From SAR202 cluster bacterium Io17-Chloro-G6 (GTDB lineage: Bacteria; Chloroflexota; Dehalococcoidia; UBA3495): a stretch of 64,000 nucleotides of DNA. Location: NCBI GenBank assembly GCA_002816585.1, contig MUCT01000003.1, positions 1-64,000 on the forward strand, read 5' to 3'. This document shows positions 1 through 64,000 of the stretch, one piece after another. Position 1 is the first letter of the stretch. Every line of letters begins with the position of its first letter. The notes below the pieces were generated by a model. That model saw only the letters and a list, made by a program, of their open reading frames with translations, did no database searches and was not told where the DNA came from. A program made the position numbers and the translations under genes.

Positions 1-1139
1 ACAAACATCGGCATGACTACGTGTATGTACTCGTCGGAGTCGGTGGGCTTAAAGACGCCGGGGCTGGAAGATGTGGTGGTCTCCAAGGCGACTTTGCCCT
101 TGTCCAAGACGGATAGCACATCCAGCAGATAGCGGCTGTTGAAAGCTATCTTGCCCTCTTCGCCTTCTATCTCGTCCAGGTCGACCAAGTCTTGGTTGTC
201 GCCCACTTCCTCAGACCGGGCGGAGATCTCCACCTTGGGCGGATCCAGGTCGGAAGCGGCCGGAATCAGGTGCATCCGAATAATGTTGCTGCCGTCCCTG
301 GCGAAGATCGACGCCGTTCGAGCGGCCCGGAGAATGGTGGGCAGGTCCATGACCGCCCTGGTGGTGTAGCTCTGGGGGATCAGTTGTTCGTAATTTGGGA
401 ATGTTCCCTGAAGCAATTGAGAGACAATCTCCACGGTGTCGCCACCGCGCACCCGGAACATCACCTGTCCCTTGGCCGGGGTCATTAGAATCTCCACCGG
501 CTCCTCTTGGTCGCCGATCAAACGGTTTAATTCGGACATGGTGCGGGCAGGGATGATCACGCTGATCTCTTCAGGCACTGGCTGAAGCAATTTGCCGAAA
601 TGCACCGCTAGGCGGAAGCCATCAGCCGCGGCCATGGTGAATTTGCTTTCATTGAGCTTGAGTTCGACTCCGGTCAACACCGGCCGAGACTCCTCGGTGG
701 CGGCGGCGAAGGCTACTCGGGCGATGGCCGATTTAACGACGACCGGATCTACCTGAGCGGCAATCCCGTCATCCACCGTCGGAATAGGCGGGAACTCCGA
801 GGCGTCGGTAATGTTAATATGGGCGTTGGAATTGCCGGAGGATATGTGCAGCAGCCCGGAACCCTGCTCCAACTCCAGGTCAATCTTTTCGTTGGGTAGG
901 GAGTTGACGAACTCTGTGAGCAGGCGGGCTGGAACTGTGATCGATCCTTCCTCTTCAATCATGGCCCCGACCCAGGTTGTGATGGCAATTTCCAGGTTGG
1001 TGGCCGACAACTTCAGCATCGACTGGTCAATGCTGAGGAGCACGTTTTGGGTCACCGGCAACGTGGCTCTGCTGGCCACTGCCCGGCCTACCACGGCCAG
1101 ACCACGACTGAGGTTTTCCTGCAAGCACGATATCTTCAT
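1..1139 (-). CDS. dnaN: DNA polymerase III beta subunit (sliding clamp), 3' end cut by window edge
   Basis: The minus strand encodes 379 codons starting MKISCLQENL at the ATG ending at 1139 and running off the window at base 1, where the frame reads VVMPMF, close to the usual end of beta clamps. The protein has the three repeated clamp domains (about 1-120, 125-245 and 250-379), with recognisable stretches such as VASRATLPVTQNVLL near residue 21 and IPARTMSELNRLI in the second domain. The clamp encircles DNA and tethers polymerases; the Pol IV gene at 29710 carries a clamp-binding motif. About 370 aa is normal, so at most a few residues are missing. The upstream AlaX gene is divergent. Recognition by sequence pattern is firm. 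Confidence 0.96.
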   Translation of the reverse strand, partial: MKISCLQENLSRGLAVVGRAVASRATLPVTQNVLLSIDQSMLKLSATNLEIAITTWVGAMIEEEGSITVPARLLTEFVNSLPNEKIDLELEQGSGLLHISSGNSNAHINITDASEFPPIPTVDDGIAAQVDPVVVKSAIARVAFAAATEESRPVLTGVELKLNESKFTMAAADGFRLAVHFGKLLQPVPEEISVIIPARTMSELNRLIGDQEEPVEILMTPAKGQVMFRVRGGDTVEIVSQLLQGTFPNYEQLIPQSYTTRAVMDLPTILRAARTASIFARDGSNIIRMHLIPAASDLDPPKVEISARSEEVGDNQDLVDLDEIEGEEGKIAFNSRYLLDVLSVLDKGKVALETTTSSSPGVFKPTDSDEYIHVVMPMF

Positions 1140-1237
1140 CTTCCGCCCATCAAGTAGTCTGTCCGTATTGTTGATTATGTGGCCCGATATGATTGGGTAG
1201 GCTTCTCCGCGGCAGCCTCCGCTTCTGAGGCACGGAT

Positions 1238-1266
1238 ATTATGTCATCGCGCCTGGGGAAAAACAA
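1238..1266 (-). promoter_or_regulatory. Candidate sigma70-type promoter for dnaN
   Basis: On the minus strand a TTGTTT -35 element (1261-1266) is followed after 17 bp by CATAAT (1238-1243). It lies about 100 bp upstream of the dnaN ATG. Assigned by hexamer match and spacing only. Confidence 0.4.
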
Positions 1267-1352
1267 CTATTTAGGCCTATTTATTGCCCTTTTTTGGAGG
1301 TGGCATTAGTCGGTTTTCGTGAAAGCATCCGAGGCTTGGGAGAAATCACGTC

Positions 1353-1361
1353 TGCTATAAT
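1353..1361 (+). promoter_or_regulatory. Extended -10 promoter upstream of alaX
   Basis: TGC followed directly by a perfect TATAAT gives an extended -10 element, which can work without a good -35. Transcription would begin near 1368, about 60 bases before the ATG at 1429. This argues against the longer reading frame that opens at a TTG at 1294, since that start would lie upstream of the promoter. Confidence 0.45.
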
Positions 1362-1428
1362 AGGCCCGCGCCAAATAAGAGCGATTTTACGCTGGTTCGC
1401 AGCCTTGATCTCTAGGTTGGAATTTCAG

Positions 1429-2139
1429 ATGACCGAATTACTTTTTCACTCGGAAAGCTACCTTAAGGAATTCGAAGCCACGGTGACCGATGTGGTGGAA
1501 GGCGGCGTAGTCTTGGACCGCACGGCTTTCTATGCCGGAGGCGGCGGCCAACCCACCGATTCTGGAACGCTAACCTCCGGGGAGATCGAATACCAAATCA
1601 CCGGCATAAAACGGGTCGACGGCCAGCTGGTGCATCAGATATCCGGAGAACTGCCGGCCGCCGGCACTACCATGGCCGGACGGATCGACTGGGAACGCCG
1701 GTACCTGCTGATGCGCACCCACTCGGCGCTCCATATCCTCTGCGGCGTGGTCTGGCGTGATTATGAGGCAAAGGTGACCGGCGGCGACATGAAGCCCGGT
1801 GAGGGACGGATGGACTTTGAATTCGAGAATTTTAGCGCGGAGTTCGTCGAGGAAATGGAAGCCAAGATCAACGCCGAGGTAGCTGCTGAGCGTGACATCA
1901 CCATCAACACGCTAAACCGGGAAGAAGCGGATCAGGTACCCGACCTAATCCGCACCAAGATCAACCTGTTGCCACCCAATATTCAGGAGATCCGCACCAT
2001 CGACATTCATGGGCTGGACCTGCAGGCCGACGGCGGGACGCACGTGGCCAATACCCGGGAAGTCGGGGTGATCAGGGTGGTCGGCCATGAGAGCAAAGGC
2101 CGAATAAACAAGCGTATCCGGATCGCGCTTGAAGGTTAG
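1429..2139 (+). CDS. alaX: Alanyl-tRNA editing protein, AlaX family
   Basis: A 236-aa stand-alone homologue of the AlaRS editing domain, which hydrolyses mischarged Ser- or Gly-tRNA(Ala). Visible hallmarks are GGGGQPTD (residues 37-44), the HSALH zinc/catalytic motif (H98, H102) and GGTHV (H205) in the C-terminal part. The Cys that often lies four residues before this last His is Asp201 here (ADGGTH), so one zinc ligand of the canonical site is replaced. The start at 1429 gives MTELLFHSES, matching the family; the frame stays open upstream to a TTG at 1294, but the -10 element at 1356-1361 lies inside that extension. It is divergent from dnaN. Family assignment is firm; amino-acid specificity cannot be read. 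Confidence 0.9.
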   Translation: MTELLFHSESYLKEFEATVTDVVEGGVVLDRTAFYAGGGGQPTDSGTLTSGEIEYQITGIKRVDGQLVHQISGELPAAGTTMAGRIDWERRYLLMRTHSALHILCGVVWRDYEAKVTGGDMKPGEGRMDFEFENFSAEFVEEMEAKINAEVAAERDITINTLNREEADQVPDLIRTKINLLPPNIQEIRTIDIHGLDLQADGGTHVANTREVGVIRVVGHESKGRINKRIRIALEG

Positions 2140-2223
2140 CCACGGCTCTTTTCTATCGGAATCTAGAAGACGCCGGGCCGATAATTCCTGCCCCGCAATT
2201 TCGCTCCGGAGGCGCATCGCCCC

Positions 2224-4299
2224 ATGCCCAATAGTCCGGCGTCCCAAAACCGGGCGTCTGCCAACACCGCACCCCGCAGAGTGGTTGGAATCGACGTGGG
2301 CGGGACCTTCACCGATATCGCCGTACTGGAAGACGGTAAGCTAACCGTTCACAAGCTTCCCTCAACACCAGCCGACCCGTCTCAGGGCATCCTTCAAGGA
2401 GTTAAAGAAACGGGCGTTACCTCCGCTGAGTTCGTCCATGGTTCGACGGTGGCCACCAACGCCTTATTGGAGGGCAAGGGCGCCCGGACTGCCTTAGTCA
2501 CCACCATGGGCTTTGAGGACGTCCTTGAGATCGGCCGTCAGAGCCGGCCCGAACTCTACAACTTGGAGATGGACCGGGCGCCGGCCCTGGCCCCGTGGGA
2601 GTTGCGCTTCGGGCTGCCGGAGCGGGTCGACCATACCGGCGCCATCATTGAGGACCTAACCCCCGAGGCGATCCAGACCCTGATCGGACTGTTGGAAGAG
2701 GAAAAACCGGAAGCGGTCGCCGTCTCCTTCTTGTTCTCCTTCCTTAACACAGTTCATGAAGAGATGGTCCTAAGCGCACTGCGTAAGATGAAAGACCCGC
2801 CCTATATCTCGCTTTCGTCCCGGGTATTGCCTGAGTTCAGGGAATACGAGCGGGCCAGCACCGTGGTGGTGAACGCCTACGTGGGCCAGGTGATGAGCAA
2901 ATACCTGGGAGAGCTTGAAGGGCCTTTGGGCAACGGATTGCGGATCATGCAGTCTTCTGGTGGGAGCATCACGGTCGGATTGGCGTCCGAGCAGCCAGTG
3001 CGCACGATCCTAAGCGGCCCGGCTGGTGGCGTGGTTGGCGCCTTCTATTCGGCCATGCAGGCCGGATATCCGGACATCATTACCCTGGACATGGGCGGCA
3101 CATCAACCGATGTCTCGCTATGCCCCGCACAGATCAAGGAAACTATCGGCGCCAAAGTGGGCGGCTACCCCATCGGCGTTCCCATGATTGACATCCACAC
3201 GGTGGGGGCCGGCGGCGGCTCCATCGCCCGGCTGGACACCGGAGGCGCCTTGGTGGTCGGCCCGGAGTCAGCGGGGGCGGACCCAGGCCCAGCCTGTTAC
3301 GGAAAGGGAGACCAGTTAACGGTCACCGATGCCAATCTTCTATTGGGCCGATTATTGCCCGACCGGTTCCTGGGCGGACGAATGTCATTGGACCGGAAAC
3401 GGGTCGAAGGGCTGATGGAAAAACTAGCCGGCCAGATAAACGCCGACGCCCGGCAGACAGCCTTGGGCATCAACAGGGTGGTTAACGCGAACATGGAGCG
3501 GGCCATTCGGACCATCTCCTTGGAGCGGGGCTACGATCCGAGGTTGTTCACCCTGGTGCCCTTCGGCGGCGCCGGACCGATGCACGCCTGTGAGCTGGCT
3601 CAAGAGTTGGGGATACCCAGGGTTTTGGTGCCGTCGCGCCCCGGCATACTCTCCGCGCTGGGCGTGGCCATTGCCGACATCGTCAAGGACTACTCGCGCA
3701 CCGTCATGCTCCGGGGAGCCGACTTGGACCGCGCCCGGATAGACGAGGAGTTCGACGGCATGGAGGCTTTAGCCAGGACAGAGATGGCTGGCGAAGGTCT
3801 GTCGGTAGACAGGATGGTGGCCCGCCGTTTCCTGGACGTCCGGTACGTGGGCCAGTCCTTTGAACTGACGGTTGACTATCCCTCTCAAAAGACCGGATCT
3901 CGAAGCGCCAGAGCCCGCGACGCCAAGACCGATCTGGCCAAGGTCATCGGCGACAGATTTTACAAGGCCCACCTGCGAAGGTTCGGGTACGCGGACAAGA
4001 CCGAGCCGGTGGAGGTGGTGAACTTGCGGCTCAAGTTAGAGTTGGCGATGGACAAGCCTCTGGTAGAACCCCAGAGCCCCGGCAGCGCCGACCCGGCCCC
4101 GGCTCTGATCGGCGAATCAGAGGTCGTTTTCCAGCAGGGCGCAATGAATTCTCCGTTGTACCAAAGGGAGCAGTTGACCTGCGGCAATCGTCTCTCGGGA
4201 CCGGCGCTGGTCATCCAGATGGACGCCACCACTGTCCTGCCTCCGGGTTGGGGCGGGGTGGTGGACCCCTTCGGCAACCTGCTGCTAGAGCCGGAATAA
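2224..4299 (+). CDS. hyuA: Hydantoinase/oxoprolinase family protein, HyuA-type subunit
   Basis: A 691-aa ATP-dependent amidohydrolase subunit of the N-methylhydantoinase A/5-oxoprolinase family, which opens cyclic amides such as hydantoins or 5-oxoproline with ATP hydrolysis. The actin-like nucleotide fold shows DVGGTFTD at residues 24-31 and a second phosphate loop, LDMGGTSTDV, near residue 290. The length is normal. GGAGG at 2208-2212 precedes the ATG by 11 bases. The partner HyuB is at 5836 on the same strand, separated by three unrelated small genes, where the two are often adjacent. The substrate is unknown; hydantoins, 5-oxoproline and acetone-type carboxylation are all possible for this family. 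Confidence 0.92.
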   Translation: MPNSPASQNRASANTAPRRVVGIDVGGTFTDIAVLEDGKLTVHKLPSTPADPSQGILQGVKETGVTSAEFVHGSTVATNALLEGKGARTALVTTMGFEDVLEIGRQSRPELYNLEMDRAPALAPWELRFGLPERVDHTGAIIEDLTPEAIQTLIGLLEEEKPEAVAVSFLFSFLNTVHEEMVLSALRKMKDPPYISLSSRVLPEFREYERASTVVVNAYVGQVMSKYLGELEGPLGNGLRIMQSSGGSITVGLASEQPVRTILSGPAGGVVGAFYSAMQAGYPDIITLDMGGTSTDVSLCPAQIKETIGAKVGGYPIGVPMIDIHTVGAGGGSIARLDTGGALVVGPESAGADPGPACYGKGDQLTVTDANLLLGRLLPDRFLGGRMSLDRKRVEGLMEKLAGQINADARQTALGINRVVNANMERAIRTISLERGYDPRLFTLVPFGGAGPMHACELAQELGIPRVLVPSRPGILSALGVAIADIVKDYSRTVMLRGADLDRARIDEEFDGMEALARTEMAGEGLSVDRMVARRFLDVRYVGQSFELTVDYPSQKTGSRSARARDAKTDLAKVIGDRFYKAHLRRFGYADKTEPVEVVNLRLKLELAMDKPLVEPQSPGSADPAPALIGESEVVFQQGAMNSPLYQREQLTCGNRLSGPALVIQMDATTVLPPGWGGVVDPFGNLLLEPE

Positions 4300-4342
4300 C
4301 CGGGTTGCGCCCCAGTCATATCTTCTTCCAACCGTATAGTCC

Positions 4343-4573
4343 TTGAAAACAACGAGGTACTTCGAGGAACAGGTTTTGCGGAAACGCCCCTACATCAACC
4401 GAGAATGGTGTGAACTTGCGCTAACCCAGCCAGCCCGAGTCGAGGTCCAAAGCGACGGGCGAATCCGGTATTGGGCCTATATAATGGAACTTGGCAGACA
4501 TTTACGAGTGGTAACATTGGAGGACGGCGAGACTGTACACAATGCATTTCCAGATAGGGATTTCGCCGCCTGA
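4343..4573 (+). CDS. Small DUF4258-like protein, possible toxin partner
   Basis: A 76-aa protein starting MKTTRYFEEQVLRKRPYI with a TTG start. Its pattern (Arg/Trp-rich N-terminus, RIRYWAYI, LRVVTLEDGETVHNAFPDR) matches a family of small cytosolic proteins that resemble DUF4258. The next gene begins 5 bases after its stop and encodes a DUF2283 protein; this pairing recurs in cyanobacteria and Chloroflexota and looks like a toxin-antitoxin module. The toxin role is inference from gene pairing and size, not from a catalytic motif. The pair sits between hyuA and hyuB. Confidence 0.65.
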   Translation: MKTTRYFEEQVLRKRPYINREWCELALTQPARVEVQSDGRIRYWAYIMELGRHLRVVTLEDGETVHNAFPDRDFAA

Positions 4574-4578
4574 TCACC

Positions 4579-4875
4579 ATGAAATTTCACTACTACCCTG
4601 AAACTGATTCTTTGTATATCGAATTGACCGGGCGCGATAGCGTTGACTCGCAAGAGGCGTCGCCTGGCGTCGTATTGGACTATGACTCGGACGGGGTTTT
4701 GGTAGGAATAGACATTGACCGCGCCAGTTCAATTACAGATGTGAGCGGTCTGGAAGGTACTGAGAAGGGCGAATCTTCGGCTCCCAAAGTAGGGAATGCT
4801 CCAAAATCCGCGGAGGTCCCGCATCTAGCCCTAAGATTGCTTAAATCAATTTTTGGCCGGTCCGCAGCGCACTAA
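4579..4875 (+). CDS. DUF2283 domain protein, possible antitoxin partner
   Basis: A 98-aa protein whose first 55 residues (MKFHYYPETDSLYIEL, then VVLDYDSDGVLVGIDIDRAS) are a typical DUF2283 domain, a small beta-rich fold. It follows the DUF4258-like gene by 5 bases, so the two are co-translated. Typical DUF2283 proteins are about 60-75 aa; this one has an extra hydrophilic tail ending in a basic, hydrophobic stretch (LALRLLKSIFGRS). A role as antitoxin or immunity partner is inferred from the pairing only. Confidence 0.75.
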   Translation: MKFHYYPETDSLYIELTGRDSVDSQEASPGVVLDYDSDGVLVGIDIDRASSITDVSGLEGTEKGESSAPKVGNAPKSAEVPHLALRLLKSIFGRSAAH

Positions 4876-4968
4876 TGCTGTTCGTCTGGTCTCCCAGGAC
4901 CATTGAATTCATATCTACACCAAACTCAATCTCCCGGAACCGGTCCGGAATTGTTTTCATGAGGACAT

Positions 4969-5799
4969 ATGTCAACCGGCGCGATCAATCCGAGTAACCA
5001 CAGTCCTTTAACAATACTATCCATATTCGCCCACCCTGACGACGAAGCCTTCGGTTCTGGGGGGACTCTGGCCGGCTTGGTGCGGAAGGGTCACAGATTA
5101 ACCATGGTCTGCGCCACCAATGGCGACGTTGGGGAAATAAGCGACCCCGCCCTGGCCACCCCGGAGAACCTTTGGGAGGTGAGGCAGGGGGAGTTGCGCC
5201 GGGCCATGGCGGTGACCGGAATTTCCGATGTCCGCTTCCTTGGCTACCGGGACTCGGGGATGCCGGGGACGCCGGATAACGAGAACCCCTTAAGCCTGTT
5301 TCAGGCTGAACCGGCCAAGGTCGAAGGGCAGATTGCGGCCCTGTTGGAGGAACTGTCTCCCGATATAGTTTTCACCCACGACCCTACCGGCGGCTATGGC
5401 CACCCAGACCACATCGCGGTGTACCAGCACACCACTTCGGTGATCGAATCGATGACTGGCAAACGTCCCTACCTGTATTACGTGTGCTTTCCTCGCGGCA
5501 ATTTCCGGACGCTCTGGCAGGAAATGGTCGATGCGGACATCACTCCTCCCTTTGCCGCAGAGTTGCTGGACTCCATCGGTTCCCCCGACGAATATGTGAC
5601 CACGATAAAAGACGTTTCAGCTTACGTGGACATCAAGCAGGAATCCCTGCGTTGTCACCAGACCCAATTGGATCCTAACGGCCCCTTCGGGAAAATTGCT
5701 CCCGAAGTCATGACCGGTTGGATGAGCACCGAGTATTTCTATCTGAATAGACCGGGCGGCGACGACACCCAGGTGGACATCCTGGCGGACCTTATCTAG
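4969..5799 (+). CDS. PIG-L/LmbE family zinc deacetylase
   Basis: A 276-aa protein of the PIG-L N-acetylglucosamine deacetylase family. The zinc and catalytic motif AHPDDE occupies residues 21-26 (H22, D24, D25) and the second zinc ligand lies in GHPDH (H145, H148). Relatives include MshB and BshB (mycothiol and bacillithiol synthesis), antibiotic deacetylases and amidases of N-acyl substrates. No other thiol-cofactor gene is nearby, so the substrate is open. The ATG at 4969 gives the N-terminus about 20 residues before the catalytic motif, as usual. It lies between the DUF4258/DUF2283 pair and hyuB. Confidence 0.9.
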   Translation: MSTGAINPSNHSPLTILSIFAHPDDEAFGSGGTLAGLVRKGHRLTMVCATNGDVGEISDPALATPENLWEVRQGELRRAMAVTGISDVRFLGYRDSGMPGTPDNENPLSLFQAEPAKVEGQIAALLEELSPDIVFTHDPTGGYGHPDHIAVYQHTTSVIESMTGKRPYLYYVCFPRGNFRTLWQEMVDADITPPFAAELLDSIGSPDEYVTTIKDVSAYVDIKQESLRCHQTQLDPNGPFGKIAPEVMTGWMSTEYFYLNRPGGDDTQVDILADLI

Positions 5800-5835
5800 A
5801 ACGGCCATAGCTGGTCAATATTACCGAGGTAGCAG

Positions 5836-7434
5836 ATGCCGGTCGACCCCATCAGCCTGCAAGTTTTCAAGAGCATGTTTGAATCGGTGGCCGAAGAAAT
5901 GGGTGTGGCCCTGCAGCGGACCGCCTATTCGCCCAACATCAAGGAACGCCGGGATTTCTCCTGCGCGGTGTTTGATCCCGAAGGCAACATGGTGGCTCAG
6001 GCGGCCGATATTCCGGTCCATTTGGGAGCTATGCCCGCGTCGGTCCAGGCCGCTTTGCAGGTGTTTCCCGGTTCATTAAATCCCGGGGATATAGTCATTC
6101 TCAACGACCCCTACTTGGGTGGCACCCACCTTCCAGACATCACCATGGTCGCTCCGGTCTACGCCGATGTGGACGGAACGAAACAACTGGCCGGATTTGT
6201 GGCCAACCGGGGCCACCACGCCGACGTTGGCGGCATGACCCCCGGCTCACTTCCGCTATCCACCGAGTTGTACCAGGAAGGGACAATTATTCCGCCCATC
6301 AAGCTGGCCCGGCGGGGCCGGATGAACCAGGAGATCATCCTATTGATCTGCCGGAACTCGCGGACTCCCGACGAACGGAAGGGAGACCTGGCGGCCCAGA
6401 CCGCCGCCATCAAGGTCGGCGAGCAGCGGATGCGGGAAGTCACCGAGCGCTACGGCCTCCACGACACCTTGGAGCATATGGCAGCTCTGCTGGATTACTC
6501 GGAGCGGGTGACCCGGAGGGCCATCAGCCAGATTCCAGACGGCCGCTACGAATTGCTGGATTACATGGACGACGACGGCCTGACCCAGGAACTGGTGCCA
6601 ATCGCCGTGGCCATCACCGTTTCCGGGGATGAGATGGACATCGATTTCACGGGCACCTCGCCCCAGCGGCCCGGATGTATCAACGCCCCCGTGGCGGTCA
6701 CAACCTCGGCCTGCTTGTATGTGGTTCGCTGTCTCCTGGACGAACAAGCCCCGGCCAACCAGGGCTGCCTGCGCCCACTGAAGATAACCGCTCCCAAAGG
6801 CAGCTTGGTCAACCCAGACCCCCAGCACGGCGTCGCCGCCGGCAATGTGGAAACCTCACAACGGATTACCGATGTCCTGCTCGGAGCCCTGGCCCAGGCT
6901 CTTCCTCATGTCATCCCGGCGGCAAGTCAGGGCACCATGAACAACATGATCATCGGCGGTCACGACCCAGTCCGCAATAAGCCCTTCGTCTATTACGAGA
7001 CCATTGCGGGCGGCATGGGCGCCAGGCCGGACAAGGACGGCATCTCTGCGATCCACACTCATATGACGAACACCATGAACACCCCGGTGGAGGCCATGGA
7101 GTTTGCTTTTCCGCTTCGGCTCAAACGGTACGCCGTGCGGCGCGGTTCAGGCGGAGACGGAAAGTTCAAAGGGGGCGATGGTGTGATTCGGGAGGTTGAA
7201 TTCCTCTCTCCCGCCAGAGTCACCCTGATGTCGGAGCGGCGCAAAATGCCGCCGCCCGGATATCACGGCGGGCACCACGGTGCACCCGGCGAAAACCTGT
7301 TGCTGCGGGGCGGATACGAGGAAATAAAACTGGCTGGCAAGGAATTAGTCGACGTTGAAGCAGGAGACGTGATCAGCATGCGGACTCCCGGCGCCGGCGG
7401 CTGGGGCAAGCCCGAAGAACAACAGCCATCTTAG
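5836..7434 (+). CDS. hyuB: Hydantoinase/oxoprolinase family protein, HyuB-type subunit
   Basis: A 532-aa protein of the N-methylhydantoinase B/oxoprolinase B family, the partner of HyuA at 2224. Family stretches include VAEEMGVALQRTAYSPNIKERRD near the N-terminus, NDPYLGGTHLPDI around residue 90, GHHADVGGMTPGS around 130 and a Gly-rich C-terminus (RTPGAGGWG). AGGTAGCAG lies just before the ATG. Its TAG stop overlaps the GTG start of the next gene by one base. It should act with HyuA in ATP-dependent opening of a cyclic amide or a related carboxylation. Confidence 0.93.
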   Translation: MPVDPISLQVFKSMFESVAEEMGVALQRTAYSPNIKERRDFSCAVFDPEGNMVAQAADIPVHLGAMPASVQAALQVFPGSLNPGDIVILNDPYLGGTHLPDITMVAPVYADVDGTKQLAGFVANRGHHADVGGMTPGSLPLSTELYQEGTIIPPIKLARRGRMNQEIILLICRNSRTPDERKGDLAAQTAAIKVGEQRMREVTERYGLHDTLEHMAALLDYSERVTRRAISQIPDGRYELLDYMDDDGLTQELVPIAVAITVSGDEMDIDFTGTSPQRPGCINAPVAVTTSACLYVVRCLLDEQAPANQGCLRPLKITAPKGSLVNPDPQHGVAAGNVETSQRITDVLLGALAQALPHVIPAASQGTMNNMIIGGHDPVRNKPFVYYETIAGGMGARPDKDGISAIHTHMTNTMNTPVEAMEFAFPLRLKRYAVRRGSGGDGKFKGGDGVIREVEFLSPARVTLMSERRKMPPPGYHGGHHGAPGENLLLRGGYEEIKLAGKELVDVEAGDVISMRTPGAGGWGKPEEQQPS

Positions 7435-7958
7435 TGGGTCCTCGACGCCTGAGGATATCCAGCATTAAACTCAGTCGGTTGGTCTCCGTGGCGTTCTTGT
7501 GGCTCTGCGCCGTCTTGTTGGCAGCCTGTTCCAGCGGCCCGACACCGCCCCGTGACCTGCTACTGGGGCCAGAGGACTTCCCCGGCCAAGTGGTCTCCGA
7601 AACCGGCCGGGAAACCGGCGAGACTTCGCTCGATGAACCTGCGGTACAGGTGGAGTTGAGCGCCCCAGACTTCATCCTTCTCGAGAGTTTGATACTATTT
7701 GAGACCGAAAACTTAGCCCGTACAATCCTGTCCGGGATCAAGTAGGACCAGATCGCCCAAGGTGTGACGGCCCTGCCGGTGGAGGGGTTTGAAGATAACA
7801 CTGGGGTCATCCTCGACCAACTGCGGGGAGACGATGCATCGACTCTGTTCTTCGTTCAGGGACGGGCCCTCGTGCGTATCACGCTGACCGGGGCAGGACG
7901 GGCCAAATCGGTGTGGGAGTTTGCCGCATTCGCCCGCGAAAAATCACGAAAACAATAA
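7434..7958 (+). pseudogene. Putative lipoprotein gene interrupted by an in-frame TAG
   Basis: The GTG at 7434 opens a 103-codon frame with a clear lipoprotein signal: basic N-terminus (RRLRISSIKLSR), hydrophobic core, and LLAAC with C32 as the lipidated residue. The frame meets TAG at 7743-7745 but continues open and protein-like in the same phase for 70 more codons (FFVQGRALVRITLTG, WEFAAFAREKSRKQ) to TAA at 7956-7958. The whole would be a 174-aa surface lipoprotein. The amber codon may be a point mutation (for example from CAG), a sequence error, or the true end. It is translationally coupled to hyuB, and no family is recognised. Confidence 0.6.
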
Positions 7959-8135
7959 ACTGTGGACGAGTCGCGCTCAGTCGAGTAAAATAGGGCCGGT
8001 TGCAGTGAAGCGGCATTAGCTAACCCATAGATGCCAATCTGCCCAAGATGCCGTATGATTGCGCTGCAAAATCGCCGGGTTGGGGCCGGACCTTGAGCCG
8101 CCATCTAGCCGGGCCAAGAACGAGAGGAGATTGTC

Positions 8136-8336
8136 ATGGTTAAATTCGCACGTTGCAACGCTCTACTGTCTCTAGCCGTCGGCACCGATGGGAGGGGCTG
8201 CCGTTACGTCGCCAAAGGTGAGTCGGAAAGCGACGTTGTAAAGGATATGGGTGAGCATCTAACGGCAGTCCATCAAGTGGGACCCGGGGAAATGTCGGAG
8301 AACATCTTGGCCGCCACCAAGACCAACCGGGGCTAG
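8136..8336 (+). CDS. Small DUF1059-like protein
   Basis: A 66-aa protein with the DUF1059 pattern: an aromatic-valine-alanine-lysine-gly stretch (YVAKGESESDVV) followed by an amphipathic helix ending in EHLTAVH. Such proteins are small, cytosolic and of unknown function. GAGGAG lies a few bases before the ATG. The family usually has two or three N-terminal Cys; here C7 and C22 are present. It is a single-gene unit followed by a strong terminator at 8381. Confidence 0.65.
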   Translation: MVKFARCNALLSLAVGTDGRGCRYVAKGESESDVVKDMGEHLTAVHQVGPGEMSENILAATKTNRG

Positions 8337-8380
8337 AACAACAACTCCAGACCGGCCAATGCCAATCGGCACCGCAAACA

Positions 8381-8413
8381 AGAAATAGCCCAGGCGACGC
8401 CTGGGCTATTTCT
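8381..8413. terminator. Bidirectional hairpin terminator
   Basis: A perfect 16-bp inverted repeat with a single-base centre. The outer part is A/T-rich on both sides (AGAAAT...ATTTCT), so it can end transcription from the DUF1059 gene on the plus strand and from the convergent cupin gene on the minus strand. Confidence 0.8.
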
Positions 8414-8436
8414 ATTCCTCAGAGTAGTGTAAACGG

Positions 8437-8787
8437 CTAGACGAAAACCCGTTCGGGCGTCGTTGTTGGGTAGATGGCCAGCACCCTCGCTGGTTTCTCC
8501 GATTGGTTGGTGATGGTGTGCTCAACCCCAGCCGGCGCCAGCAACAGGTCGCCCGGGCCCAGGATACGGGTCTCGTTTTCGAGCACCGCCTCGATGTTCC
8601 CTTCCACCACCAAAGTGGCTTCTTCGTAGTGAGGGTGGATGTGGAGGGCCAAGCCGGCGCCGGGGTCGATCCCGGCATCGACCACCGTCAAATTATCACC
8701 GTCGTTGTCTTTTCCCACCAACGTATTCGATTGAGTTCCTGAGGTGGAGCTGCCGCCCTGAGCCTCGCCTTTCATCACAAATGGCAT
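8437..8787 (-). CDS. Cupin domain protein
   Basis: A 116-aa single-domain cupin (double-stranded beta-helix). Metal-binding motif 1 reads H49-I-H51-P-H53 followed by E55/E56, and motif 2 is PAGVEHTI near residue 87, so both metal-ligand motifs are intact. Such small cupins may be oxygenases, isomerases or ligand sensors; no substrate is evident. It follows the Lin0512-family gene by 48 bases on the same strand, so the two are probably co-transcribed. Confidence 0.85.
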   Translation of the reverse strand: MPFVMKGEAQGGSSTSGTQSNTLVGKDNDGDNLTVVDAGIDPGAGLALHIHPHYEEATLVVEGNIEAVLENETRILGPGDLLLAPAGVEHTITNQSEKPARVLAIYPTTTPERVFV

Positions 8788-8835
8788 TCTATCCCCTATC
8801 TAGCGGAATCGAGGAAGCTTCCTGCGGATTGTTCG

Positions 8836-9183
8836 TTATTTGCCGTCGTCGTAGCTGACTATGATGACAGCGTTGGCGATGAGCATCCCGTCGTTTCCAT
8901 CGGCGCTGGGTATCTCCAAGCCCCCGGTAACGGCCTTGCAGTTGATCGTGGCGCCATGAGGCAGCGTGGCCGCTACGGCTTTCGTATCAACCTTTTCCGG
9001 TTGAGAGACGCCAATGGTGACATCGACTGTCATGTCGTCGGCAGTCTTACCTATCATTCTGGCGAATCCCAGACTGCTGTGGTGAATAGCGTCGAAAACA
9101 GCCCGGTTGGCCGCCTTGGTGAAGTCCAGTCCGTGGACGTCCACGCCCATTCCCATCTCGGTGACGCATCGTACCATTGCCAT
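8836..9183 (-). CDS. Lin0512 family conserved hypothetical protein
   Basis: A 115-aa protein with the family signature MGMGVDVHGLDFTKAANRAVFDAI at the N-terminus, then VTIGVSQPEKVD and a C-terminal beta-strand (NAVIIVSYDDG). Members are small, cytosolic, about 110-120 aa, and of unknown function. It is the first gene of a likely two-gene unit with the cupin. The name is from pattern recognition; no catalytic residues can be assigned. Confidence 0.8.
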   Translation of the reverse strand: MAMVRCVTEMGMGVDVHGLDFTKAANRAVFDAIHHSSLGFARMIGKTADDMTVDVTIGVSQPEKVDTKAVAATLPHGATINCKAVTGGLEIPSADGNDGMLIANAVIIVSYDDGK

Positions 9184-9320
9184 GTTTAACCTCCGGTTCG
9201 CGGTCGGATTCCATCCGCCGTTTGACTGGCAGGGCGCGCCGGTTTTCTCCAGTCGCTCCTTCCAGCCGACCCATTACAACCCAGAGGAACTGCGCCGTCA
9301 AGCATGAGACGCTAACCAGA

Positions 9321-10454
9321 CTACGCCGGGATGCCCATGCCTGAGACATCGTAGCCGCCCAGACTCTCCACCCGGCGGTGCAACGGGGTACTGCGGAGTA
9401 GGTCCAACAACACCTGGACCGGACCCTCATCAAGAAAATGGTTCGGGATCACCAAATCGTAGCGTTCCTCTTCGAGCGGCAAGAAGTCCAGGCCCATGGC
9501 TACAGCGGCGGCCTTCACCCCAATGCCCACATCGGCGCTGCCGGAAGCCACTGCGGCAGCCACTGCAAGATGGCCCAATTCCTCTCGCCCGTAGCCATCT
9601 ACGTTCTCAACGGGAACACCTGCGCCCGTCAGGGCCCGGTCCAGCAGCGCTCTACTCCCCGAACCGGCCTGGCGGTTGACCAACCGAATTCCGGGGTTGG
9701 TCAAGCCGGCCACTTCCAGGATCTGCTTTGGGTTTCCCAGAGCGATTATCAGGCCCTGCTGCCAGGAGGCAAAAGTGACCAACGTGCAGGGAAAGGGCAC
9801 AAGTTGCCTAACCCAGGAACTATTGTAGGCGCCGGTGACGTCGTCCAGCAGGTGACACCCGGCCACATGAGCCTCGCCCCGGGCCAGGCTCAATAAAGCT
9901 TGGCGGCTGCCTTCTTCACCGGCCACCAACGCCACCCCTCTCGAGCGAAGACCGGCTTCCAGCAAACCCACCGCCGGGTCGCAGCCCAGCATGGACAGGG
10001 TTGGAGATTCGATTTCTTCCTGATCGAATGGCCGCACGGCAACCCGTCCGGCCTGTTCCTGGGACATGATCAGTCCTTCCGCGGCAACGACGGCGTGGTG
10101 GGCGTTATCCGGCCCGGCCAAAGGTCTGGCCAGCAATCTCTGGCCCACGCGAAATATTCGCGCCCGTTGGACCGGTCCACTGGGTAAAGGGCGCGCCACA
10201 GAATCTCCGATCAGCTCTGCTTCCGTTATCTCTGAGGGTTGGCCCGGTAGATAAAACAGCGACTCGACCCTGTCGCTCAAGGCCTGGGCCAGCCGCAACG
10301 CTACCTCTGTGGAAGGGTTGGCATTGGCCGACTCCAGCGCAGAGTAGGCCTGACGGCTGATACCCGCCAGGCGAGCCAAATTCCCCTGTGTTAGACCAGC
10401 TTTGCGGCGGGCCCGCTTCAGATTATTCTGCAGATCATGGCTGTTACGGGGCAT
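9321..10454 (-). CDS. XRE-family regulator fused to a periplasmic-binding-like domain
   Basis: A 377-aa protein. Residues 8-65 form a Cro/CI helix-turn-helix (LKRARRKAGLTQGNLARLAGIS is the HTH entry), then from about residue 100 to the end runs a substrate-binding-protein fold of the PBP-like type (GCDPAVGLLEAG, NRQAGSGSRALLDR, AAVASGSADVGIGVKAAA). This architecture is known for regulators that sense an oxyanion or molybdopterin precursor. It is divergent from modABC, with only 64 bases between the two starts, and should control that operon in response to molybdate or tungstate. That role is inference from position and fold. Confidence 0.87.
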   Translation of the reverse strand: MPRNSHDLQNNLKRARRKAGLTQGNLARLAGISRQAYSALESANANPSTEVALRLAQALSDRVESLFYLPGQPSEITEAELIGDSVARPLPSGPVQRARIFRVGQRLLARPLAGPDNAHHAVVAAEGLIMSQEQAGRVAVRPFDQEEIESPTLSMLGCDPAVGLLEAGLRSRGVALVAGEEGSRQALLSLARGEAHVAGCHLLDDVTGAYNSSWVRQLVPFPCTLVTFASWQQGLIIALGNPKQILEVAGLTNPGIRLVNRQAGSGSRALLDRALTGAGVPVENVDGYGREELGHLAVAAAVASGSADVGIGVKAAAVAMGLDFLPLEEERYDLVIPNHFLDEGPVQVLLDLLRSTPLHRRVESLGGYDVSGMGIPA

Positions 10455-10473
10455 AATCTAAAAGTACGCTCAT

Positions 10474-10503
10474 CTTGATAATATATCAAGTTTACTTTAC
10501 AAT
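10474..10503 (+). promoter_or_regulatory. modA promoter with overlapping palindromic operator
   Basis: TTGATA (10475-10480), 17 bp, TACAAT (10498-10503) makes a good sigma70-like promoter reading into modABC. A perfect 7-bp inverted repeat with a 3-bp centre (10474-10490, CTTGATA/TATCAAG) covers its -35 box. A degenerate half-site, CTCAAGATAT, lies at 10511-10520 at the modA start. Protein bound here would block polymerase, so the site is a likely operator of the divergent XRE regulator. The predicted transcript start is only about 10 bases from the modA ATG. Confidence 0.65.
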
Positions 10504-10518
10504 CAGCCATCTCAAGAT

Positions 10519-11346
10519 ATGCCAGAATCATCACGCTTGGTCCTGCCGGAACGACGGCTTGGATCATATTTCCTCACCTCACTGCTTTTGATGGCGTTTT
10601 TCCTGTTCGTCAACTGCGGCGGGGACAACGGCACGACGGTAAGGGTGCTGGCGGCGTCGTCTCTCACCGAGGCGTTCACGGACGTGGCCCGGGCATTTGA
10701 GGCCGAGCATCCCGGCGTCAAAGTCCGCTTGGATTTCGGAGGCAGCCAGAGGTTGCGGTCCCAACTGGAATTTGGCGCCGAGGCCGACGTATTCGCCTCG
10801 GCAGACTATGTGCAAATGGACCAGGTGGCGGCAGCGGGTTTGGTCAAAGGTGTGCCCGTAAATTTCGCTACCAATTCGCTGGTTATGATCGCCACTCAAG
10901 AAAGCGGGCTTAGCCGGTTGGCGGACCTGGCCCGGTCCGGAGTAAAACTGGCCTTGGCTCACGCCGGCGTCCCGGTCGGCTCGTATTCACGCCAGGTCCT
11001 TCGGAATCTGTCCGCGGACGGCGATTTGGGACTGGAAAGCGGGTTCGACGATGACGTCTTGGCCAACCTGGTTTCGGAGGAACCGAACGTGCGTCTCGTG
11101 GCTCAAAAGGTCGCCCTGGGGCAGTTGGATGCGGGAATCGTCTATCAGACCGATGTTCCAGCGGCCGAGGTAGTTGGAGAGGTAAGGGTCATACCCATCC
11201 CTGCAAGGACGAATGTGAGCGCCCGGTACCCCATTGCCGTGCTTCAAGACGCTCCAGAGGCCGACCTGGCCCATGCATTCGTCCGGTTCGTCTTGTCGAA
11301 GGCCGGCCAGCGCCATCTCGAGGTGCACGGGTTCGGTTCTCCGTGA
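10519..11346 (+). CDS. modA: Molybdate ABC transporter substrate-binding lipoprotein
   Basis: A 275-aa binding protein that delivers molybdate (or tungstate) to ModBC. The N-terminus has a hydrophobic segment ending LFVNC with C33 as possible lipid anchor. The mature part begins VRVLAASSLTEAF, the classic ModA opening whose Ser residues hold the oxyanion, with FGGSQRLRSQLEFGAEADVFASAD following. The ATG has almost no leader or Shine-Dalgarno, since the promoter lies just upstream. It is first in modABC. Molybdate is the likely cargo given the Mo-hydroxylase genes at 35935-39646. Confidence 0.92.
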   Translation: MPESSRLVLPERRLGSYFLTSLLLMAFFLFVNCGGDNGTTVRVLAASSLTEAFTDVARAFEAEHPGVKVRLDFGGSQRLRSQLEFGAEADVFASADYVQMDQVAAAGLVKGVPVNFATNSLVMIATQESGLSRLADLARSGVKLALAHAGVPVGSYSRQVLRNLSADGDLGLESGFDDDVLANLVSEEPNVRLVAQKVALGQLDAGIVYQTDVPAAEVVGEVRVIPIPARTNVSARYPIAVLQDAPEADLAHAFVRFVLSKAGQRHLEVHGFGSP

Positions 11347-11356
11347 CTATTAAGAA

Positions 11357-12190
11357 ATGGGCTTCCAGATGGCGAAGCTGAACTCTGTGAACCGATTCAC
11401 GGCGCACCCAGCCGGGATATTGGGCGGCGGCGGTGCTTTGGTGTTCGTCCTCTTCATCGGCTTGCCAGTGGTCGCCTTGCTGGTGCGGGCCGCCCAGCAG
11501 AGCGACTTCCTAGAGGCGGTCACCGGCGATGTGGCTCTTACAGCCCTGCGGCTATCCCTGTTCACCAGCATCGTCAGCATGGGCGTGGTGGTCCTGCTGG
11601 GCACACCATTCGCCTATCTGCTGGCCCGAAACGATAGCCCCTGGCTCAGGGTCGTCGACAGTCTGGTTGAACTTCCCCTGGTGTTGCCGCCGGTGGTGGC
11701 TGGCGTCGCCATGCTCATGGCATTCGGCCGAAACGGGTTGATCGGTTCCGGTCTGGAGGACTTTGGTATAACCATCCCGTTCACCACCGCCGCCGTGGTC
11801 TTCGCCCAGATCTTTGTTGCGTCTCCCTTCTTCATACGGGCCGCCAAACTGGGCTTCCAGTCGGTAACGAAGGACTATGAAGACGTGGCCCAAACACTGG
11901 GGGTGTCACCTTGGGGCACCTTCTTCCGGGTCACCTTGCCTTTGGCCGGGCCGGCGATGTTCACCGGTCTGGGCTTGGCTTGGGCACGAGCGCTCTCCGA
12001 GTTTGGAGCGACGATGATGTTCGCCGGCAACCTGACCGGGAAAACCCAGACCATGCCACTGGCGATAATGACCGCCATGGAGACCAGCCTGGATAGCGCT
12101 TTGGCCCTGTCGGTGATGTTGTTGGCTGGCTCGGTGCTGCTGTTGGCGGGATTGGGGTTGCTCACTCGACGGCGGTGGCAGGGGCAATGA
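11357..12190 (+). CDS. modB: Molybdate ABC transporter permease
   Basis: A 277-aa inner-membrane permease with about six hydrophobic segments. The cytoplasmic EAA-type loop that contacts the ATPase reads EDVAQTLGVSPWGTFFRVTLPLAGPA, followed by LAWARALSEFGATMMFAGN, a strong ModB/CysT-type signature. It starts 10 bases after modA and its TGA overlaps the modC ATG (ATGA at 12187-12190), so translation is coupled. Confidence 0.94.
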   Translation: MGFQMAKLNSVNRFTAHPAGILGGGGALVFVLFIGLPVVALLVRAAQQSDFLEAVTGDVALTALRLSLFTSIVSMGVVVLLGTPFAYLLARNDSPWLRVVDSLVELPLVLPPVVAGVAMLMAFGRNGLIGSGLEDFGITIPFTTAAVVFAQIFVASPFFIRAAKLGFQSVTKDYEDVAQTLGVSPWGTFFRVTLPLAGPAMFTGLGLAWARALSEFGATMMFAGNLTGKTQTMPLAIMTAMETSLDSALALSVMLLAGSVLLLAGLGLLTRRRWQGQ

Positions 12191-13347
12191 TGGACCAGGG
12201 GAGTGTCCAAAGGCCGGCCACCAATGGCTGGGTCAAATGTAACGTAGGCGCCTTCCGATTGGAGGCCGATTGGGAGATAGAGCCGGGACAGGTGCTGGTG
12301 CTGTTTGGCCCTTCTGGCGCGGGCAAATCGACCACCCTCCGCGCGATCGCTGGACTATTGCGCCCCGAGAGTGGCCACGTGGAGATCGGCGGCCGCGTCG
12401 TCTACGACGGCGGCGATGGTATTTGGATTCCCACCCACCAACGGCGGCTGGGTTACCTGACCCAGCAATACCGCCTGTTCCCCCATCTTAAAGTGGCGGC
12501 CAACATCGGCTTTGGACTCCGGGACCGAGGCTCTCTGGCCGGCGAAGAACGTATCGGGGAGCTGTCCAGCCTGTTTCAGCTAGACGGTCTTGGGGACCGC
12601 TATCCTTGGGAGCTTTCGGGAGGACAACAGCAGCGGGTCGCATTGGCCAGGGCTCTAGCGCCCAACCCAGAGATGCTGTTGCTGGACGAGCCCTTCGCCT
12701 CATTGGACGCCGAACTGCGCCGTACCTTGCGCCGGGAACTCAGGGCTATGCTGGCCCATACTCCGATACCGGTGATGTTAGTGACCCACGACCGGGAAGA
12801 GGCGTTGGCCCTTGGAGACAGGGCGCAGGTCATCAACGAAGGACGAACCTTGGTGACGGGAGACCCGCTGGAAGTTTTGGGTCAGCCTGGACAGGGCCGG
12901 GTGGCCCGGTTGGTGGGGGTTGAGAACCTATTTGACCTGGCTGTCCAAGGAAGGAACCCCAGGGACGGGACTATGACCTGCGTTGGTCCCGGACTGCGCT
13001 TGGAGGTCCCCCTAGACTCAAACATCTCTGGCGGTGAATCGCCCGAAGGCGCAGAAGACCGGGTCACCGTGGGCATCCGGGCTTCAGACATAATCCTCGC
13101 CCAGCAAGAATTGTCCGGCTCTTCGGCCCGCAACCAATTGCGAGGGCGAGTCGTTTCCGTAGAATCCCGCCCGCCCGGCTATGCCGTTACTCTTGACTGC
13201 GGACAGCCCCTGCGATGCCACATCACAGGAGCAGCCCTCGAGGAGATGGGGATACAAGGCGGACAGCTGTTGTGGGCTGTTTTTAAGGCGTCCTCTTGTT
13301 TCCTGGTGGATGGAATTCGCCCGCCCACAACTGCAAACCAGCAGTAG
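12187..13347 (+). CDS. modC: Molybdate ABC transporter ATP-binding protein
   Basis: A 386-aa ATPase with Walker A GPSGAGKST (residues 41-49), signature LSGGQQQRVALARAL, Walker B LLLDEPFASLD and the switch His in VTHDREEAL. The C-terminal third is a TOBE-type oxyanion-binding domain (RGRVVSVESRPPGYAVTLDCG). The frame is open from a GTG at 12175, but the ATG at 12187 forms the usual ATGA overlap with modB and is preferred. It ends the operon; the next gene is convergent 10 bases away. Confidence 0.94.
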   Translation: MMDQGSVQRPATNGWVKCNVGAFRLEADWEIEPGQVLVLFGPSGAGKSTTLRAIAGLLRPESGHVEIGGRVVYDGGDGIWIPTHQRRLGYLTQQYRLFPHLKVAANIGFGLRDRGSLAGEERIGELSSLFQLDGLGDRYPWELSGGQQQRVALARALAPNPEMLLLDEPFASLDAELRRTLRRELRAMLAHTPIPVMLVTHDREEALALGDRAQVINEGRTLVTGDPLEVLGQPGQGRVARLVGVENLFDLAVQGRNPRDGTMTCVGPGLRLEVPLDSNISGGESPEGAEDRVTVGIRASDIILAQQELSGSSARNQLRGRVVSVESRPPGYAVTLDCGQPLRCHITGAALEEMGIQGGQLLWAVFKASSCFLVDGIRPPTTANQQ

Positions 13348-13357
13348 AGAGCAAAAC

Positions 13358-13672
13358 TTAGTGGATCGCCCAGTTCTCCCCATCGGCATATTCGATGAGC
13401 GTGGCTAGCTTATCCATCCACTGGGACATCTCAGCCTGGCCTTCGGAATTGGCCATTACCTGTTCGAGAGCGGTACTCATATCTGAAATGCTCTCCATCT
13501 CCCACTCGACCACCACCCGGTCAGATCTACCGGTCATATCGTCGGTCAAAATACGAGAGGGAAACCGCGCGCCGTGCTTGGCCAGAATCTGGTCCCCAGC
13601 CCTCATATGGTCCACCAAAGGGGAAGCCATGCCGACCTTTCCGTAGAATATCCTGCGATGAACTATGGCCAT
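13358..13672 (-). CDS. Small NIPSNAP-like/dimeric alpha-beta barrel protein
   Basis: A 104-aa protein starting MAIVHRRIFYGKVGMASPLVDHM. The alternation of strands and helices, and the pattern RSDRVVVEWEMESISDMSTAL in the middle, resembles NIPSNAP-type ferredoxin-like (dimeric alpha-beta barrel) proteins, which often score how a dose or event is measured in annotation as hypothetical. No catalytic residues can be named. It is convergent with modC. Confidence 0.55.
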   Translation of the reverse strand: MAIVHRRIFYGKVGMASPLVDHMRAGDQILAKHGARFPSRILTDDMTGRSDRVVVEWEMESISDMSTALEQVMANSEGQAEMSQWMDKLATLIEYADGENWAIH

Positions 13673-14015
13673 GATTGTTTCTCCTGATTACTGGAATACG
13701 GCTATTAGACTATATTGAATTTGTTGGGATGGAAACCCGGAAAATCTTACATTAGTCACTAAATTATCCTTCATGCGGATTACGGTATTCGTCTGTTATC
13801 TGGATATGCAATACTGGTTTATTCCTTCCAGCGAATATCGAGATAGGCGAAAAATTCGGTTGCAACCAGCATTTTAATGGGTATAATGTGGCCCAGGCAA
13901 AACCGAGGTCAGTCTGGCCGGTTACCCCATAACTCTCGCGATTGCGGGTCGCGGAGCGACGGCGCCAGTTGATCCAATGAGCCAAACTTGGGGCGAGGAC
14001 CGAGGAGGTCAACCA
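13673..14015. other. Intergenic region without a supported gene
   Basis: About 340 bases, more A/T-rich than the flanks, between the divergent NIPSNAP-like and zinc-ribbon genes. Short reading frames here show no family pattern or ribosome site. It should hold the promoters of both genes; none stands out clearly. Confidence 0.5.
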
Positions 14016-14330
14016 GTGGCATTGTCAGACAAAACCCTTACTTGCGTGGAGTGTGGCGGAGAATTCATCTTTACTGCGGGAGAACAAGAATTCTTCCAAG
14101 CCAGGGGGTTTGGGAACGAACCCAAACGCTGCCGAAGTTGCCGGGCAGTGCGCCGCTCCGAACAGAGGTCTAGCGGGATGGACCAAGAAGGACCCAGAGA
14201 AATGTACCCCATCACTTGCGCGGAGTGCGGCAACGACGCCATGGTGCCTTTCCGGCCCCGGGGCGACCGGCCGGTGTACTGTAGTGATTGCTTCAGTAAG
14301 ATGCGGACCGAGTCGGCAACGGGCTTCTAA
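14016..14330 (+). CDS. Double zinc-ribbon protein
   Basis: A 104-aa protein with four CxxC pairs. The N-terminal ribbon reads CVECGGEF then, after about 25 residues, CRSC; the second reads CAECGN then CSDC, with the FxPRGDRPVYCSDCF pattern common in small CxxC proteins of Chloroflexota and Patescibacteria. AGGAGG at 14003-14008 lies 7 bases before the GTG at 14016, which decides that start; an in-frame ATG at 13977 has no such site. A nucleic-acid or protein-binding role is likely for such ribbons, but no target is known. A strong terminator follows. Confidence 0.8.
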   Translation: MALSDKTLTCVECGGEFIFTAGEQEFFQARGFGNEPKRCRSCRAVRRSEQRSSGMDQEGPREMYPITCAECGNDAMVPFRPRGDRPVYCSDCFSKMRTESATGF

Positions 14331-14363
14331 GCCTCTGCAAAACCAGCGCCGGTCAGGCAGAAC

Positions 14364-14401
14364 AAAAAACAGGGCTGGAGGAATCCCCAGCCCTGTTTTT
14401 T
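14364..14401 (+). terminator. Rho-independent terminator
   Basis: A 15-bp perfect stem with an 8-base loop; the left arm starts with six A and the right arm ends with six T, so it can stop transcription in both directions. It lies 34 bases after the zinc-ribbon stop codon. Confidence 0.85.
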
Positions 14402-14459
14402 ATTGCCACCCGCGTGATCGATTTCGTTATCCCGAAGAATGGTTCGTCCGCCCACTCCA

Positions 14460-14489
14460 TTGAAGCCTTTCCTTGCCAGCGGCTACAAT
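14460..14489 (+). promoter_or_regulatory. Candidate promoter for the ubiD-mqnP-ubiX-ubiE run
   Basis: TTGAAG (14460-14465), 18 bp, TACAAT (14484-14489). Transcription would start near 14496, about 80 bases before the ubiD ATG and just beyond the preceding terminator. Confidence 0.45.
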
Positions 14490-14574
14490 GTCGTCGCGCG
14501 CCAAAAACAATTAACCATCAGGCTGCATCGGCCGCCCGTTTATTCATAATGCGCTGGACCTCGCGGCTTCATTT

Positions 14575-16035
14575 ATGAGATTCAAAGACCTCAGAGAATT
14601 CATCGATTTTTTGGAAGAGAAAGGTGAGCTGCGCCGGATCGCCTCACCGGTCAGCCACGAGTTGGAGATCACCGAGATCGCCGACCGGGTAATCAAGTCA
14701 GGCGGCCCAGCTCTGCTATTTGAGAATGTAACCGGATTCGACGCCCCCGTGCTGATCAACATGTACGGTTCTCAGCAGCGCATGTCCTGGGCTCTGGGAG
14801 TAGACAGCCTGGACGACGTGGTCGGCCGCGTGGAGGGCCTGCTGGATCTGACGCACGGTCCGCCCCAGGGGCTGATCAACAAGCTGCGGACGCTAGGCCA
14901 GTTGGTCCGTCTGGGCTCTTTTCAACCAAAGACCGTCAACCATGGCCCATGCCAGGATGTTGTGATCGAGGGTGACGAGGTTGACCTCTACAAATTCCCG
15001 GTCCTGAAGTGCTGGCCTCTAGACGGTGGCCCCTTCGTCACTCTGCCGCTGGTCATCACCAGAGACCCGGAGACGGGCATCCAGAACTACGGAATTTACC
15101 GGATGCAAGTCTATGACCGGCGAACCACCGGGATGCACTGGCAGACCCACAAGGTCGGGACGCACCACTATCGTCTGAGCCACGAACTGGGACTGGAGAA
15201 ACTGGACGTGGCGGTGGCATTGGGTGGCGACCCGGCAACCATCTGGACCGGCTCGGCGCCGCTGCCGCCCGATGTGGACGAGATGGCGCTCGCAGGGTTT
15301 CTGCGCGAAGAGGGAATCGAGTTGGTTAAAGCCAAAACCAACGACCTGTTGGTGCCGGCCCAAGCTGAGATCGTGTTGGAAGGTTACGTGACGCCCGGCG
15401 AAGAGCGGCAGGAGGGCCCCTTCGGCGACCACACCGGCTACTATTCCATGGAAGACCCCTATCCTGTTTTCCACGTCACCTGCATCACTCATCGGAAGGA
15501 CCCCATCTATCCGGCCACCATCGTGGGCCGCCCGCCCATGGAGGACTACTACATGGGCAAGGTGACTGAGCGGGTTTTTTTGCCTATGATCAAGTTGATT
15601 CTGCCCGAGTTGGTGGACATCAACATGCCTGCCGAAGGTTCGTTCCACAATCTGGTCATCGTCTCTGTTAAGAAGGAATACCCGGGCCAGGCGCGAAAGG
15701 TGATGCACGGGCTTTGGGGACTGGGTCTTATGAGCCTGGTAAAGACCATTATCGTCGTCGACCATTTCGTGGATGTGCACAACATCTCAGAGGTGGCCTG
15801 GCGGGTCACCAACAACATCGACCCAGGCCAGGATTTCGTGTTTTCCACTGGCCCGATCGACGACTTGGACATCGGCTCTCCGACACCCAAGTTCGGGAGC
15901 AAGGTTGGCATCGACGCTACCATCAAAGGCCCTCTCGAAGGCGGAAGGCAGCGGGACTGGCCGCCCGACATCACCATGGACCCAGCGATCAAAGAACTTG
16001 TTGACCGTAAATGGAGCGAATACGGCATCGGCTGA
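14575..16035 (+). CDS. ubiD: UbiD family (prenylated-FMN) decarboxylase, probable menaquinone step
   Basis: A 486-aa decarboxylase of the UbiD family, which uses prenylated FMN made by UbiX. The N-terminus MRFKDLREFIDFLEEKGELRRI and the central QNYGIYRMQVYD, PFGDHTGYYS and KVTERVFLPMIKL stretches are typical; length is normal. Downstream on the same strand lie a prenyltransferase of MqnP type, ubiX and ubiE/menG, and mqnA is at 47599. This makes decarboxylation of a prenylated 1,4-dihydroxy-6-naphthoate (the MqnL role in the futalosine route) the most likely function. UbiD proteins act on many aromatic acids, so the substrate is inference. Confidence 0.9.
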   Translation: MRFKDLREFIDFLEEKGELRRIASPVSHELEITEIADRVIKSGGPALLFENVTGFDAPVLINMYGSQQRMSWALGVDSLDDVVGRVEGLLDLTHGPPQGLINKLRTLGQLVRLGSFQPKTVNHGPCQDVVIEGDEVDLYKFPVLKCWPLDGGPFVTLPLVITRDPETGIQNYGIYRMQVYDRRTTGMHWQTHKVGTHHYRLSHELGLEKLDVAVALGGDPATIWTGSAPLPPDVDEMALAGFLREEGIELVKAKTNDLLVPAQAEIVLEGYVTPGEERQEGPFGDHTGYYSMEDPYPVFHVTCITHRKDPIYPATIVGRPPMEDYYMGKVTERVFLPMIKLILPELVDINMPAEGSFHNLVIVSVKKEYPGQARKVMHGLWGLGLMSLVKTIIVVDHFVDVHNISEVAWRVTNNIDPGQDFVFSTGPIDDLDIGSPTPKFGSKVGIDATIKGPLEGGRQRDWPPDITMDPAIKELVDRKWSEYGIG

Positions 16036-16100
16036 TGGCCGAGAGGCTGAATCTGCCTACTCTTGATACTTGAATCGCCTAGGCGAAGGCCTTGGAGAGC

Positions 16101-16349
16101 ATGAAATGGGTATCTGTGGCTTCATACTGCTTGGGATTTCTGTCTGTCTTGGGGTTGCTAGTATCGGCGATTGAGGCCAGCGCGGGCGTCAGAGGCGTTT
16201 GGAAGCCCTTCCCTTTGAGAAAGATCGCAGAATGGGGTCAATTCAACCGCGAACGGTGGAACAAATGGGATTACTACTTAAAGTTGTTTGGCTCACTTGG
16301 AGTGCTAATCGCCATCGGATTACAGATCTTTGTCCAGCTAATGAGCTAG
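16101..16349 (+). CDS. Small two-helix membrane protein
   Basis: An 82-aa protein with two hydrophobic segments, VSVASYCLGFLSVLGLLVSAI near the N-terminus and LFGSLGVLIAIGLQIFVQL at the C-terminus, joined by a basic, Trp-containing loop (WNKWDYYLK). The ATG at 16101 is chosen; the frame is open from a TTG at 16092. It lies between ubiD and mqnP, so it may be expressed with them. No family recognised. Confidence 0.55.
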   Translation: MKWVSVASYCLGFLSVLGLLVSAIEASAGVRGVWKPFPLRKIAEWGQFNRERWNKWDYYLKLFGSLGVLIAIGLQIFVQLMS

Positions 16350-16542
16350 CTGGGGCAATCGGTTGCACTTTGAGGGGTTGTACCCTTTAAATACGGATTT
16401 TCGCTTTATCATTGTTATGTCGCTTGAAACCGGCTGGCCTGTACAAGATAGGCTCGGCCCTCTTTCCAGACCTGCCAAATTGTCTCAGGGTAAATACTAG
16501 CCTCCTCGGCGTCCGGCGCGAAGTTGTGAGAAGATACGGCAC

Positions 16543-17433
16543 ATGTCAGCCGCCAATGCGATAAAAACCCCCGCTGTGATCCTGGCAGTGCGAGTGCCCC
16601 GTTACCTGGTGACCATCAGGGTCTGGGAATCGCTCTACGCCCTGCCCTTTTGCTTCATCGGAATGGTGCTGGCCGCCGACGGTTGGCCTGGTTGGAGCGT
16701 CTTCATCTGGATCACCGTGGCGATAACCGGGGTAAGGACCCTGGGCATGGCGGCCAACCGGTTTATCCACCGGAAGGAGGACGTGCACAACCCACGCACC
16801 GCCAACCGGCACCTGCCTCAGGGATTGTTGAAACCCTGGGAGGTGTTCGGCTTGATGGTGATTGGGACCGGAGTGTTCTTCTATGCCGCCTCCCAGTTGA
16901 ATGGCCTAACTCTGGCATTGGCCCCGGTGGCGGCCGCCTACGTTGTCATGTATTCCTTCACCAAGTATCACACCTGGGCCTGCCATTTCTTCTTGGGCTG
17001 GGCCTTGGCCATCTCTCCCTCTGCGGCGTGGATCGCTGTCACTGGCCGGCTGGATCCGGAGGCGGTCCTGCTATCTTTAGCGGTGGCTCTGTGGGCGGGG
17101 GGATTCGACATCGTCTACGGTTGCGCCGACATCGATTTCGACCGGAAATACGGTGTCAATTCGCTACCCAAGCGTTTTGGCATCGCAGCCGCGCTGCAGA
17201 TCACCAGGGTGATGCACGTTGGCGCCGCAGCCGCTTTGTTGGCATTGGGCTTCTGGATGGACTTGGCCTTCTATTACTTCATCGGCTGGGCGATCGCCGT
17301 CAGCCTGCTCGCGATGGAGAACGGCTTGATCAAGGCCGACGACCTCTCCAAACTGAGATCTCCCCTGTTTCAATACAACAGCGTTATCTCAATAGTATTA
17401 CTGCTGTTCACCGTCCTGGCGGTTGCGCTGTGA
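16543..17433 (+). CDS. mqnP: UbiA-superfamily prenyltransferase, MqnP type
   Basis: A 296-aa integral membrane prenyltransferase with about eight to nine hydrophobic segments. The first Asp-rich motif is AANRFIHRKEDVHNPRT with NRHLPQG after it, and the second is DIVYGCADIDFDRKYG followed by SLPKRFG. This NR...D...NPRT form is that of UbiA-like MqnP, which attaches the polyprenyl tail to 1,4-dihydroxy-6-naphthoate. Its TGA overlaps the ubiX GTG (GTGA), so the two are coupled. The presence of mqnA in this window supports the futalosine role over ubiquinone. Confidence 0.88.
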   Translation: MSAANAIKTPAVILAVRVPRYLVTIRVWESLYALPFCFIGMVLAADGWPGWSVFIWITVAITGVRTLGMAANRFIHRKEDVHNPRTANRHLPQGLLKPWEVFGLMVIGTGVFFYAASQLNGLTLALAPVAAAYVVMYSFTKYHTWACHFFLGWALAISPSAAWIAVTGRLDPEAVLLSLAVALWAGGFDIVYGCADIDFDRKYGVNSLPKRFGIAAALQITRVMHVGAAAALLALGFWMDLAFYYFIGWAIAVSLLAMENGLIKADDLSKLRSPLFQYNSVISIVLLLFTVLAVAL

Positions 17434-18032
17434 GCACAACAAATAAGAAGCCGGTCATAGTCGGCATAACCGGCGCCAGCGGAGCGGTGATGGCCCGGGC
17501 CACGGTGGACACTCTCTTGCAGCGGGACATTCCCACTGTGGCGCTCTGCTCCAACGCCGCCCGCCTGGTTTGGCAGGAGGAGTTGGGGGAGAATTTCAAT
17601 GAAACCTTGGTGGAATGGCAAGAGCACCCGGCTTTTGTCCATTACCCCATCAACGATTTGAGGGCTCCGGTGGCCAGCGGCACCTTTCCCGCCGCGGGTA
17701 TGGTGATTGTCCCGGCTAGCATGAACAGCATCGCCTCGCTGGCCGGGGGACTGTCCGGCAACTTACTCCTTCGCAGCGCGGACGTCTGTCTCAAGGAACG
17801 GCGGCCCCTGGTCTTGGTGCCCAGGGAAACTCCCCTGCACAGCATTCATCTGAATAACATGTTGACTCTCAGCCGGATGGGAGCTGTGATTGTCCCGCCC
17901 GAACCCGCCTTCTACTTGCAACCCAAAGGCATCGGCGACGTAGTGGATTTCGTTGTGGCCCGGATTTTCGTGGCCTTGGGTCTGGATGAGGCCATGCCCG
18001 CGGAGATGCAATACCACGGCCCAAGGGAATAA
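17430..18032 (+). CDS. ubiX: Flavin prenyltransferase UbiX
   Basis: A 200-aa protein that prenylates reduced FMN to make the cofactor of UbiD decarboxylases. The Rossmann-like N-terminus reads GITGASGAVMAR (from residue 12), the middle has VPASMNSIASLAGGLSGNLLLRSADVCLKE and RRPLVLVPRETPLHSIHLNNML, the classic UbiX signature. The GTG at 17430 overlaps the mqnP stop. The downstream methyltransferase begins 46 bases later. Its partner decarboxylase is at 14575. Confidence 0.94.
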   Translation: MSTTNKKPVIVGITGASGAVMARATVDTLLQRDIPTVALCSNAARLVWQEELGENFNETLVEWQEHPAFVHYPINDLRAPVASGTFPAAGMVIVPASMNSIASLAGGLSGNLLLRSADVCLKERRPLVLVPRETPLHSIHLNNMLTLSRMGAVIVPPEPAFYLQPKGIGDVVDFVVARIFVALGLDEAMPAEMQYHGPRE

Positions 18033-18078
18033 CCGGACTCTCCATCATGGCCGAAACCAGGTATGGCTGAAACTCGGC

Positions 18079-18825
18079 ATGGCTGAACTTCAGGGCGCTG
18101 AGAAGCAGCGCTATGTCGCCTCCCTTTTTTCCAGGATAGCCGGGCGTTACGACCTGATGAACGACCTGATGACCCTGGGCATGCACCGCCGTTGGAAGCG
18201 CCGAACTGCGGCGCTCGCCGTCTCCGGCCTCAGCGGCCCGGCCATCGACGTGTGCAGCGGGACCGGCGATCTGGCTTTGGAATTAGCCAGGCGCCCAGAG
18301 GTGGATCACGCTGTTGGGCTCGACTTGCTCAACGGGATGGTCTCGCGGGCCGGGCAGAAGGTTCTCGCCCGTGGATTATCGGGCTCGGTCACCATGATGA
18401 CTGGCGACGCTTTGTGCCTGCCTTTCGCAAACGGCAGTTTCGCCTGCGCAACTGCAGGGTTCAGCCTGCGGAACATGCCTGACCTGGAGAAAGCCTTGTC
18501 CGAGATGGTCCGAGTAGTTCAACCAGGTGGACGAGTGGCCATTTTGGAGTTGTCACCCATGGCCCAAGGCATCAAGTCGGTTCTTTTCCGGCCGGTCTTT
18601 CACGGCATCATTCCATTGATCGGCAAGCTGGTGGCCGGTGACCGGTCTGCCTATTCGTATCTTCCCAGATCGGTGGACCATTTCCTGGACGCCGAACGCC
18701 TTGCCAAAACACTGTCCGGCCTAGGGTTGGTTGACGTTGGTTACCGGCGTCTTGGTTTTGGAACGGTGGCCGTGCATTGGGGCCTGAAAAAAGGCGAAAC
18801 CAGCCAGGAATTCCCCGGCATTTGA
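18079..18825 (+). CDS. menG: Demethylmenaquinone methyltransferase (UbiE/MenG family)
   Basis: A 248-aa SAM-dependent methyltransferase for the last step of menaquinone synthesis. The family opening VASLFSRIAGRYDLMNDLMTLGMHRRWKRR is at residues 13-42, SAM motif I IDVCSGTGDLAL at 56-67, and GFSLRNMPDLEKALSEMVRVVQPGG in the middle. The ATG at 18079 fits the family; an ATG-rich longer frame to 17953 overlaps ubiX and lacks homology. It closes the ubiD-mqnP-ubiX-menG run. Confidence 0.93.
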   Translation: MAELQGAEKQRYVASLFSRIAGRYDLMNDLMTLGMHRRWKRRTAALAVSGLSGPAIDVCSGTGDLALELARRPEVDHAVGLDLLNGMVSRAGQKVLARGLSGSVTMMTGDALCLPFANGSFACATAGFSLRNMPDLEKALSEMVRVVQPGGRVAILELSPMAQGIKSVLFRPVFHGIIPLIGKLVAGDRSAYSYLPRSVDHFLDAERLAKTLSGLGLVDVGYRRLGFGTVAVHWGLKKGETSQEFPGI

Positions 18826-18872
18826 TCTCCCAACGAGGGCTCGCTACCGGTTATCGAATGAACGAATTGAAC

Positions 18873-18901
18873 TTGTTTCTCCCCGACCGCTAAGGTAAAC
18901 T
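18873..18901 (+). promoter_or_regulatory. Candidate promoter for prfA-prmC
   Basis: TTGTTT (18873-18878), 17 bp, TAAACT (18896-18901), 65 bases upstream of prfA. Weak hexamers; assigned by position and spacing. Confidence 0.3.
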
Positions 18902-18966
18902 GAGTTCAGGTTTTCGATATTCGAACCCCTCTCTTATCCCATATAGTTCGCTACTGAGTATCAATT

Positions 18967-20046
18967 GTGGTCACATTGGTCGACAAACTAGAGCCCGTGA
19001 TTAACCGCTACCATGAGATTGAAGAATCCATGGCGGATCCTGAGATTGCGGCTAGTTTCGAGCGTGTCCAGGAGCTGGCGCGGGAACGGGCGTCGCTGGA
19101 GAACCTGGTCAACATCGGCATCAAGTACAAAGAGTTAGTCGATGAGATAGAGGACCTGCAGTCGTTGGTTCGGGAAGGCTCGGAACCGGAACTGGTCCTG
19201 ATGGCCAAAGAAGAGATGGAGGAAGCTCAAGCCAAACTGGAAGATTTGACCCAGTCATTGCGGTTGGCCCTGTTGCCTAAGAACCCCAACGACGAACGAG
19301 ACGTGATCATAGAGATTCGAGCTGGGACCGGGGGCGCCGAGGCTGGAATTTTCGCCGCCGACCTCTACCGGGCCTATTCCCGCTACGCTGTGAACCAAGG
19401 CTGGAAGGTCGAAGTTATGGACTCCAACGCCACCGAGGTGGGTGGGTTCAACAAGATCGCTTTTGAGATACAGGGGAAAGGTGTTTTCAGCCGCATGAAG
19501 TTTGAGAGCGGCGTGCACCGCGTGCAGCGCATCCCCAACACCGAGACCCAGGGGCGGATTCATACCTCGACCGCCACCGTCGTGGTCTTGCCTGTGGTGG
19601 ACGAAGTTGAGGTGAAGATCGACCCGAACGACCTGCGGATCGATATCTTCCATGCCGGCGGGCATGGCGGGCAGAACGTCAACAAAGTTGCCACCGCTGT
19701 GCGCATCGTCCATCAGCCATCTGGCCTCACCGTGGTCTGCCAGGACGAGCGGTCTCAGTTCAAGAATAAGCAGCGCGCCATGAACATGCTCCGGTCCCGC
19801 TTGTTCGAAGCCGAGCAGAACCGGAAAGATGCTGAGATGAGCGAGACCCGCCGCTCACAGGTTAGCGGGGCCGAACGTTCGGAAAAAATTCGCACCTACA
19901 ATTACCCCCAAGACCGGGTGACTGATCATCGCAGCAATGCCAACTTCCACGATATTCCTCGCCTCATGGATGGAGGCTTGGACGACATGTTCGACCAACT
20001 GAGCGCCTGGGAAGAAGAACGCCTCCTCGGTGAAGCCGGCTCCTAA
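18967..20046 (+). CDS. prfA: Peptide chain release factor 1
   Basis: A 359-aa class I release factor for UAA/UAG. The peptidyl-tRNA hydrolysis motif GGQ is at residues 234-236, in the context HAGGHGGQNVNK; the usual residue before GGQ is Ala, here His. The anticodon-like region has RIPNTETQGRIHTSTATV, where the tripeptide P-N-T stands for the P-x-T of RF1. Start GTG at 18967. prmC, which methylates the GGQ glutamine, lies 135 bases downstream, a classic pairing. Confidence 0.94.
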   Translation: MVTLVDKLEPVINRYHEIEESMADPEIAASFERVQELARERASLENLVNIGIKYKELVDEIEDLQSLVREGSEPELVLMAKEEMEEAQAKLEDLTQSLRLALLPKNPNDERDVIIEIRAGTGGAEAGIFAADLYRAYSRYAVNQGWKVEVMDSNATEVGGFNKIAFEIQGKGVFSRMKFESGVHRVQRIPNTETQGRIHTSTATVVVLPVVDEVEVKIDPNDLRIDIFHAGGHGGQNVNKVATAVRIVHQPSGLTVVCQDERSQFKNKQRAMNMLRSRLFEAEQNRKDAEMSETRRSQVSGAERSEKIRTYNYPQDRVTDHRSNANFHDIPRLMDGGLDDMFDQLSAWEEERLLGEAGS

Positions 20047-20181
20047 GCGGCGGCGCGGCCGCGTTTCCATAGCGGCGCAGCCGCGGTACCATTCCGACGT
20101 TTCTGCGCGAACAGGTTCTGACCCGATCGAGACCTGTCTGTTCCATGAAGCCAATCCGCCTTTTAAGATGGAAAGCCGTCT

Positions 20182-21045
20182 ATGGCAGTCCTCCGTACCG
20201 TCATTCAAGATACCCACCGGAAGCTGGAAGCAGCCGGAATTCCCGACGCCCGCCTGGAGGCTGAGGTGTTTGTGATGAACGTGATGCGCATGGCGAGGCA
20301 GGCCATCTTCTCCGAGCAGGAAGCTGAGGTTTCCGAACAGCAACAGGCATCGCTGGACTCTATGTTGGAGCGCAGGTTCAGTCGTGAGCCGTTGGCCTAC
20401 ATCCTGGGGCAACGGGAATTCTACGGCATCAATGTGATGGTCACACCCGACGTGTTGATTCCGCGCCCCGAGACCGAAGGCTTGGTGGAGCATGCCCTAT
20501 TCATGGCTTTGATGGGCATGGAAACCACTGAACTTACCATTGCCGACGTTGGCACTGGCAGCGGGGCCATCGCCATCAACCTGGCCATTCACCTGCCCGC
20601 GGCGAAGATTTTTGCGGTGGACGTGGCCGACGAGGTGCTGGACGTAGCATCGTTCAACATCCGGGCTCACGGCGTTTCGGACCGCGTCAGTCTAGCAATC
20701 GGTGACCTGCTGGAAGCCGTGCCGGAGGCCGTCGACCTGATCGTGGCCAACCTGCCCTACATTCCCTCCGGCCGGATACCCACGCTTCAGCCGGAGGTTC
20801 GAATGGAACCCGCGTTGGCTCTGGACGGAGGCGACGATGGACTGGACTTGGTCCGCCGCCTTCTATCCCAGGCGAAAGACAAGCTGAAGGAGCACGGGAT
20901 CATCCTGCTGGAACTGGATCCCGAGCAGGTTCCCGTTGTGCAAGCTTTGGCCTTAAAACATTTCCCCGAGGGCGCCACCGGCGTGGAACAAGACCTGGCC
21001 GGCATGGACCGCATCCTGGCCATTCATCGGCAAGCGCCTGAATAA
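20182..21045 (+). CDS. prmC: Release factor glutamine methyltransferase
   Basis: A 287-aa protein that N5-methylates the Gln of the GGQ motif in release factors. The N-terminal helical domain ends with REPLAYILGQREFYGINVMVTPDVLIPRPETE, the family signature, then SAM motif DVGTGSGAIAINLA from residue 122. The substrate-binding motif is N190-L-P-Y rather than the common NPPY, a change in the second residue only. It follows prfA. A convergent NHL gene ends 16 bases beyond its stop. Confidence 0.93.
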   Translation: MAVLRTVIQDTHRKLEAAGIPDARLEAEVFVMNVMRMARQAIFSEQEAEVSEQQQASLDSMLERRFSREPLAYILGQREFYGINVMVTPDVLIPRPETEGLVEHALFMALMGMETTELTIADVGTGSGAIAINLAIHLPAAKIFAVDVADEVLDVASFNIRAHGVSDRVSLAIGDLLEAVPEAVDLIVANLPYIPSGRIPTLQPEVRMEPALALDGGDDGLDLVRRLLSQAKDKLKEHGIILLELDPEQVPVVQALALKHFPEGATGVEQDLAGMDRILAIHRQAPE

Positions 21046-21061
21046 ATTGAGGGTAAGACCG

Positions 21062-22546
21062 CTAAAGCCCCGTAATCTCTAACGTCGAGACCAACCCGGA
21101 GTCAATGTCGGCCACCCGGATTGCGTGATTGTTGGTGTCGGCAATGTACATCTTGCCATTGGCGAAGCTGATTCCGCTGGGCTCGGAGAACTGGGCTTGG
21201 TCCGCAGCCCCATCGATGTGGCCCGGTGAGCCGGTTCCCAAGACGGTGAAGGCGCTCCTCATGACCGGCAAAACCCGTTTGATCTTATGGTTATAGGTGT
21301 CGGTGACGTAGAGCACCCCATCGTAATGTGTGATTCCGATCGGGTGTTGCAGCCGAACGCGGTGGTCTGAGCCATCAACGTCACCGAAGATAAACAAGTC
21401 CAACCCCACGATCGTTCGTACGCTCCCCATAGGGTCGATGTCCGCCGAGCGCACGGAACTGGTCTCGCTATCAGCGAAGAACAATTTGACGCCATCAGTG
21501 GTGATACCGCAGGGCTGAGCCAACTCAGCCGTGCCCAATGGACCGTCGGTGAGGGACTCCCGCCCGTTGCCGGCGAAGGGCCTGGCCATCCCCGTATCCA
21601 AATCGAGAGACCATAGTTGGTGGATGCCGGCCATGGCGATGTAGATAACCCCATCGTGGTGTAACAGGTCGAATGGGGAGCAGAGTTCCATGGTCCGAGC
21701 GGGACGCCGGCCTTCTCTGGTGTGGCCCTGTTCACCGGTTCCCGCGATGGTCTCGACAGTGCCGGCGGCCAGGTCCACCTTGCGGATAGCGTGGTTCCCC
21801 GTATCAGCCACATAGAGGGTTTCGCCATCCAGCGCGACGCCCTGAGGGTGGTTGAAGGCGCAATCCGCGAAGCCGCCATCGGCCAGATCCTCATCCCCGC
21901 TGCCTATCACCTCTTTTACGGCTCCGCTCAGCGAGGAAATCACGATGCGGTTGTGATTGGTGTCGGCGATGAACAGGCGGTCTCCCGGACCATCGGCCAG
22001 CACTTTGCCTGGAAAGTTGAGTCCGGTGTCTTCAGTTTTCTGAAAAGTCGATGGGCGCGGTGTATGGTCCAAAATACCCTGGGCGTCGAACTCGGTCACC
22101 ATTTGGCTAATCAGCCCATCGAATGCCTCGAAGGTCATCTCTCCTTCGTGCTTACCGATGACATTGCCCAGAGGGTCGATGAACATCAGCGTGGGCCAAG
22201 CCCGGCAGGAGTATTGCTGCCACACCTGGAATTCGGAATCGTTGATCACTGGGTGTTCTAGCTGGTAGCGGCGGACGGCATTGTGCAGGTTGCCAGTGTC
22301 CTTCTCATTGGGGAACTTTGCCGAATGAACGCCGACCACGGCCAAATCCCTGGCGTACTTCTTTTCCAGTTTCCGCAACTGCGGAAATATATGGGCGCAG
22401 TTGATTCAACAGTAGGTCCAGAAGTCCAGTATCACGATCTTTCCTTTCAGGGCCTGCATTGTTGGTGGCAGGTCTGTATTGATCCACTCGAGGCCCTCGG
22501 GGAATTCGGGCGCGGCTAGCTTGCCGGCAAACGATTGGCTGCTCAT
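21062..22546 (-). CDS. Probable selenoprotein: thioredoxin-like/NHL-repeat protein with in-frame TGA at the redox site
   Basis: The ATG at 22546 opens [21 protein letters not shown] and reads through VILDFWTYC, then TGA at 22408-22406 (codon 47), then [17 protein letters not shown] and on to TAG at 21062, 494 aa in one frame. Thioredoxin-fold NHL proteins (including human NHLRC2) have FWTYCCINC here, so TGA replaces the first Cys of the CxxC pair, giving UxxC, the standard Cys/Sec exchange of redox selenoproteins. A perfect hairpin lies 25 nt after TGA (22370-22387). Residues about 20-150 are the thioredoxin domain; about 150-494 are NHL repeats forming a beta-propeller ([35 protein letters not shown]). 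A call starting at 22378 would miss the catalytic half. The alternative is a nonsense mutation; no sel genes are in the window. Confidence 0.8.
22370..22387 (-). promoter_or_regulatory. Candidate bacterial SECIS hairpin
   Basis: On the minus strand a perfect 7-bp stem (TTTCCGC/GCGGAAA) closes a four-base loop AGTT. The loop begins 25 nt after the in-frame TGA, within the 16-37 nt spacing known for bacterial SECIS elements, and has G in its first two positions as the consensus asks. It sits inside the coding sequence, as bacterial SECIS elements do. An overlapping alternative 8-bp stem begins 2 nt after TGA. Confidence 0.65.
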
Positions 22547-22635
22547 GACGCCTCCGGAATGTTCAACCGGCCGGCGGCCCAATCATGAGACTACCGGCCG
22601 GAAATACGGGTCTAACGGTAATGAGGTTGGTTCGA

Positions 22636-23160
22636 TTATGCGCCTGGAGCCGGCTCAATTGCCAGCGTTGCGTAGCGCATGAATATGGATCCCACGGGTG
22701 CGCCTAGAGGAGCGTTGGCCACCAGAACGGCGATTACGTGCTCCGTGCCTGGCACCGCCGGGTCTTCGATCAGAATGCGCTTGGGTGTGTTGTTGCCGGT
22801 TACCACCCACTTGTCCCGGTCGATGTTACCGTCGACGTAAACTTCGCCGTAGTTGTCCACATTGGTCTCGAACCAGACCCGGCCTCCGGCGACTTTCTCG
22901 CCCTTGACCTCGGCGGGAATGGTGATCTTGATGCGGTACCAGGCGAAAGTGAAACCAACGGAGCGGCGCTTCTGAATATCTGAGTCCTTCTCCCAGCCGG
23001 AATCATCGTAGTCGGCCAGCCGGGCCGGGCTATCCCCCATCTCGGCGACCAAGCCCTGATTGGACTCCCCGGGAACTATCCCAGGGGCGATCCTCCAGCC
23101 GGTGGTTTTAACGACCGCGAGGTCGGCGGGCACTTCCAGGTCCAATGCTACGCGGGGCAT
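22636..23160 (-). CDS. Galactose-binding-like (GH2 sugar-binding-domain-like) protein
   Basis: A 174-aa protein. The part from about residue 45 (DYDDSGWEKDSDIQKRR...FAWYRIKITIPAE...VWFETNVDNYGEVYVDGNID) follows the pattern of the beta-sandwich sugar-binding domain of GH2 enzymes, where a folded jelly-roll binds carbohydrate. No signal peptide and no catalytic domain are present, so it is a free-standing domain. TAGGAG precedes the ATG. It lies 25 bases downstream of a dienelactone hydrolase gene on the same strand. Function unknown. Confidence 0.6.
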   Translation of the reverse strand: MPRVALDLEVPADLAVVKTTGWRIAPGIVPGESNQGLVAEMGDSPARLADYDDSGWEKDSDIQKRRSVGFTFAWYRIKITIPAEVKGEKVAGGRVWFETNVDNYGEVYVDGNIDRDKWVVTGNNTPKRILIEDPAVPGTEHVIAVLVANAPLGAPVGSIFMRYATLAIEPAPGA

Positions 23161-23185
23161 ATCAACTCCTACATTTCCGTTTCGT

Positions 23186-23938
23186 TCATATACAGGGCGG
23201 TTCGTCGGCGTTGGAAGTCAGCGCTCTCTTTAGGTGCTTATCGAAGAAGTCCAATGTGCGCGGCCAGGACATCTCCGCCGCCGCCCTCTGGTACCGTGGC
23301 GGATTGGCCGGGTTCATGAAAGCGTGATTGGCTCCCGGATAGGTGTAGAACTGGTGCGGAACGCTGTTCTTGGACAACTCAGTATCCAGCGTCAACATGT
23401 CCTCTTGGGACGGGTTCTCGTCGATCTCCCCAAAGTGGAACAACACCGGGCACTTGATCCCTGATGTGAATGCGAAGGGAGCCTGGGTAGCGCTGCCCCA
23501 GGGGACCATAATGTTGCCACCGTAGTAGGGCACGGCGGCCTTGACCATGGGGTTGGTGGCGGCCGCCAGCCAGGTGACCCGGCCTCCCATGCAGAACCCG
23601 GTAACGCCAATGCGTTCAGAGTCCACAGAGGAGTGGCCGGTGAGGAAATCCACCGTTGCCGCGATGTCGTCGATGATCTCCGGGTCGCTCAATTGGTCCC
23701 GCTTGGACTTGCCGGAGCTCTCCACCATCTCGTCGGTGATCCGGTGAAACAAGTCGGGAGCCACGGCGGCGTAGCCCGCGCCGGCCAATTTATCGGTAAT
23801 GTCCTGGATGAACTTGTCCACGCCGCTGGCATGCTGGGCGACCACCACAGCCGGAAAGGGGCCGGAGCCGTCGGGAACACTGACGTAGACATCCATCTCG
23901 GACCCGTTCGCTGGCAATTTTTCCCAAAATGACGGCAT
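23186..23938 (-). CDS. Dienelactone hydrolase family protein (copy 1)
   Basis: A 250-aa alpha/beta hydrolase. The nucleophile elbow is GFCMGG with a Cys nucleophile, the mark of dienelactone hydrolases, with the Asp in HFGEIDENPS and the His in GANHAFMNP. Members open lactone rings of chlorinated or plain muconolactones, and broader ester substrates. A close paralogue starts upstream at 24702, with the same order of motifs, so this is a tandem duplication. The substrate is unknown. Confidence 0.9.
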   Translation of the reverse strand: MPSFWEKLPANGSEMDVYVSVPDGSGPFPAVVVAQHASGVDKFIQDITDKLAGAGYAAVAPDLFHRITDEMVESSGKSKRDQLSDPEIIDDIAATVDFLTGHSSVDSERIGVTGFCMGGRVTWLAAATNPMVKAAVPYYGGNIMVPWGSATQAPFAFTSGIKCPVLFHFGEIDENPSQEDMLTLDTELSKNSVPHQFYTYPGANHAFMNPANPPRYQRAAAEMSWPRTLDFFDKHLKRALTSNADEPPCI

Positions 23939-23973
23939 ATGGCCCCTCTCTGGTCTGATGTGAATAGGTAAGG

Positions 23974-24702
23974 TTAGGCAGAAACGGCGGCGCCCTTCAG
24001 GTGCTTGTCAAAGAAGTCGACAGTCCTGGGCCAGGCCTGGTTGGCCGACGCCTCATGGTGGCGTTCGGGGTTGGTAAAGTCCATGAACGCGTGGTTTGCG
24101 CCTTCGTAGGTGAAGAATTCATGGGGTTTACCCAGGCGGGTAAGCTCTGCGTCGAATTTGACTTTGTCATCCGGGGAAGGATTGCCGTCCAAGGAGCCAA
24201 AGTGGAAGAGCATCGGGCAGTTGATGTTGGCGGCCATCGAGAAGGGTGTGTCTCCGGGACCCCAGTTGCCCATGATATTGCCGCCGTAGAAAGGCACGGT
24301 GCATTTGAAGATGGGGTTGGTGGCGGCCATCAACCAGGCGATGCGCCCGCCCATGCAAAAACCGGTGACGCCGATACCGTCATTGTCGATGGCGGAGTTG
24401 GCGGTAAGAAAATCCACTGCGGCGTTCATGTCGGCGATGATATCGGCATCTCTCAGGTGCCCGAGGCGGTCCAATCGCGGCCCGTCCATCACTTCCTGGC
24501 TAAAGCGGTGGAACAAGTCCGGCACCACAGCCACGTATCCCGCTTCGGCCAATCGGTCGGCGATAGCTTTATCAAAATCGTCCAGCCCGCCTACATGGAA
24601 AGCAATCACGACGGCTGGATGGGGCCCCGAGCCTGAGGGAAGAGCGGCGTACATGTCCATCTCGCTGCCGCCCACGGTCAGCTTGTCAGTGAAACTAGGC
24701 AT
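23974..24702 (-). CDS. Dienelactone hydrolase family protein (copy 2)
   Basis: A 242-aa paralogue of the next gene, with the same triad: Cys in GVTGFCMGGRIAW, Asp in HFGSLDGNPSPDD and His in GANHAFMDF. The N-terminus MPSFTDKLTVGGSEMDMYAALPSGSGPHPAVV parallels copy 1. GAGGTG precedes the ATG. The two copies and the sugar-binding-like gene run in one direction with gaps of about 25-35 bases, so form a likely operon with the upstream position at this gene. Confidence 0.9.
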   Translation of the reverse strand: MPSFTDKLTVGGSEMDMYAALPSGSGPHPAVVIAFHVGGLDDFDKAIADRLAEAGYVAVVPDLFHRFSQEVMDGPRLDRLGHLRDADIIADMNAAVDFLTANSAIDNDGIGVTGFCMGGRIAWLMAATNPIFKCTVPFYGGNIMGNWGPGDTPFSMAANINCPMLFHFGSLDGNPSPDDKVKFDAELTRLGKPHEFFTYEGANHAFMDFTNPERHHEASANQAWPRTVDFFDKHLKGAAVSA

Positions 24703-24779
24703 GATGAATCACCTCATATTGCAGTTGGGTCTCGGATTGGAGAATTCTACCAGAATCAGAAGCGACAGGCATCAGTTAT

Positions 24780-26114
24780 TTAGATCAGACCGTCGGCCCG
24801 GACCGCCGCCATGGCTTCCTGGAAGGCGTTGAGGGTGTGGTCAATCTCTTTTTCGGTGTGGACGCCGGACACAAGGAAGGCGTCCCGGCCCATGAAGTCC
24901 ACACCCCGGTTCTGCATTCCGCGCTTCATGGCGGTGACCGCTGGGGATGCGGTAGTCTCAGAGATTTTTCCGTGGGACATGGTGCATATCTCCCGGTCGC
25001 AATCACAGTCGGCCAAGACCACGTGAATCATCGAGGCGATTCCGTGGGCGTGGCCCGGAATTTCCAATCGGCCCAGAACGTCGTTGAGACCAGCCTTGAG
25101 CTTGGCCGCCATGGCATCGGCCTGTTGATTGACCGGCTGGGTGGCAATCATCTCCAGGGCCACGGCGCCGGCGGCAGCGGAGAGGGGGTTTCCGTTAAAT
25201 GTGCCGGGATGGTAGACCCGGTGGGTGTTGTCCCATTCCGGGTCGTTGCGGTAGGCGATCATATCGATTATGTCAGCCTTGCCGCCGACGGCCCCTCCGG
25301 GCAATCCCCCAGCCACTATCTTGGCCATGGTCGTTAGGTCGGGCCGGATTCCGTAGCGCTCCTGAGTCCCGCCGGGAGAAGCCCGGAAGCCGGTTACGAC
25401 TTCGTCAAATATCAACACCACCCCGTTTTGGGCAGTGATCTCCCGCAGTCCCTTAAGGTAGTTGGGTGTGTCGAATGGTAGTTGGCCATAGTGGGCGCCA
25501 GTGGGCTCGAGGATGACGCCGGCGATGTCCGGGTCGCGCTGGATAACGTCTTCCACGGCGGCCAAATCTCCGGACGGCACCACAACCATGGTTCCGAGAT
25601 TGACCTCGGGGATGCCGGGGGCAGAGTGGTCGGAACCGGCCATCGCGTAGTCATGCCAGCCGTGAAAGTGGTCCTGTAGCTTGATGATCTTGTCCTTGCC
25701 GGTGAAGGCCCGCGCCAAGCGCATGGCCATCAGTGTGGCTTCGGTGCCGGAGCTATGGAACCGGAGTTTTTCGATGGAGGGCATGAGCGCTTTGATGGCG
25801 TTGGCCCAGCGAATCTCCTCCTCAGTGGAGGCGCCCAAGTGGGTGCCCCTCAGGATTTGCTTCGAGACTGCGTCGGCGATGGCGGGATGGGAATGGCCTA
25901 GCAATAACGCGCCGTGGCCCGAAACGTAGTCGATGTATTCGTTGCCGTCCACATCCCATTTGCGTGGGCCTTTGCCATGGGTCATGTACAGGGGGAAGGG
26001 CTGTGCGTAACGGGTGTCGTGTGTAACACCGCCGGGGAAGAGCTTGGAAGCTTCTATATACTTTTGGGCTGAGCCGGGGTGCTTGGCGATATAGTCCTCT
26101 AGTATCGTTGCCAT
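24780..26114 (-). CDS. Class III aminotransferase (glutamate-1-semialdehyde aminomutase-like)
   Basis: A 444-aa PLP enzyme. HSSGTEATLMAMRLARAFTGKDKIIKLQDHFHGWHDYAM near residue 110 and ILIFDEVVTGFRASPGGTQERYGIRPDLTTMAKIVAGGLPGG near residue 230-270, with the PLP Lys in MAKIVAGG, are the HemL-like signature. An insertion near residue 360 carries two Cys (DCDCDREIC), unlike HemL. HemL catalyses tetrapyrrole precursor synthesis, but this region has no other hem gene and many such paralogues are transaminases or aminomutases of other substrates. GGAGGC precedes the ATG. Confidence 0.87.
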   Translation of the reverse strand: MATILEDYIAKHPGSAQKYIEASKLFPGGVTHDTRYAQPFPLYMTHGKGPRKWDVDGNEYIDYVSGHGALLLGHSHPAIADAVSKQILRGTHLGASTEEEIRWANAIKALMPSIEKLRFHSSGTEATLMAMRLARAFTGKDKIIKLQDHFHGWHDYAMAGSDHSAPGIPEVNLGTMVVVPSGDLAAVEDVIQRDPDIAGVILEPTGAHYGQLPFDTPNYLKGLREITAQNGVVLIFDEVVTGFRASPGGTQERYGIRPDLTTMAKIVAGGLPGGAVGGKADIIDMIAYRNDPEWDNTHRVYHPGTFNGNPLSAAAGAVALEMIATQPVNQQADAMAAKLKAGLNDVLGRLEIPGHAHGIASMIHVVLADCDCDREICTMSHGKISETTASPAVTAMKRGMQNRGVDFMGRDAFLVSGVHTEKEIDHTLNAFQEAMAAVRADGLI

Positions 26115-26215
26115 CAGGCCTCCGTGGAACTAGTGTTTGCCGCTACGCCACGTAATCAGTCGAGGCGTATTGTATCCTGAACGGCTACCCCACGCCACGA
26201 CTAGCGGAGTATAAA

Positions 26216-26247
26216 AGAAGGCGTCCCGGCAAGTCGGGACGCCTTCT
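26216..26247. terminator. Hairpin terminator
   Basis: A perfect 13-bp inverted repeat with a 6-base loop, lying between the end of the MMPL gene (26273, minus strand) and the start side of the aminotransferase (26114). It is placed to end the tetR-mmpL transcript before the aminotransferase gene. Confidence 0.7.
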
Positions 26248-26272
26248 CTGTAGCACTACAGATTGGGAGATT

Positions 26273-28780
26273 CTAGTCGTCGTCGGCCGCGGGGGCTAGC
26301 GTCGGCAACTCGGGTTCAAACCGGACGTTGGGTATCCACCCCAGCCAACTGGGCAGGTACCAGTTCCATTCGCCCAAAAGCTTCATGGACGCGGGCACCA
26401 TCACACACCGAACGATAGTCGCGTCCAACAGGATAGCCATGCCCAAGCCAAAGCCCATCTGCTGCAAGCCCACCAGAGAGCCGGTGGAGAATCCCCAGAA
26501 CACGGCGACCATGATTAGGGCCGCTCCAGTGATCAGCCGTCCAGTGGACCGGATGCCGAATGCCACTGCTTCGTCGGTATCCTTGCTCGCGTCGTAATGC
26601 TCCCGGATGCGGGACAACAGGAAGACGTGATAGTCCATGGACAATCCGAAGAGGATGGTGAACAGGAACAAGGGTATCCAAGCCTCGATTGTAAGCGACT
26701 CCTGCAGCCCGAAAAATCCGGCCAGGAATCCCTCTTGGAAGACCAGGACCAAAATTCCGTAGGCTGCTCCGACAGCCATCAAGTTGAGGATGATGGCCTT
26801 GATAGGCAGCACGATAGATCGGAACACCACCAACAGCAGCAGGAAGCTGATCCCCAAGACGAATGGGAACACTATCCATGCTGAGGAGGACGATATGTTG
26901 AAGAACTCGATATTGAAAGCTGTCTCGCCGATAACGTAGATCTCAGTGTCGGTACCGGCGAAAGCCTCTTCTACATACAGTTCATCCAACCTTGTCACGG
27001 CCGCGATGGAGAATTCCCCTGAGGTATCGCCCGCCACTGGAACAGCCAGCAGCGCCAGTGTGCCCTCGTCGGAGACCTCCAATTCGCGCGGTTCTCCAAA
27101 GGCGCCAGCCTCATCCGTAGCCAATAGCTCCTTTAGGCGTTCAATACCAGCCTGGACGGGCGCCGACGCGATGTCGCCTCGAATCACAATCTCGGCTGGA
27201 GTTACCTCGCCGAAGGAAAACTTTTCGTCCAACGTCAAGAACGCTTGCTTAGATTCCAATTCATCAGGGTAGGTGGATACACCTGCAAAACCAGTGTTGA
27301 TGCTGAAGAAAGGAACGATCAGAGCTATGAGCAATCCACCGGTTATCAACAGGCTAATGATCGGTTGGGCCATCACGATACGGACCCATCTATCCCAGAA
27401 ACCTTGGCTATTTGAATAAGTTGGCGCCCCGTCGAATTTCCCGACACCTATATCTGATATCCAGCGGAAATAATTCGTTTCTCCGAGCGATCTTCGAGTG
27501 AACAGCCTGTATAGCATGGTCAAGATATAAGGGATTACGAATGCCACAAGAGACAATGGGTACAAGACTTTGGCCAGAATTCCTAGTCCAACCTGGCGAA
27601 TCCACAAACATATCGACACGATGTAAGAAGTTGGTATCGATTCTCTTCTGACAGGAAACAAAAATGAGAATGATATAAGTGCCCGCCACCACATTCCTGA
27701 CTCAGTCGCCATCCTTAAATACCAAGCCGAGAGCCGGTCAAAAAGGACAACCATCGAAGGTAAGAGGGTCATCGCCGCAGCCATCGCGGCAATTACCACG
27801 AAGATTGCGCCAAAACCAATGGAAATGAAGATGTTGAAGGGTATCAACAGCATCCCAATCAGTGCCAAGACCACGGTCATCCCACTGAATACAACTGCTC
27901 TGCCTGCGGTGGCTCCGGCCCGCCCGATAGCTTCGACTCTCTCCAATCCCAGACTCCGCTCTTCACGATAACGGGACAGTACGAACAAAGAATAGTCGAT
28001 GCCCACAGCAAGCCCAATCATTGTGATTATGTTTGTAACAAAGAGGGACAACTCGAAAAAAGTGCCGACCAGGGCTGAAATACCTATGGCTAATGCAATT
28101 GAAACTATGGCCATGAACAATGGCACGAGAGCCACCGATAACGCACCCAACACCACGATCAAGATGATGAGGGCGATGGGTACTCCTAACGATTCACCTT
28201 TTTCCAGGTCTTCTTGGGTAAGTTCACGATTGTCCAAACCAATGGTGGCCTGCCCGGTGATTTTGATAATGAAATCGTCTTCATGCTCCGTCGCCGCTTC
28301 ATGCACCACGTCGACCACGGCGTCGATGTTGTCGGCATTTTGGTCGAAGTCCCCGGCCATTACGAAGGCGATGAGGGTCGAGGTTTGGTCTTCAGAGACC
28401 AAGAAAGGCGCCCCGTCAGTACTGTAGTAATTCGCCAACGTATCTGTGCGGATGATGTCGTCGCCCAATGCCTCCAATTTGGTGTCTAGAGCCTGTACTG
28501 CCTCCCTGTATTCAGCGTCTTCAACTGTGAATTTAGATGATTCGAATACCACTACTTCATTGGTCCCAGTGGGCCCTCGGGTCTCGTCTTCCAGGAGGTC
28601 TAGGCCCACTTTGACCTCAGAGTTGTTTGTAAAGACGAACTTGTTGGTTAAACCGTCTTCCAAGAATGACATGATGAAAATCATAGAAGCCACGATGACG
28701 ACCAACCAGATCAAGACCACCCACCCTGGATATCTAGCGCTGGCTATTGCCAGTTTCTCTGTCGAGAGATTAAGTGCCAT
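26273..28780 (-). CDS. MMPL/RND family transporter
   Basis: An 835-aa inner-membrane protein of the MMPL type: two halves, each with a large extracytoplasmic loop followed by a helix bundle. The first bundle holds GLAVGIDYSLFVLSRYREE and the second GLSMDYHVFLLSRIREHYD, the paired motifs with charged residues that couple proton flow in MMPLs. Between the halves lies an unusual segment of about 90 residues with extra hydrophobic helices (VGLGILAKVLYPLSLVAFVIPYIL) in A/T-richer DNA. The TetR gene upstream is 36 bases away, so they form an operon. Exported lipids or hydrophobic toxins are usual cargo; this one is unknown. Confidence 0.9.
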   Translation of the reverse strand: MALNLSTEKLAIASARYPGWVVLIWLVVIVASMIFIMSFLEDGLTNKFVFTNNSEVKVGLDLLEDETRGPTGTNEVVVFESSKFTVEDAEYREAVQALDTKLEALGDDIIRTDTLANYYSTDGAPFLVSEDQTSTLIAFVMAGDFDQNADNIDAVVDVVHEAATEHEDDFIIKITGQATIGLDNRELTQEDLEKGESLGVPIALIILIVVLGALSVALVPLFMAIVSIALAIGISALVGTFFELSLFVTNIITMIGLAVGIDYSLFVLSRYREERSLGLERVEAIGRAGATAGRAVVFSGMTVVLALIGMLLIPFNIFISIGFGAIFVVIAAMAAAMTLLPSMVVLFDRLSAWYLRMATESGMWWRALISFSFLFPVRRESIPTSYIVSICLWIRQVGLGILAKVLYPLSLVAFVIPYILTMLYRLFTRRSLGETNYFRWISDIGVGKFDGAPTYSNSQGFWDRWVRIVMAQPIISLLITGGLLIALIVPFFSINTGFAGVSTYPDELESKQAFLTLDEKFSFGEVTPAEIVIRGDIASAPVQAGIERLKELLATDEAGAFGEPRELEVSDEGTLALLAVPVAGDTSGEFSIAAVTRLDELYVEEAFAGTDTEIYVIGETAFNIEFFNISSSSAWIVFPFVLGISFLLLLVVFRSIVLPIKAIILNLMAVGAAYGILVLVFQEGFLAGFFGLQESLTIEAWIPLFLFTILFGLSMDYHVFLLSRIREHYDASKDTDEAVAFGIRSTGRLITGAALIMVAVFWGFSTGSLVGLQQMGFGLGMAILLDATIVRCVMVPASMKLLGEWNWYLPSWLGWIPNVRFEPELPTLAPAADDD

Positions 28781-28816
28781 TGATTAATTTCCTCCTATCT
28801 GCTTGTGCCGCGCTGC

Positions 28817-29443
28817 TTATGATGATTTTGCAGGGGGCGTCCGGAATAAACCTTGATATAGCACCCGCATAGCATCCCCGCAGGCTGTCATGTCAATTGC
28901 AGAATCCAAAGATTTATGCAGCACCAAACCATGAAACATCCCCATCACTGTAATCCCTAAAGCCTGCGGATCGAGTTGCCGGTCGACTTCACCTCGTACT
29001 TGCGCTTCTTGAAAGAACTCGGCGAACGCCTGGCCCAAAGTGTCGAACGTTACCGCCAGGAGGGCTTCTTTGATCTCTTCGCTACGCATTGCCTCGGACC
29101 AGACTTGGACATTCATCATTGCGGGTTCGCGAAATGCCTCTCCACTCAGCATCTCCAGCCCGTGTCCTACAATGAAATCCAGTGATTCCAAAGGAGAGTT
29201 GCCTTGCGATTTCGCTAAGTTCACCAAATCGGCAATGCCCTGCTGACATTCGAGACACGAGGCGGCAATGATGTGATCTTTGCTCGAGAAATACTTGTAC
29301 ACCGCCCCCGGACTTAGGCTGGCATCCTGGCAGATATCTTGGATGCTGGTCTGGTGAAACCCCTGCCGGGAGAAACAGGCTTTGGCGGCATCCATAATCT
29401 GTTGCCTACGGGCCTCCACATGTGCGTCGGTTACTTTTGGCAT
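28817..29443 (-). CDS. TetR family transcriptional regulator
   Basis: A 208-aa regulator. The N-terminal HTH reads IMDAAKACFSRQGFHQTSIQDICQDASLSPGAVYKYFSSKDHII (residues 16-60), a textbook TetR motif. The C-terminal domain, residues 70-200, binds an unknown ligand. It precedes the MMPL gene by 36 bases, so it probably represses its own operon until a transported substrate appears. A palindrome on its likely promoter is at 29492-29506. Confidence 0.93.
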   Translation of the reverse strand: MPKVTDAHVEARRQQIMDAAKACFSRQGFHQTSIQDICQDASLSPGAVYKYFSSKDHIIAASCLECQQGIADLVNLAKSQGNSPLESLDFIVGHGLEMLSGEAFREPAMMNVQVWSEAMRSEEIKEALLAVTFDTLGQAFAEFFQEAQVRGEVDRQLDPQALGITVMGMFHGLVLHKSLDSAIDMTACGDAMRVLYQGLFRTPPAKSS

Positions 29444-29491
29444 AGGGTACCTATAAAAAACGGTGGCTCATTTTTAAAGATGAATGTTCGT

Positions 29492-29524
29492 TCGGTTACA
29501 TACCGATCCTCGAATGTTTGTCAA
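29492..29524 (-). promoter_or_regulatory. tetR-mmpL promoter with palindromic operator candidate
   Basis: On the minus strand TTGACA (29519-29524), 16 bp, then a weak TATGTA -10 (29497-29502). A 5-bp inverted repeat with a 5-bp centre, TCGGTTACATACCGA (29492-29506), covers the -10 box. Direct repeats GAATGTT flank it at 29482 and 29512. The layout suits autorepression by the TetR protein. Confidence 0.5.
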
Positions 29525-29623
29525 TATCCGATTAGAACGTCCTGACAAGGGAAAACCGTGCGGAATGTGAGAACATCGTGATAATTTCAATCGATAAGCC
29601 CACAACAACCTGAAAACGGCCGG

Positions 29624-29652
29624 CTGACTCGCGACGTCCGGCGCGGTAGAAT
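29624..29652 (+). promoter_or_regulatory. Candidate dinB promoter
   Basis: CTGACT (29624-29629), 17 bp, TAGAAT (29647-29652), about 57 bases before the dinB ATG. No clear LexA-type palindrome was seen over it. Confidence 0.4.
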
Positions 29653-29709
29653 AGGATATCGCGGTCTGAGTATTAGGCGCCTAAGGTTTGAGGAATCGAG
29701 GTCGTGGCC

Positions 29710-31014
29710 ATGCGGCACATAATACACGCGGACTTGGACGCCTTCTACGCCGCCGTCGAGCAGTTGGACAACCCGGAGTTGGCGGGAAAACCGGTGCTGG
29801 TCGGCGGGCGCCCGGAGAACCGGGGCGTGGTGGCCACCGCCTCCTACGAGGCCCGGGTTTTTGGCGTGCATTCGGCCATGCCCATGCGGACCGCCGCGCA
29901 GCGATGTCCCGAGGGAATAATCGTTCCTCCCAGGTTCACCCGATACCGGGAGATGTCGGGCAAGGTCATGGCGATCTTCCGGGACTTGACCGACCTTGTG
30001 GAACCTCTGTCGCTGGACGAAGCCTATCTGGATATAACAGTGGTTGTAGAAGGGGGCCAGCAGCCACTGGCCATCGCCTTAGACCTGAAACGCCGAATCT
30101 CTGAAGAGACCGGTTTGACCCTCTCAGTGGGCGTTGGCACCTGCAAATCAGTCACTAAGATTGGCTCCGATCTGGACAAGCCCGACGGTCTGGTGGTAAT
30201 TCATCCCGGCGAAGAGGCGGAATTCTTGGCGCCCTTGGCCGTCAACAAGCTCTATGGCATCGGTCCCAAAACGGCTGAGCGGCTCCACCGGGAAGGCATT
30301 GAGACCATTGGGCAGTTGGCGACTCAATCTCTGGAATGGTTCGCCAAATTCTTTGGCCAGCGCGCCACAAGCCTGCGCGCCAAAACTTTGGGCCAAGACG
30401 ACGAGCCGGTGCACACCGAACGCTCCGCCAAGTCGCTGTCCTCGGAATCCACCTTTGCCAACGACATCGGAGACGAGACCGAATTGAGAGGCGTGGTTGA
30501 GGGGCAGGCCGTGGGAGTGGCTCACCAATTGGAGCGTAACAACCTCAAAGGCCGGACCGTCACCGTGAAGATGCGGCTGGCCGACTTCACCACCTTCACT
30601 CGCCAGTCGACTCTTTCTTTCCACACCAACGCTGAAGAGCCGATCAAAGCGGCGGCCTGGACCCTTTTGTCGGCGGAACTGGAGCCAGGGCGGACCTTTC
30701 GGCTATTGGGCGTCGGTGTTTCCAACTTTGGAGACACCTGGGAACACGGGGAGCCGGAGGAGCAACAGTTGCCCCTTTTCACCGGTTTTGATGCCTCAAA
30801 TTTATGCTTGAAGAAAACCATGACCACAAAGGCTAAGTTTTGCCCTCACTGCGGTGAGGTCCTACCTGAATCCAACGATCCGTTTTGCAATCAATGTGGA
30901 GCGAACCTCATAGCGCTGGTGGCTGAGATCGAATGTTCCAGATGTCAGGGACCGATCCAAGATACAGATATCTACTGTCGGCATTGTTGTCACTTCATCT
31001 CCTCTGACGCTTGA
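29710..31014 (+). CDS. dinB: DNA polymerase IV with C-terminal double zinc ribbon
   Basis: A 434-aa Y-family translesion polymerase. MRHIIHADLDAFYAAVEQ (D8 in the first catalytic motif), VEPLSLDEAYLDIT (catalytic Asp-Glu pair) and SVGVGTCKSVTKIGSDLDKPDG are intact. The little-finger domain ends with the clamp-binding motif Q353-L-P-L-F357. Past it, unlike E. coli Pol IV, run about 75 residues with CxxC pairs at C378/C381, C393/C396, C409/C412 and C423/C426, two zinc ribbons of a type seen in small regulatory proteins. The ATG at 29710 gives the family N-terminus; a GTG two codons earlier is possible. The clamp is encoded at 1-1139. Confidence 0.93.
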   Translation: MRHIIHADLDAFYAAVEQLDNPELAGKPVLVGGRPENRGVVATASYEARVFGVHSAMPMRTAAQRCPEGIIVPPRFTRYREMSGKVMAIFRDLTDLVEPLSLDEAYLDITVVVEGGQQPLAIALDLKRRISEETGLTLSVGVGTCKSVTKIGSDLDKPDGLVVIHPGEEAEFLAPLAVNKLYGIGPKTAERLHREGIETIGQLATQSLEWFAKFFGQRATSLRAKTLGQDDEPVHTERSAKSLSSESTFANDIGDETELRGVVEGQAVGVAHQLERNNLKGRTVTVKMRLADFTTFTRQSTLSFHTNAEEPIKAAAWTLLSAELEPGRTFRLLGVGVSNFGDTWEHGEPEEQQLPLFTGFDASNLCLKKTMTTKAKFCPHCGEVLPESNDPFCNQCGANLIALVAEIECSRCQGPIQDTDIYCRHCCHFISSDA

Positions 31015-31205
31015 CGTATCTGGCCCGTTTGGAATCTTATTGCTGACCAAGAATTCAAGGCCGAACACCAAGAATTACATCGCCAATAACCGGGTATAAA
31101 ACCGAAACCGTCAATCAGATCGAAGCCCAACATGGGCCGAGCCGCAGAACCGTTCAGTGACCTGCCAGCATTGTGAGAGCGCCGGTTCACGTGGGAGCTC
31201 GTGCC

Positions 31206-31964
31206 TTAGCGGAACAGGTCTTTCTCCGACCCACGCAGGATGCGCTGGATGCTAGCGTCTTCCAAGCGGATGTAATCGTAACCGCGGATGATGCTAACCG
31301 GAACGCCGGCTACCTTGCCCCCCACCAACTCCCCAGCCGCGGCCAGTTCGTCGGCCACCGCGATCTCAGTGGTGAACATCTCATGGCCGTGGCTGTCCAT
31401 CTGGCCGACGTAGCTGTGGATGGGGTCCAATCCGGCGACCCCAATGGCAACGTCGGTGGCGCCGTTCCGCCAGGGCCGGCCAAATGTGTCCGACACGATT
31501 ACCGCCACTTCCACGCCAAGCCGGTCCTTCACCGCTTTGCGGATACCCCGGGCTGAGGCGTCGGAGTCGTCGGGCAGCAGGGCTAGGGTATCGTCTCCGG
31601 GTATGTTGGACGCGTCTATCCCAGCGTTGGCGCAGTAGAAACCGTGCTTCGTCTCGCAGATGATCACGCCACGGTCCATGCGCACAACGCGTTTGGATTC
31701 CCGAAGGATCCACTCGGTGTGCCGCGGGTCACGCCGGTGTCCTTCGGTGACGGCGATGGCAAGGGGCGAAGCCTCCACGTCACTGAACTTCACCACTTTT
31801 CCTTCGACTTTGGAGACCACCTTCTGGGTCACCACCAGCACGTCTCCATCCTCGATGGGCGTGCCTTGGGCCTGGGCGGCGTCCATCATCAGACCCGCCA
31901 AGTCGTCCCCGTTTGTCAACTCGGGCATACCCTCAACACCAATCACGCGGACTTCCGGCGGCAT
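31206..31964 (-). CDS. cofE: Coenzyme F420-0:L-glutamate ligase
   Basis: A 252-aa enzyme that adds gamma-linked glutamates to F420-0 using GTP. Typical stretches are DGDVLVVTQKVVSKVEGK near residue 40, WILRESKRVVRMDRGVIICETKHGFYCANAGIDASN around 85-120 and VIVSDTFGRPWRNGATDVAIGVAG around 160-180. No FbiB-type C-terminal domain is attached. The length is normal for stand-alone CofE. It implies F420 in this cell, which fits the LLM-type flavin enzyme at 54716. AGAGGTGAG precedes the ATG. Confidence 0.93.
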   Translation of the reverse strand: MPPEVRVIGVEGMPELTNGDDLAGLMMDAAQAQGTPIEDGDVLVVTQKVVSKVEGKVVKFSDVEASPLAIAVTEGHRRDPRHTEWILRESKRVVRMDRGVIICETKHGFYCANAGIDASNIPGDDTLALLPDDSDASARGIRKAVKDRLGVEVAVIVSDTFGRPWRNGATDVAIGVAGLDPIHSYVGQMDSHGHEMFTTEIAVADELAAAGELVGGKVAGVPVSIIRGYDYIRLEDASIQRILRGSEKDLFR

Positions 31965-32096
31965 ATCATCTCACCTCTAATGGAGTGCTAGTTAGTATAC
32001 AGTCAGGTGCCTTTGTAGTCGTCATCACCATCCCTCTCACAAAATTGGTATCTTCGAATTGTATCGACCATCGTCAAAGAGCCTGCCAACGCCGTT

Positions 32097-32124
32097 TTGT
32101 CATCGCAATCCCCTATGCTACAAT
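32097..32124 (+). promoter_or_regulatory. Candidate promoter for adenosyltransferase-hisH-hisA
   Basis: TTGTCA (32097-32102), 16 bp, TACAAT (32119-32124). The leader to the GTG at 32210 would be about 80 bases. I saw no B12-box, so no cobalamin riboswitch is claimed. Confidence 0.5.
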
Positions 32125-32209
32125 CTGATTTGCCGATAGCCTGCTCTTACGCGCCATTTCACGTCTAAGATTTGGCGGTTAGCGGGCCAATTATTCAGTT
32201 TTTTCGAAG

Positions 32210-32794
32210 GTGCCGCGCGTGTCTTCTGCTACATCAGACGATTACAGGAAAAGGGTCTATACCAAGTTCGGCGACGCTGGCGAGACCAGCCTGCTCTACG
32301 GAGGCCGTATCTCCAAAAACAGCCCCAACACGGAAGCCTACGGCATCACCGACGAGGCCGTTTCCGTCATGGGGCTGGCCCGGGCCATGACCAGCGATCA
32401 ACGGGTGAACGACTTGCTGCGCGACCTGCAACGGGAACTCTTCACCATCGCCGCCGAGCTTGCCACCGACCCGGACAAGTACGAATTGTTCCAGCAGCAT
32501 TTCAAACCGGTAACTGAAGAGATGGTAACGAACCTGGAGAAGGCTATCGACTCCCTGGAAGAAGAGTTCGAGATGCCCAAGGTGTTCATCCTGCCCGGCG
32601 GCTCCCAGCCGTCGGCCGCCATCGATCTGGCCCGCTGCGTGATCCGCACTTCCGAGCGGCGGGTAGTGGCGATGAATGAACAGGGCCTGCTGACCAACGG
32701 CCTGATCATGACCTACTTGAACCGCCTGGGCGACCTGCTGTTCGTACTGGCCCGCTACGAAGACCGGGAACTGCCCATCGAACGGGCGACATAG
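32210..32794 (+). CDS. PduO-type ATP:cob(I)alamin adenosyltransferase
   Basis: A 194-aa protein that makes adenosylcobalamin from ATP and cob(I)alamin. The family N-terminus YTKFGDAGETSLLYGGRISKNSPNTEAYGITDE and the C-terminal FILPGGSQPSAAIDLARCVIRTSERRV are present; the latter contains the conserved Arg residues of the active site. The GTG at 32210 is used. hisH begins 15 bases after the stop, so the three genes probably share a transcript. A B12-type radical SAM relative lies at 59856. Confidence 0.9.
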   Translation: MPRVSSATSDDYRKRVYTKFGDAGETSLLYGGRISKNSPNTEAYGITDEAVSVMGLARAMTSDQRVNDLLRDLQRELFTIAAELATDPDKYELFQQHFKPVTEEMVTNLEKAIDSLEEEFEMPKVFILPGGSQPSAAIDLARCVIRTSERRVVAMNEQGLLTNGLIMTYLNRLGDLLFVLARYEDRELPIERAT

Positions 32795-32809
32795 CAGGGA
32801 TATGCCGCC

Positions 32810-33463
32810 ATGAAACTAGTGGTCATCGATTACGATTCGGGCAACCTGCGCAGCGTCTCGCGAGCGCTGGAGTCCCAGGGAGTGACTCCTCAGGTCACCG
32901 GAGAGGCGTCAGAGTTTGATGGCGCCGACGCGGTGGTGCTGCCTGGGGTCGGCTCAGGGCCCGCCGCCATGGCCGCCCTTAACCAACGGGGTCTAGTAGG
33001 GCCAATTCGCGACTACATCGCCTCGGCTAGGCCCTTCTTGGGCATCTGCCTGGGCCTGCAACTGCTGATGGACTGGACAGAAGAGGGCGACAAGCCCTGC
33101 TTGGGCGTGGTGCCGGGCAACGCCAAACATCTACCGCCGGGACTGAAGGTTCCCCACATGGGATGGAACGGCGTCAAGTTCAGCGGTCAAAAATCGGAGC
33201 AACACCCGGTCTTGGCCGGCATTCCCCAGGATAGCTATTTCTACTTCGTGCACAGCTACTATGCCGCGCCCGAAGACCAGTCCGGCGTCAGCGGCACAAC
33301 GGACTATGGGATTCCCTTCTGTAGTGTCTACGCCAAGGACAACCTGGTCGCCACGCAGTTCCACCCAGAGAAGAGCGGTCCGGCCGGGCTGCAGATTTAC
33401 CAAAACTTCATTGGAATGGCGTCCCGTGGAATGGCGTCCCGTGTGCCTTCCAGCGCCGGCTGA
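32810..33463 (+). CDS. hisH: Imidazole glycerol phosphate synthase, glutaminase subunit
   Basis: A 217-aa class I glutamine amidotransferase that supplies ammonia to HisF in histidine synthesis. The nucleophile is C80 in GICLGLQLL, with H185 and E187 in QFHPEKSG. YDSGNLRSVSRALE near the N-terminus is typical. The last residues carry a duplicated GMASR, made by a perfect 15-bp tandem repeat in the DNA, beyond the conserved fold. hisA starts 31 bases later. hisF is not in this window. Confidence 0.95.
   Translation: MKLVVIDYDSGNLRSVSRALESQGVTPQVTGEASEFDGADAVVLPGVGSGPAAMAALNQRGLVGPIRDYIASARPFLGICLGLQLLMDWTEEGDKPCLGVVPGNAKHLPPGLKVPHMGWNGVKFSGQKSEQHPVLAGIPQDSYFYFVHSYYAAPEDQSGVSGTTDYGIPFCSVYAKDNLVATQFHPEKSGPAGLQIYQNFIGMASRGMASRVPSSAG
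33413..33442 (+). repeat. 15-bp perfect tandem duplication in the 3' end of hisH
   Basis: GGAATGGCGTCCCGT occurs twice back to back, adding five residues (GMASR) in frame near the HisH C-terminus, outside the conserved fold. Confidence 0.9.
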
Positions 33464-33494
33464 GTCTCATTCCGGCATTCGACTGGGGCAACTA

Positions 33495-34211
33495 ATGGAA
33501 ATCATTCCCGCCATCGACCTGAGAGACGGCCGCTGCGTGCGCTTGTTTCAGGGCGACTTTGATCAGGAGACTGTGTTCTCCGACGACCCCTTGGCCACGG
33601 CCCTCTCCTGGCAAGACCAGGGCGGTCACCGGCTGCACCTGGTCGACCTGGATGGAGCGGTCCAAGGAAAGCCCGTCCACTTGGATGTGATCTCATCCAT
33701 TGTCCGGGGCCTGGACATCCCAGTACAAGTTGGAGGAGGCATAAGGGACCTGGCGGCGGCCGAGGCCTGGCTCCAGGCCGGCGTTGACCGGGTGGTGATT
33801 GGCACCGCCGCGGTGCGGGACCCGGACATGGTCCAAGAGGTCTGCCGGAGGCACGGCAGCCAACGGGTGGTGGTTTCGGTGGACGCCAAAGACGGGTTGG
33901 TGGCGCTGCAGGGCTGGACGGAGGCTAGTACTGTTACGGTACTGGAATTGGCGCATCAGATGCACAATATAGGGGTTGTGCGGCTGCTCTACACCGATAT
34001 ATCACGAGACGGAGCGTTAACAGGCCCCGATTTGCGGACCAACGCCCAACTGACACAGGAAACGGGTCTGGCTGTGCTGGCGTCGGGAGGCGTGGCCTCC
34101 ATCGAGCACATCAAAGCTTTGCAGCCGACGGGGGTTGAAGGAGTGATTGTGGGGCGGGCCCTATACACCGGTGCGGTCAGCCTGCCGGAGGCCGTGGCGG
34201 CCGTGGCTTAA
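33495..34211 (+). CDS. hisA: ProFAR isomerase (HisA)
   Basis: A 238-aa TIM-barrel isomerase of histidine synthesis. The catalytic Asp pair is D8 in IIPAIDLRDG and D130 in VVSVDAKDG. Phosphate-binding stretches are VGGGIRD and LASGGVAS. The ATG at 33495 starts MEIIPAID, the usual N-terminus. It follows hisH. The 3' end overlaps a tandem duplication (34181-34263). Confidence 0.95.
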   Translation: MEIIPAIDLRDGRCVRLFQGDFDQETVFSDDPLATALSWQDQGGHRLHLVDLDGAVQGKPVHLDVISSIVRGLDIPVQVGGGIRDLAAAEAWLQAGVDRVVIGTAAVRDPDMVQEVCRRHGSQRVVVSVDAKDGLVALQGWTEASTVTVLELAHQMHNIGVVRLLYTDISRDGALTGPDLRTNAQLTQETGLAVLASGGVASIEHIKALQPTGVEGVIVGRALYTGAVSLPEAVAAVA

Positions 34212-34263
34212 TCGGCCGTCGTTTGACCTGCCGGAGGCCGTGGCTTAATCGGCCGTCGTTTGA
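34181..34263. repeat. Imperfect tandem duplication across the hisA stop
   Basis: Copy 1 (34181-34226, 46 bp) encodes the HisA C-terminus and its stop. Copy 2 (34227-34263, 37 bp) is identical but lacks a 9-bp internal piece. The stop and last codons of the convergent GNAT gene lie in copy 2. Confidence 0.9.
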
Positions 34264-34874
34264 TTGGAAGGGAGGGTCCGTGAATCGGAGCTTCCCCCAT
34301 ATTGTTGGCGTGTGACCTGCCGTTCTTCGGCGCTGGCGTACCAATCGTCCCTGAGGACTTCCATGCGTATGAAGTCATGGGCCATCCGGCGAACCGGCTT
34401 CATCGGCTTGAATCCACTCTTGGCGAAACTCCGCTGAGCGCGTATGTTCCATTCCAAGGTGTGGAGGTAGACTCTTTTCAGGTTCCTGGTATCAAAAAGG
34501 TGCTCTAGAAGCGTGGTAACCGCATCGTATCCATACCCATCGCTCCAGTAATCCCGGTCGCCGATGACGATTCCCAGTTCGGCCTCCATGTTGACCGTAT
34601 CCAGGTCATAATACATACAGTTGCCGATGAAAGTGGCGTCAACGGTTTCGATTGAATAATGGTGGGAACCGGGCGTGGGATACTTCAACTGGTCTTCAAA
34701 CAGCTTCATGTAGCGTTCAAAGGACATGGTAAGCGGGATTGCAGCGTCCAGGCGGGCCAATTCCGGATCGCTGCGCCAAGTGTAGTCTTTTTCAGCGTCT
34801 TCGGTCCGCTTGTCGCGCAAAATGATTCGCACGCCCTTTAGCTCGCTGTAGGGTCTCCCACTTGATTCCGTCAT
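34245..34874 (-). CDS. GNAT family acetyltransferase (RimJ/RimL-like)
   Basis: A 209-aa acetyltransferase. The acetyl-CoA region is GIVIGDRDYWSDGYGYDAVTTLLEHLFDTRNLKRVYLHTLEWNIRAQRSFAKSGFK, the form of RimJ/RimL-type N-acetyltransferases, where the loop after the fourth strand binds CoA. Substrates range from ribosomal-protein N-termini to antibiotics. Its ATG lies 4 bases beyond the stop of the Nudix gene, so the two form an operon. The C-terminal codons are part of a duplicated segment shared with hisA. Confidence 0.88.
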   Translation of the reverse strand: MTESSGRPYSELKGVRIILRDKRTEDAEKDYTWRSDPELARLDAAIPLTMSFERYMKLFEDQLKYPTPGSHHYSIETVDATFIGNCMYYDLDTVNMEAELGIVIGDRDYWSDGYGYDAVTTLLEHLFDTRNLKRVYLHTLEWNIRAQRSFAKSGFKPMKPVRRMAHDFIRMEVLRDDWYASAEERQVTRQQYGGSSDSRTLPSNQTTAD

Positions 34875-34878
34875 GGAT

Positions 34879-35346
34879 TTAGACTAACTCTCCGGCCCCG
34901 GCGCCGTCTCTTTCGGCAATCAGGGTCAATGCCCGCTGCAGCACACTTACCTCATTGGGGTAAGCCAAGGTGTTGAGCGCGTCTTCAGTTTTGAACCACT
35001 GGACGACGTCGAACTCCGGGTCGTGTTCTTCAGTGCTGCCGCCCACCGGCACCATAAGATAGAAATGGACGGTCTTGTGGTAGCGGACGTCTTTGTCACG
35101 GTCAGCGAACCAATAGTCAATACTGCCAAGGGAGCCGTCGATCTCAACCTCCAGCCCGGTCTCTTCGCGTACTTCCCGCAAAGCGGTTTGTTCCAGCGTC
35201 TCGCCTGGGTCTGGCGTGCCCTTGGCCAAACTCCAACGAATGGGCTGGCTGCGGCCACAAAGCACAATCTCCAACTGGCCGCCGCTCTTCTGATACACGA
35301 CGCCTCCAGCTGAAACCGGGGTTTCAACCCGGGATTTGGCTTTCAT
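34879..35346 (-). CDS. Nudix hydrolase
   Basis: A 155-aa pyrophosphohydrolase. The Nudix box reads GETLEQTALREVREETGLEVEI (about residues 46-67), with all the consensus Glu and the REVREE core. The fold and length suit MutT/diadenosine polyphosphate-type members. It is read before the GNAT gene. The substrate is unknown. Confidence 0.9.
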   Translation of the reverse strand: MKAKSRVETPVSAGGVVYQKSGGQLEIVLCGRSQPIRWSLAKGTPDPGETLEQTALREVREETGLEVEIDGSLGSIDYWFADRDKDVRYHKTVHFYLMVPVGGSTEEHDPEFDVVQWFKTEDALNTLAYPNEVSVLQRALTLIAERDGAGAGELV

Positions 35347-35456
35347 ATCAATCGATCCCTCGGTCTAACGAAACCCGCTGCACACCGTGGCAGACAGCAG
35401 GCACAACTAACGATTGTAAATGTCTGTAAACAGGCCAGTCAACGTAAATGCGCAAC

Positions 35457-35747
35457 CTAAATTGACCGGAGGGGCGGTACTACACTCCCTCCAGCGATGG
35501 CCGGCACGAAGTGGACCTCGCTGTTCTCTCCCACCTTCTGGAGCAGGCCCATAATCGCCACATCACCGTCGATGGCGACGGCTAGATTGGGCCGGATTTC
35601 GCCGTCTTCCACCAGACGGTCCTTGATTCCGGGATACAACTCTTCCAGCCGCTCAATGACCTGCCGGACGTTTCCGGCTTCCATGTCGACCCTCTTCGCC
35701 CCTCCCGTTAATGACTGGAGCATGGATGGGATGAATATCGTGGCCAA
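35457..35747 (-). CDS. MoaD/ThiS-like sulfur carrier with residues after the GlyGly
   Basis: A 96-aa beta-grasp protein. MATIFIPSMLQSLTGG, VRQVIERLEELYPGIKDRL and EVHFVPAIAGG match MoaD-type sulfur carriers, which give sulfur to molybdopterin or thiamine. These normally end at the GlyGly that is adenylated; here nine residues, SVVPPLRSI, follow before the TAG. A TTG start with AAGGA nine bases ahead is used. It lies next to a Mo-hydroxylase operon, which suits a cofactor role. The tail would have to be cut off or the protein is not a carrier. Confidence 0.78.
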   Translation of the reverse strand: MATIFIPSMLQSLTGGAKRVDMEAGNVRQVIERLEELYPGIKDRLVEDGEIRPNLAVAIDGDVAIMGLLQKVGENSEVHFVPAIAGGSVVPPLRSI

Positions 35748-35934
35748 TGTTCAGGTTCCTTATCTAGATATGGCCGCCTTGGCTGGACACTACATTCAGG
35801 TTCTGATATGACGCTTGGCTTGTCAACCCCAGTCATGGCATTCCAAGACCATCAGGCAGGCATGATACAAAACCGTCCTTCCCGCCACTTATGACGGAAA
35901 GGACGGCTGCGGTGACGTTGGTCCGATGGACTGG

Positions 35935-38214
35935 TCAGCTTTTGCCGTTCTCCCAGGTGGCCTCCAATATCTTTCCGGGAGTTATGGGTAGGCTACGCAT
36001 GCGGTGCCCCGTCGCGGCGGTGACGGCGTTACCGACAGCGGCCATCGGCGGGACTATCGAGGCCTCGCCCACGCCACGCACTCCATACGGGTGGCCGGGA
36101 TTGGCCACTTCGACGATCACGGTGTCAATCATCGGCAGGTCCAGAGTGGTCGGCATGCGGTAGTCCAGGAAGGACGAGTTCATCATCCTGCCCTGTTGGT
36201 CGAAGAAGTACTCTTCGTTCAGCGCCCAGCCGATGCCTTGGACCGCCCCGCCCTGCATCTGACCCTCGACGTAGCTCGGATGGATCGCCTTGCCCGCGTC
36301 CTGAATCGCAGTGAATCGGATGACTTCGGTCTTGCCGGTATCCGGGTCCACCTCTACGTCTGCGAGATGCACGGCATATCCGTTGCCCTCTCCCGTCGGG
36401 TCCACGTTGGACCGGCCGGAGATGGATCCCCCGGTCGTGGCCAGTTGGCGCGCCAGGTCTTTGAAGGAGAATTTGAGTTCTTCATCCGACTTGTGGCTCA
36501 CCGCGCCGTTAACATACTCGACGTCGTCCTCGGATGTGTCCCAGATCTTGGCCGCCCGGGAGATCATCTGACTCTTGACGTCCTCGGCCGCATCAATGGC
36601 CGCCAAACCGGTGGCGAAGGATGTCCGGCTCCCGCCGGTAATGAAAGTGTAGCCGATGGAGTCAGTGTCCACCACCGTGGGTTTCACGTCTTCATAGGCT
36701 ATGCCCAGGGTCTCGGCTGTCTGCTGGGCGATGGAGGCCCTGGTCCCGCCGATGTCCACCGATCCCATGATCAGGCTGACGACCCCGTCGAAATTGACGG
36801 TCATGACGACGCTGGATTGGAAACCCCGGTTCGGCCAGTAACCGCAAGCCACACCCCTGCCGGAATTGCCATTCTCGAGCTTGGTCTTGTAATGGTCATG
36901 TTTGCGGGCTGCCTCAAGACATTCCACCAGGCCGATCCGCCGGGCCACCAATCCCTCAATGCGGCGGGTGCCTTCTTTGGCTGCGTTCAATAGCCGGAAC
37001 TCAATGGGGTCCAGATTCAACTGTCCGCAGATCTCGTCGATCAATGACTCAACGGCGAAGGCCGCTTGAGGGGAACCGGGGGCCCGGTAAGCCGCGGTCT
37101 TGGGCTTGTTCACTACCACATCGTAGCCATCGACCTTTCCGTTCGCCACGTCGTAGCAGGCGAATGCACAGACGATGGCCTGCATCACCGGTGAACCAGG
37201 GTAGGCGCCGGCATCCATGGCCATTTCCGTTTTTACAGCCGTCATCTTCCCGTTGTTTTTGACACCGATCTTGACCCGCATCCATGAAGCCGGGGCTGGG
37301 CCGGTTGCTTCGAATACCTCAGCACGGGTCATCAGAGCCCTGACAGGCACCCCCGTTTTCTTGGAAAGCAGTGCGGCGACGGCGTCCAGATAGGCGGTAA
37401 TCTTGCCACCGAAACCTCCGCCAATCTCCATGGGCGTGACCTTGATCTGGGACGCTGGCAGACGAAGGACGTTGGCCACGGATGCACGAACCGTGAACGT
37501 GCCCTGAGTGCTGGTCCAGATGTTTAATTGCCCGTCGGAGTTCCAAAAGGCGGTGGAGTTGTGTGGTTCTATATAACCTTGGTGCACCGTGGCGGTGGTG
37601 TATTCCCGCTCCAGCACCAGGTCGGCTTCGGCGAACCCTTGATCAACGTCGCCCGTTGAGTAGCTCATGTGAGTAGCTATGTTGCTGGGCTTGTCCCCGG
37701 TCTCGCCCATATCGTTGGTCCGCAGTTCTTCATGCACCAGAGGCGCGCCGTCCTTCATGGCCTCGCGGACGTCCACCACCGATTCTAATTCCTCATAGTC
37801 GACCTGGATCAATGCCAATGCCGACTCGGCCACGTGGGCATTCACAGCCGCCACTGCAGCTACCGGATGCCCCTTGAAGAGTACTTTGTCGCTGGCCAGT
37901 AAGTGGTCCGAGGCGTATTTCAGCCCGGTGTATTCATTGCCCAACTCATCTTTGGTGAGAGTGGCAAAGGGCAAGTCTTTGGCCGTCAACACGGCCCGGA
38001 TTCCCGGAAAGGCCTCAGCCTTGGTGGTGTCGATGGATTTGATCCGGGCGTGGGGGTAAGGACTGCGTAGCACTTTGGCCTGCAGCGTTCCAGTCTGATT
38101 AGTGTCAGCGCCATACCGGGCGCGGCCGGTGACTTTGTCCACGCCATCGGGACGCACCGGTCGTTTGCCGACGACGTTATATTCGACTTCCGAGAGAACT
38201 TGGTTTGAGGTCAT
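35935..38214 (-). CDS. Molybdenum hydroxylase large subunit (CoxL/XdhA family)
   Basis: A 759-aa molybdopterin-binding subunit of the xanthine dehydrogenase family. GVDKVTGRARYGADTN opens it; GGGFGGKITAYLDAVAALL, AYRAPGSPQAAFAVE and the catalytic Glu in RGVGEASIVPP are present. The active-site loop lacks the AYRCSF of true CO dehydrogenase, so oxidation of an N-heterocycle or aldehyde is more likely. It is third in an operon after the FAD and 2Fe-2S subunits, with a hairpin just upstream at 38239. Molybdate would come through modABC. Confidence 0.94.
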   Translation of the reverse strand: MTSNQVLSEVEYNVVGKRPVRPDGVDKVTGRARYGADTNQTGTLQAKVLRSPYPHARIKSIDTTKAEAFPGIRAVLTAKDLPFATLTKDELGNEYTGLKYASDHLLASDKVLFKGHPVAAVAAVNAHVAESALALIQVDYEELESVVDVREAMKDGAPLVHEELRTNDMGETGDKPSNIATHMSYSTGDVDQGFAEADLVLEREYTTATVHQGYIEPHNSTAFWNSDGQLNIWTSTQGTFTVRASVANVLRLPASQIKVTPMEIGGGFGGKITAYLDAVAALLSKKTGVPVRALMTRAEVFEATGPAPASWMRVKIGVKNNGKMTAVKTEMAMDAGAYPGSPVMQAIVCAFACYDVANGKVDGYDVVVNKPKTAAYRAPGSPQAAFAVESLIDEICGQLNLDPIEFRLLNAAKEGTRRIEGLVARRIGLVECLEAARKHDHYKTKLENGNSGRGVACGYWPNRGFQSSVVMTVNFDGVVSLIMGSVDIGGTRASIAQQTAETLGIAYEDVKPTVVDTDSIGYTFITGGSRTSFATGLAAIDAAEDVKSQMISRAAKIWDTSEDDVEYVNGAVSHKSDEELKFSFKDLARQLATTGGSISGRSNVDPTGEGNGYAVHLADVEVDPDTGKTEVIRFTAIQDAGKAIHPSYVEGQMQGGAVQGIGWALNEEYFFDQQGRMMNSSFLDYRMPTTLDLPMIDTVIVEVANPGHPYGVRGVGEASIVPPMAAVGNAVTAATGHRMRSLPITPGKILEATWENGKS

Positions 38215-38238
38215 GTTTTAATTACCCCCATAAATTAA

Positions 38239-38276
38239 AACCGGAGCCCCGATTTTGATTTAATCGGGCTCCGGTT
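38239..38276 (-). terminator. Terminator-like hairpin inside the hydroxylase operon
   Basis: On the minus strand a 15-bp stem with one bulged base and a 7-base loop is followed by TTTTAATTT. It has the form of an intrinsic terminator but lies between the 2Fe-2S gene (ends 38299) and the large-subunit gene (starts 38214), with no room for a full separate promoter after it. It may lower the level of the large-subunit message or mark an RNA-processing site. Confidence 0.65.
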
Positions 38277-38298
38277 AAATGCCATAAATGAGTGCCGG

Positions 38299-38769
38299 TT
38301 ATTTGGCCTTGCTTACCTGTAATACGGCACGGACGATCTTGTCGTAACCGGTGCAGCGGCAGAGGTTTCCCGCCAGCCAGTGGCGAATACGTCCCTCATC
38401 GGCATCCGGCTCCGCATCCAGCAGGGCCTTGGAGGCCAGCAAGAAACCAGGGGTGCAGATGCCGCACTGGAGGGCGGCGTTCTCCAGGAATGACTGCTGC
38501 AGCGGGTGCAGGCCCTCGGGAGAAGCCATACCCTCGATGGTGGTGATGTTTTTTCCCTGGGCTTCCACACCGAGGACCAAGCACGAATCAACGATCCGGC
38601 CGTCCAATATGATGGTGCAGGCGCCGCAGTTGCCGTCGTTGCAGCCTTCTTTCGTTCCGGTCATTCCCAGGACGTCTCGCAGAACCTCCAATAGGCTCTG
38701 GCGAGGCTCACACAAGAAGTTGATGTCCTCGCCGTTTAAAGTGGTCTGTACGTGGGTTACTCCGGCCAT
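38299..38769 (-). CDS. Molybdenum hydroxylase 2Fe-2S subunit (CoxS family)
   Basis: A 156-aa iron-sulfur subunit. The plant-ferredoxin-type cluster has Cys in GCNDGNCGACTIILDG, and the second cluster in CGICTPGFLL and GNLCRCTGYDKI, all eight ligand cysteines accounted for together with that in the N-terminal LCEPRQ region. It shuttles electrons from the Mo site to FAD. Its ATG lies one base after the FAD-subunit stop. Confidence 0.95.
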   Translation of the reverse strand: MAGVTHVQTTLNGEDINFLCEPRQSLLEVLRDVLGMTGTKEGCNDGNCGACTIILDGRIVDSCLVLGVEAQGKNITTIEGMASPEGLHPLQQSFLENAALQCGICTPGFLLASKALLDAEPDADEGRIRHWLAGNLCRCTGYDKIVRAVLQVSKAK

Positions 38770-38770
38770 G

Positions 38771-39646
38771 TTAACCTCCCCTGGCCCGTTCGATGGCGTT
38801 GTTCAAGGTGCGTCGGGTAAACACGCCAACCAGGTGGGTACGTTGGCGGATGGTCCCCCTCATGTCGCTGATTGGTTTGGCGGCGGCCATGGCCAATTCC
38901 GAGGCTTGTTGAATTGCCTCTTCGGACACGGCCTTCCCGGCCAGGCTGTCGCCAGCTTCTTGGGCGAATACCGGAGTTGGCGCCACGGATGCCAGGGAGA
39001 TGCGGGCCGAGACGAAGTTCTGTCCTGAGCCGTCTAGCACTACGCTGGAACCGACTCCCACAACGGCGATGTCCATCTCGTTTCTGGGAATGAAGCGCTG
39101 GTAATTGGCGCCCGAATGAGGCACCGGCGCCGGCAAGAAGATCGAGACCAGCATCTCTCCGTTCTGCAGGGCGTTCCGACCGGGCGCGGTGCAAAATTCC
39201 TCGGCCGGCAGTTCCCGGGTCCCGTTGGGCCCGGCGATGTTGCAAACGCCGCCTAGAGCAATCACGGCGGGTATGGAGTCGCCGCTGGGGGCTGCGTTGC
39301 AGATGTTCCCGCCGATGCTGGCACGGCCCTGGATCTGGATTCCGCCGATCAGCCAGGCGGTGTCAATCAGCCCGGGGTATGCCGCGGCCAGGGTCTTGTC
39401 TTGGTAGATCTTGTAACAGGGCACCGCCGCTCCCAATGTCAGCCCTTTGGAGGCGTCATAGGAAACAGCGTTCAATTCTGGGATGCTCTTGACATCAACC
39501 ACGACGGTCGGGGTCCGGCGTCCGCCGCGCATCTGCACCAGAATATCAGTGCCCCCGGCAATCATGCTTGCCTTGTCTCCGTTGGAAGCCAATAGCTTTA
39601 CGGCTTCGTCGATACTACTTGGTGTTGCGAATTCAAACGGTTCCAA
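38771..39646 (-). CDS. Molybdenum hydroxylase FAD-binding subunit (CoxM family)
   Basis: A 291-aa flavoprotein. The FAD motifs are AGGTDILVQM near residue 31 and IGGNICNAAPSGDSIPAVIAL near 110. It passes electrons to an external acceptor. The start is TTG at 39646 with AGGAGG seven bases upstream (39654-39659), which decides it. It is the first gene of the operon, with a strong promoter just before. Confidence 0.94.
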   Translation of the reverse strand: MEPFEFATPSSIDEAVKLLASNGDKASMIAGGTDILVQMRGGRRTPTVVVDVKSIPELNAVSYDASKGLTLGAAVPCYKIYQDKTLAAAYPGLIDTAWLIGGIQIQGRASIGGNICNAAPSGDSIPAVIALGGVCNIAGPNGTRELPAEEFCTAPGRNALQNGEMLVSIFLPAPVPHSGANYQRFIPRNEMDIAVVGVGSSVVLDGSGQNFVSARISLASVAPTPVFAQEAGDSLAGKAVSEEAIQQASELAMAAAKPISDMRGTIRQRTHLVGVFTRRTLNNAIERARGG

Positions 39647-39668
39647 TAGGACACCTCCTGCGCGGGGA

Positions 39669-39696
39669 ATTATAGCATCACTAGACGCCCGGTCAA
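39669..39696 (-). promoter_or_regulatory. Promoter of the molybdenum hydroxylase operon
   Basis: On the minus strand TTGACC (39691-39696), 16 bp, perfect TATAAT (39669-39674). Transcription would start near 39662, only about 16 bases before the TTG start codon, with the AGGAGG between. Confidence 0.65.
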
Positions 39697-39842
39697 GCTG
39701 TGAAATATTATTTCGTCGAACGCACGGTTCACCCTCAATTATCTATGCCAAAGACATTGGACGATTCAGTTCTCCGGTCCCGGTAGTTGGATCCACGGTT
39801 AACACATTTTAGTGCCCAATCTTGATTTAGGAGAATAATCAT

Positions 39843-40455
39843 ATGGTACAAACACAAACTCCCTACCGCGTCAAAGGCGTTTGGCTGGAAACCTGCAACT
39901 GCGACCCTGGTTGCAACTGCAACTTCGGGGGTTTTCCGGACCACGGTTCCTGTGAAGCCATCGTCGGGGTTTACGTGGACGAGGGGAACTACGGAGATCT
40001 CAGCCTAACCGGCATGAAAGCGGTTTTGGCCGTCAAATGGCCCAAGGCGATCCATGATGGCAACGGGTCCGCAGCAGTGTTCGTCGACGAGTCCGCCAGC
40101 CCAGAGCAGGTGACCGCGCTGGCTACCATCCTAACGGGCCAGGCCGGGGGGATGCCTTGGGAATTCCTAGCGACCACCTTAACTTCATTAGATGGTCCCA
40201 ACTTAGTGCCCATCAAGATGGACGTGAACGGCCGCAACAGCGGGTTCAGTATCGACGGAGTCTTGGAGGTCAAGATAACCCCTCTGAAGAATCCGGTTAC
40301 CGGCGACGAGAATGAGGTTCACGTCGTTTTCCCAAGCGGCGGAGCGATCTTTAATGACGGCGACATCGGTGATGAAGATCGACTACAAAGACCATAAGTT
40401 CGAACACACCGGCCAGAGCGGCATCTTCGCGCCCGTCGATTGGACCAACAACTAG
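39843..40455 (+). pseudogene. DUF1326 family protein with a frameshift near its 3' end
   Basis: The ATG at 39843 opens a 184-codon frame with the DUF1326 hallmark CNCDPGCNCNFGG near residue 18 and IDGVLEVKITPLKNPVTGDENEV later. The frame ends DEDRLQRP at TAA 40395-40397. From 40372 another frame gives MKIDYKDHKFEHTGQSGIFAPVDW to TAG at 40453-40455, which is the family's usual C-terminus (a Tyr/His, then Gly-rich, then aromatic end). A one-base slip around 40360-40372 therefore splits the gene. It precedes a DUF2182 gene, its usual neighbour. True product, decay or assembly error cannot be told apart here. Confidence 0.75.
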
Positions 40456-40533
40456 GCTAAACACATCGCTTCGGCTGTCTAGAATTGCAGCATGGGGCTG
40501 TGACTTCTCACGGCCCCCTAATTTTCCAACCTG

Positions 40534-41325
40534 ATGCAGACCACTACTTCCATAGAATCGCTCGTCAAGCGCGACCGCGCCGTAGTTGTTGCCGGTGTGG
40601 TAGCCGTAGCTGCCATCGCTTGGGGCTACACGATCTACGTAGCCCAGAGCAATGCAGACATGGGCTCCGCCATGGGCATGGCCATGGGGAACACCCGGTC
40701 CTGGAGCGGTGTTGACTTCGGACTGATGTTCGTGATGTGGGCGGTGATGATGGTGGCCATGATGGTTCCCAGCGCCGCTCCCATGATCCTGCTCTTCGCC
40801 ACCGTTAACCGACGCCGCCGCGAACAGTCCCGACCCTTCGTCTCCACCGGCGTGTTCCTGTCGGGATACGTCGTCGTTTGGTCTGTATTTGCCCTTGGCG
40901 CCACACTGGGCAACTGGGGCCTGCACCAAGCGTCGCTACTGAGTTCCATGATGGGTGGAAGCTCCAGCGGCTATCTAGGAGGCGGCCTGCTCTTGACGGC
41001 GGGCATTTTCCAGTGGAGCCGCCTGAAGTACGTTTGCCTGACCCACTGCCGAAGCCCGCTAAGTTTCCTCATGTCGGATTGGCGGGAGGGCGCCGCCGGG
41101 GCGTTCAAGATGGGTTTGCAGCACGGCAGATATTGTTTGGGATGCTGCTGGGTCTTGATGGCGTTGCTCTTTGTGCTGGGGGTGATGAACCTGGTCTGGA
41201 TCGCCGCTCTGGCCGCCTTCGTCCTGGCGGAGAAGGTCGCTCCGGCCGGAGAAAAAGTTAGCCGGATAACTGGAGTGCTGCTGATTGGTTGGGCGGCTTG
41301 GGCTATTCTGGCTGCCGCTTTCTAG
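40534..41325 (+). CDS. DUF2182 integral membrane protein
   Basis: A 263-aa membrane protein with about six hydrophobic segments. The Met/His/Cys-bearing motifs MVPSAAPMILLFATVNRRRRE, CLTHCRSPLSFLM and QHGRYCLGCCWVLMALLF are the DUF2182 signature, a predicted metal-binding membrane family. It lies 78 bases after the DUF1326 gene, and these two families are often neighbours, with some link to metal handling suggested. Function unknown. The C-terminus faces a convergent gene. Confidence 0.88.
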   Translation: MQTTTSIESLVKRDRAVVVAGVVAVAAIAWGYTIYVAQSNADMGSAMGMAMGNTRSWSGVDFGLMFVMWAVMMVAMMVPSAAPMILLFATVNRRRREQSRPFVSTGVFLSGYVVVWSVFALGATLGNWGLHQASLLSSMMGGSSSGYLGGGLLLTAGIFQWSRLKYVCLTHCRSPLSFLMSDWREGAAGAFKMGLQHGRYCLGCCWVLMALLFVLGVMNLVWIAALAAFVLAEKVAPAGEKVSRITGVLLIGWAAWAILAAAF

Positions 41326-41334
41326 TTCCCGATT

Positions 41335-41865
41335 TCAGGCCATCTCCACTTGCCGCTTCACCCGCCCCACTAATTCCGACAGCGGCCCTCCAGGAGATTC
41401 TCTTCGCTCCAGGCCGGTCACGCCGTCCAGCGAAAGCGATGTGCCTGCTTTGACCGCCTCTCTGACGGTTTCCAACGCTTTCTTCCAGGGAGCTTCAATA
41501 TCTTCGGCGGACTGTCCCTCAGGCAACGCCCCAGGCGGGAGGAATGCGGTGTGGCAACAGGTCAGGGTCCCAGCGGTGATCAGCGCCAGCACCGGGATCT
41601 GGACACCGGAAAGGTTCAGGCTAGCAACCAGTCCGGCCGAGGTGCTGGAAGCGCCATGTTGCCCGAAAATAACCAGGTCATGGAACCCGGCGCCCATCTC
41701 CTCGAAAGCCGTCCGGTAGACCCGGAAGATGTCGTGGGCCCGAGTATCTTCCCTGGACGCCAAAAACAAAGCACAAACCGGGAATTCTTGATCGGCCGCC
41801 GAGGTCAGTCCGTCATGCCATTTGGTTAGTTTGTCCAAGTCGTGGCTGTCAGGCGTTTGTGCCAT
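41335..41865 (-). CDS. Conserved-looking hypothetical protein
   Basis: A 176-aa soluble protein. I do not recognise the family. It has an alternating strand-helix pattern (CALFLASREDTRAHDIFRVYRTAFEEMGAGFHDLVIFGQHGAS) suggesting a Rossmann-like or DsrE-like half, one Cys pair (LTCCHT) and a charged helical C-terminus (ELVGRVKRQVEMA). Its gene sits 20 bases downstream of a ketopantoate-reductase-like gene and may be co-transcribed with it. No catalytic role is claimed. Confidence 0.55.
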   Translation of the reverse strand: MAQTPDSHDLDKLTKWHDGLTSAADQEFPVCALFLASREDTRAHDIFRVYRTAFEEMGAGFHDLVIFGQHGASSTSAGLVASLNLSGVQIPVLALITAGTLTCCHTAFLPPGALPEGQSAEDIEAPWKKALETVREAVKAGTSLSLDGVTGLERRESPGGPLSELVGRVKRQVEMA

Positions 41866-41885
41866 TAACTCCGCTCCTTTTCCGG

Positions 41886-42800
41886 TTAAGCTCCGTTCTC
41901 CAGCGCCTTCAGCATGGCGTAAATCACGTCATTAATGGGGGTCGGGACACCCGCTACGTTTCCAGATCGCACCACCGCTCCGTTCAAAGCCTCAAGCTCA
42001 AGCGGGCGTCCGGCCACAAGATCGGTGTGCATCGATGCCTGTAAATCCGCGAGATGCTCTTCGATGTAACTCACCGTGTCGGCGACGATGTCTTTGGGCA
42101 GGTTGACCCCGCCGGCCCTGCCGACGGCGTCGATCTCGGCCAGGCAGCCAAGGACAACCCTACGCCAATTAGGTTGGGGCATGAGTTCCGCCAAAGTCGC
42201 CCGCGCCATCGATGTGATGCCGGCCATCGTCGAGATGAACAGGAACTTCCCCCACAGTCCGGCCTTGATGTCTGCCACGACATCGGAGGGGACACCGGCT
42301 GCCAGAAATACGTCCCGGATGGCCCGGCAGCGCTCCGATTCAACACCATTGGTCTCGCCCAAGATGATCCGCACCAAGCTGCCTGTCTGGCGGACCGCCC
42401 CCGGCCCCAGCATGCCGGCCTCGATGAAGGCGGCCCCCGGAAGCACCGCAGAATGGCCCAAGCCCGCAGCCGCCATTTGGTAGCTGTCCACTCCGTTCTG
42501 GAGACACAGGACTGTGGTGCCGGGGCCTACCAGGGGTTTCATCAACGGGACGGCTTCCGCGCTTTGGTAGGTCTTAACGCAAAGGAGCGCCAAGTCTACG
42601 GGGCCAACCTGGGACGGGTCATCGGTGGCCTGGCAATGCACCAGAAACTCTTCTTCGTCCCGGACCACTTTAAGCCCGGTGGTCCTGATGGCTTCCAGAT
42701 GTGCTCCCCGTGCGATCAGAGCCACGTCATTTCCACCGCGGGCCAACATTCCTCCGAAGTAACCTCCAGTGCTTCCGGCCCCCATGACCGCAATCCGCAT
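41886..42800 (-). CDS. Ketopantoate reductase family protein
   Basis: A 304-aa NADP-dependent reductase of the PanE/ApbA family. The nucleotide-binding GAGSTGGYFGGMLARGG is at residues 7-23, LCVKTYQSAEAVPLM and LCLQNGVDS follow, and the C-terminal domain carries the Lys of DIKAGLWGKFLFIS. PanE makes pantoate for CoA, but many relatives have other 2-keto-acid substrates. No other pantothenate gene is near, so panE is not asserted. Confidence 0.88.
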   Translation of the reverse strand: MRIAVMGAGSTGGYFGGMLARGGNDVALIARGAHLEAIRTTGLKVVRDEEEFLVHCQATDDPSQVGPVDLALLCVKTYQSAEAVPLMKPLVGPGTTVLCLQNGVDSYQMAAAGLGHSAVLPGAAFIEAGMLGPGAVRQTGSLVRIILGETNGVESERCRAIRDVFLAAGVPSDVVADIKAGLWGKFLFISTMAGITSMARATLAELMPQPNWRRVVLGCLAEIDAVGRAGGVNLPKDIVADTVSYIEEHLADLQASMHTDLVAGRPLELEALNGAVVRSGNVAGVPTPINDVIYAMLKALENGA

Positions 42801-43016
42801 GCTGGGAAACCTCCATCACTATCGATAGCCGGGCCTTCCATATCCCGTCCAGATTAATGAAGCAACGTTAACCGAAGGTCCAGGCAAGGCGCAACACTTT
42901 GGCGATGTCGCACGATTGCGCCTGGACTCCGTTCTTGACGCCTGTGGGATTTGTCCCTATCCTTTTGGAGGCATTGCTCCGGAGTCGCCTGGGTACCCGA
43001 TTGACAGGAGTGGTAA

Positions 43017-43448
43017 ATGACCCAACAGCAACAGCCTTCACCCCCGATTCCAGCCCCCGAGCCACAGCCGGAATCGGACTATTACTGGGAAAAATGCAAG
43101 GAAGAAGAACTGTGGCTGCGCCATTGTAAGGCCTGCGATTCCTCCTACTTCTACCCCAGAGATATCTGCCCCGAATGTTTCTCCAGGGATACCGATTGGA
43201 TAAAGTGCAGCGGCAAGGGCATCATCCACACGTTTGCGATCGTCCACCGGGGACCCACTCCCCCCTTCCGGGACAAGGCGCCCTACGTGCCGGTGATTAT
43301 TGAACTGGAGGAAGGGCCTCGCATGCCCAGCACCTTGGTGGGAGTCGACCCTGATCCGGCCAACATCAAAATCGGCATGGCCGTGGAAGTTGTCTTCGAG
43401 CCGTTGGACGACAAGATCACGCTGCCTAAATTCCAACTGGTTTCTTAG
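43017..43448 (+). CDS. Zn-ribbon OB-fold protein (DUF35)
   Basis: A 143-aa protein. The zinc ribbon has CKACDSSYFYPRDICPEC (residues 37-54), then an OB-fold to the end (GIIHTFAIVHRG, PRMPSTLVGVDPDP). DUF35 proteins act beside thiolases or acyl-CoA enzymes as substrate-binding helpers. The next genes are an SDR, a CMD-family protein and a TPP enzyme. A thiolase partner is not seen here. GGAGTGG lies before the ATG. Confidence 0.87.
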   Translation: MTQQQQPSPPIPAPEPQPESDYYWEKCKEEELWLRHCKACDSSYFYPRDICPECFSRDTDWIKCSGKGIIHTFAIVHRGPTPPFRDKAPYVPVIIELEEGPRMPSTLVGVDPDPANIKIGMAVEVVFEPLDDKITLPKFQLVS

Positions 43449-43513
43449 GTATTTGTCCTCAAAGCCACCAGCCTGGCGGGTGCACCCCCAACGGTCGGAC
43501 CCAGGAATTGAGT

Positions 43514-44320
43514 ATGCCTGACACAGGAGAACTCCGAGGCAAAGTAGCTATCGTGACCGGCGGCAGCCGTGGCATCGGACGGGCCATGTCCCTCGCCTTC
43601 GCAGCTGCCGGCGCTCAGGTGGTGGTGGCCTCCAGAACCGAGAACGAACCTCCCCCAAACTCCCCGTTCTTAAAGTACGGCTCGGGCACAATCAACGAGA
43701 CGGCCCGCCGCATCGCGGTGGCCGGTGGCGAAGCCCTGCCGGTCCCCTGCGACGTCACCAAGTCAGAGGACCTAAGGCGTCTGGCCGACCGAACTGTCAA
43801 ACACTTTGGCCGGATTGATATCGTGGTCTCCAACGCCGGTGTGGACTGCGAATCTCCGGTAGTGAACCTGGAAGAAGACCTGCTGGACCGCTGCCTCACC
43901 GTAAATATCCGCGGGCCGATCTTGCTCTGCAAATACGTCCTGCCCGCCATGATAGAGCAGAAGGGCGGCGGGTCCATATTCTGCATCACCTCCGGAGCTT
44001 CGTTGGGTTACCGGGAGGGCCGCGTCGGCTATTCCATGAGCAAGGCAGCCTTGGACCGGGCCTTTCTCAGCCTTTCCGAAGAGGTCCGGGAACGCGATAT
44101 CGCCGTCAACGTCCTCAGTCCCGGCCGGGTCGATACCTGGATGAACCGCAAGGGCGACTGGCCCGGCACCAGTCATATACCCATGGAGCAACCCGACTCC
44201 ATCAACAGTGCCGCGGTGTGGCTGGCCGCCCAGAAAGCATCAACCTTCACTGGTCAAAGGGTGGAAAGGGCTGAATTCGGGGTCACCTGGGGCCCCGGCA
44301 TACCCGTGCCTGCTCGTTAA
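43514..44320 (+). CDS. SDR family oxidoreductase
   Basis: A 268-aa NAD(P)-dependent dehydrogenase. Nucleotide motif TGGSRGIG is near residue 14, the NAG motif VSNAGVDCE near 97, and the catalytic Ser-Tyr-Lys is in ITSGASLGYREGRVGYSMSKAA. An ATG at 43514 with CAGGA eight bases ahead is preferred over a TTG at 43508. It lies 65 bases after the DUF35 gene and 35 bases before the CMD gene. Substrate unknown. Confidence 0.9.
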   Translation: MPDTGELRGKVAIVTGGSRGIGRAMSLAFAAAGAQVVVASRTENEPPPNSPFLKYGSGTINETARRIAVAGGEALPVPCDVTKSEDLRRLADRTVKHFGRIDIVVSNAGVDCESPVVNLEEDLLDRCLTVNIRGPILLCKYVLPAMIEQKGGGSIFCITSGASLGYREGRVGYSMSKAALDRAFLSLSEEVRERDIAVNVLSPGRVDTWMNRKGDWPGTSHIPMEQPDSINSAAVWLAAQKASTFTGQRVERAEFGVTWGPGIPVPAR

Positions 44321-44355
44321 CAGAGACAACTCCAAAAATATCAGGAGGAGCCAAA

Positions 44356-44670
44356 ATGACAACACCACGCAGCGCGATGCAAGAAACCTCACCCAAATTG
44401 GCGGAGATAGCCGCCGACGTTTTATTCGGCGACGTTTGGGAGCGCCCGGAGTTATCCAAGCGGGACCGGAGCTTGATCACGGTGGCCAACCTGATTGCCC
44501 TCTATCGGACCGACCAACTCCGAGGCAACATCGGCCGGGCGCTCGATAACGGCGTGACCAAGTCGGAGATTGGCGAAATCATACTCCACACAGCCTTCTA
44601 CGCCGGTGTGCCAGTAGGCGCCAACGCATCCCGAGTCGCCAAAGAGGTCTTTGACGAGCGAGGCATCTAG
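44356..44670 (+). CDS. Carboxymuconolactone decarboxylase family protein
   Basis: A 104-aa helical protein of the CMD family. The pattern RPELSKRDRSLITVANLIALYRTDQLRGNIGRALDNGVTKSEIGEIILHTAFYAGVPVGANA is typical; no CxxC is present, so it is of the decarboxylase-like rather than AhpD type. AGGAGG precedes the ATG by a few bases. It is part of a four-gene run on this strand. Its substrate is unknown. Confidence 0.9.
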   Translation: MTTPRSAMQETSPKLAEIAADVLFGDVWERPELSKRDRSLITVANLIALYRTDQLRGNIGRALDNGVTKSEIGEIILHTAFYAGVPVGANASRVAKEVFDERGI

Positions 44671-44730
44671 CAGCCCGCCAACCTATTTCTGGCCCGATAC
44701 CAATTTGTCGTATTAATGGGAGGGACAGGC

Positions 44731-46407
44731 ATGCCTAAGATGACCGGGGCCAAATACCTGGCCGACACACTTAAAGCCTACGGCGTCACCCACGTCTTCC
44801 TCGTTCCGGCCGTGCTCCGAAAATCCCTGGCCGAGATGGATATGGTTGGCATCAAGCGCGTAGTGACCCATGGCGAGAAGGCTGCCGCCTACATGGCCGA
44901 CGGCTATGCCAGGGCTTCCAACCGTCCCGGGGTCTGCATGGCCCAATCGGTGGGCGCGGTTAATCTGGCCGCAGGTCTACAAGACGCCTTCTTGGGCCTG
45001 TCTCCCGTGGTGGCCCTGACCGGACACAAATCCAACCTGCAACAGAATCGGAACGCCTATCAGGAACTTGAGCACTCAAAACCCTTCGCGTCGGTGACCA
45101 AATTCAGCGCCGTTGTCGACTCGGTCAACGATCTTCCAGGGTTGCTAAGGCAGGCCTTCCGCGAAGCAACCACCGGCGCCCCGGCCCCCGTGCATTTGGA
45201 TTTTGAAGGCATCAGCGGCAATGTGGTGGAAGATGGAGAAGCCGACCTGGATATCTTGCTGGAAAATTCCTTCACCCAGCGGCCGGCATTCCGTCCCGAA
45301 CCGGAGCCCGAGCGGGTGCGGGAAGCCGCCCAGGTGCTCGCCAACGCCAAGCGGCCGGTCATCGTGGCCGGTGGCGGCGTCACGTCTTCTCAGGCCCAGA
45401 AAGAAGTGGTTGAATTGGCAGAGTTGCTGAACATCCCGGTGGCAACCTCGCTGAACGCCAAGGGCACGATTCCCGACGATCACCCTCTGGCCGTGGGGGT
45501 GGTGGGTTCGTACTCCCGTTGGTGCGCCAACCGGGTGGTCCACGAAGCCGACCTAGTGGTGTTCATCGGCAGCCACACCGGCAGCCAGGTGACCAACGAA
45601 TGGCGCGTCCCAGCCATGGGTACGCCGGTCATCCAGATCGACATCGACCCCTCGGAATTGGGCCGCACCTATTCGGCCCAGGTGGCGTTGCAGGGCGATG
45701 CCAAGGCCAGCACCCAGCGTTTGATCGAGGCTTCGGAACCGGTCGGAGAGCGGACAGAGTGGGTGTCGCGCGCCCAGGAGTTGGTTCGGGAATGGCGGGA
45801 TGAGGTTGCCCCGCTGGCCAATTCGGAGGCGGTGCCCATCATCCCCCAGCGCCTGTGCACCGAGATCACCAAGTGGCTCCCGTCCGATGCCATGTTGGTG
45901 GCTGATACTGGCCACGCGGGCATCTGGACCGGGTCAATGGTGGACATGAACGAGCCGGGACAGGGATTCATCCGCTGCGCCGGTTCTTTGGGTTGGGGAC
46001 TCTCGGCGGCCATGGGCGCCAAGTGCGCTCTGCCCGACCGGCCGGTCCTCTGCTTCAGCGGCGACGGCGGGTTCTGGTACCACATCGCCGAATTGGAGAC
46101 CGCTGTGCGGAACAACATCCCCGTGGTTACGGTTGTCAACGATAACCACGCCTTGTCACAAGACAAGCGCGGCGACGAACGGGCTTATGAGGGAATGGAA
46201 GGCGGCAGTCCCGGAGATCTCTGGCAGTTCACCGACGTGGACCTTTCCAAGGTAGCCGAATCCATGGGCGCTTTTGGCATCCGGGTTGAGAAGCCTGGCG
46301 ACATCCAAAGCGCCATTGAGCAGGCCATCGCCTCGGGCCGCCCAGCGGTCGTCGACGTGGTCACGGACCAGTACAACAGCGAAGCGCCCATCCCCTGGGC
46401 CCCGTAG
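44731..46407 (+). CDS. Thiamine-pyrophosphate enzyme (acetolactate synthase-like)
   Basis: A 558-aa ThDP enzyme with three domains: N-terminal Pyr (ATHGEKAAAYMADGYARAS carrying the catalytic Glu), central (ANAKRPVIVAGGGVTSSQAQKEVVELAELLNIPVATS) and C-terminal PP domain with GDGGFWYHIAELETAVRNNIPVVTVVNDN, the metal-binding motif. Start ATG at 44731 has GGGAGGG six bases ahead; an ATG at 44716 is upstream of it. Relatives include acetolactate synthase, oxalyl-CoA decarboxylase and benzoylformate decarboxylase. No regulatory subunit gene is near, so a 2-keto-acid decarboxylase role is as likely as branched amino-acid synthesis. Confidence 0.88.
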   Translation: MPKMTGAKYLADTLKAYGVTHVFLVPAVLRKSLAEMDMVGIKRVVTHGEKAAAYMADGYARASNRPGVCMAQSVGAVNLAAGLQDAFLGLSPVVALTGHKSNLQQNRNAYQELEHSKPFASVTKFSAVVDSVNDLPGLLRQAFREATTGAPAPVHLDFEGISGNVVEDGEADLDILLENSFTQRPAFRPEPEPERVREAAQVLANAKRPVIVAGGGVTSSQAQKEVVELAELLNIPVATSLNAKGTIPDDHPLAVGVVGSYSRWCANRVVHEADLVVFIGSHTGSQVTNEWRVPAMGTPVIQIDIDPSELGRTYSAQVALQGDAKASTQRLIEASEPVGERTEWVSRAQELVREWRDEVAPLANSEAVPIIPQRLCTEITKWLPSDAMLVADTGHAGIWTGSMVDMNEPGQGFIRCAGSLGWGLSAAMGAKCALPDRPVLCFSGDGGFWYHIAELETAVRNNIPVVTVVNDNHALSQDKRGDERAYEGMEGGSPGDLWQFTDVDLSKVAESMGAFGIRVEKPGDIQSAIEQAIASGRPAVVDVVTDQYNSEAPIPWAP

Positions 46408-46480
46408 TAGCTGACCGCTAGATGTAGAAGAAGAGCCACCAAGAGTCTATCTCGAATTACGTCACTTGGTCGCCAATCTC

Positions 46481-46628
46481 GTCATTCCGGCGCACGCCGG
46501 AATCCAGGGAGGCCATCCGAAGCGAATCCGTTGAAGCCAACCAGGACGGCGTTCTAACCCAAGGAGACCTCTGCTAGAAAGTCGATTAAACGAGAGGTTT
46601 ACTGGATTCCGGCTTTCGCCGGAATGAC
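46481..46628. repeat. Palindromic intergenic element (MITE/REP-like)
   Basis: A 148-bp unit whose 27-bp ends (46481-46507 and 46602-46628) are inverted repeats of each other, differing only in the middle four bases. Each end is itself a small palindrome (ATTCCGGC...GCCGGAAT). This GTCATTCCGGC-type end is common in short non-coding elements of many bacteria. It sits in the space between the convergent TPP-enzyme and MetF-like genes and codes for nothing. Confidence 0.85.
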
Positions 46629-46658
46629 GTAGTTGCCCCCTCAGAACGGTCGATGGAG

Positions 46659-47522
46659 TTAGATTTTCTTGGCGCTCGTCAGAAACTCTTTGGCGGCTCC
46701 GTAGTTGCGGGCGCCGCCGCGTTTGATGGGGGGCATGAGGTAGATGTTGTGTAGGCGGGCTTCTTGGAACTTCTGGTAAAGCTCTAGGGCGATGTCGACG
46801 CCGGAGCGGCCTCCTTCCAACTCGCTTCGCACCGAGTCGGGCACCGAACTGAACAGCACGCCGTCTTGCTCCAATATCTGCAAGCCAAAATAGATAGGCA
46901 GGGCGCCGCCTGCACCGGCGTGACCGCCGTAGGACTCCCTAAACCGGGCCACATGGTCCACGTGGAAAATGGGCTGGGTAATCAGGAACATTGCTCCGGC
47001 TTTGACCTTCCGCACCGCCAATTGGGCTTCATCTTCGATACCCCGGCCAAGGTCAACTGCCGCCCCGATGCAGAAATCGCTGGGCGTCCGCAGTTTCCCT
47101 TCCCTGAAATCCTGCCCCTCGTTCATCCGGGCGATGTCGGCGATCAGCCCGGTGGGGTGGTAATCATTGACGGTCGCAACTATTGAACGGTCCCGCTCGT
47201 TGAAATTATCGCCCTGCACCACCACCACGTTTTGCACTCCCAACATCTGGGCGCCTAGTAACTGGGACTGGACCGCCAGTTTGTTCATGTCTCTAGTGGC
47301 CAGGGTAAAGACAGTGTCTCTGCCGGACTGCTGGATGGCTGCGGCCAACATGGCTGAGTTGGCCCTGACGGCCCGCCCGGGGTTATACGCGACGGAGAGG
47401 AAATCGACGTCCAACCGGGCCTGATCGACGACACTTGGGTCTCCCGAACGGGGGGGTGAGAAGTCGCAGATGATGGACGTGCGCCCCGTGGACTCAAAGC
47501 ATTTATCGGTTACTTTCACCAC
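46659..47522 (-). CDS. Methylenetetrahydrofolate reductase family protein
   Basis: A 287-aa TIM-barrel protein of the MetF family. TSIICDFSPPRSGDPSVVDQ opens the barrel; FTLATRDMNKLAVQSQLLGAQMLGVQNVVVVQGDN matches the MetF folate/FAD region, where CRDRN is usual and TRDMN is found here; ITQPIFHVD follows. GTG start at 47522 has GGAGG six bases ahead. mqnA lies upstream on the same strand, 76 bases away. Reaction: methylene- to methyl-tetrahydrofolate, if the altered motif keeps the activity. Confidence 0.82.
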   Translation of the reverse strand: MVKVTDKCFESTGRTSIICDFSPPRSGDPSVVDQARLDVDFLSVAYNPGRAVRANSAMLAAAIQQSGRDTVFTLATRDMNKLAVQSQLLGAQMLGVQNVVVVQGDNFNERDRSIVATVNDYHPTGLIADIARMNEGQDFREGKLRTPSDFCIGAAVDLGRGIEDEAQLAVRKVKAGAMFLITQPIFHVDHVARFRESYGGHAGAGGALPIYFGLQILEQDGVLFSSVPDSVRSELEGGRSGVDIALELYQKFQEARLHNIYLMPPIKRGGARNYGAAKEFLTSAKKI

Positions 47523-47598
47523 GGGGCGCCTCCAGCATCATGGGATGGATAACGGCGGTGGGATTCTATACTGGAAACCGGCGGCGCACACTAACGCC

Positions 47599-48348
47599 CT
47601 AAGATGGCAGTTTAGCCAGATACTCTTTGAAAAGGTCGATGGACTTGCGTTCAGACAGTCCTACGAAATACCGGTAACCGATTATGTAATCCACGATGTC
47701 CCTGGCCATCATCAACAGGTGGTCCTTGGGCTCAGACAGGTGAAACAGGCTATCGACCCCGTCTTCCAGGCCAACGTATAGAGTGTCCTCTACCAGCAGC
47801 ATGTCGTCTTCGCTAATCTCTTTCCGGGCCATCCACCGGGCGAACACAAAGGGCAGGCCGGTCATGGCATGCCACTCTGCCCCCAAGTCGTACCGGTGAC
47901 CATAGCCCCTTGCCCCCCGGCGGCGGCGCAAGGCATCGTCTCCCGAGATCACAAAGGCGTCATGTTCATCGGGCATCGCCACAAAAGAATCTTGGCTCCC
48001 TGCGTGTTTCTGGGCCAACAGCACCTGGAATAGCTTGCGCGTCGTGGAGTCCGGAGTTGCCGCGGCGATTGTGGCGCCCGAGAGTTCTTCAATGGGCTTC
48101 TTGGAATACAAGAGATTGCTTCCGGCCCGGTCCGACGCCGCAAGGCAAAACCCGGCCACGGGAACGCAGACGTCTTCCAGATCAAAGCTATCCACCAAGC
48201 TCACCGGCCCGGCGTTAATGTCGCCTGCTCGCAACGCCCGGGGGACGTCGCTTAGCTTGGCGTCTTGGAGGACGATCCCACGGCGCTCCATGTCGATATA
48301 AAAAGGCTCAAAATTCAGATCCACGACCCGGCCTACAACGATTGCCAT
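47599..48348 (-). CDS. mqnA: Menaquinone biosynthesis protein, MqnA/MqnD family
   Basis: A 249-aa periplasmic-binding-like enzyme of the MqnA family (chorismate dehydratase, first step of the futalosine route). GRVVDLNFEPFYIDMERRGIVLQDAKLSDVPRALRAGDINAGPVSLVDSF is the family N-terminus, and SGATIAAATPDSTTRKLFQVLL the hinge. Sequence match is moderate, and MqnD is a relative, so the exact step is less sure than the family. It agrees with the mqnP-ubiX-menG genes at 16.5-18.8 kb. The MetF-like gene follows. Confidence 0.75.
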   Translation of the reverse strand: MAIVVGRVVDLNFEPFYIDMERRGIVLQDAKLSDVPRALRAGDINAGPVSLVDSFDLEDVCVPVAGFCLAASDRAGSNLLYSKKPIEELSGATIAAATPDSTTRKLFQVLLAQKHAGSQDSFVAMPDEHDAFVISGDDALRRRRGARGYGHRYDLGAEWHAMTGLPFVFARWMARKEISEDDMLLVEDTLYVGLEDGVDSLFHLSEPKDHLLMMARDIVDYIIGYRYFVGLSERKSIDLFKEYLAKLPS

Positions 48349-48596
48349 ATATGTTCACCACGTGATTACTGGCGATTTTGGAAGGTCCGCCCACGGACAA
48401 GAACAGTTCGAGCGACGAAGCCAGATGGACGGAGCCAAGAAGCCGCGCCTTGCGGGGCGCGGATAAATACAGGCCTCAGCGGCTGCCGCCTGCCCGTGCC
48501 TGTAGGGTTCGCATGATTGATTTTATGCGCATTGAAAATCACCGTCAAGACAGATAACACGTGCGCCGTGGAAGGCCGGTTTATCGACATTGCCGT

Positions 48597-50120
48597 ATGT
48601 CTAACGTAAACTTGTCTACAGAGGTAACCTTGCGAGCATTCGTATTCGTCACAATCGTGGTCTTATTCGTGGGCATGGCGTTTTCAGCGTCGTCGGTCAC
48701 CCGAGCCGATGAAGGAAACATACAAGTGGTCGAGGCCAAGGCGGAGAGCCAATTCCCAGATGGGATAAGATTTTCCGTAACTGCCAATAGCGTCGATGTG
48801 ATTGATGACATTCGGGTCTTTTTCAACAAGGTTGACCAGCAAGGCCGTAGCGCCTACCGGTCTGTGGATTTTGAGCCCGGCGATTCGGTGGCAGGGGAGT
48901 CCTTACTCCCCAGCGGCAGCGGTGGCGATTACTTCCCGCCCGGCACCAAGATCGAGTACTCGTTCGAGGTGCGCGATAAAGCCGGCGGAGTGGTGCGCAC
49001 GGATACCCAAGAGTTTGTCTACCAGGACAACCGGTTTGAGTGGGAAACGGTGGTCGAGGACCTGATCACGGTCTACTATTATGGCGAATATGTCCGTGAC
49101 CGCGCCGAAACGGTTCTTGAAGCGGCCAAAGAAAACTTGGAAAAGATGCTGCCCGTCCTGGGTATCGCACCCACCGAACCCCTGCGCATCGTCTCTTACA
49201 ACAATTACCGCCACATGTCCACCGCCTTGCCCTTCCGGTCTCAAGCCGTAAGCGAAGGTTTGCAGACCCAGGGCATGGCCTTCAGCAACGAACGGGTATT
49301 GCTGGTCCACGGGTTCGACCCAACGGTCACGGGCACAGTCTCCCATGAGTTTACCCACCTGCTGGTGGGCGAAGCGGCCGGCAAGGCCATAGGCCAGGTG
49401 CCTTCGTGGCTCAATGAGGGCTTGGCTGAATATGGCAACATAGACCCAACTGACGATTATGACGCCGCTTTGCGCTACGGTATATTCACCCGCCGCATCA
49501 AACCCCTGTGGTACCAGGGCGCCTTCGGAGGCACTCCTGAAGACATCATCATCGCCTACGGCCAGGCCCGCTCCGTGGTCGGGTACATGATCCGCACCTA
49601 TGGCCCCGAACGAATGGCGGCCCTTTTCCCGGTGCTGCAGCGCACTTTGAGCATCGACCAAGCGCTGATGGAAGTGTACGGGATGGACCAATTTGGCCTT
49701 GACTCCGCTTGGCGAGTGTCTCTGGGCCTGGAACCGCTGCCGTCTCCGGAGGATCTGGAATCCCAGATCAAAGAGCAGGCCGCACAGGCTGAGGGTTCCC
49801 AAGACGAGGGTTCAAACGGCGAGGCTGATGCGGGCGCTGGGGACGACGTTGATCCAACCGTTGATCCAGCCGTGGCGCCAACCACCGTTCCTGAGTCTAC
49901 TACCGAGCCCGAAGCTGATCCGGCCGGGGCCACGGGTGATAGTGAACAAGATTCCGAGGGCGGCACCAGTTCTCCGGGCTGCAACGCTCCCGCGGCTCAT
50001 GCTTCAGCTAGCATTCCCACCGGGGTCGGAATGTTGCTGCTCCTGAGCGCTCCATTCGGTTTGGTGGCCCTGCCCAGGCTGCGCCGACGCTGGCCTTCCT
50101 CTAGTCAGGCTCCAAGGTAA
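48597..50120 (+). CDS. Membrane-anchored gluzincin-type metallopeptidase (peptidase MA-like)
   Basis: A 507-aa exported protein. A signal segment AFVFVTIVVLFVGMAFSASS is at the N-terminus. The catalytic zinc motif HEFTH is in VSHEFTHLLVGEAAGK with the downstream Glu in WLNEGLAEYGN. Residues about 400-475 are a Glu/Ser/Thr/Pro-rich spacer of low complexity, then a hydrophobic C-terminal helix (VGMLLLLSAPFGLVAL) with a basic tail (RLRRRW), like a surface anchor. The ATG at 48597 is preferred to the GTG at 48561. The active site faces outside; a substrate is unknown. Confidence 0.85.
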   Translation: MSNVNLSTEVTLRAFVFVTIVVLFVGMAFSASSVTRADEGNIQVVEAKAESQFPDGIRFSVTANSVDVIDDIRVFFNKVDQQGRSAYRSVDFEPGDSVAGESLLPSGSGGDYFPPGTKIEYSFEVRDKAGGVVRTDTQEFVYQDNRFEWETVVEDLITVYYYGEYVRDRAETVLEAAKENLEKMLPVLGIAPTEPLRIVSYNNYRHMSTALPFRSQAVSEGLQTQGMAFSNERVLLVHGFDPTVTGTVSHEFTHLLVGEAAGKAIGQVPSWLNEGLAEYGNIDPTDDYDAALRYGIFTRRIKPLWYQGAFGGTPEDIIIAYGQARSVVGYMIRTYGPERMAALFPVLQRTLSIDQALMEVYGMDQFGLDSAWRVSLGLEPLPSPEDLESQIKEQAAQAEGSQDEGSNGEADAGAGDDVDPTVDPAVAPTTVPESTTEPEADPAGATGDSEQDSEGGTSSPGCNAPAAHASASIPTGVGMLLLLSAPFGLVALPRLRRRWPSSSQAPR

Positions 50121-50196
50121 TATCCCGCTTTCAACTATTGAATCCCCGCCGATTTAGGCATGAGCAGGTTGGCATAGGACTTTTCGCGGACAGGGA

Positions 50197-51162
50197 TCAG
50201 CGGGCTCTGGGGTTGAAAGCGTCGTTAACGGCGTCACCCAGAAGATTGAAGGTGAACAAGAGCACCGACAGGGTGCCCACCGGGAAGAGTAGCAGGTGGG
50301 GATTTGACCGCAGCACCGAGATACTTCCGTTCTCGAAGATCATTAACCCCAGACTGGGCGTTGGCGGCTGTATCCCGATTCCCAGGAAGCTTAGGAATAT
50401 CTCGGAGCCGGCCACTCCGGCCAGTCCCGCGGACACCATCACAATCACCGGCCCCATTACGTTGGGCAACACGTGCCTGGACAGAATTCTGGGCGTGGAA
50501 CAACCGATGGAGCGCGCCGCTTCCACATATTGATCCTCGCGGACCTGGAGCACCTGACCACGCACCAATCTGGCCATGCCGAACCAAGAGAATATAGCGA
50601 GGGCCAGCGACAAGACGAGGTAGTCCACCACACCCAGACTAACGATCTCTATGCCCAGAGTGTTTTCTATCCCTCGGACCCATTCAGTAATCGGGGCCTT
50701 AAGCGTGGACACGATGATCAACACAAGGAATATTTCGGGAAAAGCTGAAGACACCTCCCCCACCCGCATGATCAAGGTGTCGATAATTTTCCCAAAATAA
50801 CCGGCCAGCAAGCCAAGGGTGATGCCAAGCGCCAGGCTGCCGGTGACCAGTGTCACGACAGTGATGATTACGGTGGTGCGCAGTCCGTAGATGATGCGAG
50901 TCAGGATATCCCGGCCTAAACGGTCAGTCCCAAAGGGGTGCGTGATACTCGGCCCCTGTTTGGTGATTGACAGGTCCTGATCGTTGTACCCGTAGGGGGT
51001 GACCAGAGGGGCCAATACCCCGGAGCCGTACATCAGCAAGATGATCGTTAGGCAGGCGACGCCGATCTTTTTACGCAGCAGACGACGGAGCGAGATCGCC
51101 CAATAGCTGCGGCTGCCCTGGCGCGGTGCTTCGGGTGCAGATTGGGCTTCTTCATGAAGCAT
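50197..51162 (-). CDS. Peptide/nickel-type ABC transporter permease (OppC-like)
   Basis: A 321-aa permease of the DppC/OppC family: a cytoplasmic N-terminal stretch, about six helices, the early LTKQGPSITHPFGTDRLGRDILTRIIYGLR motif and the EAA loop EAARSIGCSTPRILSRHVLPNVMG. It overlaps the OppB-like gene by 11 bases. It is the last gene of the transporter operon; ATPase genes are not in the window. Confidence 0.94.
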   Translation of the reverse strand: MLHEEAQSAPEAPRQGSRSYWAISLRRLLRKKIGVACLTIILLMYGSGVLAPLVTPYGYNDQDLSITKQGPSITHPFGTDRLGRDILTRIIYGLRTTVIITVVTLVTGSLALGITLGLLAGYFGKIIDTLIMRVGEVSSAFPEIFLVLIIVSTLKAPITEWVRGIENTLGIEIVSLGVVDYLVLSLALAIFSWFGMARLVRGQVLQVREDQYVEAARSIGCSTPRILSRHVLPNVMGPVIVMVSAGLAGVAGSEIFLSFLGIGIQPPTPSLGLMIFENGSISVLRSNPHLLLFPVGTLSVLLFTFNLLGDAVNDAFNPRAR

Positions 51163-52096
51163 AGGCGCCTCCCAGTCTGATCCTTGGGTCCAGGAAAGGA
51201 TATATTAGGTCAACGATCAGATTGGCCAACACGAACAAGGTGGTGCCGATGATTATCACGGCGTTGATGATGGGATAGTCCCGGGCGAATATGGACTCGA
51301 TAAACAGGTTCCCAATGCCGGGGATACCGAAAAACCGCTCCACGATGAACGAGGTGAAAGCCAGCCCGGCCAAGGAGAAACCAAGCATGGTGATCACTGG
51401 AATCATGGAGTTCCGCAGGATGTGGCGTCTTTGAACTATCGACTCGGGCAAACCCTTGGCCCGGGCAGTGCGGACGTAGTCTTGGCTGATCACCTCAAGG
51501 GTGCTGGCACGGGTCAGCCTGGTGATAATAGCGATTCCGGGGACGCCCATAGCGACGGCTGGTAGGATGATGCGGGTGTCGAAAAAGCCACCCCAACCAT
51601 GTGTTGGCAGGATGTCGAGCTTTAAGGCAAACACCAGCAGCAGGACCGGCGCCGTTAGAAATATGGGGATGGACTGCCCCAAGAGCGTCATAGATACAGC
51701 GGCGGTATCCCATAGTGTTCCCTGCTTGAGAGCGGCGAAAAGGCCCAGGGGGATGCCTATGGAAACGGAAAGGATCAGGGCCGCAATGTTAAGTTGGGCG
51801 GATACCCACATCTTCTTTTTGAGCAGTTCGGCCACAGTGCGGCCACGGTACTTGAAGCTTTCGCCAAAATCGCCGCGGACAACGTCCTTAACGTAACGGC
51901 CATACTGGACGAAGATATTGTCGTTGAGGCCCCGCTGCTCGCGGATGCGTTCGACGACCTGCTCATCGGCATATTGGCCCATGAGAATCTCGACAGGGTC
52001 GCCCGGCCCGAACCGGCCCAAGGCGAAGGTGATAAACGAGATAATCAGCAGGATTATCGGCAGCCAGACCAACCGGCGAACTATGTAGGTGCCCAC
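51152..52096 (-). CDS. Peptide/nickel-type ABC transporter permease (OppB-like)
   Basis: A 314-aa permease of the DppB/OppB family. MGTYIVRRLVWLPIILLIISFITFALGRFGPGDPV is the usual N-terminal helix, and the EAA loop is QDYVRTARAKGLPESIVQRRHILRNSMIPVIT. It follows the binding-protein gene by 15 bases and overlaps OppC by 11. Cargo is set by the binding protein and is not known. Confidence 0.94.
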   Translation of the reverse strand: MGTYIVRRLVWLPIILLIISFITFALGRFGPGDPVEILMGQYADEQVVERIREQRGLNDNIFVQYGRYVKDVVRGDFGESFKYRGRTVAELLKKKMWVSAQLNIAALILSVSIGIPLGLFAALKQGTLWDTAAVSMTLLGQSIPIFLTAPVLLLVFALKLDILPTHGWGGFFDTRIILPAVAMGVPGIAIITRLTRASTLEVISQDYVRTARAKGLPESIVQRRHILRNSMIPVITMLGFSLAGLAFTSFIVERFFGIPGIGNLFIESIFARDYPIINAVIIIGTTLFVLANLIVDLIYPFLDPRIRLGGAYAS

Positions 52097-52111
52097 GCTG
52101 GCGCCGCGCTC

Positions 52112-53815
52112 CTAATTGTCCGTCAGGTAAACGTGCCTGAGCTTGGGGATGATCAGCGGGGTCTGCAGATAGTCGTGCACATTGGGCTTCACCAGCAGAT
52201 AGCGCTCACCGCTGTACCACAGGGGGATCCAGGGCGCGTCGTCCAAGATCATCTGCTCTACCTGGTTGTATAGGTCGAATCGCAAAGTTTCGTCGGTCTC
52301 AACCCTAGCTTCTTCCAGGAGGGCGTCAACCTCAGGGTTGCTGTAATTGGTGTGATTATTGCTGCTATCGCTATAGAACAGGATGTCCAGGAAGTTCTCG
52401 GGGTCTGGGTAATCGGCGATCCATCCGATGTCGAACATCTGGAAGCGCCGCTTGTTCAGGTCCTTCAAGAAAGTGGCGAATTCAGTCTGCTGGAACTCTG
52501 TCCTGATACCAAGGTTCTTCTCCCACATCTGGAGTACCACTTCCATGTCCAGGCTCACATTGGCCCCGAAGCTCCCAGGAGTGGTGATTGTGATGGGAGG
52601 AATGTTTTCCAGATCGCCGCCGTATTTGGACTCCGACAATAGCTGTTTCGCACGTTCCGGGTCGAATCCGTAGCCGGTGACCGATGAATTAAATCCGGGA
52701 AAACCTGGAGGCAAGATCCCGCTGGCCGGCACAACTTGGTCGCCCAGCACAATGGTGGCGATCTCTCTTTTGTCGATGGCTAGGTTCAGAGCTTGGCGCA
52801 CCTTTATATCGTCCAACGGCGGCTCGTCCACGTTCAAACCGATGTACTGGATGCTGAACGACGGTGGCGCCCTGAGGAGTTCCTCGTTGAGGCTGTGGGT
52901 AGGGTCCAGCAGCCGGTCGAGGTCTGCCAGACCAACGCCCGCGATGTCAATTTCGTCGTTTTCATACATGAGCATCGACGTTCCGCCGCTCAAGATCATC
53001 TCCACCTCAGCTAAATTAGGCGGGCCCAGATGGTAAGCCTCGTTGCGGCTGAGAATCAGTGTCTCCCCCACCTTGTACTCCGTCATCATGAAGGGACCGG
53101 TGCCGTTGGGCTTGCGGAACCAGTTCTTGGGGTTTGCTTCAATGTTTTCCCGGTCCAGAACAAACGCCGTTGGGTAGGTGAGTTTAGCCAAGAAGAACGA
53201 CTTTGCTTGGTCAATGGTGATCTCTATGGTGCGTTCGTCAATAACGCGTACACCAGATATTTCTAGGGCGTCTCCAGCTATTTTCTCGTCCACGCCCACA
53301 ATATCGCCCAGGTATTGGTCGACATTGGGCGCCTCGGTCAGGGGATTGGTAGCCCGTTCCATTGACCAGCGAACATCTTCCGCGGTGACTGGTTTTCCGT
53401 CGTGGAACATCGCGTCCGGACGTATCCTAAAGGTGTAGACCCGTCCCTCTCCAGAAATGTCCCAACTTTCGGCCAGGTCGGCCACCACATCCAGGTTCTG
53501 GTCGATGGTCACGAGCCCGCCAAACACCTCGACGATTAGCGTGGCGGAGGTTGCGTCGGTGGTCAAATGCGGGTCGAGGGTAGGTGGGTCCACGAAGAGG
53601 CGGACGAAACGGCCTCCTTCCAATGGTTCCCCGGTTCCTGTGCCACCGTTTTCGTCGGGCTTTTCATCCGCGTTCCCGCTAGACGCTGGTGCGCTGGTGG
53701 CCGACGCTGCCTCGGGTGTCTCGCCGGCCGATCCGTTGCCATTGCCGTTGCCGCCTGAGCAAGCGGCCGTCAAGAAAAGCGCGCCGAAGATTAGCAAGAG
53801 TGTCTTCCAGCCCAT
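52112..53815 (-). CDS. Peptide/nickel-type ABC transporter binding lipoprotein (family 5)
   Basis: A 567-aa solute-binding protein. The lipobox is LTAACSGG (Cys about residue 19) after a hydrophobic N-terminus, then a Gly/Ser/Glu/Ala-rich linker typical of surface-tethered binding proteins. The mature fold has VRLFVDPPTLDPHLTTDATS, YTFRIRPDAMFHDGKPVTAEDVRWSMERA and the C-terminal MILDDAPWIPLWYSGE. Cargo may be peptides or other small molecules. It is the first gene of the operon. Confidence 0.93.
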   Translation of the reverse strand: MGWKTLLLIFGALFLTAACSGGNGNGNGSAGETPEAASATSAPASSGNADEKPDENGGTGTGEPLEGGRFVRLFVDPPTLDPHLTTDATSATLIVEVFGGLVTIDQNLDVVADLAESWDISGEGRVYTFRIRPDAMFHDGKPVTAEDVRWSMERATNPLTEAPNVDQYLGDIVGVDEKIAGDALEISGVRVIDERTIEITIDQAKSFFLAKLTYPTAFVLDRENIEANPKNWFRKPNGTGPFMMTEYKVGETLILSRNEAYHLGPPNLAEVEMILSGGTSMLMYENDEIDIAGVGLADLDRLLDPTHSLNEELLRAPPSFSIQYIGLNVDEPPLDDIKVRQALNLAIDKREIATIVLGDQVVPASGILPPGFPGFNSSVTGYGFDPERAKQLLSESKYGGDLENIPPITITTPGSFGANVSLDMEVVLQMWEKNLGIRTEFQQTEFATFLKDLNKRRFQMFDIGWIADYPDPENFLDILFYSDSSNNHTNYSNPEVDALLEEARVETDETLRFDLYNQVEQMILDDAPWIPLWYSGERYLLVKPNVHDYLQTPLIIPKLRHVYLTDN

Positions 53816-53892
53816 GTTGATGTTCCTTTGTTACGGATACAGAGGTTGCTTGGGCCGGCGAGCGCCGGACCAGTACATTTTGCCCTAAACCT

Positions 53893-53922
53893 ATTTTAGG
53901 TAGCCTCCGAGCACTATTACAA
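53893..53922 (-). promoter_or_regulatory. Candidate promoter of the peptide-type ABC operon
   Basis: On the minus strand TTGTAA (53917-53922), 18 bp, TAAAAT (53893-53898), about 78 bases upstream of the binding-protein gene. Hexamer match is fair. Confidence 0.4.
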
Positions 53923-53986
53923 TGGGACTCACTCAGGAACGCGCTGCATTATCCTAGATGTATGACTCAAAGGGGAACTCCGCTTC

Positions 53987-54015
53987 TTGTAAGAGGCACG
54001 CCCATTTGCTAACAT
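53987..54015 (+). promoter_or_regulatory. Candidate promoter of the tRNA pair
   Basis: TTGTAA (53987-53992), 17 bp, TAACAT (54010-54015), about 100 bases upstream of tRNA-His. Assigned by spacing and position. Confidence 0.35.
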
Positions 54016-54113
54016 ATTCAAGCCTATTTGCACCGGTGTCCGGCTGGGCCCAGCCTCCTGAGTTCGGCTGCCAACCTGGCCTCAACAGCCAGTTGCTCAA
54101 GGACTTCCACCGC

Positions 54114-54191
54114 GGCGAGCGTAGCCAAGAGGCCTAAGGCGCCTGTCTGTGGCACAGGAGATCACGGGTTCGAATCCCGTCGCTCGCCCCA
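54114..54191 (+). tRNA. tRNA-His (anticodon GTG)
   Basis: The cloverleaf folds with a 7-bp acceptor stem (GCGAGCG/CGCTCGC), anticodon stem CCTGT/ACAGG and loop CTGTGGC, giving GTG. The extra 5' G at 54114 pairs with C73, the special identity mark of tRNA-His, and CCA is encoded. The T-arm is ACGGG/TTCGAAT/CCCGT. Confidence 0.97.
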
Positions 54192-54221
54192 ACAGATTAC
54201 TGCTAATTTCACCCATTAGAT

Positions 54222-54297
54222 GCGCCTGTAGCTCAACGGATAGAGTACTGGGCTTCGAACCCAGGGGTTGTGAGTTCGAATCTCGCCAGGCGCACCA
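54222..54297 (+). tRNA. tRNA-Arg (anticodon TCG)
   Basis: Acceptor GCGCCTG/CAGGCGC, anticodon stem CTGGG/CCCAG with loop CTTCGAA, anticodon TCG, discriminator A and encoded CCA. It lies 30 bases after tRNA-His. Its 3' end adjoins a terminator and a tyrosine-recombinase remnant. Confidence 0.97.
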
Positions 54298-54314
54298 ATT
54301 TTAGGCACTAAAAT

Positions 54315-54348
54315 AGGCCTTCGAAATCAGCCGAAGGCCTTCTTTTTT
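54315..54348 (+). terminator. Terminator after the tRNA pair
   Basis: A perfect 9-bp stem (AGGCCTTCG/CGAAGGCCT) with an 8-base loop followed by TCTTTTTT, 17 bases after tRNA-Arg. Confidence 0.85.
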
Positions 54349-54393
54349 CGGTTTTGCTAACAATTTGCTAATAATGGAACCCCATGCGTCTTT

Positions 54394-54564
54394 CTACGCT
54401 CTGGTGACATGACCGGTTCCACCGTCGTCTGGCACGCGATCTAAGACCTTATCAAAACCAAGGGCGGCTGCCTGTTGCATGCCGGGATTCGCAGGGGCAT
54501 ACAGGCCCAATGTCATTAGCACGCTACCGTGGCCAAGTCTTTCGGAGATGATCTTACAGTTAAC
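54394..54564 (-). pseudogene. Tyrosine recombinase (integrase) C-terminal remnant
   Basis: The minus strand holds KIISERLGHGSVLMTLGLYAPANPGMQQAAALGFDKVLD: the L-G-H of the catalytic box and the nucleophile Tyr in the context usual for phage-type integrases. The rest of the enzyme, including the Arg/Lys residues and the arm domain, is missing; sequence upstream of 54564 shows no integrase pattern. It lies just past a tRNA-Arg 3' end, a common integration site, so it marks an old, lost element. Confidence 0.75.
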
Positions 54565-54715
54565 CCCTCCCGGCATTCCCCGTCGGGGCGATTTTCTCCC
54601 TTCTCCCGACTGGTCATTTGAGAGGAAGTGAGGCGGTCTTAGAACCACACAAATTAGTCTTATTGGTATGATGAATTCGTTACCACCATCGGATATAGAA
54701 CGAAGGAGTGTTTCC

Positions 54716-55780
54716 ATGGATGTCGGAATGATGTTGATCTTCTCGAGTTACGGCTGGGAAGGAGGGTCTGACGGTCAGATGTGGGAGGAGGAACTTCGCC
54801 TTGCGGAGATCGCCGCCGATGAGGGGTTCGATTGCCTCTGGTCGGCCGAGCATCACTTCAACGACTATTCGTTCGTCCCGGACAATATCCACTTAATGAC
54901 CCACCTGGCAGCGAAGTTTCCGAATATCGATGTTGGGACAGCCGCCGTGATCCTTCCTTGGCATGACCCACTGCGCGTCGCGGAAAATGCTGCCGTTCTC
55001 GACTTGTTGAGCAATGGCCGCCTCCGGCTCGGATTCGGGCGCGGTCTCGCACGGCGGGAATTCGAGACCTTCCGCCTCAGCATGGACGAATCTCGGGAAC
55101 GCTTCGACGAAGCCGCGCCGATGATTGTCGAGGCTCTTAAGACAGGGTTCATTGAAGGCAATGGGCCTTACTACAAGCAGCCCCGCACCGAGATACGGCC
55201 TCGGCCGCAGCATTCATTCGACGGCCGTATCTACGCCGTCGCCGCCAGCGAGGAATCTGTTTTCTCCGCAGCCAAGCTCGGTGCGCATATCGTGATGTTC
55301 GCGGACCGTCCTTGGGAAATGCGGTTGCCGGGAATCGAGCGTGGCCGGGCTTTGCACCGGGAATTTCACGGCACGGAGCCACCGAATGTAATGCTAACCG
55401 AGTTTGTTATCTGCGGTCCTGATATTGCCCAATGCGAGGCAGAAGCCCGCCAGTATCAAGGCAAATTCGTCGAGAGTAATTTCTATCACTATGAATTTCT
55501 CGGTGATCATTTCCGATCAGTGAAGGGTTACGACGCCTACCAACAGAAGGCCGAAATCGCACGTTCCCTTGGACTCGAGGGGGCTGTCGAAGGATTCATG
55601 AAGGCGGCGAGTTGGGGCACGCCGGACAGGATTTTGCGGGGGCTTGAAGAACGACGGGAACTACTCGGCGATTTTGAGTGGAACGTCTCCTTCCGCTTCG
55701 GCGGTACACCTTATGATGTCGCAGAACGAGGCCTGAAGCTCTTCGCCAAAGAGGTGTTGCCCGTCCTGAAGTCCTGGTAG
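54716..55780 (+). CDS. LLM class flavin-dependent oxidoreductase
   Basis: A 354-aa TIM-barrel oxidoreductase of the luciferase-like monooxygenase family. WSAEHHFNDYSFVPDNIHLMTHLAAKF, GTAAVILPWHDPLRVAENAAVLDLLSNGRLRLGFGRG and GTPDRILRGLEE are hallmark pieces. It uses FMN or F420; with cofE at 31206 the latter is possible. AAGGAG seven bases before the ATG at 54716 decides this start. It follows the integrase remnant. Substrate unknown. Confidence 0.92.
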   Translation: MDVGMMLIFSSYGWEGGSDGQMWEEELRLAEIAADEGFDCLWSAEHHFNDYSFVPDNIHLMTHLAAKFPNIDVGTAAVILPWHDPLRVAENAAVLDLLSNGRLRLGFGRGLARREFETFRLSMDESRERFDEAAPMIVEALKTGFIEGNGPYYKQPRTEIRPRPQHSFDGRIYAVAASEESVFSAAKLGAHIVMFADRPWEMRLPGIERGRALHREFHGTEPPNVMLTEFVICGPDIAQCEAEARQYQGKFVESNFYHYEFLGDHFRSVKGYDAYQQKAEIARSLGLEGAVEGFMKAASWGTPDRILRGLEERRELLGDFEWNVSFRFGGTPYDVAERGLKLFAKEVLPVLKSW

Positions 55781-55955
55781 ATGAATAAATCCGTCAACGA
55801 GTCAGCCAGCTGGACACAACGATAGCGGCTCAGCCAGAACAGGTCACCCACAGGGCCATTCCATCGAGAGGACATGGCCGACTCTATGGAATCCGGTTTT
55901 TTATTGGAACAACCGGGGTTCGGTTAGATAATCCAGAAAGGGAGCGTGAAGAGTT

Positions 55956-56444
55956 ATGCCTCCACCGGAGCGGTACAACAACGGATACAACGTTGGCGTA
56001 GGCGGCGCGGTCGTCCAAGACGGCCGTTTACTGTTGGTGCGCCGCGCGTCACGCCGAGGCCGAGGTAACTGGCAGGTGCCCGGTGGCTTTGTCGAGCAGA
56101 ACGAGACCATGGAGCTAGCGGTCGTGCGTGAAGTGGAGGAGGAGGCTGGCGTCACTGCGCAGGTGGAGGGCGTGTTGGGAATCAGGAACCGTTATGACGA
56201 AGACGGCGGCAACAGCACCTATATAGTTATGTTGTTAAGCCCCGTGTCAGGCGAACCCCATCCCGACATGAAAGAAGTGGATAGAGCCGAATACTTTAGC
56301 TTGGAAGAAATACAAGCGCTGGAGCAGGTCCCACCGATCAACCTGGAGGTTGCCAAGCGGGCCCTGGCGCCAAACCACAGCGCATTGATCCCGCAGATAG
56401 TGAGTCAATTGAACCGAACGACCTACACTCTATTTCTCGGGTGA
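55956..56444 (+). CDS. Nudix hydrolase
   Basis: A 162-aa protein. The Nudix box reads GGFVEQNETMELAVVREVEEEAGV (about residues 47-70), with the G-x5-E-x7-REVEEEAG spacing complete. An N-terminal NGYNVGVGGAVVQDGRLLLVRRA and a C-terminal helix fill out the fold. Substrate (a nucleoside diphosphate derivative) unknown. It lies 44 bases upstream of oligopeptidase B. Confidence 0.92.
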   Translation: MPPPERYNNGYNVGVGGAVVQDGRLLLVRRASRRGRGNWQVPGGFVEQNETMELAVVREVEEEAGVTAQVEGVLGIRNRYDEDGGNSTYIVMLLSPVSGEPHPDMKEVDRAEYFSLEEIQALEQVPPINLEVAKRALAPNHSALIPQIVSQLNRTTYTLFLG

Positions 56445-56488
56445 AGGCGATTCCTCTTTAACTCGGCATTCTCTCGCTGGAAAACAAT

Positions 56489-58546
56489 ATGACAAACCGG
56501 CGCCCTGCCGCCCCCAAAAGACCTCACCGGTTATTCACTCACGGCGATACTCGAATTGATCCTTGGTTCTGGCTGCGCGACGTAGACGATCCAGAAACCT
56601 TGGAATATCTTAGAGCCGAAAATGCTCATACCGAAGCAGTCATGGGGCCGGAAGCCGAACTCAGAGAACGCCTATTCCAGGAGATGCGAGGCCGAATCAA
56701 GGAGGACGATTCCACCGTCCCGGAAAGGGAGGGAGCTTATTTCTACTATACCCGGTTTGAAGAGGGCAATCAGTACCCGATTCACTGCCGCAAATACCGG
56801 TCCTTAGATGCCCCCGAAGAAATTCTTATCAACGTAAATGATTTGGCGAAAGACCGGGATTATTGCCGGGTTGGCAGATGGGAGAACAGCCCTGACCACA
56901 AGTGGTTGGCTTATTCGGTGGATACTGACGGGTCGGAGGAATACACCATTTTCATCAAAAATCTAGAAACTGGTGATCTGTTGGCGGAGACCATCCCCAA
57001 TTCCTATTACTCCCTTGAATGGGCCAACGACAGCCAAACCATATTCTATGATGTCCTCGACGAAAATCACCGGCCAGTCAAGATATTCAAGCATCGACTG
57101 GGGGATGACCCTTCCGCAGATGAGCTGCTCTACCGGGAACTTGATGAGCGTTTCTTCGTCCATGTGAGCAAATCTGCTAGCAACCGGTTTATATACATCG
57201 CCGCCACTGGCAATAACATGTCGGAATGGCATTTCATGGAGGCGGCTAATCCGGGAAGCGAGCTAACGCTGATCCAAGCACGGTACGAGAATTTTGAATA
57301 CGATGTTGCCGACCATGGTGACCGTTTTCTGATTCGAAATAACGGGGATGGAGCCAGGGATTTCAAAATCTCAGAAACGCCAATATCGGTGCCTGCATGG
57401 GAAAATTGGCACGACCTGGTTCCCCACCTGCTCGGACGCCCTATCGGCGGAATCACAGTTGTTCAAGACTACCTGATTCTTTCGCAACGAACTAACGGGT
57501 TGCCTCAGATACAAATAATTGAGCACACCACAGGGACGGCGTTTGAAATTGCCTTCGAAGCAGAAGATTATTCTGTGACGATTCAAGAAGGCCGGGAATG
57601 GAACACTTCTATTTTGCGGTTTTCTTACACTTCTCTAACTACCCCTTTCACCGTATATGACTACAACATCACTACCCGCGAGCGTGAGCTTAGGAAGCAG
57701 ACTGAGGTCTTGGGCGAATTTTCCGAGGAGAAATACCAGACTGGAAGAATATTCGCCCCGGCCGAGGATGGCACACTAATCCCGATATCCCTTCTCTACG
57801 CAAAGGAGACTCCCCTCGATGGTTCAGCGCCCCTTTATCTTTACGGATACGGATCATACGGGATAATAATTGATTCCAATTTTAGTTCCGCTAGGCTGAG
57901 CCTCGTGGACCGGGGATATATTTTCGCCGTCGCCCATGTCCGTGGAGGGATGGACTTGGGATGGGATTGGTACGAAGATGGCAAACTTCTCAACAAGAGG
58001 AACACGTTTACCGATTTTATTGCCTGCGCGGAGCACTTGATCGCTGAAAACTTCACGGCAAAGGGTCGAATCGTCGCTTCAGGTGGCAGTGCCGGCGGGA
58101 TGTTGGTTGGGGCAGTTGTAAATTTGCGTCCGGATTTGTTCAAGACGGTCATTGCCGACGTGCCATTTGTGGATGTGTTGAACACAATGCTGGATGACAC
58201 CCTCCCTTTGACCACAATGGAGTATAACGAGTGGGGTAATCCCCAAGTTCAGCAATTCTATGATTACATCAAGTCTTATTCTCCCTACGACAATGTAAAA
58301 TGCCAGGATTACCCTCATATGCTGATCACCGGGGGCATCAGCGACCCGCGCGTGACGTATTGGGAACCAGCCAAATGGACCGCAAATCTCCAAGACTCGA
58401 AGACCGACGACAACCTGCTGCTGCTGAAGATTCACATGGATTCCGGACATGCCGGCACGTCAGGTAGGTTCAACCGCCTCAAGGAAGTAGCGCTGGAATA
58501 CGCTTTCATCTTGAAAGTGTTCGGATTGAGCGATACGCTTCATTAA
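56489..58546 (+). CDS. ptrB: Prolyl oligopeptidase family peptidase (oligopeptidase B-like)
   Basis: A 685-aa serine peptidase of family S9A. An N-terminal seven-bladed propeller covers about residues 70-400 and the catalytic alpha/beta-hydrolase domain the rest. The Ser nucleophile is in ASGGSAGGMLVGAVVN, Asp near LITGGISDPRV and His in DSGHAGTSGRF. KRPHRLFTHGDTRIDPWFWLRD and RGGMDLGWDWYEDGK are typical of oligopeptidase B, which cuts after Arg/Lys in peptides. No signal peptide, so the enzyme is cytosolic. Confidence 0.92.
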   Translation: MTNRRPAAPKRPHRLFTHGDTRIDPWFWLRDVDDPETLEYLRAENAHTEAVMGPEAELRERLFQEMRGRIKEDDSTVPEREGAYFYYTRFEEGNQYPIHCRKYRSLDAPEEILINVNDLAKDRDYCRVGRWENSPDHKWLAYSVDTDGSEEYTIFIKNLETGDLLAETIPNSYYSLEWANDSQTIFYDVLDENHRPVKIFKHRLGDDPSADELLYRELDERFFVHVSKSASNRFIYIAATGNNMSEWHFMEAANPGSELTLIQARYENFEYDVADHGDRFLIRNNGDGARDFKISETPISVPAWENWHDLVPHLLGRPIGGITVVQDYLILSQRTNGLPQIQIIEHTTGTAFEIAFEAEDYSVTIQEGREWNTSILRFSYTSLTTPFTVYDYNITTRERELRKQTEVLGEFSEEKYQTGRIFAPAEDGTLIPISLLYAKETPLDGSAPLYLYGYGSYGIIIDSNFSSARLSLVDRGYIFAVAHVRGGMDLGWDWYEDGKLLNKRNTFTDFIACAEHLIAENFTAKGRIVASGGSAGGMLVGAVVNLRPDLFKTVIADVPFVDVLNTMLDDTLPLTTMEYNEWGNPQVQQFYDYIKSYSPYDNVKCQDYPHMLITGGISDPRVTYWEPAKWTANLQDSKTDDNLLLLKIHMDSGHAGTSGRFNRLKEVALEYAFILKVFGLSDTLH

Positions 58547-58859
58547 AAGTGACACACGGTATGTGCGGAGCGCTATCCCGCTTGGAAAGCCTCCGTGGTG
58601 TGCTTCGTATCGTTGGTGTGCCTCGTACCGTTCGTTCGCTAAACGCTGATTCGGTGCACGTGGGTAACCCATGTCATAGATCAAATGCGCACCCGCCCGT
58701 GACAAATGTCCTTGGCACACAAGCCTGAAGCACGATATATGATGTTATAGACCGGGTCCACCGGAAAGTTGCTCTCGGAAATGGACCGGTCAGGCCGACC
58801 CGTTCGACACAGTAATCCAAATCGAGGGCCCAACCCACGCAGGAATTGGAGGTCACAAC
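58547..58859. other. Intergenic region with an 18-bp imperfect tandem repeat
   Basis: No supported gene. At 58598-58633 an 18-bp unit beginning GTGTGCTTCGTA is repeated once with three differences. The end of the region holds GGAGG at 58848-58852 serving the next gene. Confidence 0.6.
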
Positions 58860-59813
58860 TTGCCGGTACAAAAGTGGTACAAGGGAAACATCCACACCCA
58901 CACCAACACCGGTGGGCCGCGAATAGGCTATCCCGACGGTGACCCGGCCGCCGACAGCGATCCAGAGACGGTTACGGGATGGTACCGGCGCCACGACTAT
59001 GATTTTTTGGTTCTCACGGACCACAATCACCTAACCCTATTAGAATACGGTTCCAGTCGGCGGCGATTCCGAAAACCTCTCATGATCCCAGGCGTGGAGG
59101 TTTCCCTTCGAATCCAGAATGGGACCAAAGCTGTTCACCTGGGCGCCATCGGCATCAATAGGATGGTAGAGCCTATTGACGCCGCCGAAGTGGTGGAGAC
59201 CCTGCAGGTTAATGTGGACGCGATTCGGCGGGCTGGGGGAATTGCTGCTATCAATCATCCAAACCTCACATGGGCCTTTAACCACAAGCACATATCCCAA
59301 GTTAGGGGAGCCAGTCTGCTTGAGATATACAACGGGCATCCTCGGGTTCACGTATACGGCGTCGGTGGCCGGCCGGGTTACGAGGAGATATGGGACAATG
59401 TCCTGAGCTCGGGGCTGGTGATTTGGGGGGTTGCGGTCGACGATTCCCATCAATTCAAAGGCGAGTTCGGTCCCAACAGGATCAATCCGGGCCGCGGCTG
59501 GGTCGTAGTCAAGGCAACCAAATTGGACCAGGAATCCATAATGGACGGACTACAATCTGGCCAGTTTTACTCCTCCACCGGAGTGAGCCTAGAAAGCCTG
59601 GATTCGGGTCCTGATGGCATATCGTTGCGGATTTCAACCGATGGAGATGCGCTCTATACGACGCGGTTCGTCGGTCGCGGCGGGGTGACGTTGAAGGAGG
59701 TTTTCGGGCCAGAAGCCGTCTTTCGTGCACGCGGCGACGAGGGTTACTTCCGGGCCGCCGTCTCCTCCTCCAATGGCGCCCGAGCCTGGACCCAACCCGT
59801 ATTTATAAACTGA
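58860..59813 (+). CDS. PHP domain metal-dependent hydrolase (CehA/McbA-like)
   Basis: A 317-aa PHP-family protein. The metal ligands are in GNIHTHTN (residues 9-16), LTDHNHL (about 57-63), AAINHPNLTW and WGVAVDDSHQF, in the order H-x-H, D-H, H, D-x-x-H. The C-terminal 80 residues add a beta-rich domain. Members are phosphoesterases or aryl-carbamate hydrolases. TTG start with GGAGG seven bases ahead. It is convergent with the radical-SAM-like gene. Confidence 0.85.
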   Translation: MPVQKWYKGNIHTHTNTGGPRIGYPDGDPAADSDPETVTGWYRRHDYDFLVLTDHNHLTLLEYGSSRRRFRKPLMIPGVEVSLRIQNGTKAVHLGAIGINRMVEPIDAAEVVETLQVNVDAIRRAGGIAAINHPNLTWAFNHKHISQVRGASLLEIYNGHPRVHVYGVGGRPGYEEIWDNVLSSGLVIWGVAVDDSHQFKGEFGPNRINPGRGWVVVKATKLDQESIMDGLQSGQFYSSTGVSLESLDSGPDGISLRISTDGDALYTTRFVGRGGVTLKEVFGPEAVFRARGDEGYFRAAVSSSNGARAWTQPVFIN

Positions 59814-59855
59814 CGGGAATGCCAGGTGTTTCGGCGCATGTTGGGCGATGTAACG

Positions 59856-61148
59856 CTAAAGGAGATTCCAGCGCGGGTTGGACTCGGCCTCGGCTGTGAG
59901 CCGGTCCACGATCCAGTCCCTGACCGGCTCTGCGATGTAGAATGAGGGGTTAATCAAATCATTCTCGTTGGCGATGATGCCTTCCTTAATGGCAGCTTCC
60001 GCTGTCGGCGTATCGGGCCTGATTCGAACTCCGACGCGTAGATTGGCCAAAGCCGGCTCAATCTCGTTCAGGAAGTTGAGCTTCGCCTCCACGGTGTCCC
60101 TAGTCTCGCCAGGTTCCCCAAAATACTGGGAGATCACGTAGTGTATTCCGGCTCTGTCACAGCGCTGGCACACCTGGCGCAGGGGCTCCAAGCGGCTTTC
60201 TAGGGTTTGCCGCTCTGTGTCTTCTCTGGCTTTGTTTGTCACGATAACCAAACCAGACCCGGCTTCCCGCATCAGGTTCAACACTTCGTCGTCGCAGGCT
60301 TCCGGCACCGGAGCCAGATAACTGTTCCAGTGGACTTGCAGGTCGGCCTCCATGATGGAGCGGCAGAGGGCTTTGGCGTAGGTCAGAGGGACATTGAACC
60401 CGGAGTCGATGAAAAATATTTTGCGGAGGCCGAAGCGGCTTTTCAGGTCCTGGACTTCATCTATGACCTCTTCGATTGGCCGGAGTACCCGCCACGAGGA
60501 GGTGTTGTTTTCAGCTATTATCGAGTTCGTGAAGGCGTCGCCCAGCTTGGTCACCACGCCGATGCCGAAGCCCGCCTTCTCATATCGGGCCATGTCTAGT
60601 TGGTCGAGTCTCGGCGGTTTGGCAAATTGAGAATAAGCCATCCCTTGACGGACAACGTCGCCGGCGCCATTTCGATAGACCAAGCCGGGTAGGTTGTAAT
60701 ATGTCTCACCGCTTTCCAGGGCATCGGCCAACTGGGCAAAGCTCTCGCCTCCGTCGCCGGCCACCCCCATGTCGGGTTCTAGATAGGCGAAGCAAGCTTC
60801 CGGTAGCAGGCTGAAGCCGGGACCCCCGCAGACAATGGGAGCTTCGGTGATGGAGCGCACTTTCTCGATGACCTCTTTGGTAGCCGGCAACGCCCACTGG
60901 GGGTCTATGTAGCTGACGTTGTCCAGGTTGCGGAGGGAAACGCCGACGAGGTCGGGCTGGAATTCCCGCACCGTTCTTTCCGTTTCTTCCAGGAAATCAT
61001 CGGAAAACATCAGATCTAAGAGCTTGACCTCGTGCCGGTCAGGATCTAGATGTCCCGCAATGTAGGCCAATCCAATGGGTGCAGGCTGGGCGTTCATGCG
61101 TCCCATCAATCGTTGTTGCCTGTTGGTTGCAATCAGCAAAATTCGCAT
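59856..61148 (-). CDS. B12-binding/radical SAM family protein lacking the cluster cysteines
   Basis: A 430-aa protein. MRILLIATNRQQRLMGRMNAQPAPIGLAYIAGHLDPDRHEVKLLDL and VGVSLRN...VCGGPGFSLLP form the N-terminal B12-binding-like domain (about 1-150). A radical SAM-type barrel follows from residue 190. At the place of CxxxCxxC the sequence is KLGDAFTNSIIAEN, with Asp, Asn and Ile in the three Cys positions, while flanking VVTKLG and WRVLRPIEEVIDEV remain. So the 4Fe-4S cluster cannot be held as usual. The ATG at 61148 with GAGGAAG ahead is used. It is one open frame with no sign of decay. Confidence 0.83.
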   Translation of the reverse strand: MRILLIATNRQQRLMGRMNAQPAPIGLAYIAGHLDPDRHEVKLLDLMFSDDFLEETERTVREFQPDLVGVSLRNLDNVSYIDPQWALPATKEVIEKVRSITEAPIVCGGPGFSLLPEACFAYLEPDMGVAGDGGESFAQLADALESGETYYNLPGLVYRNGAGDVVRQGMAYSQFAKPPRLDQLDMARYEKAGFGIGVVTKLGDAFTNSIIAENNTSSWRVLRPIEEVIDEVQDLKSRFGLRKIFFIDSGFNVPLTYAKALCRSIMEADLQVHWNSYLAPVPEACDDEVLNLMREAGSGLVIVTNKAREDTERQTLESRLEPLRQVCQRCDRAGIHYVISQYFGEPGETRDTVEAKLNFLNEIEPALANLRVGVRIRPDTPTAEAAIKEGIIANENDLINPSFYIAEPVRDWIVDRLTAEAESNPRWNLL

Positions 61149-61410
61149 AGTTAGATCTTCCTCGGCGTACTTATTGCTTCGGCGCACCCGGTTATTTTTT
61201 GTACGACGACACCAGGGTACCACCAATTGCCCGTGCGTTCGCCACCCACCGTTAATTAGGCCGGTGGTTGAAGCAATGCGGACGGCGCTTCTAACTGGCC
61301 CTCCGGATTTGGAGGTTGGCCTAAGACGCAACGGGACTGTCGTCCCGGCGTTTTAGGAGGTTGATCGAAAGAGTATCTGGTCGCGCCATTCCATGGGGAA
61401 CCAAGACCCG

Positions 61411-61686
61411 CTATGCGATCTTTGCCAGCGTGTCTTCCAGATACATGGTGCGTAGCGTCTCATCTTGGAACAATCAAGCAATTTCATTTACCATGGCGAT
61501 CGCATTCTGTCTCTTGGCAGCGGCTGCTTCCGCTTGACCCGACGCCGCTAGCACACCGGCAGCTCCAGCGCTGGCCTGCCAGGCGAACCCGCGCATCCCC
61601 ATGGCAACAGCCAGGGTTTCGGCACGGTTGAACAGCTCCAATGCTTTGGCCGAGTCATGCCGCGCCAGCTGACATGGCCTCAACAA
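61411..61686 (-). pseudogene. Shifted-frame tail of the AAA/TPR gene
   Basis: On the minus strand, frame -1 to the upstream gene, LARHDSAKALELFNRAETLAVAMGMRGFAWQASAGAAGVLAASGQAEAAAAKRQNAIAMVNEIA continues its TPR pattern. The frame meets TGA at 61474-61476 and stays open 20 more codons (LFQDETLRTMYLEDTLAKIA) to TAG at 61411. So the 3' end of the gene has a one-base slip and a stop. Confidence 0.7.
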
Positions 61687-64000
61687 AGGAAAGCAGCGGG
61701 TAAAAGTGCTTCATCGCCCGCTCTTCAGCAAACGATTTGGCGTCGTTGACCAATTGATCGGCTGATTCGGTATCTCCGCCGCCAAGAGCTAGGAAGGCGC
61801 TTCCTACCAACAGGAGTGGCCGGGCCAGGTACATGAACGCGGTGGACTCGTCCAGGCCCTTCTGGAACATTTCATTGGCCCGTTCTGAGTCTCCGGTCAA
61901 CATGAAACAAAATCCCAAATCCGCCCAGGCCAGCCCTCCGGTAGCGCTACCCAAGGGTTTCTCTATCAGCTCCAAAGCTTCCGTGTGGGTATCTTTGATC
62001 CGGTCCATCAAACGCGGGCTGATATCCAGTAGAGCGGTGCCCATGCCGCAGAGTGCGGACACCTGAGGGAACGGAAGACCGGAAGCGCGCCCCGTGGTCA
62101 AGGCCGACTCGTAGTGGCCAACTGCGGCCTCATAGTCTCCTTTGAACCAGGAGATAAGACCCAAGGATAGGTTGGCGTAGGTGTCTTGTTCTACAGCTCC
62201 AATGGGACCAGCCAATCCCGCTGCCTGAGTTGCCGGTTCCATGGCAGCGTCGAGGTCGCCATTCCGCAGATGGTAGATCGGGGTAGAGAGACCCAATAGT
62301 TCGGCCTGCCATTTCAAGTTGCCCAGCCGTTCTGCTAAAGGCAACGCTTCAAGCACGACTTCTCTGGCTTCATCAAACTTGGTCATGTAGGTGAGCGTGT
62401 TTGCTATGTGGGTCAAGCCGAATAGCCTTGGTTCTTCCAATTCAAGGTTCTTGCCGATCTCGGCTGCTTCTTCTAGGTGGCTAACGGCTTCGTCAAACTG
62501 CCCGAAAGGCACGCGCATATAACAATAAGTCATATGCAGTTCCGCTAGACCCGAAAAATCGTCGCACTCCCGCGCCAGGCGGTCGGCTTCGGCCAGATGA
62601 CTTTCGGCCTCTGGGAACTGACCCTGAATCAATCCGGTAACAAATCCCAGCTTGTTCAATGCAGAGACCTGCATGGGCAGATCGCCGAAATCTTGGGCCG
62701 AGTGATACATGTTGTGATAGTTTTCCGCCGCCTTGGGCACGTCGCCGATCAACGTCAACGCGCCTCCAAGTCCCTCATACGCCTTTCGCTCAAGACTGGC
62801 GTCTTTGGCATCGGCGAGTATCTCCAGCGCCTCGTTGAAATTCCCTATAGCTTCAGAGGTTGAATAAGCTCGGGCCGCCTGAGACCCTGCCTCCACCAGA
62901 TAGGGGACGGACCGCACTGGTTCGCCAGCCTGTAGGAAGTGCCGGGCAATGTCGTAAACCTGATCGGGGCTGATCCGTTCCAGGCATTCCGCTACCCGCA
63001 GATGGAGTTGCCTGCGGCGGCTTAGCAACAACGAGGAATAGGCTGCCACCTGGGTGAGAATGTGCTTGTAGATGTAATGAGGTTGGGGAACCCGGCCTTT
63101 TTCCCGGATCAACTCCCGCCGTTGCAGGTCGGAAAGAGACTCGCTCAGGATATAGGGGCCGTCGAAAATTTCTTCCAACGTTCCCAATGAGAATTCGCGG
63201 CCGATGACTGATGCAGTCTGCGCCACGCCCCTGGATTCCTCGCTGAGACGGTCGAGGCGGGCCGTGATCACTCCGGCCAATGCGTCCGGCAGAGCGATGT
63301 TTTCAATCTCCTTGGCGGCGCGCCAATGGGAGTTTTCCCGAACGACAAGTTCAGCGTCCAAAATCGAACGAATCAACTCCTCAACGAAGAAGGGATTCCC
63401 CTCCGCTTTGTTCAGTATCAGCGCCCGGACGCGCTCCGGCAGGTCTTCAACATCGAGAAGGTGGCCGACCAAGGTCCTCGAGTCGCTTTCCCCCAAAGGC
63501 TCAATGGCGATCGAAGTGTACCGGTGAATGTGATCTCTGGTGGCTGTTTCATGATACCTCCACGCGGCGTCCTTCCTAACCGGGCGGAAGACCGCCAGCA
63601 ACATCAGCGCGCCGCGATCGGTGATAGGGAACAAGGATTCTAGCAAATCAAGAGACGTGGGATCAGCCCAATGCAGGTCTTCGAACACCAGGACGAGAGC
63701 CCGATCTTGGATCTCTTTCGTGAGTAATCGACGGACCGCAAGAAATATCTTCGCCAGAACCTGCGGCGGCTGAAGATATTTGATCAATTCGGTATCTTCC
63801 TCGGGTATCGCCAGGCCCAACAAGGTGGCCAGGAAGGGGACCGCATCAGCGCCCTTAACGGACAGCGAGGCGATCGTTGCCTGTTTTACTTTGAGGTATT
63901 TTTCTTCGTCCGATTCGTCGTCGCTAAGACCGAAGAATGAGTTGAAAAGACTGGCAAAGGCGGTATATGGGTTGGCCGTTTCGTACGAGCGAGACCGGCC
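61655..64000 (-). CDS. AAA-type ATPase/TPR-repeat protein, 5' end cut by window edge
   Basis: The frame is open from the window edge at 64000 and reads 781 residues to TGA at 61655. An ATPase domain of the AfsR/adenylate-cyclase-associated kind is present, with Walker B LVLVFEDLHWADPTSLDLLE and VEELIRSIL; the Walker A part lies outside the window. Residues from about 370 on are TPR-like helical repeats (GNFNEALEILADAKD, GQFPEAESHLAEADRLARECD, GQFDEAVSHLEEAAEIGK). Such proteins are large signal-transduction or regulatory ATPases, often with a cyclase or kinase at the N-terminus. The last repeat is disrupted (see 61411-61686). Confidence 0.85.
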   Translation of the reverse strand, partial: GRSRSYETANPYTAFASLFNSFFGLSDDESDEEKYLKVKQATIASLSVKGADAVPFLATLLGLAIPEEDTELIKYLQPPQVLAKIFLAVRRLLTKEIQDRALVLVFEDLHWADPTSLDLLESLFPITDRGALMLLAVFRPVRKDAAWRYHETATRDHIHRYTSIAIEPLGESDSRTLVGHLLDVEDLPERVRALILNKAEGNPFFVEELIRSILDAELVVRENSHWRAAKEIENIALPDALAGVITARLDRLSEESRGVAQTASVIGREFSLGTLEEIFDGPYILSESLSDLQRRELIREKGRVPQPHYIYKHILTQVAAYSSLLLSRRRQLHLRVAECLERISPDQVYDIARHFLQAGEPVRSVPYLVEAGSQAARAYSTSEAIGNFNEALEILADAKDASLERKAYEGLGGALTLIGDVPKAAENYHNMYHSAQDFGDLPMQVSALNKLGFVTGLIQGQFPEAESHLAEADRLARECDDFSGLAELHMTYCYMRVPFGQFDEAVSHLEEAAEIGKNLELEEPRLFGLTHIANTLTYMTKFDEAREVVLEALPLAERLGNLKWQAELLGLSTPIYHLRNGDLDAAMEPATQAAGLAGPIGAVEQDTYANLSLGLISWFKGDYEAAVGHYESALTTGRASGLPFPQVSALCGMGTALLDISPRLMDRIKDTHTEALELIEKPLGSATGGLAWADLGFCFMLTGDSERANEMFQKGLDESTAFMYLARPLLLVGSAFLALGGGDTESADQLVNDAKSFAEERAMKHFYPLLSFVEAMSAGAA

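Follow-up and report, generated by a model that had tools for sequence, protein, structure and literature searches.

What does a stop codon do in the middle of an active site? The window, a 64,000-nt stretch from SAR202 cluster bacterium Io17-Chloro-G6, holds on its minus strand a frame that runs from an ATG at 22546 to a TAG at 21062. Translated with TGA as selenocysteine (Sec, U), it gives 494 residues whose sole TGA is U47, in the sequence DFWTYC-U-INCAH. The original prediction of a 494-codon frame from the ATG at 22546, with a single internal TGA at 22408-22406, was reproduced exactly by translation. The gene and its parts are as follows.

21062..22546, minus strand: gene of the predicted thioredoxin-NHL (Trx-NHL) selenoprotein, 494 codons with Sec at codon 47, homologous to SOQ1 and NHLRC2.
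22551..22555, minus strand: GGAGG, a Shine-Dalgarno-like site 4 nt before the ATG, read directly.
22409..22411, minus strand: Cys46 (TGT), directly before Sec; Cys in 136 of 153 TGA-form loci and Ala in the other 17.
22406..22408, minus strand: in-frame UGA (U47), first position of UxxC, from the frame translation and the codons of homologues.
22397..22399, minus strand: Cys50 (TGC), read in the sequence, the second (putatively resolving) Cys of U-I-N-C.
22112..22450, minus strand: thioredoxin-like domain, residues 33-145, from Pfam PF13905 and PF00578 (both above cut-off) and the AlphaFold model.
21074..22024, minus strand: NHL beta-propeller, residues 175-491, from PF01436 (above cut-off), alignment to 7djm/6g7w and Foldseek.

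The open reading frame obtained in the window with translation table 11 is shorter, 21062..22378, 438 aa from a TTG start, so that standard gene calling leaves out the CxxC site, just as had been foreseen. This amounts to a systematic annotation error: 8000 database proteins were scored and alignment starts examined in the best 120, of which none includes the residue aligned with U47, 76 beginning at L57, 34 at residue 51 and 10 between 48 and 70.

Both sides of the TGA bear the marks of purifying constraint. Against seven relatives, pS is 0.50-0.89 and pN 0.10-0.28 over codons 1-46, and pS 0.46-0.78 and pN 0.06-0.12 over codons 48-160; the codon-usage score before the TGA, 0.19, resembles the 0.22 of the remaining gene. 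Twelve frames in the window extend past a TGA by at least 25 codons, and on codon usage, the one measure by which the other 11 were judged, clearly gene-like sequence is seen in this gene's extension alone. A script selected 52 non-overlapping ORFs of at least 120 aa in the window, and 15 of them end in TGA, which is therefore an ordinary stop here, as the original prediction held.

To which family does the protein belong? A thioredoxin-like domain followed by an NHL propeller is the architecture of the NHLRC2/SOQ1 family. The best solved relative is SOQ1 (E 7e-128, residues 11-491), and human NHLRC2 is matched with E 2.5e-109 (residues 9-491), in both cases across the two domains. The CC(I/V)NC active-site motif of this family, as given in PMC6107167, is present only if the UGA encodes its second C (C-U-INC). 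In the SOQ1 alignment CCINC stands opposite the window's C-TGA-INC; the proposed placing of the TGA at the first Cys of CxxC thus agrees with both this alignment and the NHLRC2 motif. An AlphaFold model, made from 25 sequences with residue 47 set to Cys, has a mean pLDDT of 89.6 and a pTM of 0.87, and Foldseek gives it TM-scores of 0.91 to SOQ1 (7djk) and 0.89 to NHLRC2 (6gc1). PF08534 (Redoxin) scores 24.8 bits, below its cut-off of 26.6, and no NCBIfam model scores at or above its own cut-off for the window protein.

Is the TGA shared by relatives? A scan of GTDB genomes for the pattern W-T-(Y/F)-C-TGA-x-N-C gave at least 120 loci; 118 of the 120 matches listed are clear homologues with TGA at this codon, some of which end early at contig or locus ends. 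As the pattern demanded both the motif and TGA, the scan is uninformative on the frequency of Cys. The main carriers among the matches listed are Chloroflexota (SAR202, other Dehalococcoidia, Anaerolineae and others), Thermomicrobia, Rokubacteria and NC10/Methylomirabilota, with one or two records each, whose single-bin labels may be wrong, from Acidobacteria, Armatimonadetes, Actinomycetota, Rubrobacter, Planctomycetota, Nitrospirae and Bacillota. Cultured carriers include Thermosporothrix hazakensis (L090) and Thermomicrobium sp. (L065). In a gamma-proteobacterium (L033) and a 'PS1 clade' bin (L047), the pattern is fitted by the same short, non-homologous peptide frame.

A search of one class with a protein query, in which TGA was not demanded, found the family in 81 of 294 genomes: 35 with one TGA, 43 stop-free and 3 without the N-terminal part. 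The site is readable in 34 of the 35 TGA genomes (all but G246) and in 33 of the 43 stop-free ones, where it is TGC in all 33; 7 of the 34 class TGA loci are identical over 180 nt to pattern-scan loci. The phylum of the NC10 genome has the family in 15 of 95 genomes (12 TGA, 2 TGC, 1 without the N-terminal part). Seventeen TGA forms carry Ala, not Cys, before U, outside the reach of the pattern. Across the 200 readable loci the site codon is TGA in 165, at least 10 of which are the same gene reached twice, and TGC in 35, and nothing else. The alignment of homologues suggested as a check for Cys or Sec at this codon thus comes out in favour of the original prediction.

A candidate selenocysteine insertion element lies a short distance downstream.

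22370..22387, minus strand: predicted SECIS hairpin, 7 bp, 25 nt after the UGA, with arms 22387-22381 and 22376-22370, from bSECIS criteria and covariation.
22377..22380, minus strand: apical loop AGUU of the hairpin, with G then U from its second position; AGTT in 64 of 75 distinct 24-nt segments.
22376..22378, minus strand: TTG Leu codon in loop and stem of the hairpin, and start of the truncated 438-aa ORF; TTG in 129 of 136 TGA-form loci.

The hairpin, UUUCCGC-AGUU-GCGGAAA, occupies nt 22-39 when the U of UGA is nt 1, and spells the codons CCG CAG TTG CGG. The bacterial SECIS model described in PMC13188914 has a loop of 3-9 nt with G in its first two positions, a stem of 4-16 bp, a spacing of 16-37 nt and an MFE of at most -7.5. 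With these published bSECISearch criteria applied by script, the window hairpin (loop 4 nt, stem 7 bp, spacing 25 nt, -10.5 kcal/mol) lies within all four, as a SECIS prediction of the kind originally called for should. So do 124 of 135 distinct TGA forms, a count that leaves out the phylum loci L194-L208, versus 3 of 33 Cys forms and, after synonymous recoding of the TGA forms, 83 of 405 sequences. Among the 11 TGA forms that fall outside is L026, the nearest locus to the window gene (86% identity). In the 12 TGA forms of L194-L208, CCG CAG TTG CGG is found in 7 and is absent from 5 of NC10 type.

Choice of codon points the same way. Of 136 TGA loci, 7 of which repeat a gene already counted, 129 use TTG for the Leu at codon +10; among the other Leu codons of the same genes, over the following 150 codons, 180 of 1699 are TTG. 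Cys forms have Leu at +10 in 12 of 13, and TTG in 1 of those 12. The tests of fold, covariation and criteria use distinct segments. Over 75 of these, 87.4% of stem cells are paired, versus 35-67% when the partners are slid, and 48 cells carry double changes, versus 13.7 on average and at most 29 in 1000 shuffles, counts that sequence relatedness inflates; the exchanges seen are C-G to G-C, U-A to C-G and G-C to C-G. Partners slid by +1 also yield 35 double-change cells, but with 48% paired. Covariation was scored in a single register, though L040, L065, L095 and L106 fold one base shifted. In 68 of 96 TGA segments, versus 2 of 13 Cys segments, the fold is better than that of synonymous codons (p<=0.05). 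For the window sequence folded over 60 nt, another hairpin is lowest in energy (z -0.98) and the SECIS hairpin appears in the centroid only, and the Rfam SECIS models give no match to it. TGA forms of NC10 type, together with one labelled Planctomycetota, are without the CAG-TTG loop (L002, L050, L083, L103, L108, L113, L201, L203-L206); these may use a different SECIS hairpin.

Do the carriers also have the machinery to decode the codon? With three sets combined and six overlaps removed, SelB is found in 85 of the 90 TGA-form genomes other than the window's and tRNA-Sec in 74, presumed true tRNA-Sec scoring 63-80 bits and look-alikes at most 56. Three of the 90 (G008, G016 and G416) have neither, which draft assemblies may explain; G008 and G016 nonetheless carry a TGA-containing SelD. 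From the loci of the pattern scan, at least 120 in number, 50 were chosen, of which 49 are real and one, L047, served as a control for chance matches: SelB is present in 45 and tRNA-Sec in 40 of the 49 genomes, and both are absent from the control genome (G050). In the class set, TGA-form genomes have SelB in 35 of 35 and tRNA-Sec in 30 of 35, and Cys-form genomes have them in 33 and 36 of 43, so that machinery alone does not separate Sec from Cys forms. However, both components are missing in none of 35 TGA-form versus 7 of 43 Cys-form genomes (Fisher p 0.015), and SelB occurs in 35 of 35 TGA-form versus 174 of 259 other genomes of the class (Fisher 4e-6; class baseline 209 of 294). The phylum set, with SelB in 11 and tRNA-Sec in 10 of 12 TGA-form genomes (G416 without both), gives little contrast against a baseline for SelB of 83 of 95.

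SelA and SelD were sought in 16 genomes, namely near relatives of the window and large-contig assemblies (G001-G009, G014-G016, G018-G021). All 16 have a SelD gene interrupted by a single in-frame TGA, and SelA scored above cut-off in 11. Since SelD is already known as a selenoprotein (PMC13188914), its TGA indicates that these lineages use selenocysteine, and together with the Trx-NHL TGA gives at least two predicted selenoproteins in these Chloroflexota. In 12 genomes (G068, G114, G129, G142, G153, G163, G185, G196, G207, G225, G233, G240), all with Ala before Sec, one contig carries both the TGA-form gene and a tRNA-Sec gene, ~12-21 kb apart.

Could the TGA nonetheless be something other than a Sec codon? 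A pseudogene or sequencing error, with the TGA a true stop or a miscalled base in a Cys protein, would have to recur at the same codon in 118 of the 120 pattern loci listed and again in loci found without demanding TGA, within a frame under purifying selection on either side and next to a conserved SECIS; we consider this extremely improbable. Perhaps, then, the gene yields two products, with translation stopping at the UGA and restarting at TTG 22378 (ATG in relatives) to make a protein without the active site, and the TTG is conserved as a start? This TTG is indeed the start of the mechanical ORF and of 76 of the best 120 database proteins. However, direct reading showed no Shine-Dalgarno-like site before it, the start would fall within the thioredoxin fold, the stem bases flanking it covary, and of the 12 Cys forms that have this Leu, a single one encodes it by TTG, so a restart is hardly credible. 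Reassignment of UGA in this lineage to Trp, Gly or another residue would account for the open frame, and nothing further was found in its favour. It has to contend with TGA ending 15 of 52 window ORFs, with the sole gene-like extension past a TGA being this gene's, with the many family members that terminate at TGA and with Cys as the homologous residue, and its probability is practically nil. Pseudogene or error, reinitiation and code reassignment are all rejected on the evidence from conservation, SECIS, codons and stop usage.

A further possibility accepts Sec and questions its chemistry: the residue might bind metal or selenium, or serve in signalling, within the cleft. The Trx-like domain of NHLRC2, which PMC6107167 describes as without classical insulin reductase activity, would suit such a role; set against it are the UxxC in a thioredoxin fold and a first position that is only ever Sec or Cys, and we judge it unlikely. 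The in-frame stop at the active site is thus, on the sequence evidence, almost certainly read as selenocysteine, and the original proposal to that effect is supported by the Sec/Cys-only site, by the SECIS hairpin with its covariation and by the decoding machinery of other TGA-form genomes. We put at roughly 0.96 the probability of the main reading as a whole: a cytosolic two-domain Trx-like and NHL protein, related to NHLRC2 and SOQ1, in which UGA47 is read as Sec by means of SelB, tRNA-Sec and the SECIS and Sec47 is the putative nucleophile. The protein is most likely a cytosolic UxxC oxidoreductase.

How have the Sec and Cys forms exchanged? On a quick tree of 115 of the 165 usable rows (186 loci), with the active site masked and two long branches (L176 and L079) placed unsurely, Sec and Cys require 4 changes, at least 3 of them on well-supported branches, versus ~23 with shuffled labels. 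One Cys form, L130, is nested within a Sec group (support 92, enclosing branch 95). The assembly of its genome, G192, has neither SelB nor tRNA-Sec, though drafts can miss genes; this fits a replacement of Sec by Cys after loss of the machinery. The two forms also differ in build, as predicted by rule: Sec forms stay in the cytosol and stop at the end of the propeller, and most Cys forms of the same class are exported lipoproteins that carry a further domain at the C-terminus. By a simple hydrophobicity and motif rule, rather than a trained signal-peptide predictor, 20 of 33 class Cys forms have a hydrophobic stretch with a lipobox and 3 of 33 the hydrophobic stretch only, and such a stretch is seen in 3 of 153 TGA forms. 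Class Cys forms run on for at least 540 residues beyond the site in 25 of 33 cases, and 122 of the 128 TGA forms with a complete C-terminus end 420-480 residues beyond it. Gly precedes the active-site Cys in 27 of the 33. Most of the Cys forms concerned (L130, L138-L141, L145, L147, L149, L151-L154 and L156-L176) are predicted to be lipoproteins and to bear the additional C-terminal domain.

On the comparative evidence, UGA codon 47 is decoded as Sec by SelB and tRNA-Sec with the help of the hairpin 25 nt downstream, and Sec47 takes the place of the leading Cys of CxxC, which is C90 in human NHLRC2. From there we posit the following mechanism. A partner would sit in the interdomain cleft, with the Trx-like domain on one side and the propeller on the other, where the selenolate could attack one of its disulfides or oxidised thiols, after which Cys50 would resolve the mixed selenenylsulfide. 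Cys46 may assist, and is presumably not essential given the Ala found there in 17 of 153 TGA-form loci. In NHLRC2 this cleft contains CCINC and is where most of the conserved residues map, and the account in PMC6107167 includes an insulin assay in which the Trx-like domain showed no reductase activity. Classical thioredoxin activity is therefore not expected for the window protein either; by analogy, the enzyme is probably partner-specific and not a general-purpose thioredoxin.

On one flank of the window gene lie prfA and prmC, and on the other a 174-aa ORF, two dienelactone-hydrolase-like genes, a class-III aminotransferase and an MMPL gene.

22636..23160, minus strand: upstream ORF of 174 aa, without a match in the Pfam search, with a homologue on 21 fetched loci.

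Homologues of this ORF are 71-87% identical in the 14 shown, and its product is a possible partner of the Trx-NHL selenoprotein. Portions of the neighbour order recur in near relatives, for example L024, L026, L060 and L074; this recurrence and the tree place the window among SAR202-type Chloroflexota, and the gene order points to no particular function.

Has such a selenoprotein been described? Table 1 of an inventory from 2026, which covers 119 families and subfamilies of prokaryotic selenoproteins (PMC13188914), has no NHL or NHLRC2/SOQ1 entry, and full-text literature searches, judged by titles and abstract openings, brought up no description of a Sec-form NHLRC2/SOQ1 family; in the literature searched, the Sec form is apparently undescribed. 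The inventory's entry 'Redoxin family protein, PF08534, UxxC' and its generic thiol-disulfide entries, as far as their descriptions go, could overlap with it in part, and we infer that the 'Redoxin family' entry and GOS 'Prx-like 3' are one group. The family matters beyond bacteria: according to PMC6107167, NHLRC2 is essential in mammals and mutated in FINCA disease, and SOQ1, which acts in plant light harvesting, shares with it the conserved CCINC cleft, the chemistry of which is there unproven. A natural Sec version would indicate the catalytic residue and offer a more reactive form for substrate trapping. Chloroflexota (SAR202 and others), Methylomirabilota and Rokubacteria each gain a predicted selenoprotein, of which other groups show isolated records. 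With some reserve, we lean towards a wider interpretation, namely that these are a large, unlisted selenoprotein family and the bacterial counterparts of NHLRC2 and SOQ1, that Sec marks the C90 position as the attacking one, that the whole family, human and plant members included, are true redox enzymes, and that Sec or Cys tracks compartment and domain make-up.

How, then, does the window protein compare with known systems? Redoxin/Prx-like 3 selenoproteins (PF08534) share with it UxxC and a thioredoxin-like fold, and might include fragments of the Trx-NHL family; by their description, which names no NHL domain, they are set apart from the window protein, itself below the PF08534 cut-off. DipZ of M. 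tuberculosis is an exported or membrane protein, whose Trx-like domain (2hyx) matches residues 12-166 (E 3e-21) and has the motif SCINC; unlike the window protein it has Cys, and the match takes in no propeller. Human NHLRC2 (6gc1), 40% identical in structural alignment, shares the Trx-like domain, the six-bladed NHL propeller and CCINC at the same place, but has Cys rather than Sec and an additional C-terminal domain. The lumenal part of plant SOQ1 (7djj, 7djk), matched over residues 11-491 and the best of the fold matches at TM 0.91, likewise differs in having Cys, not Sec.
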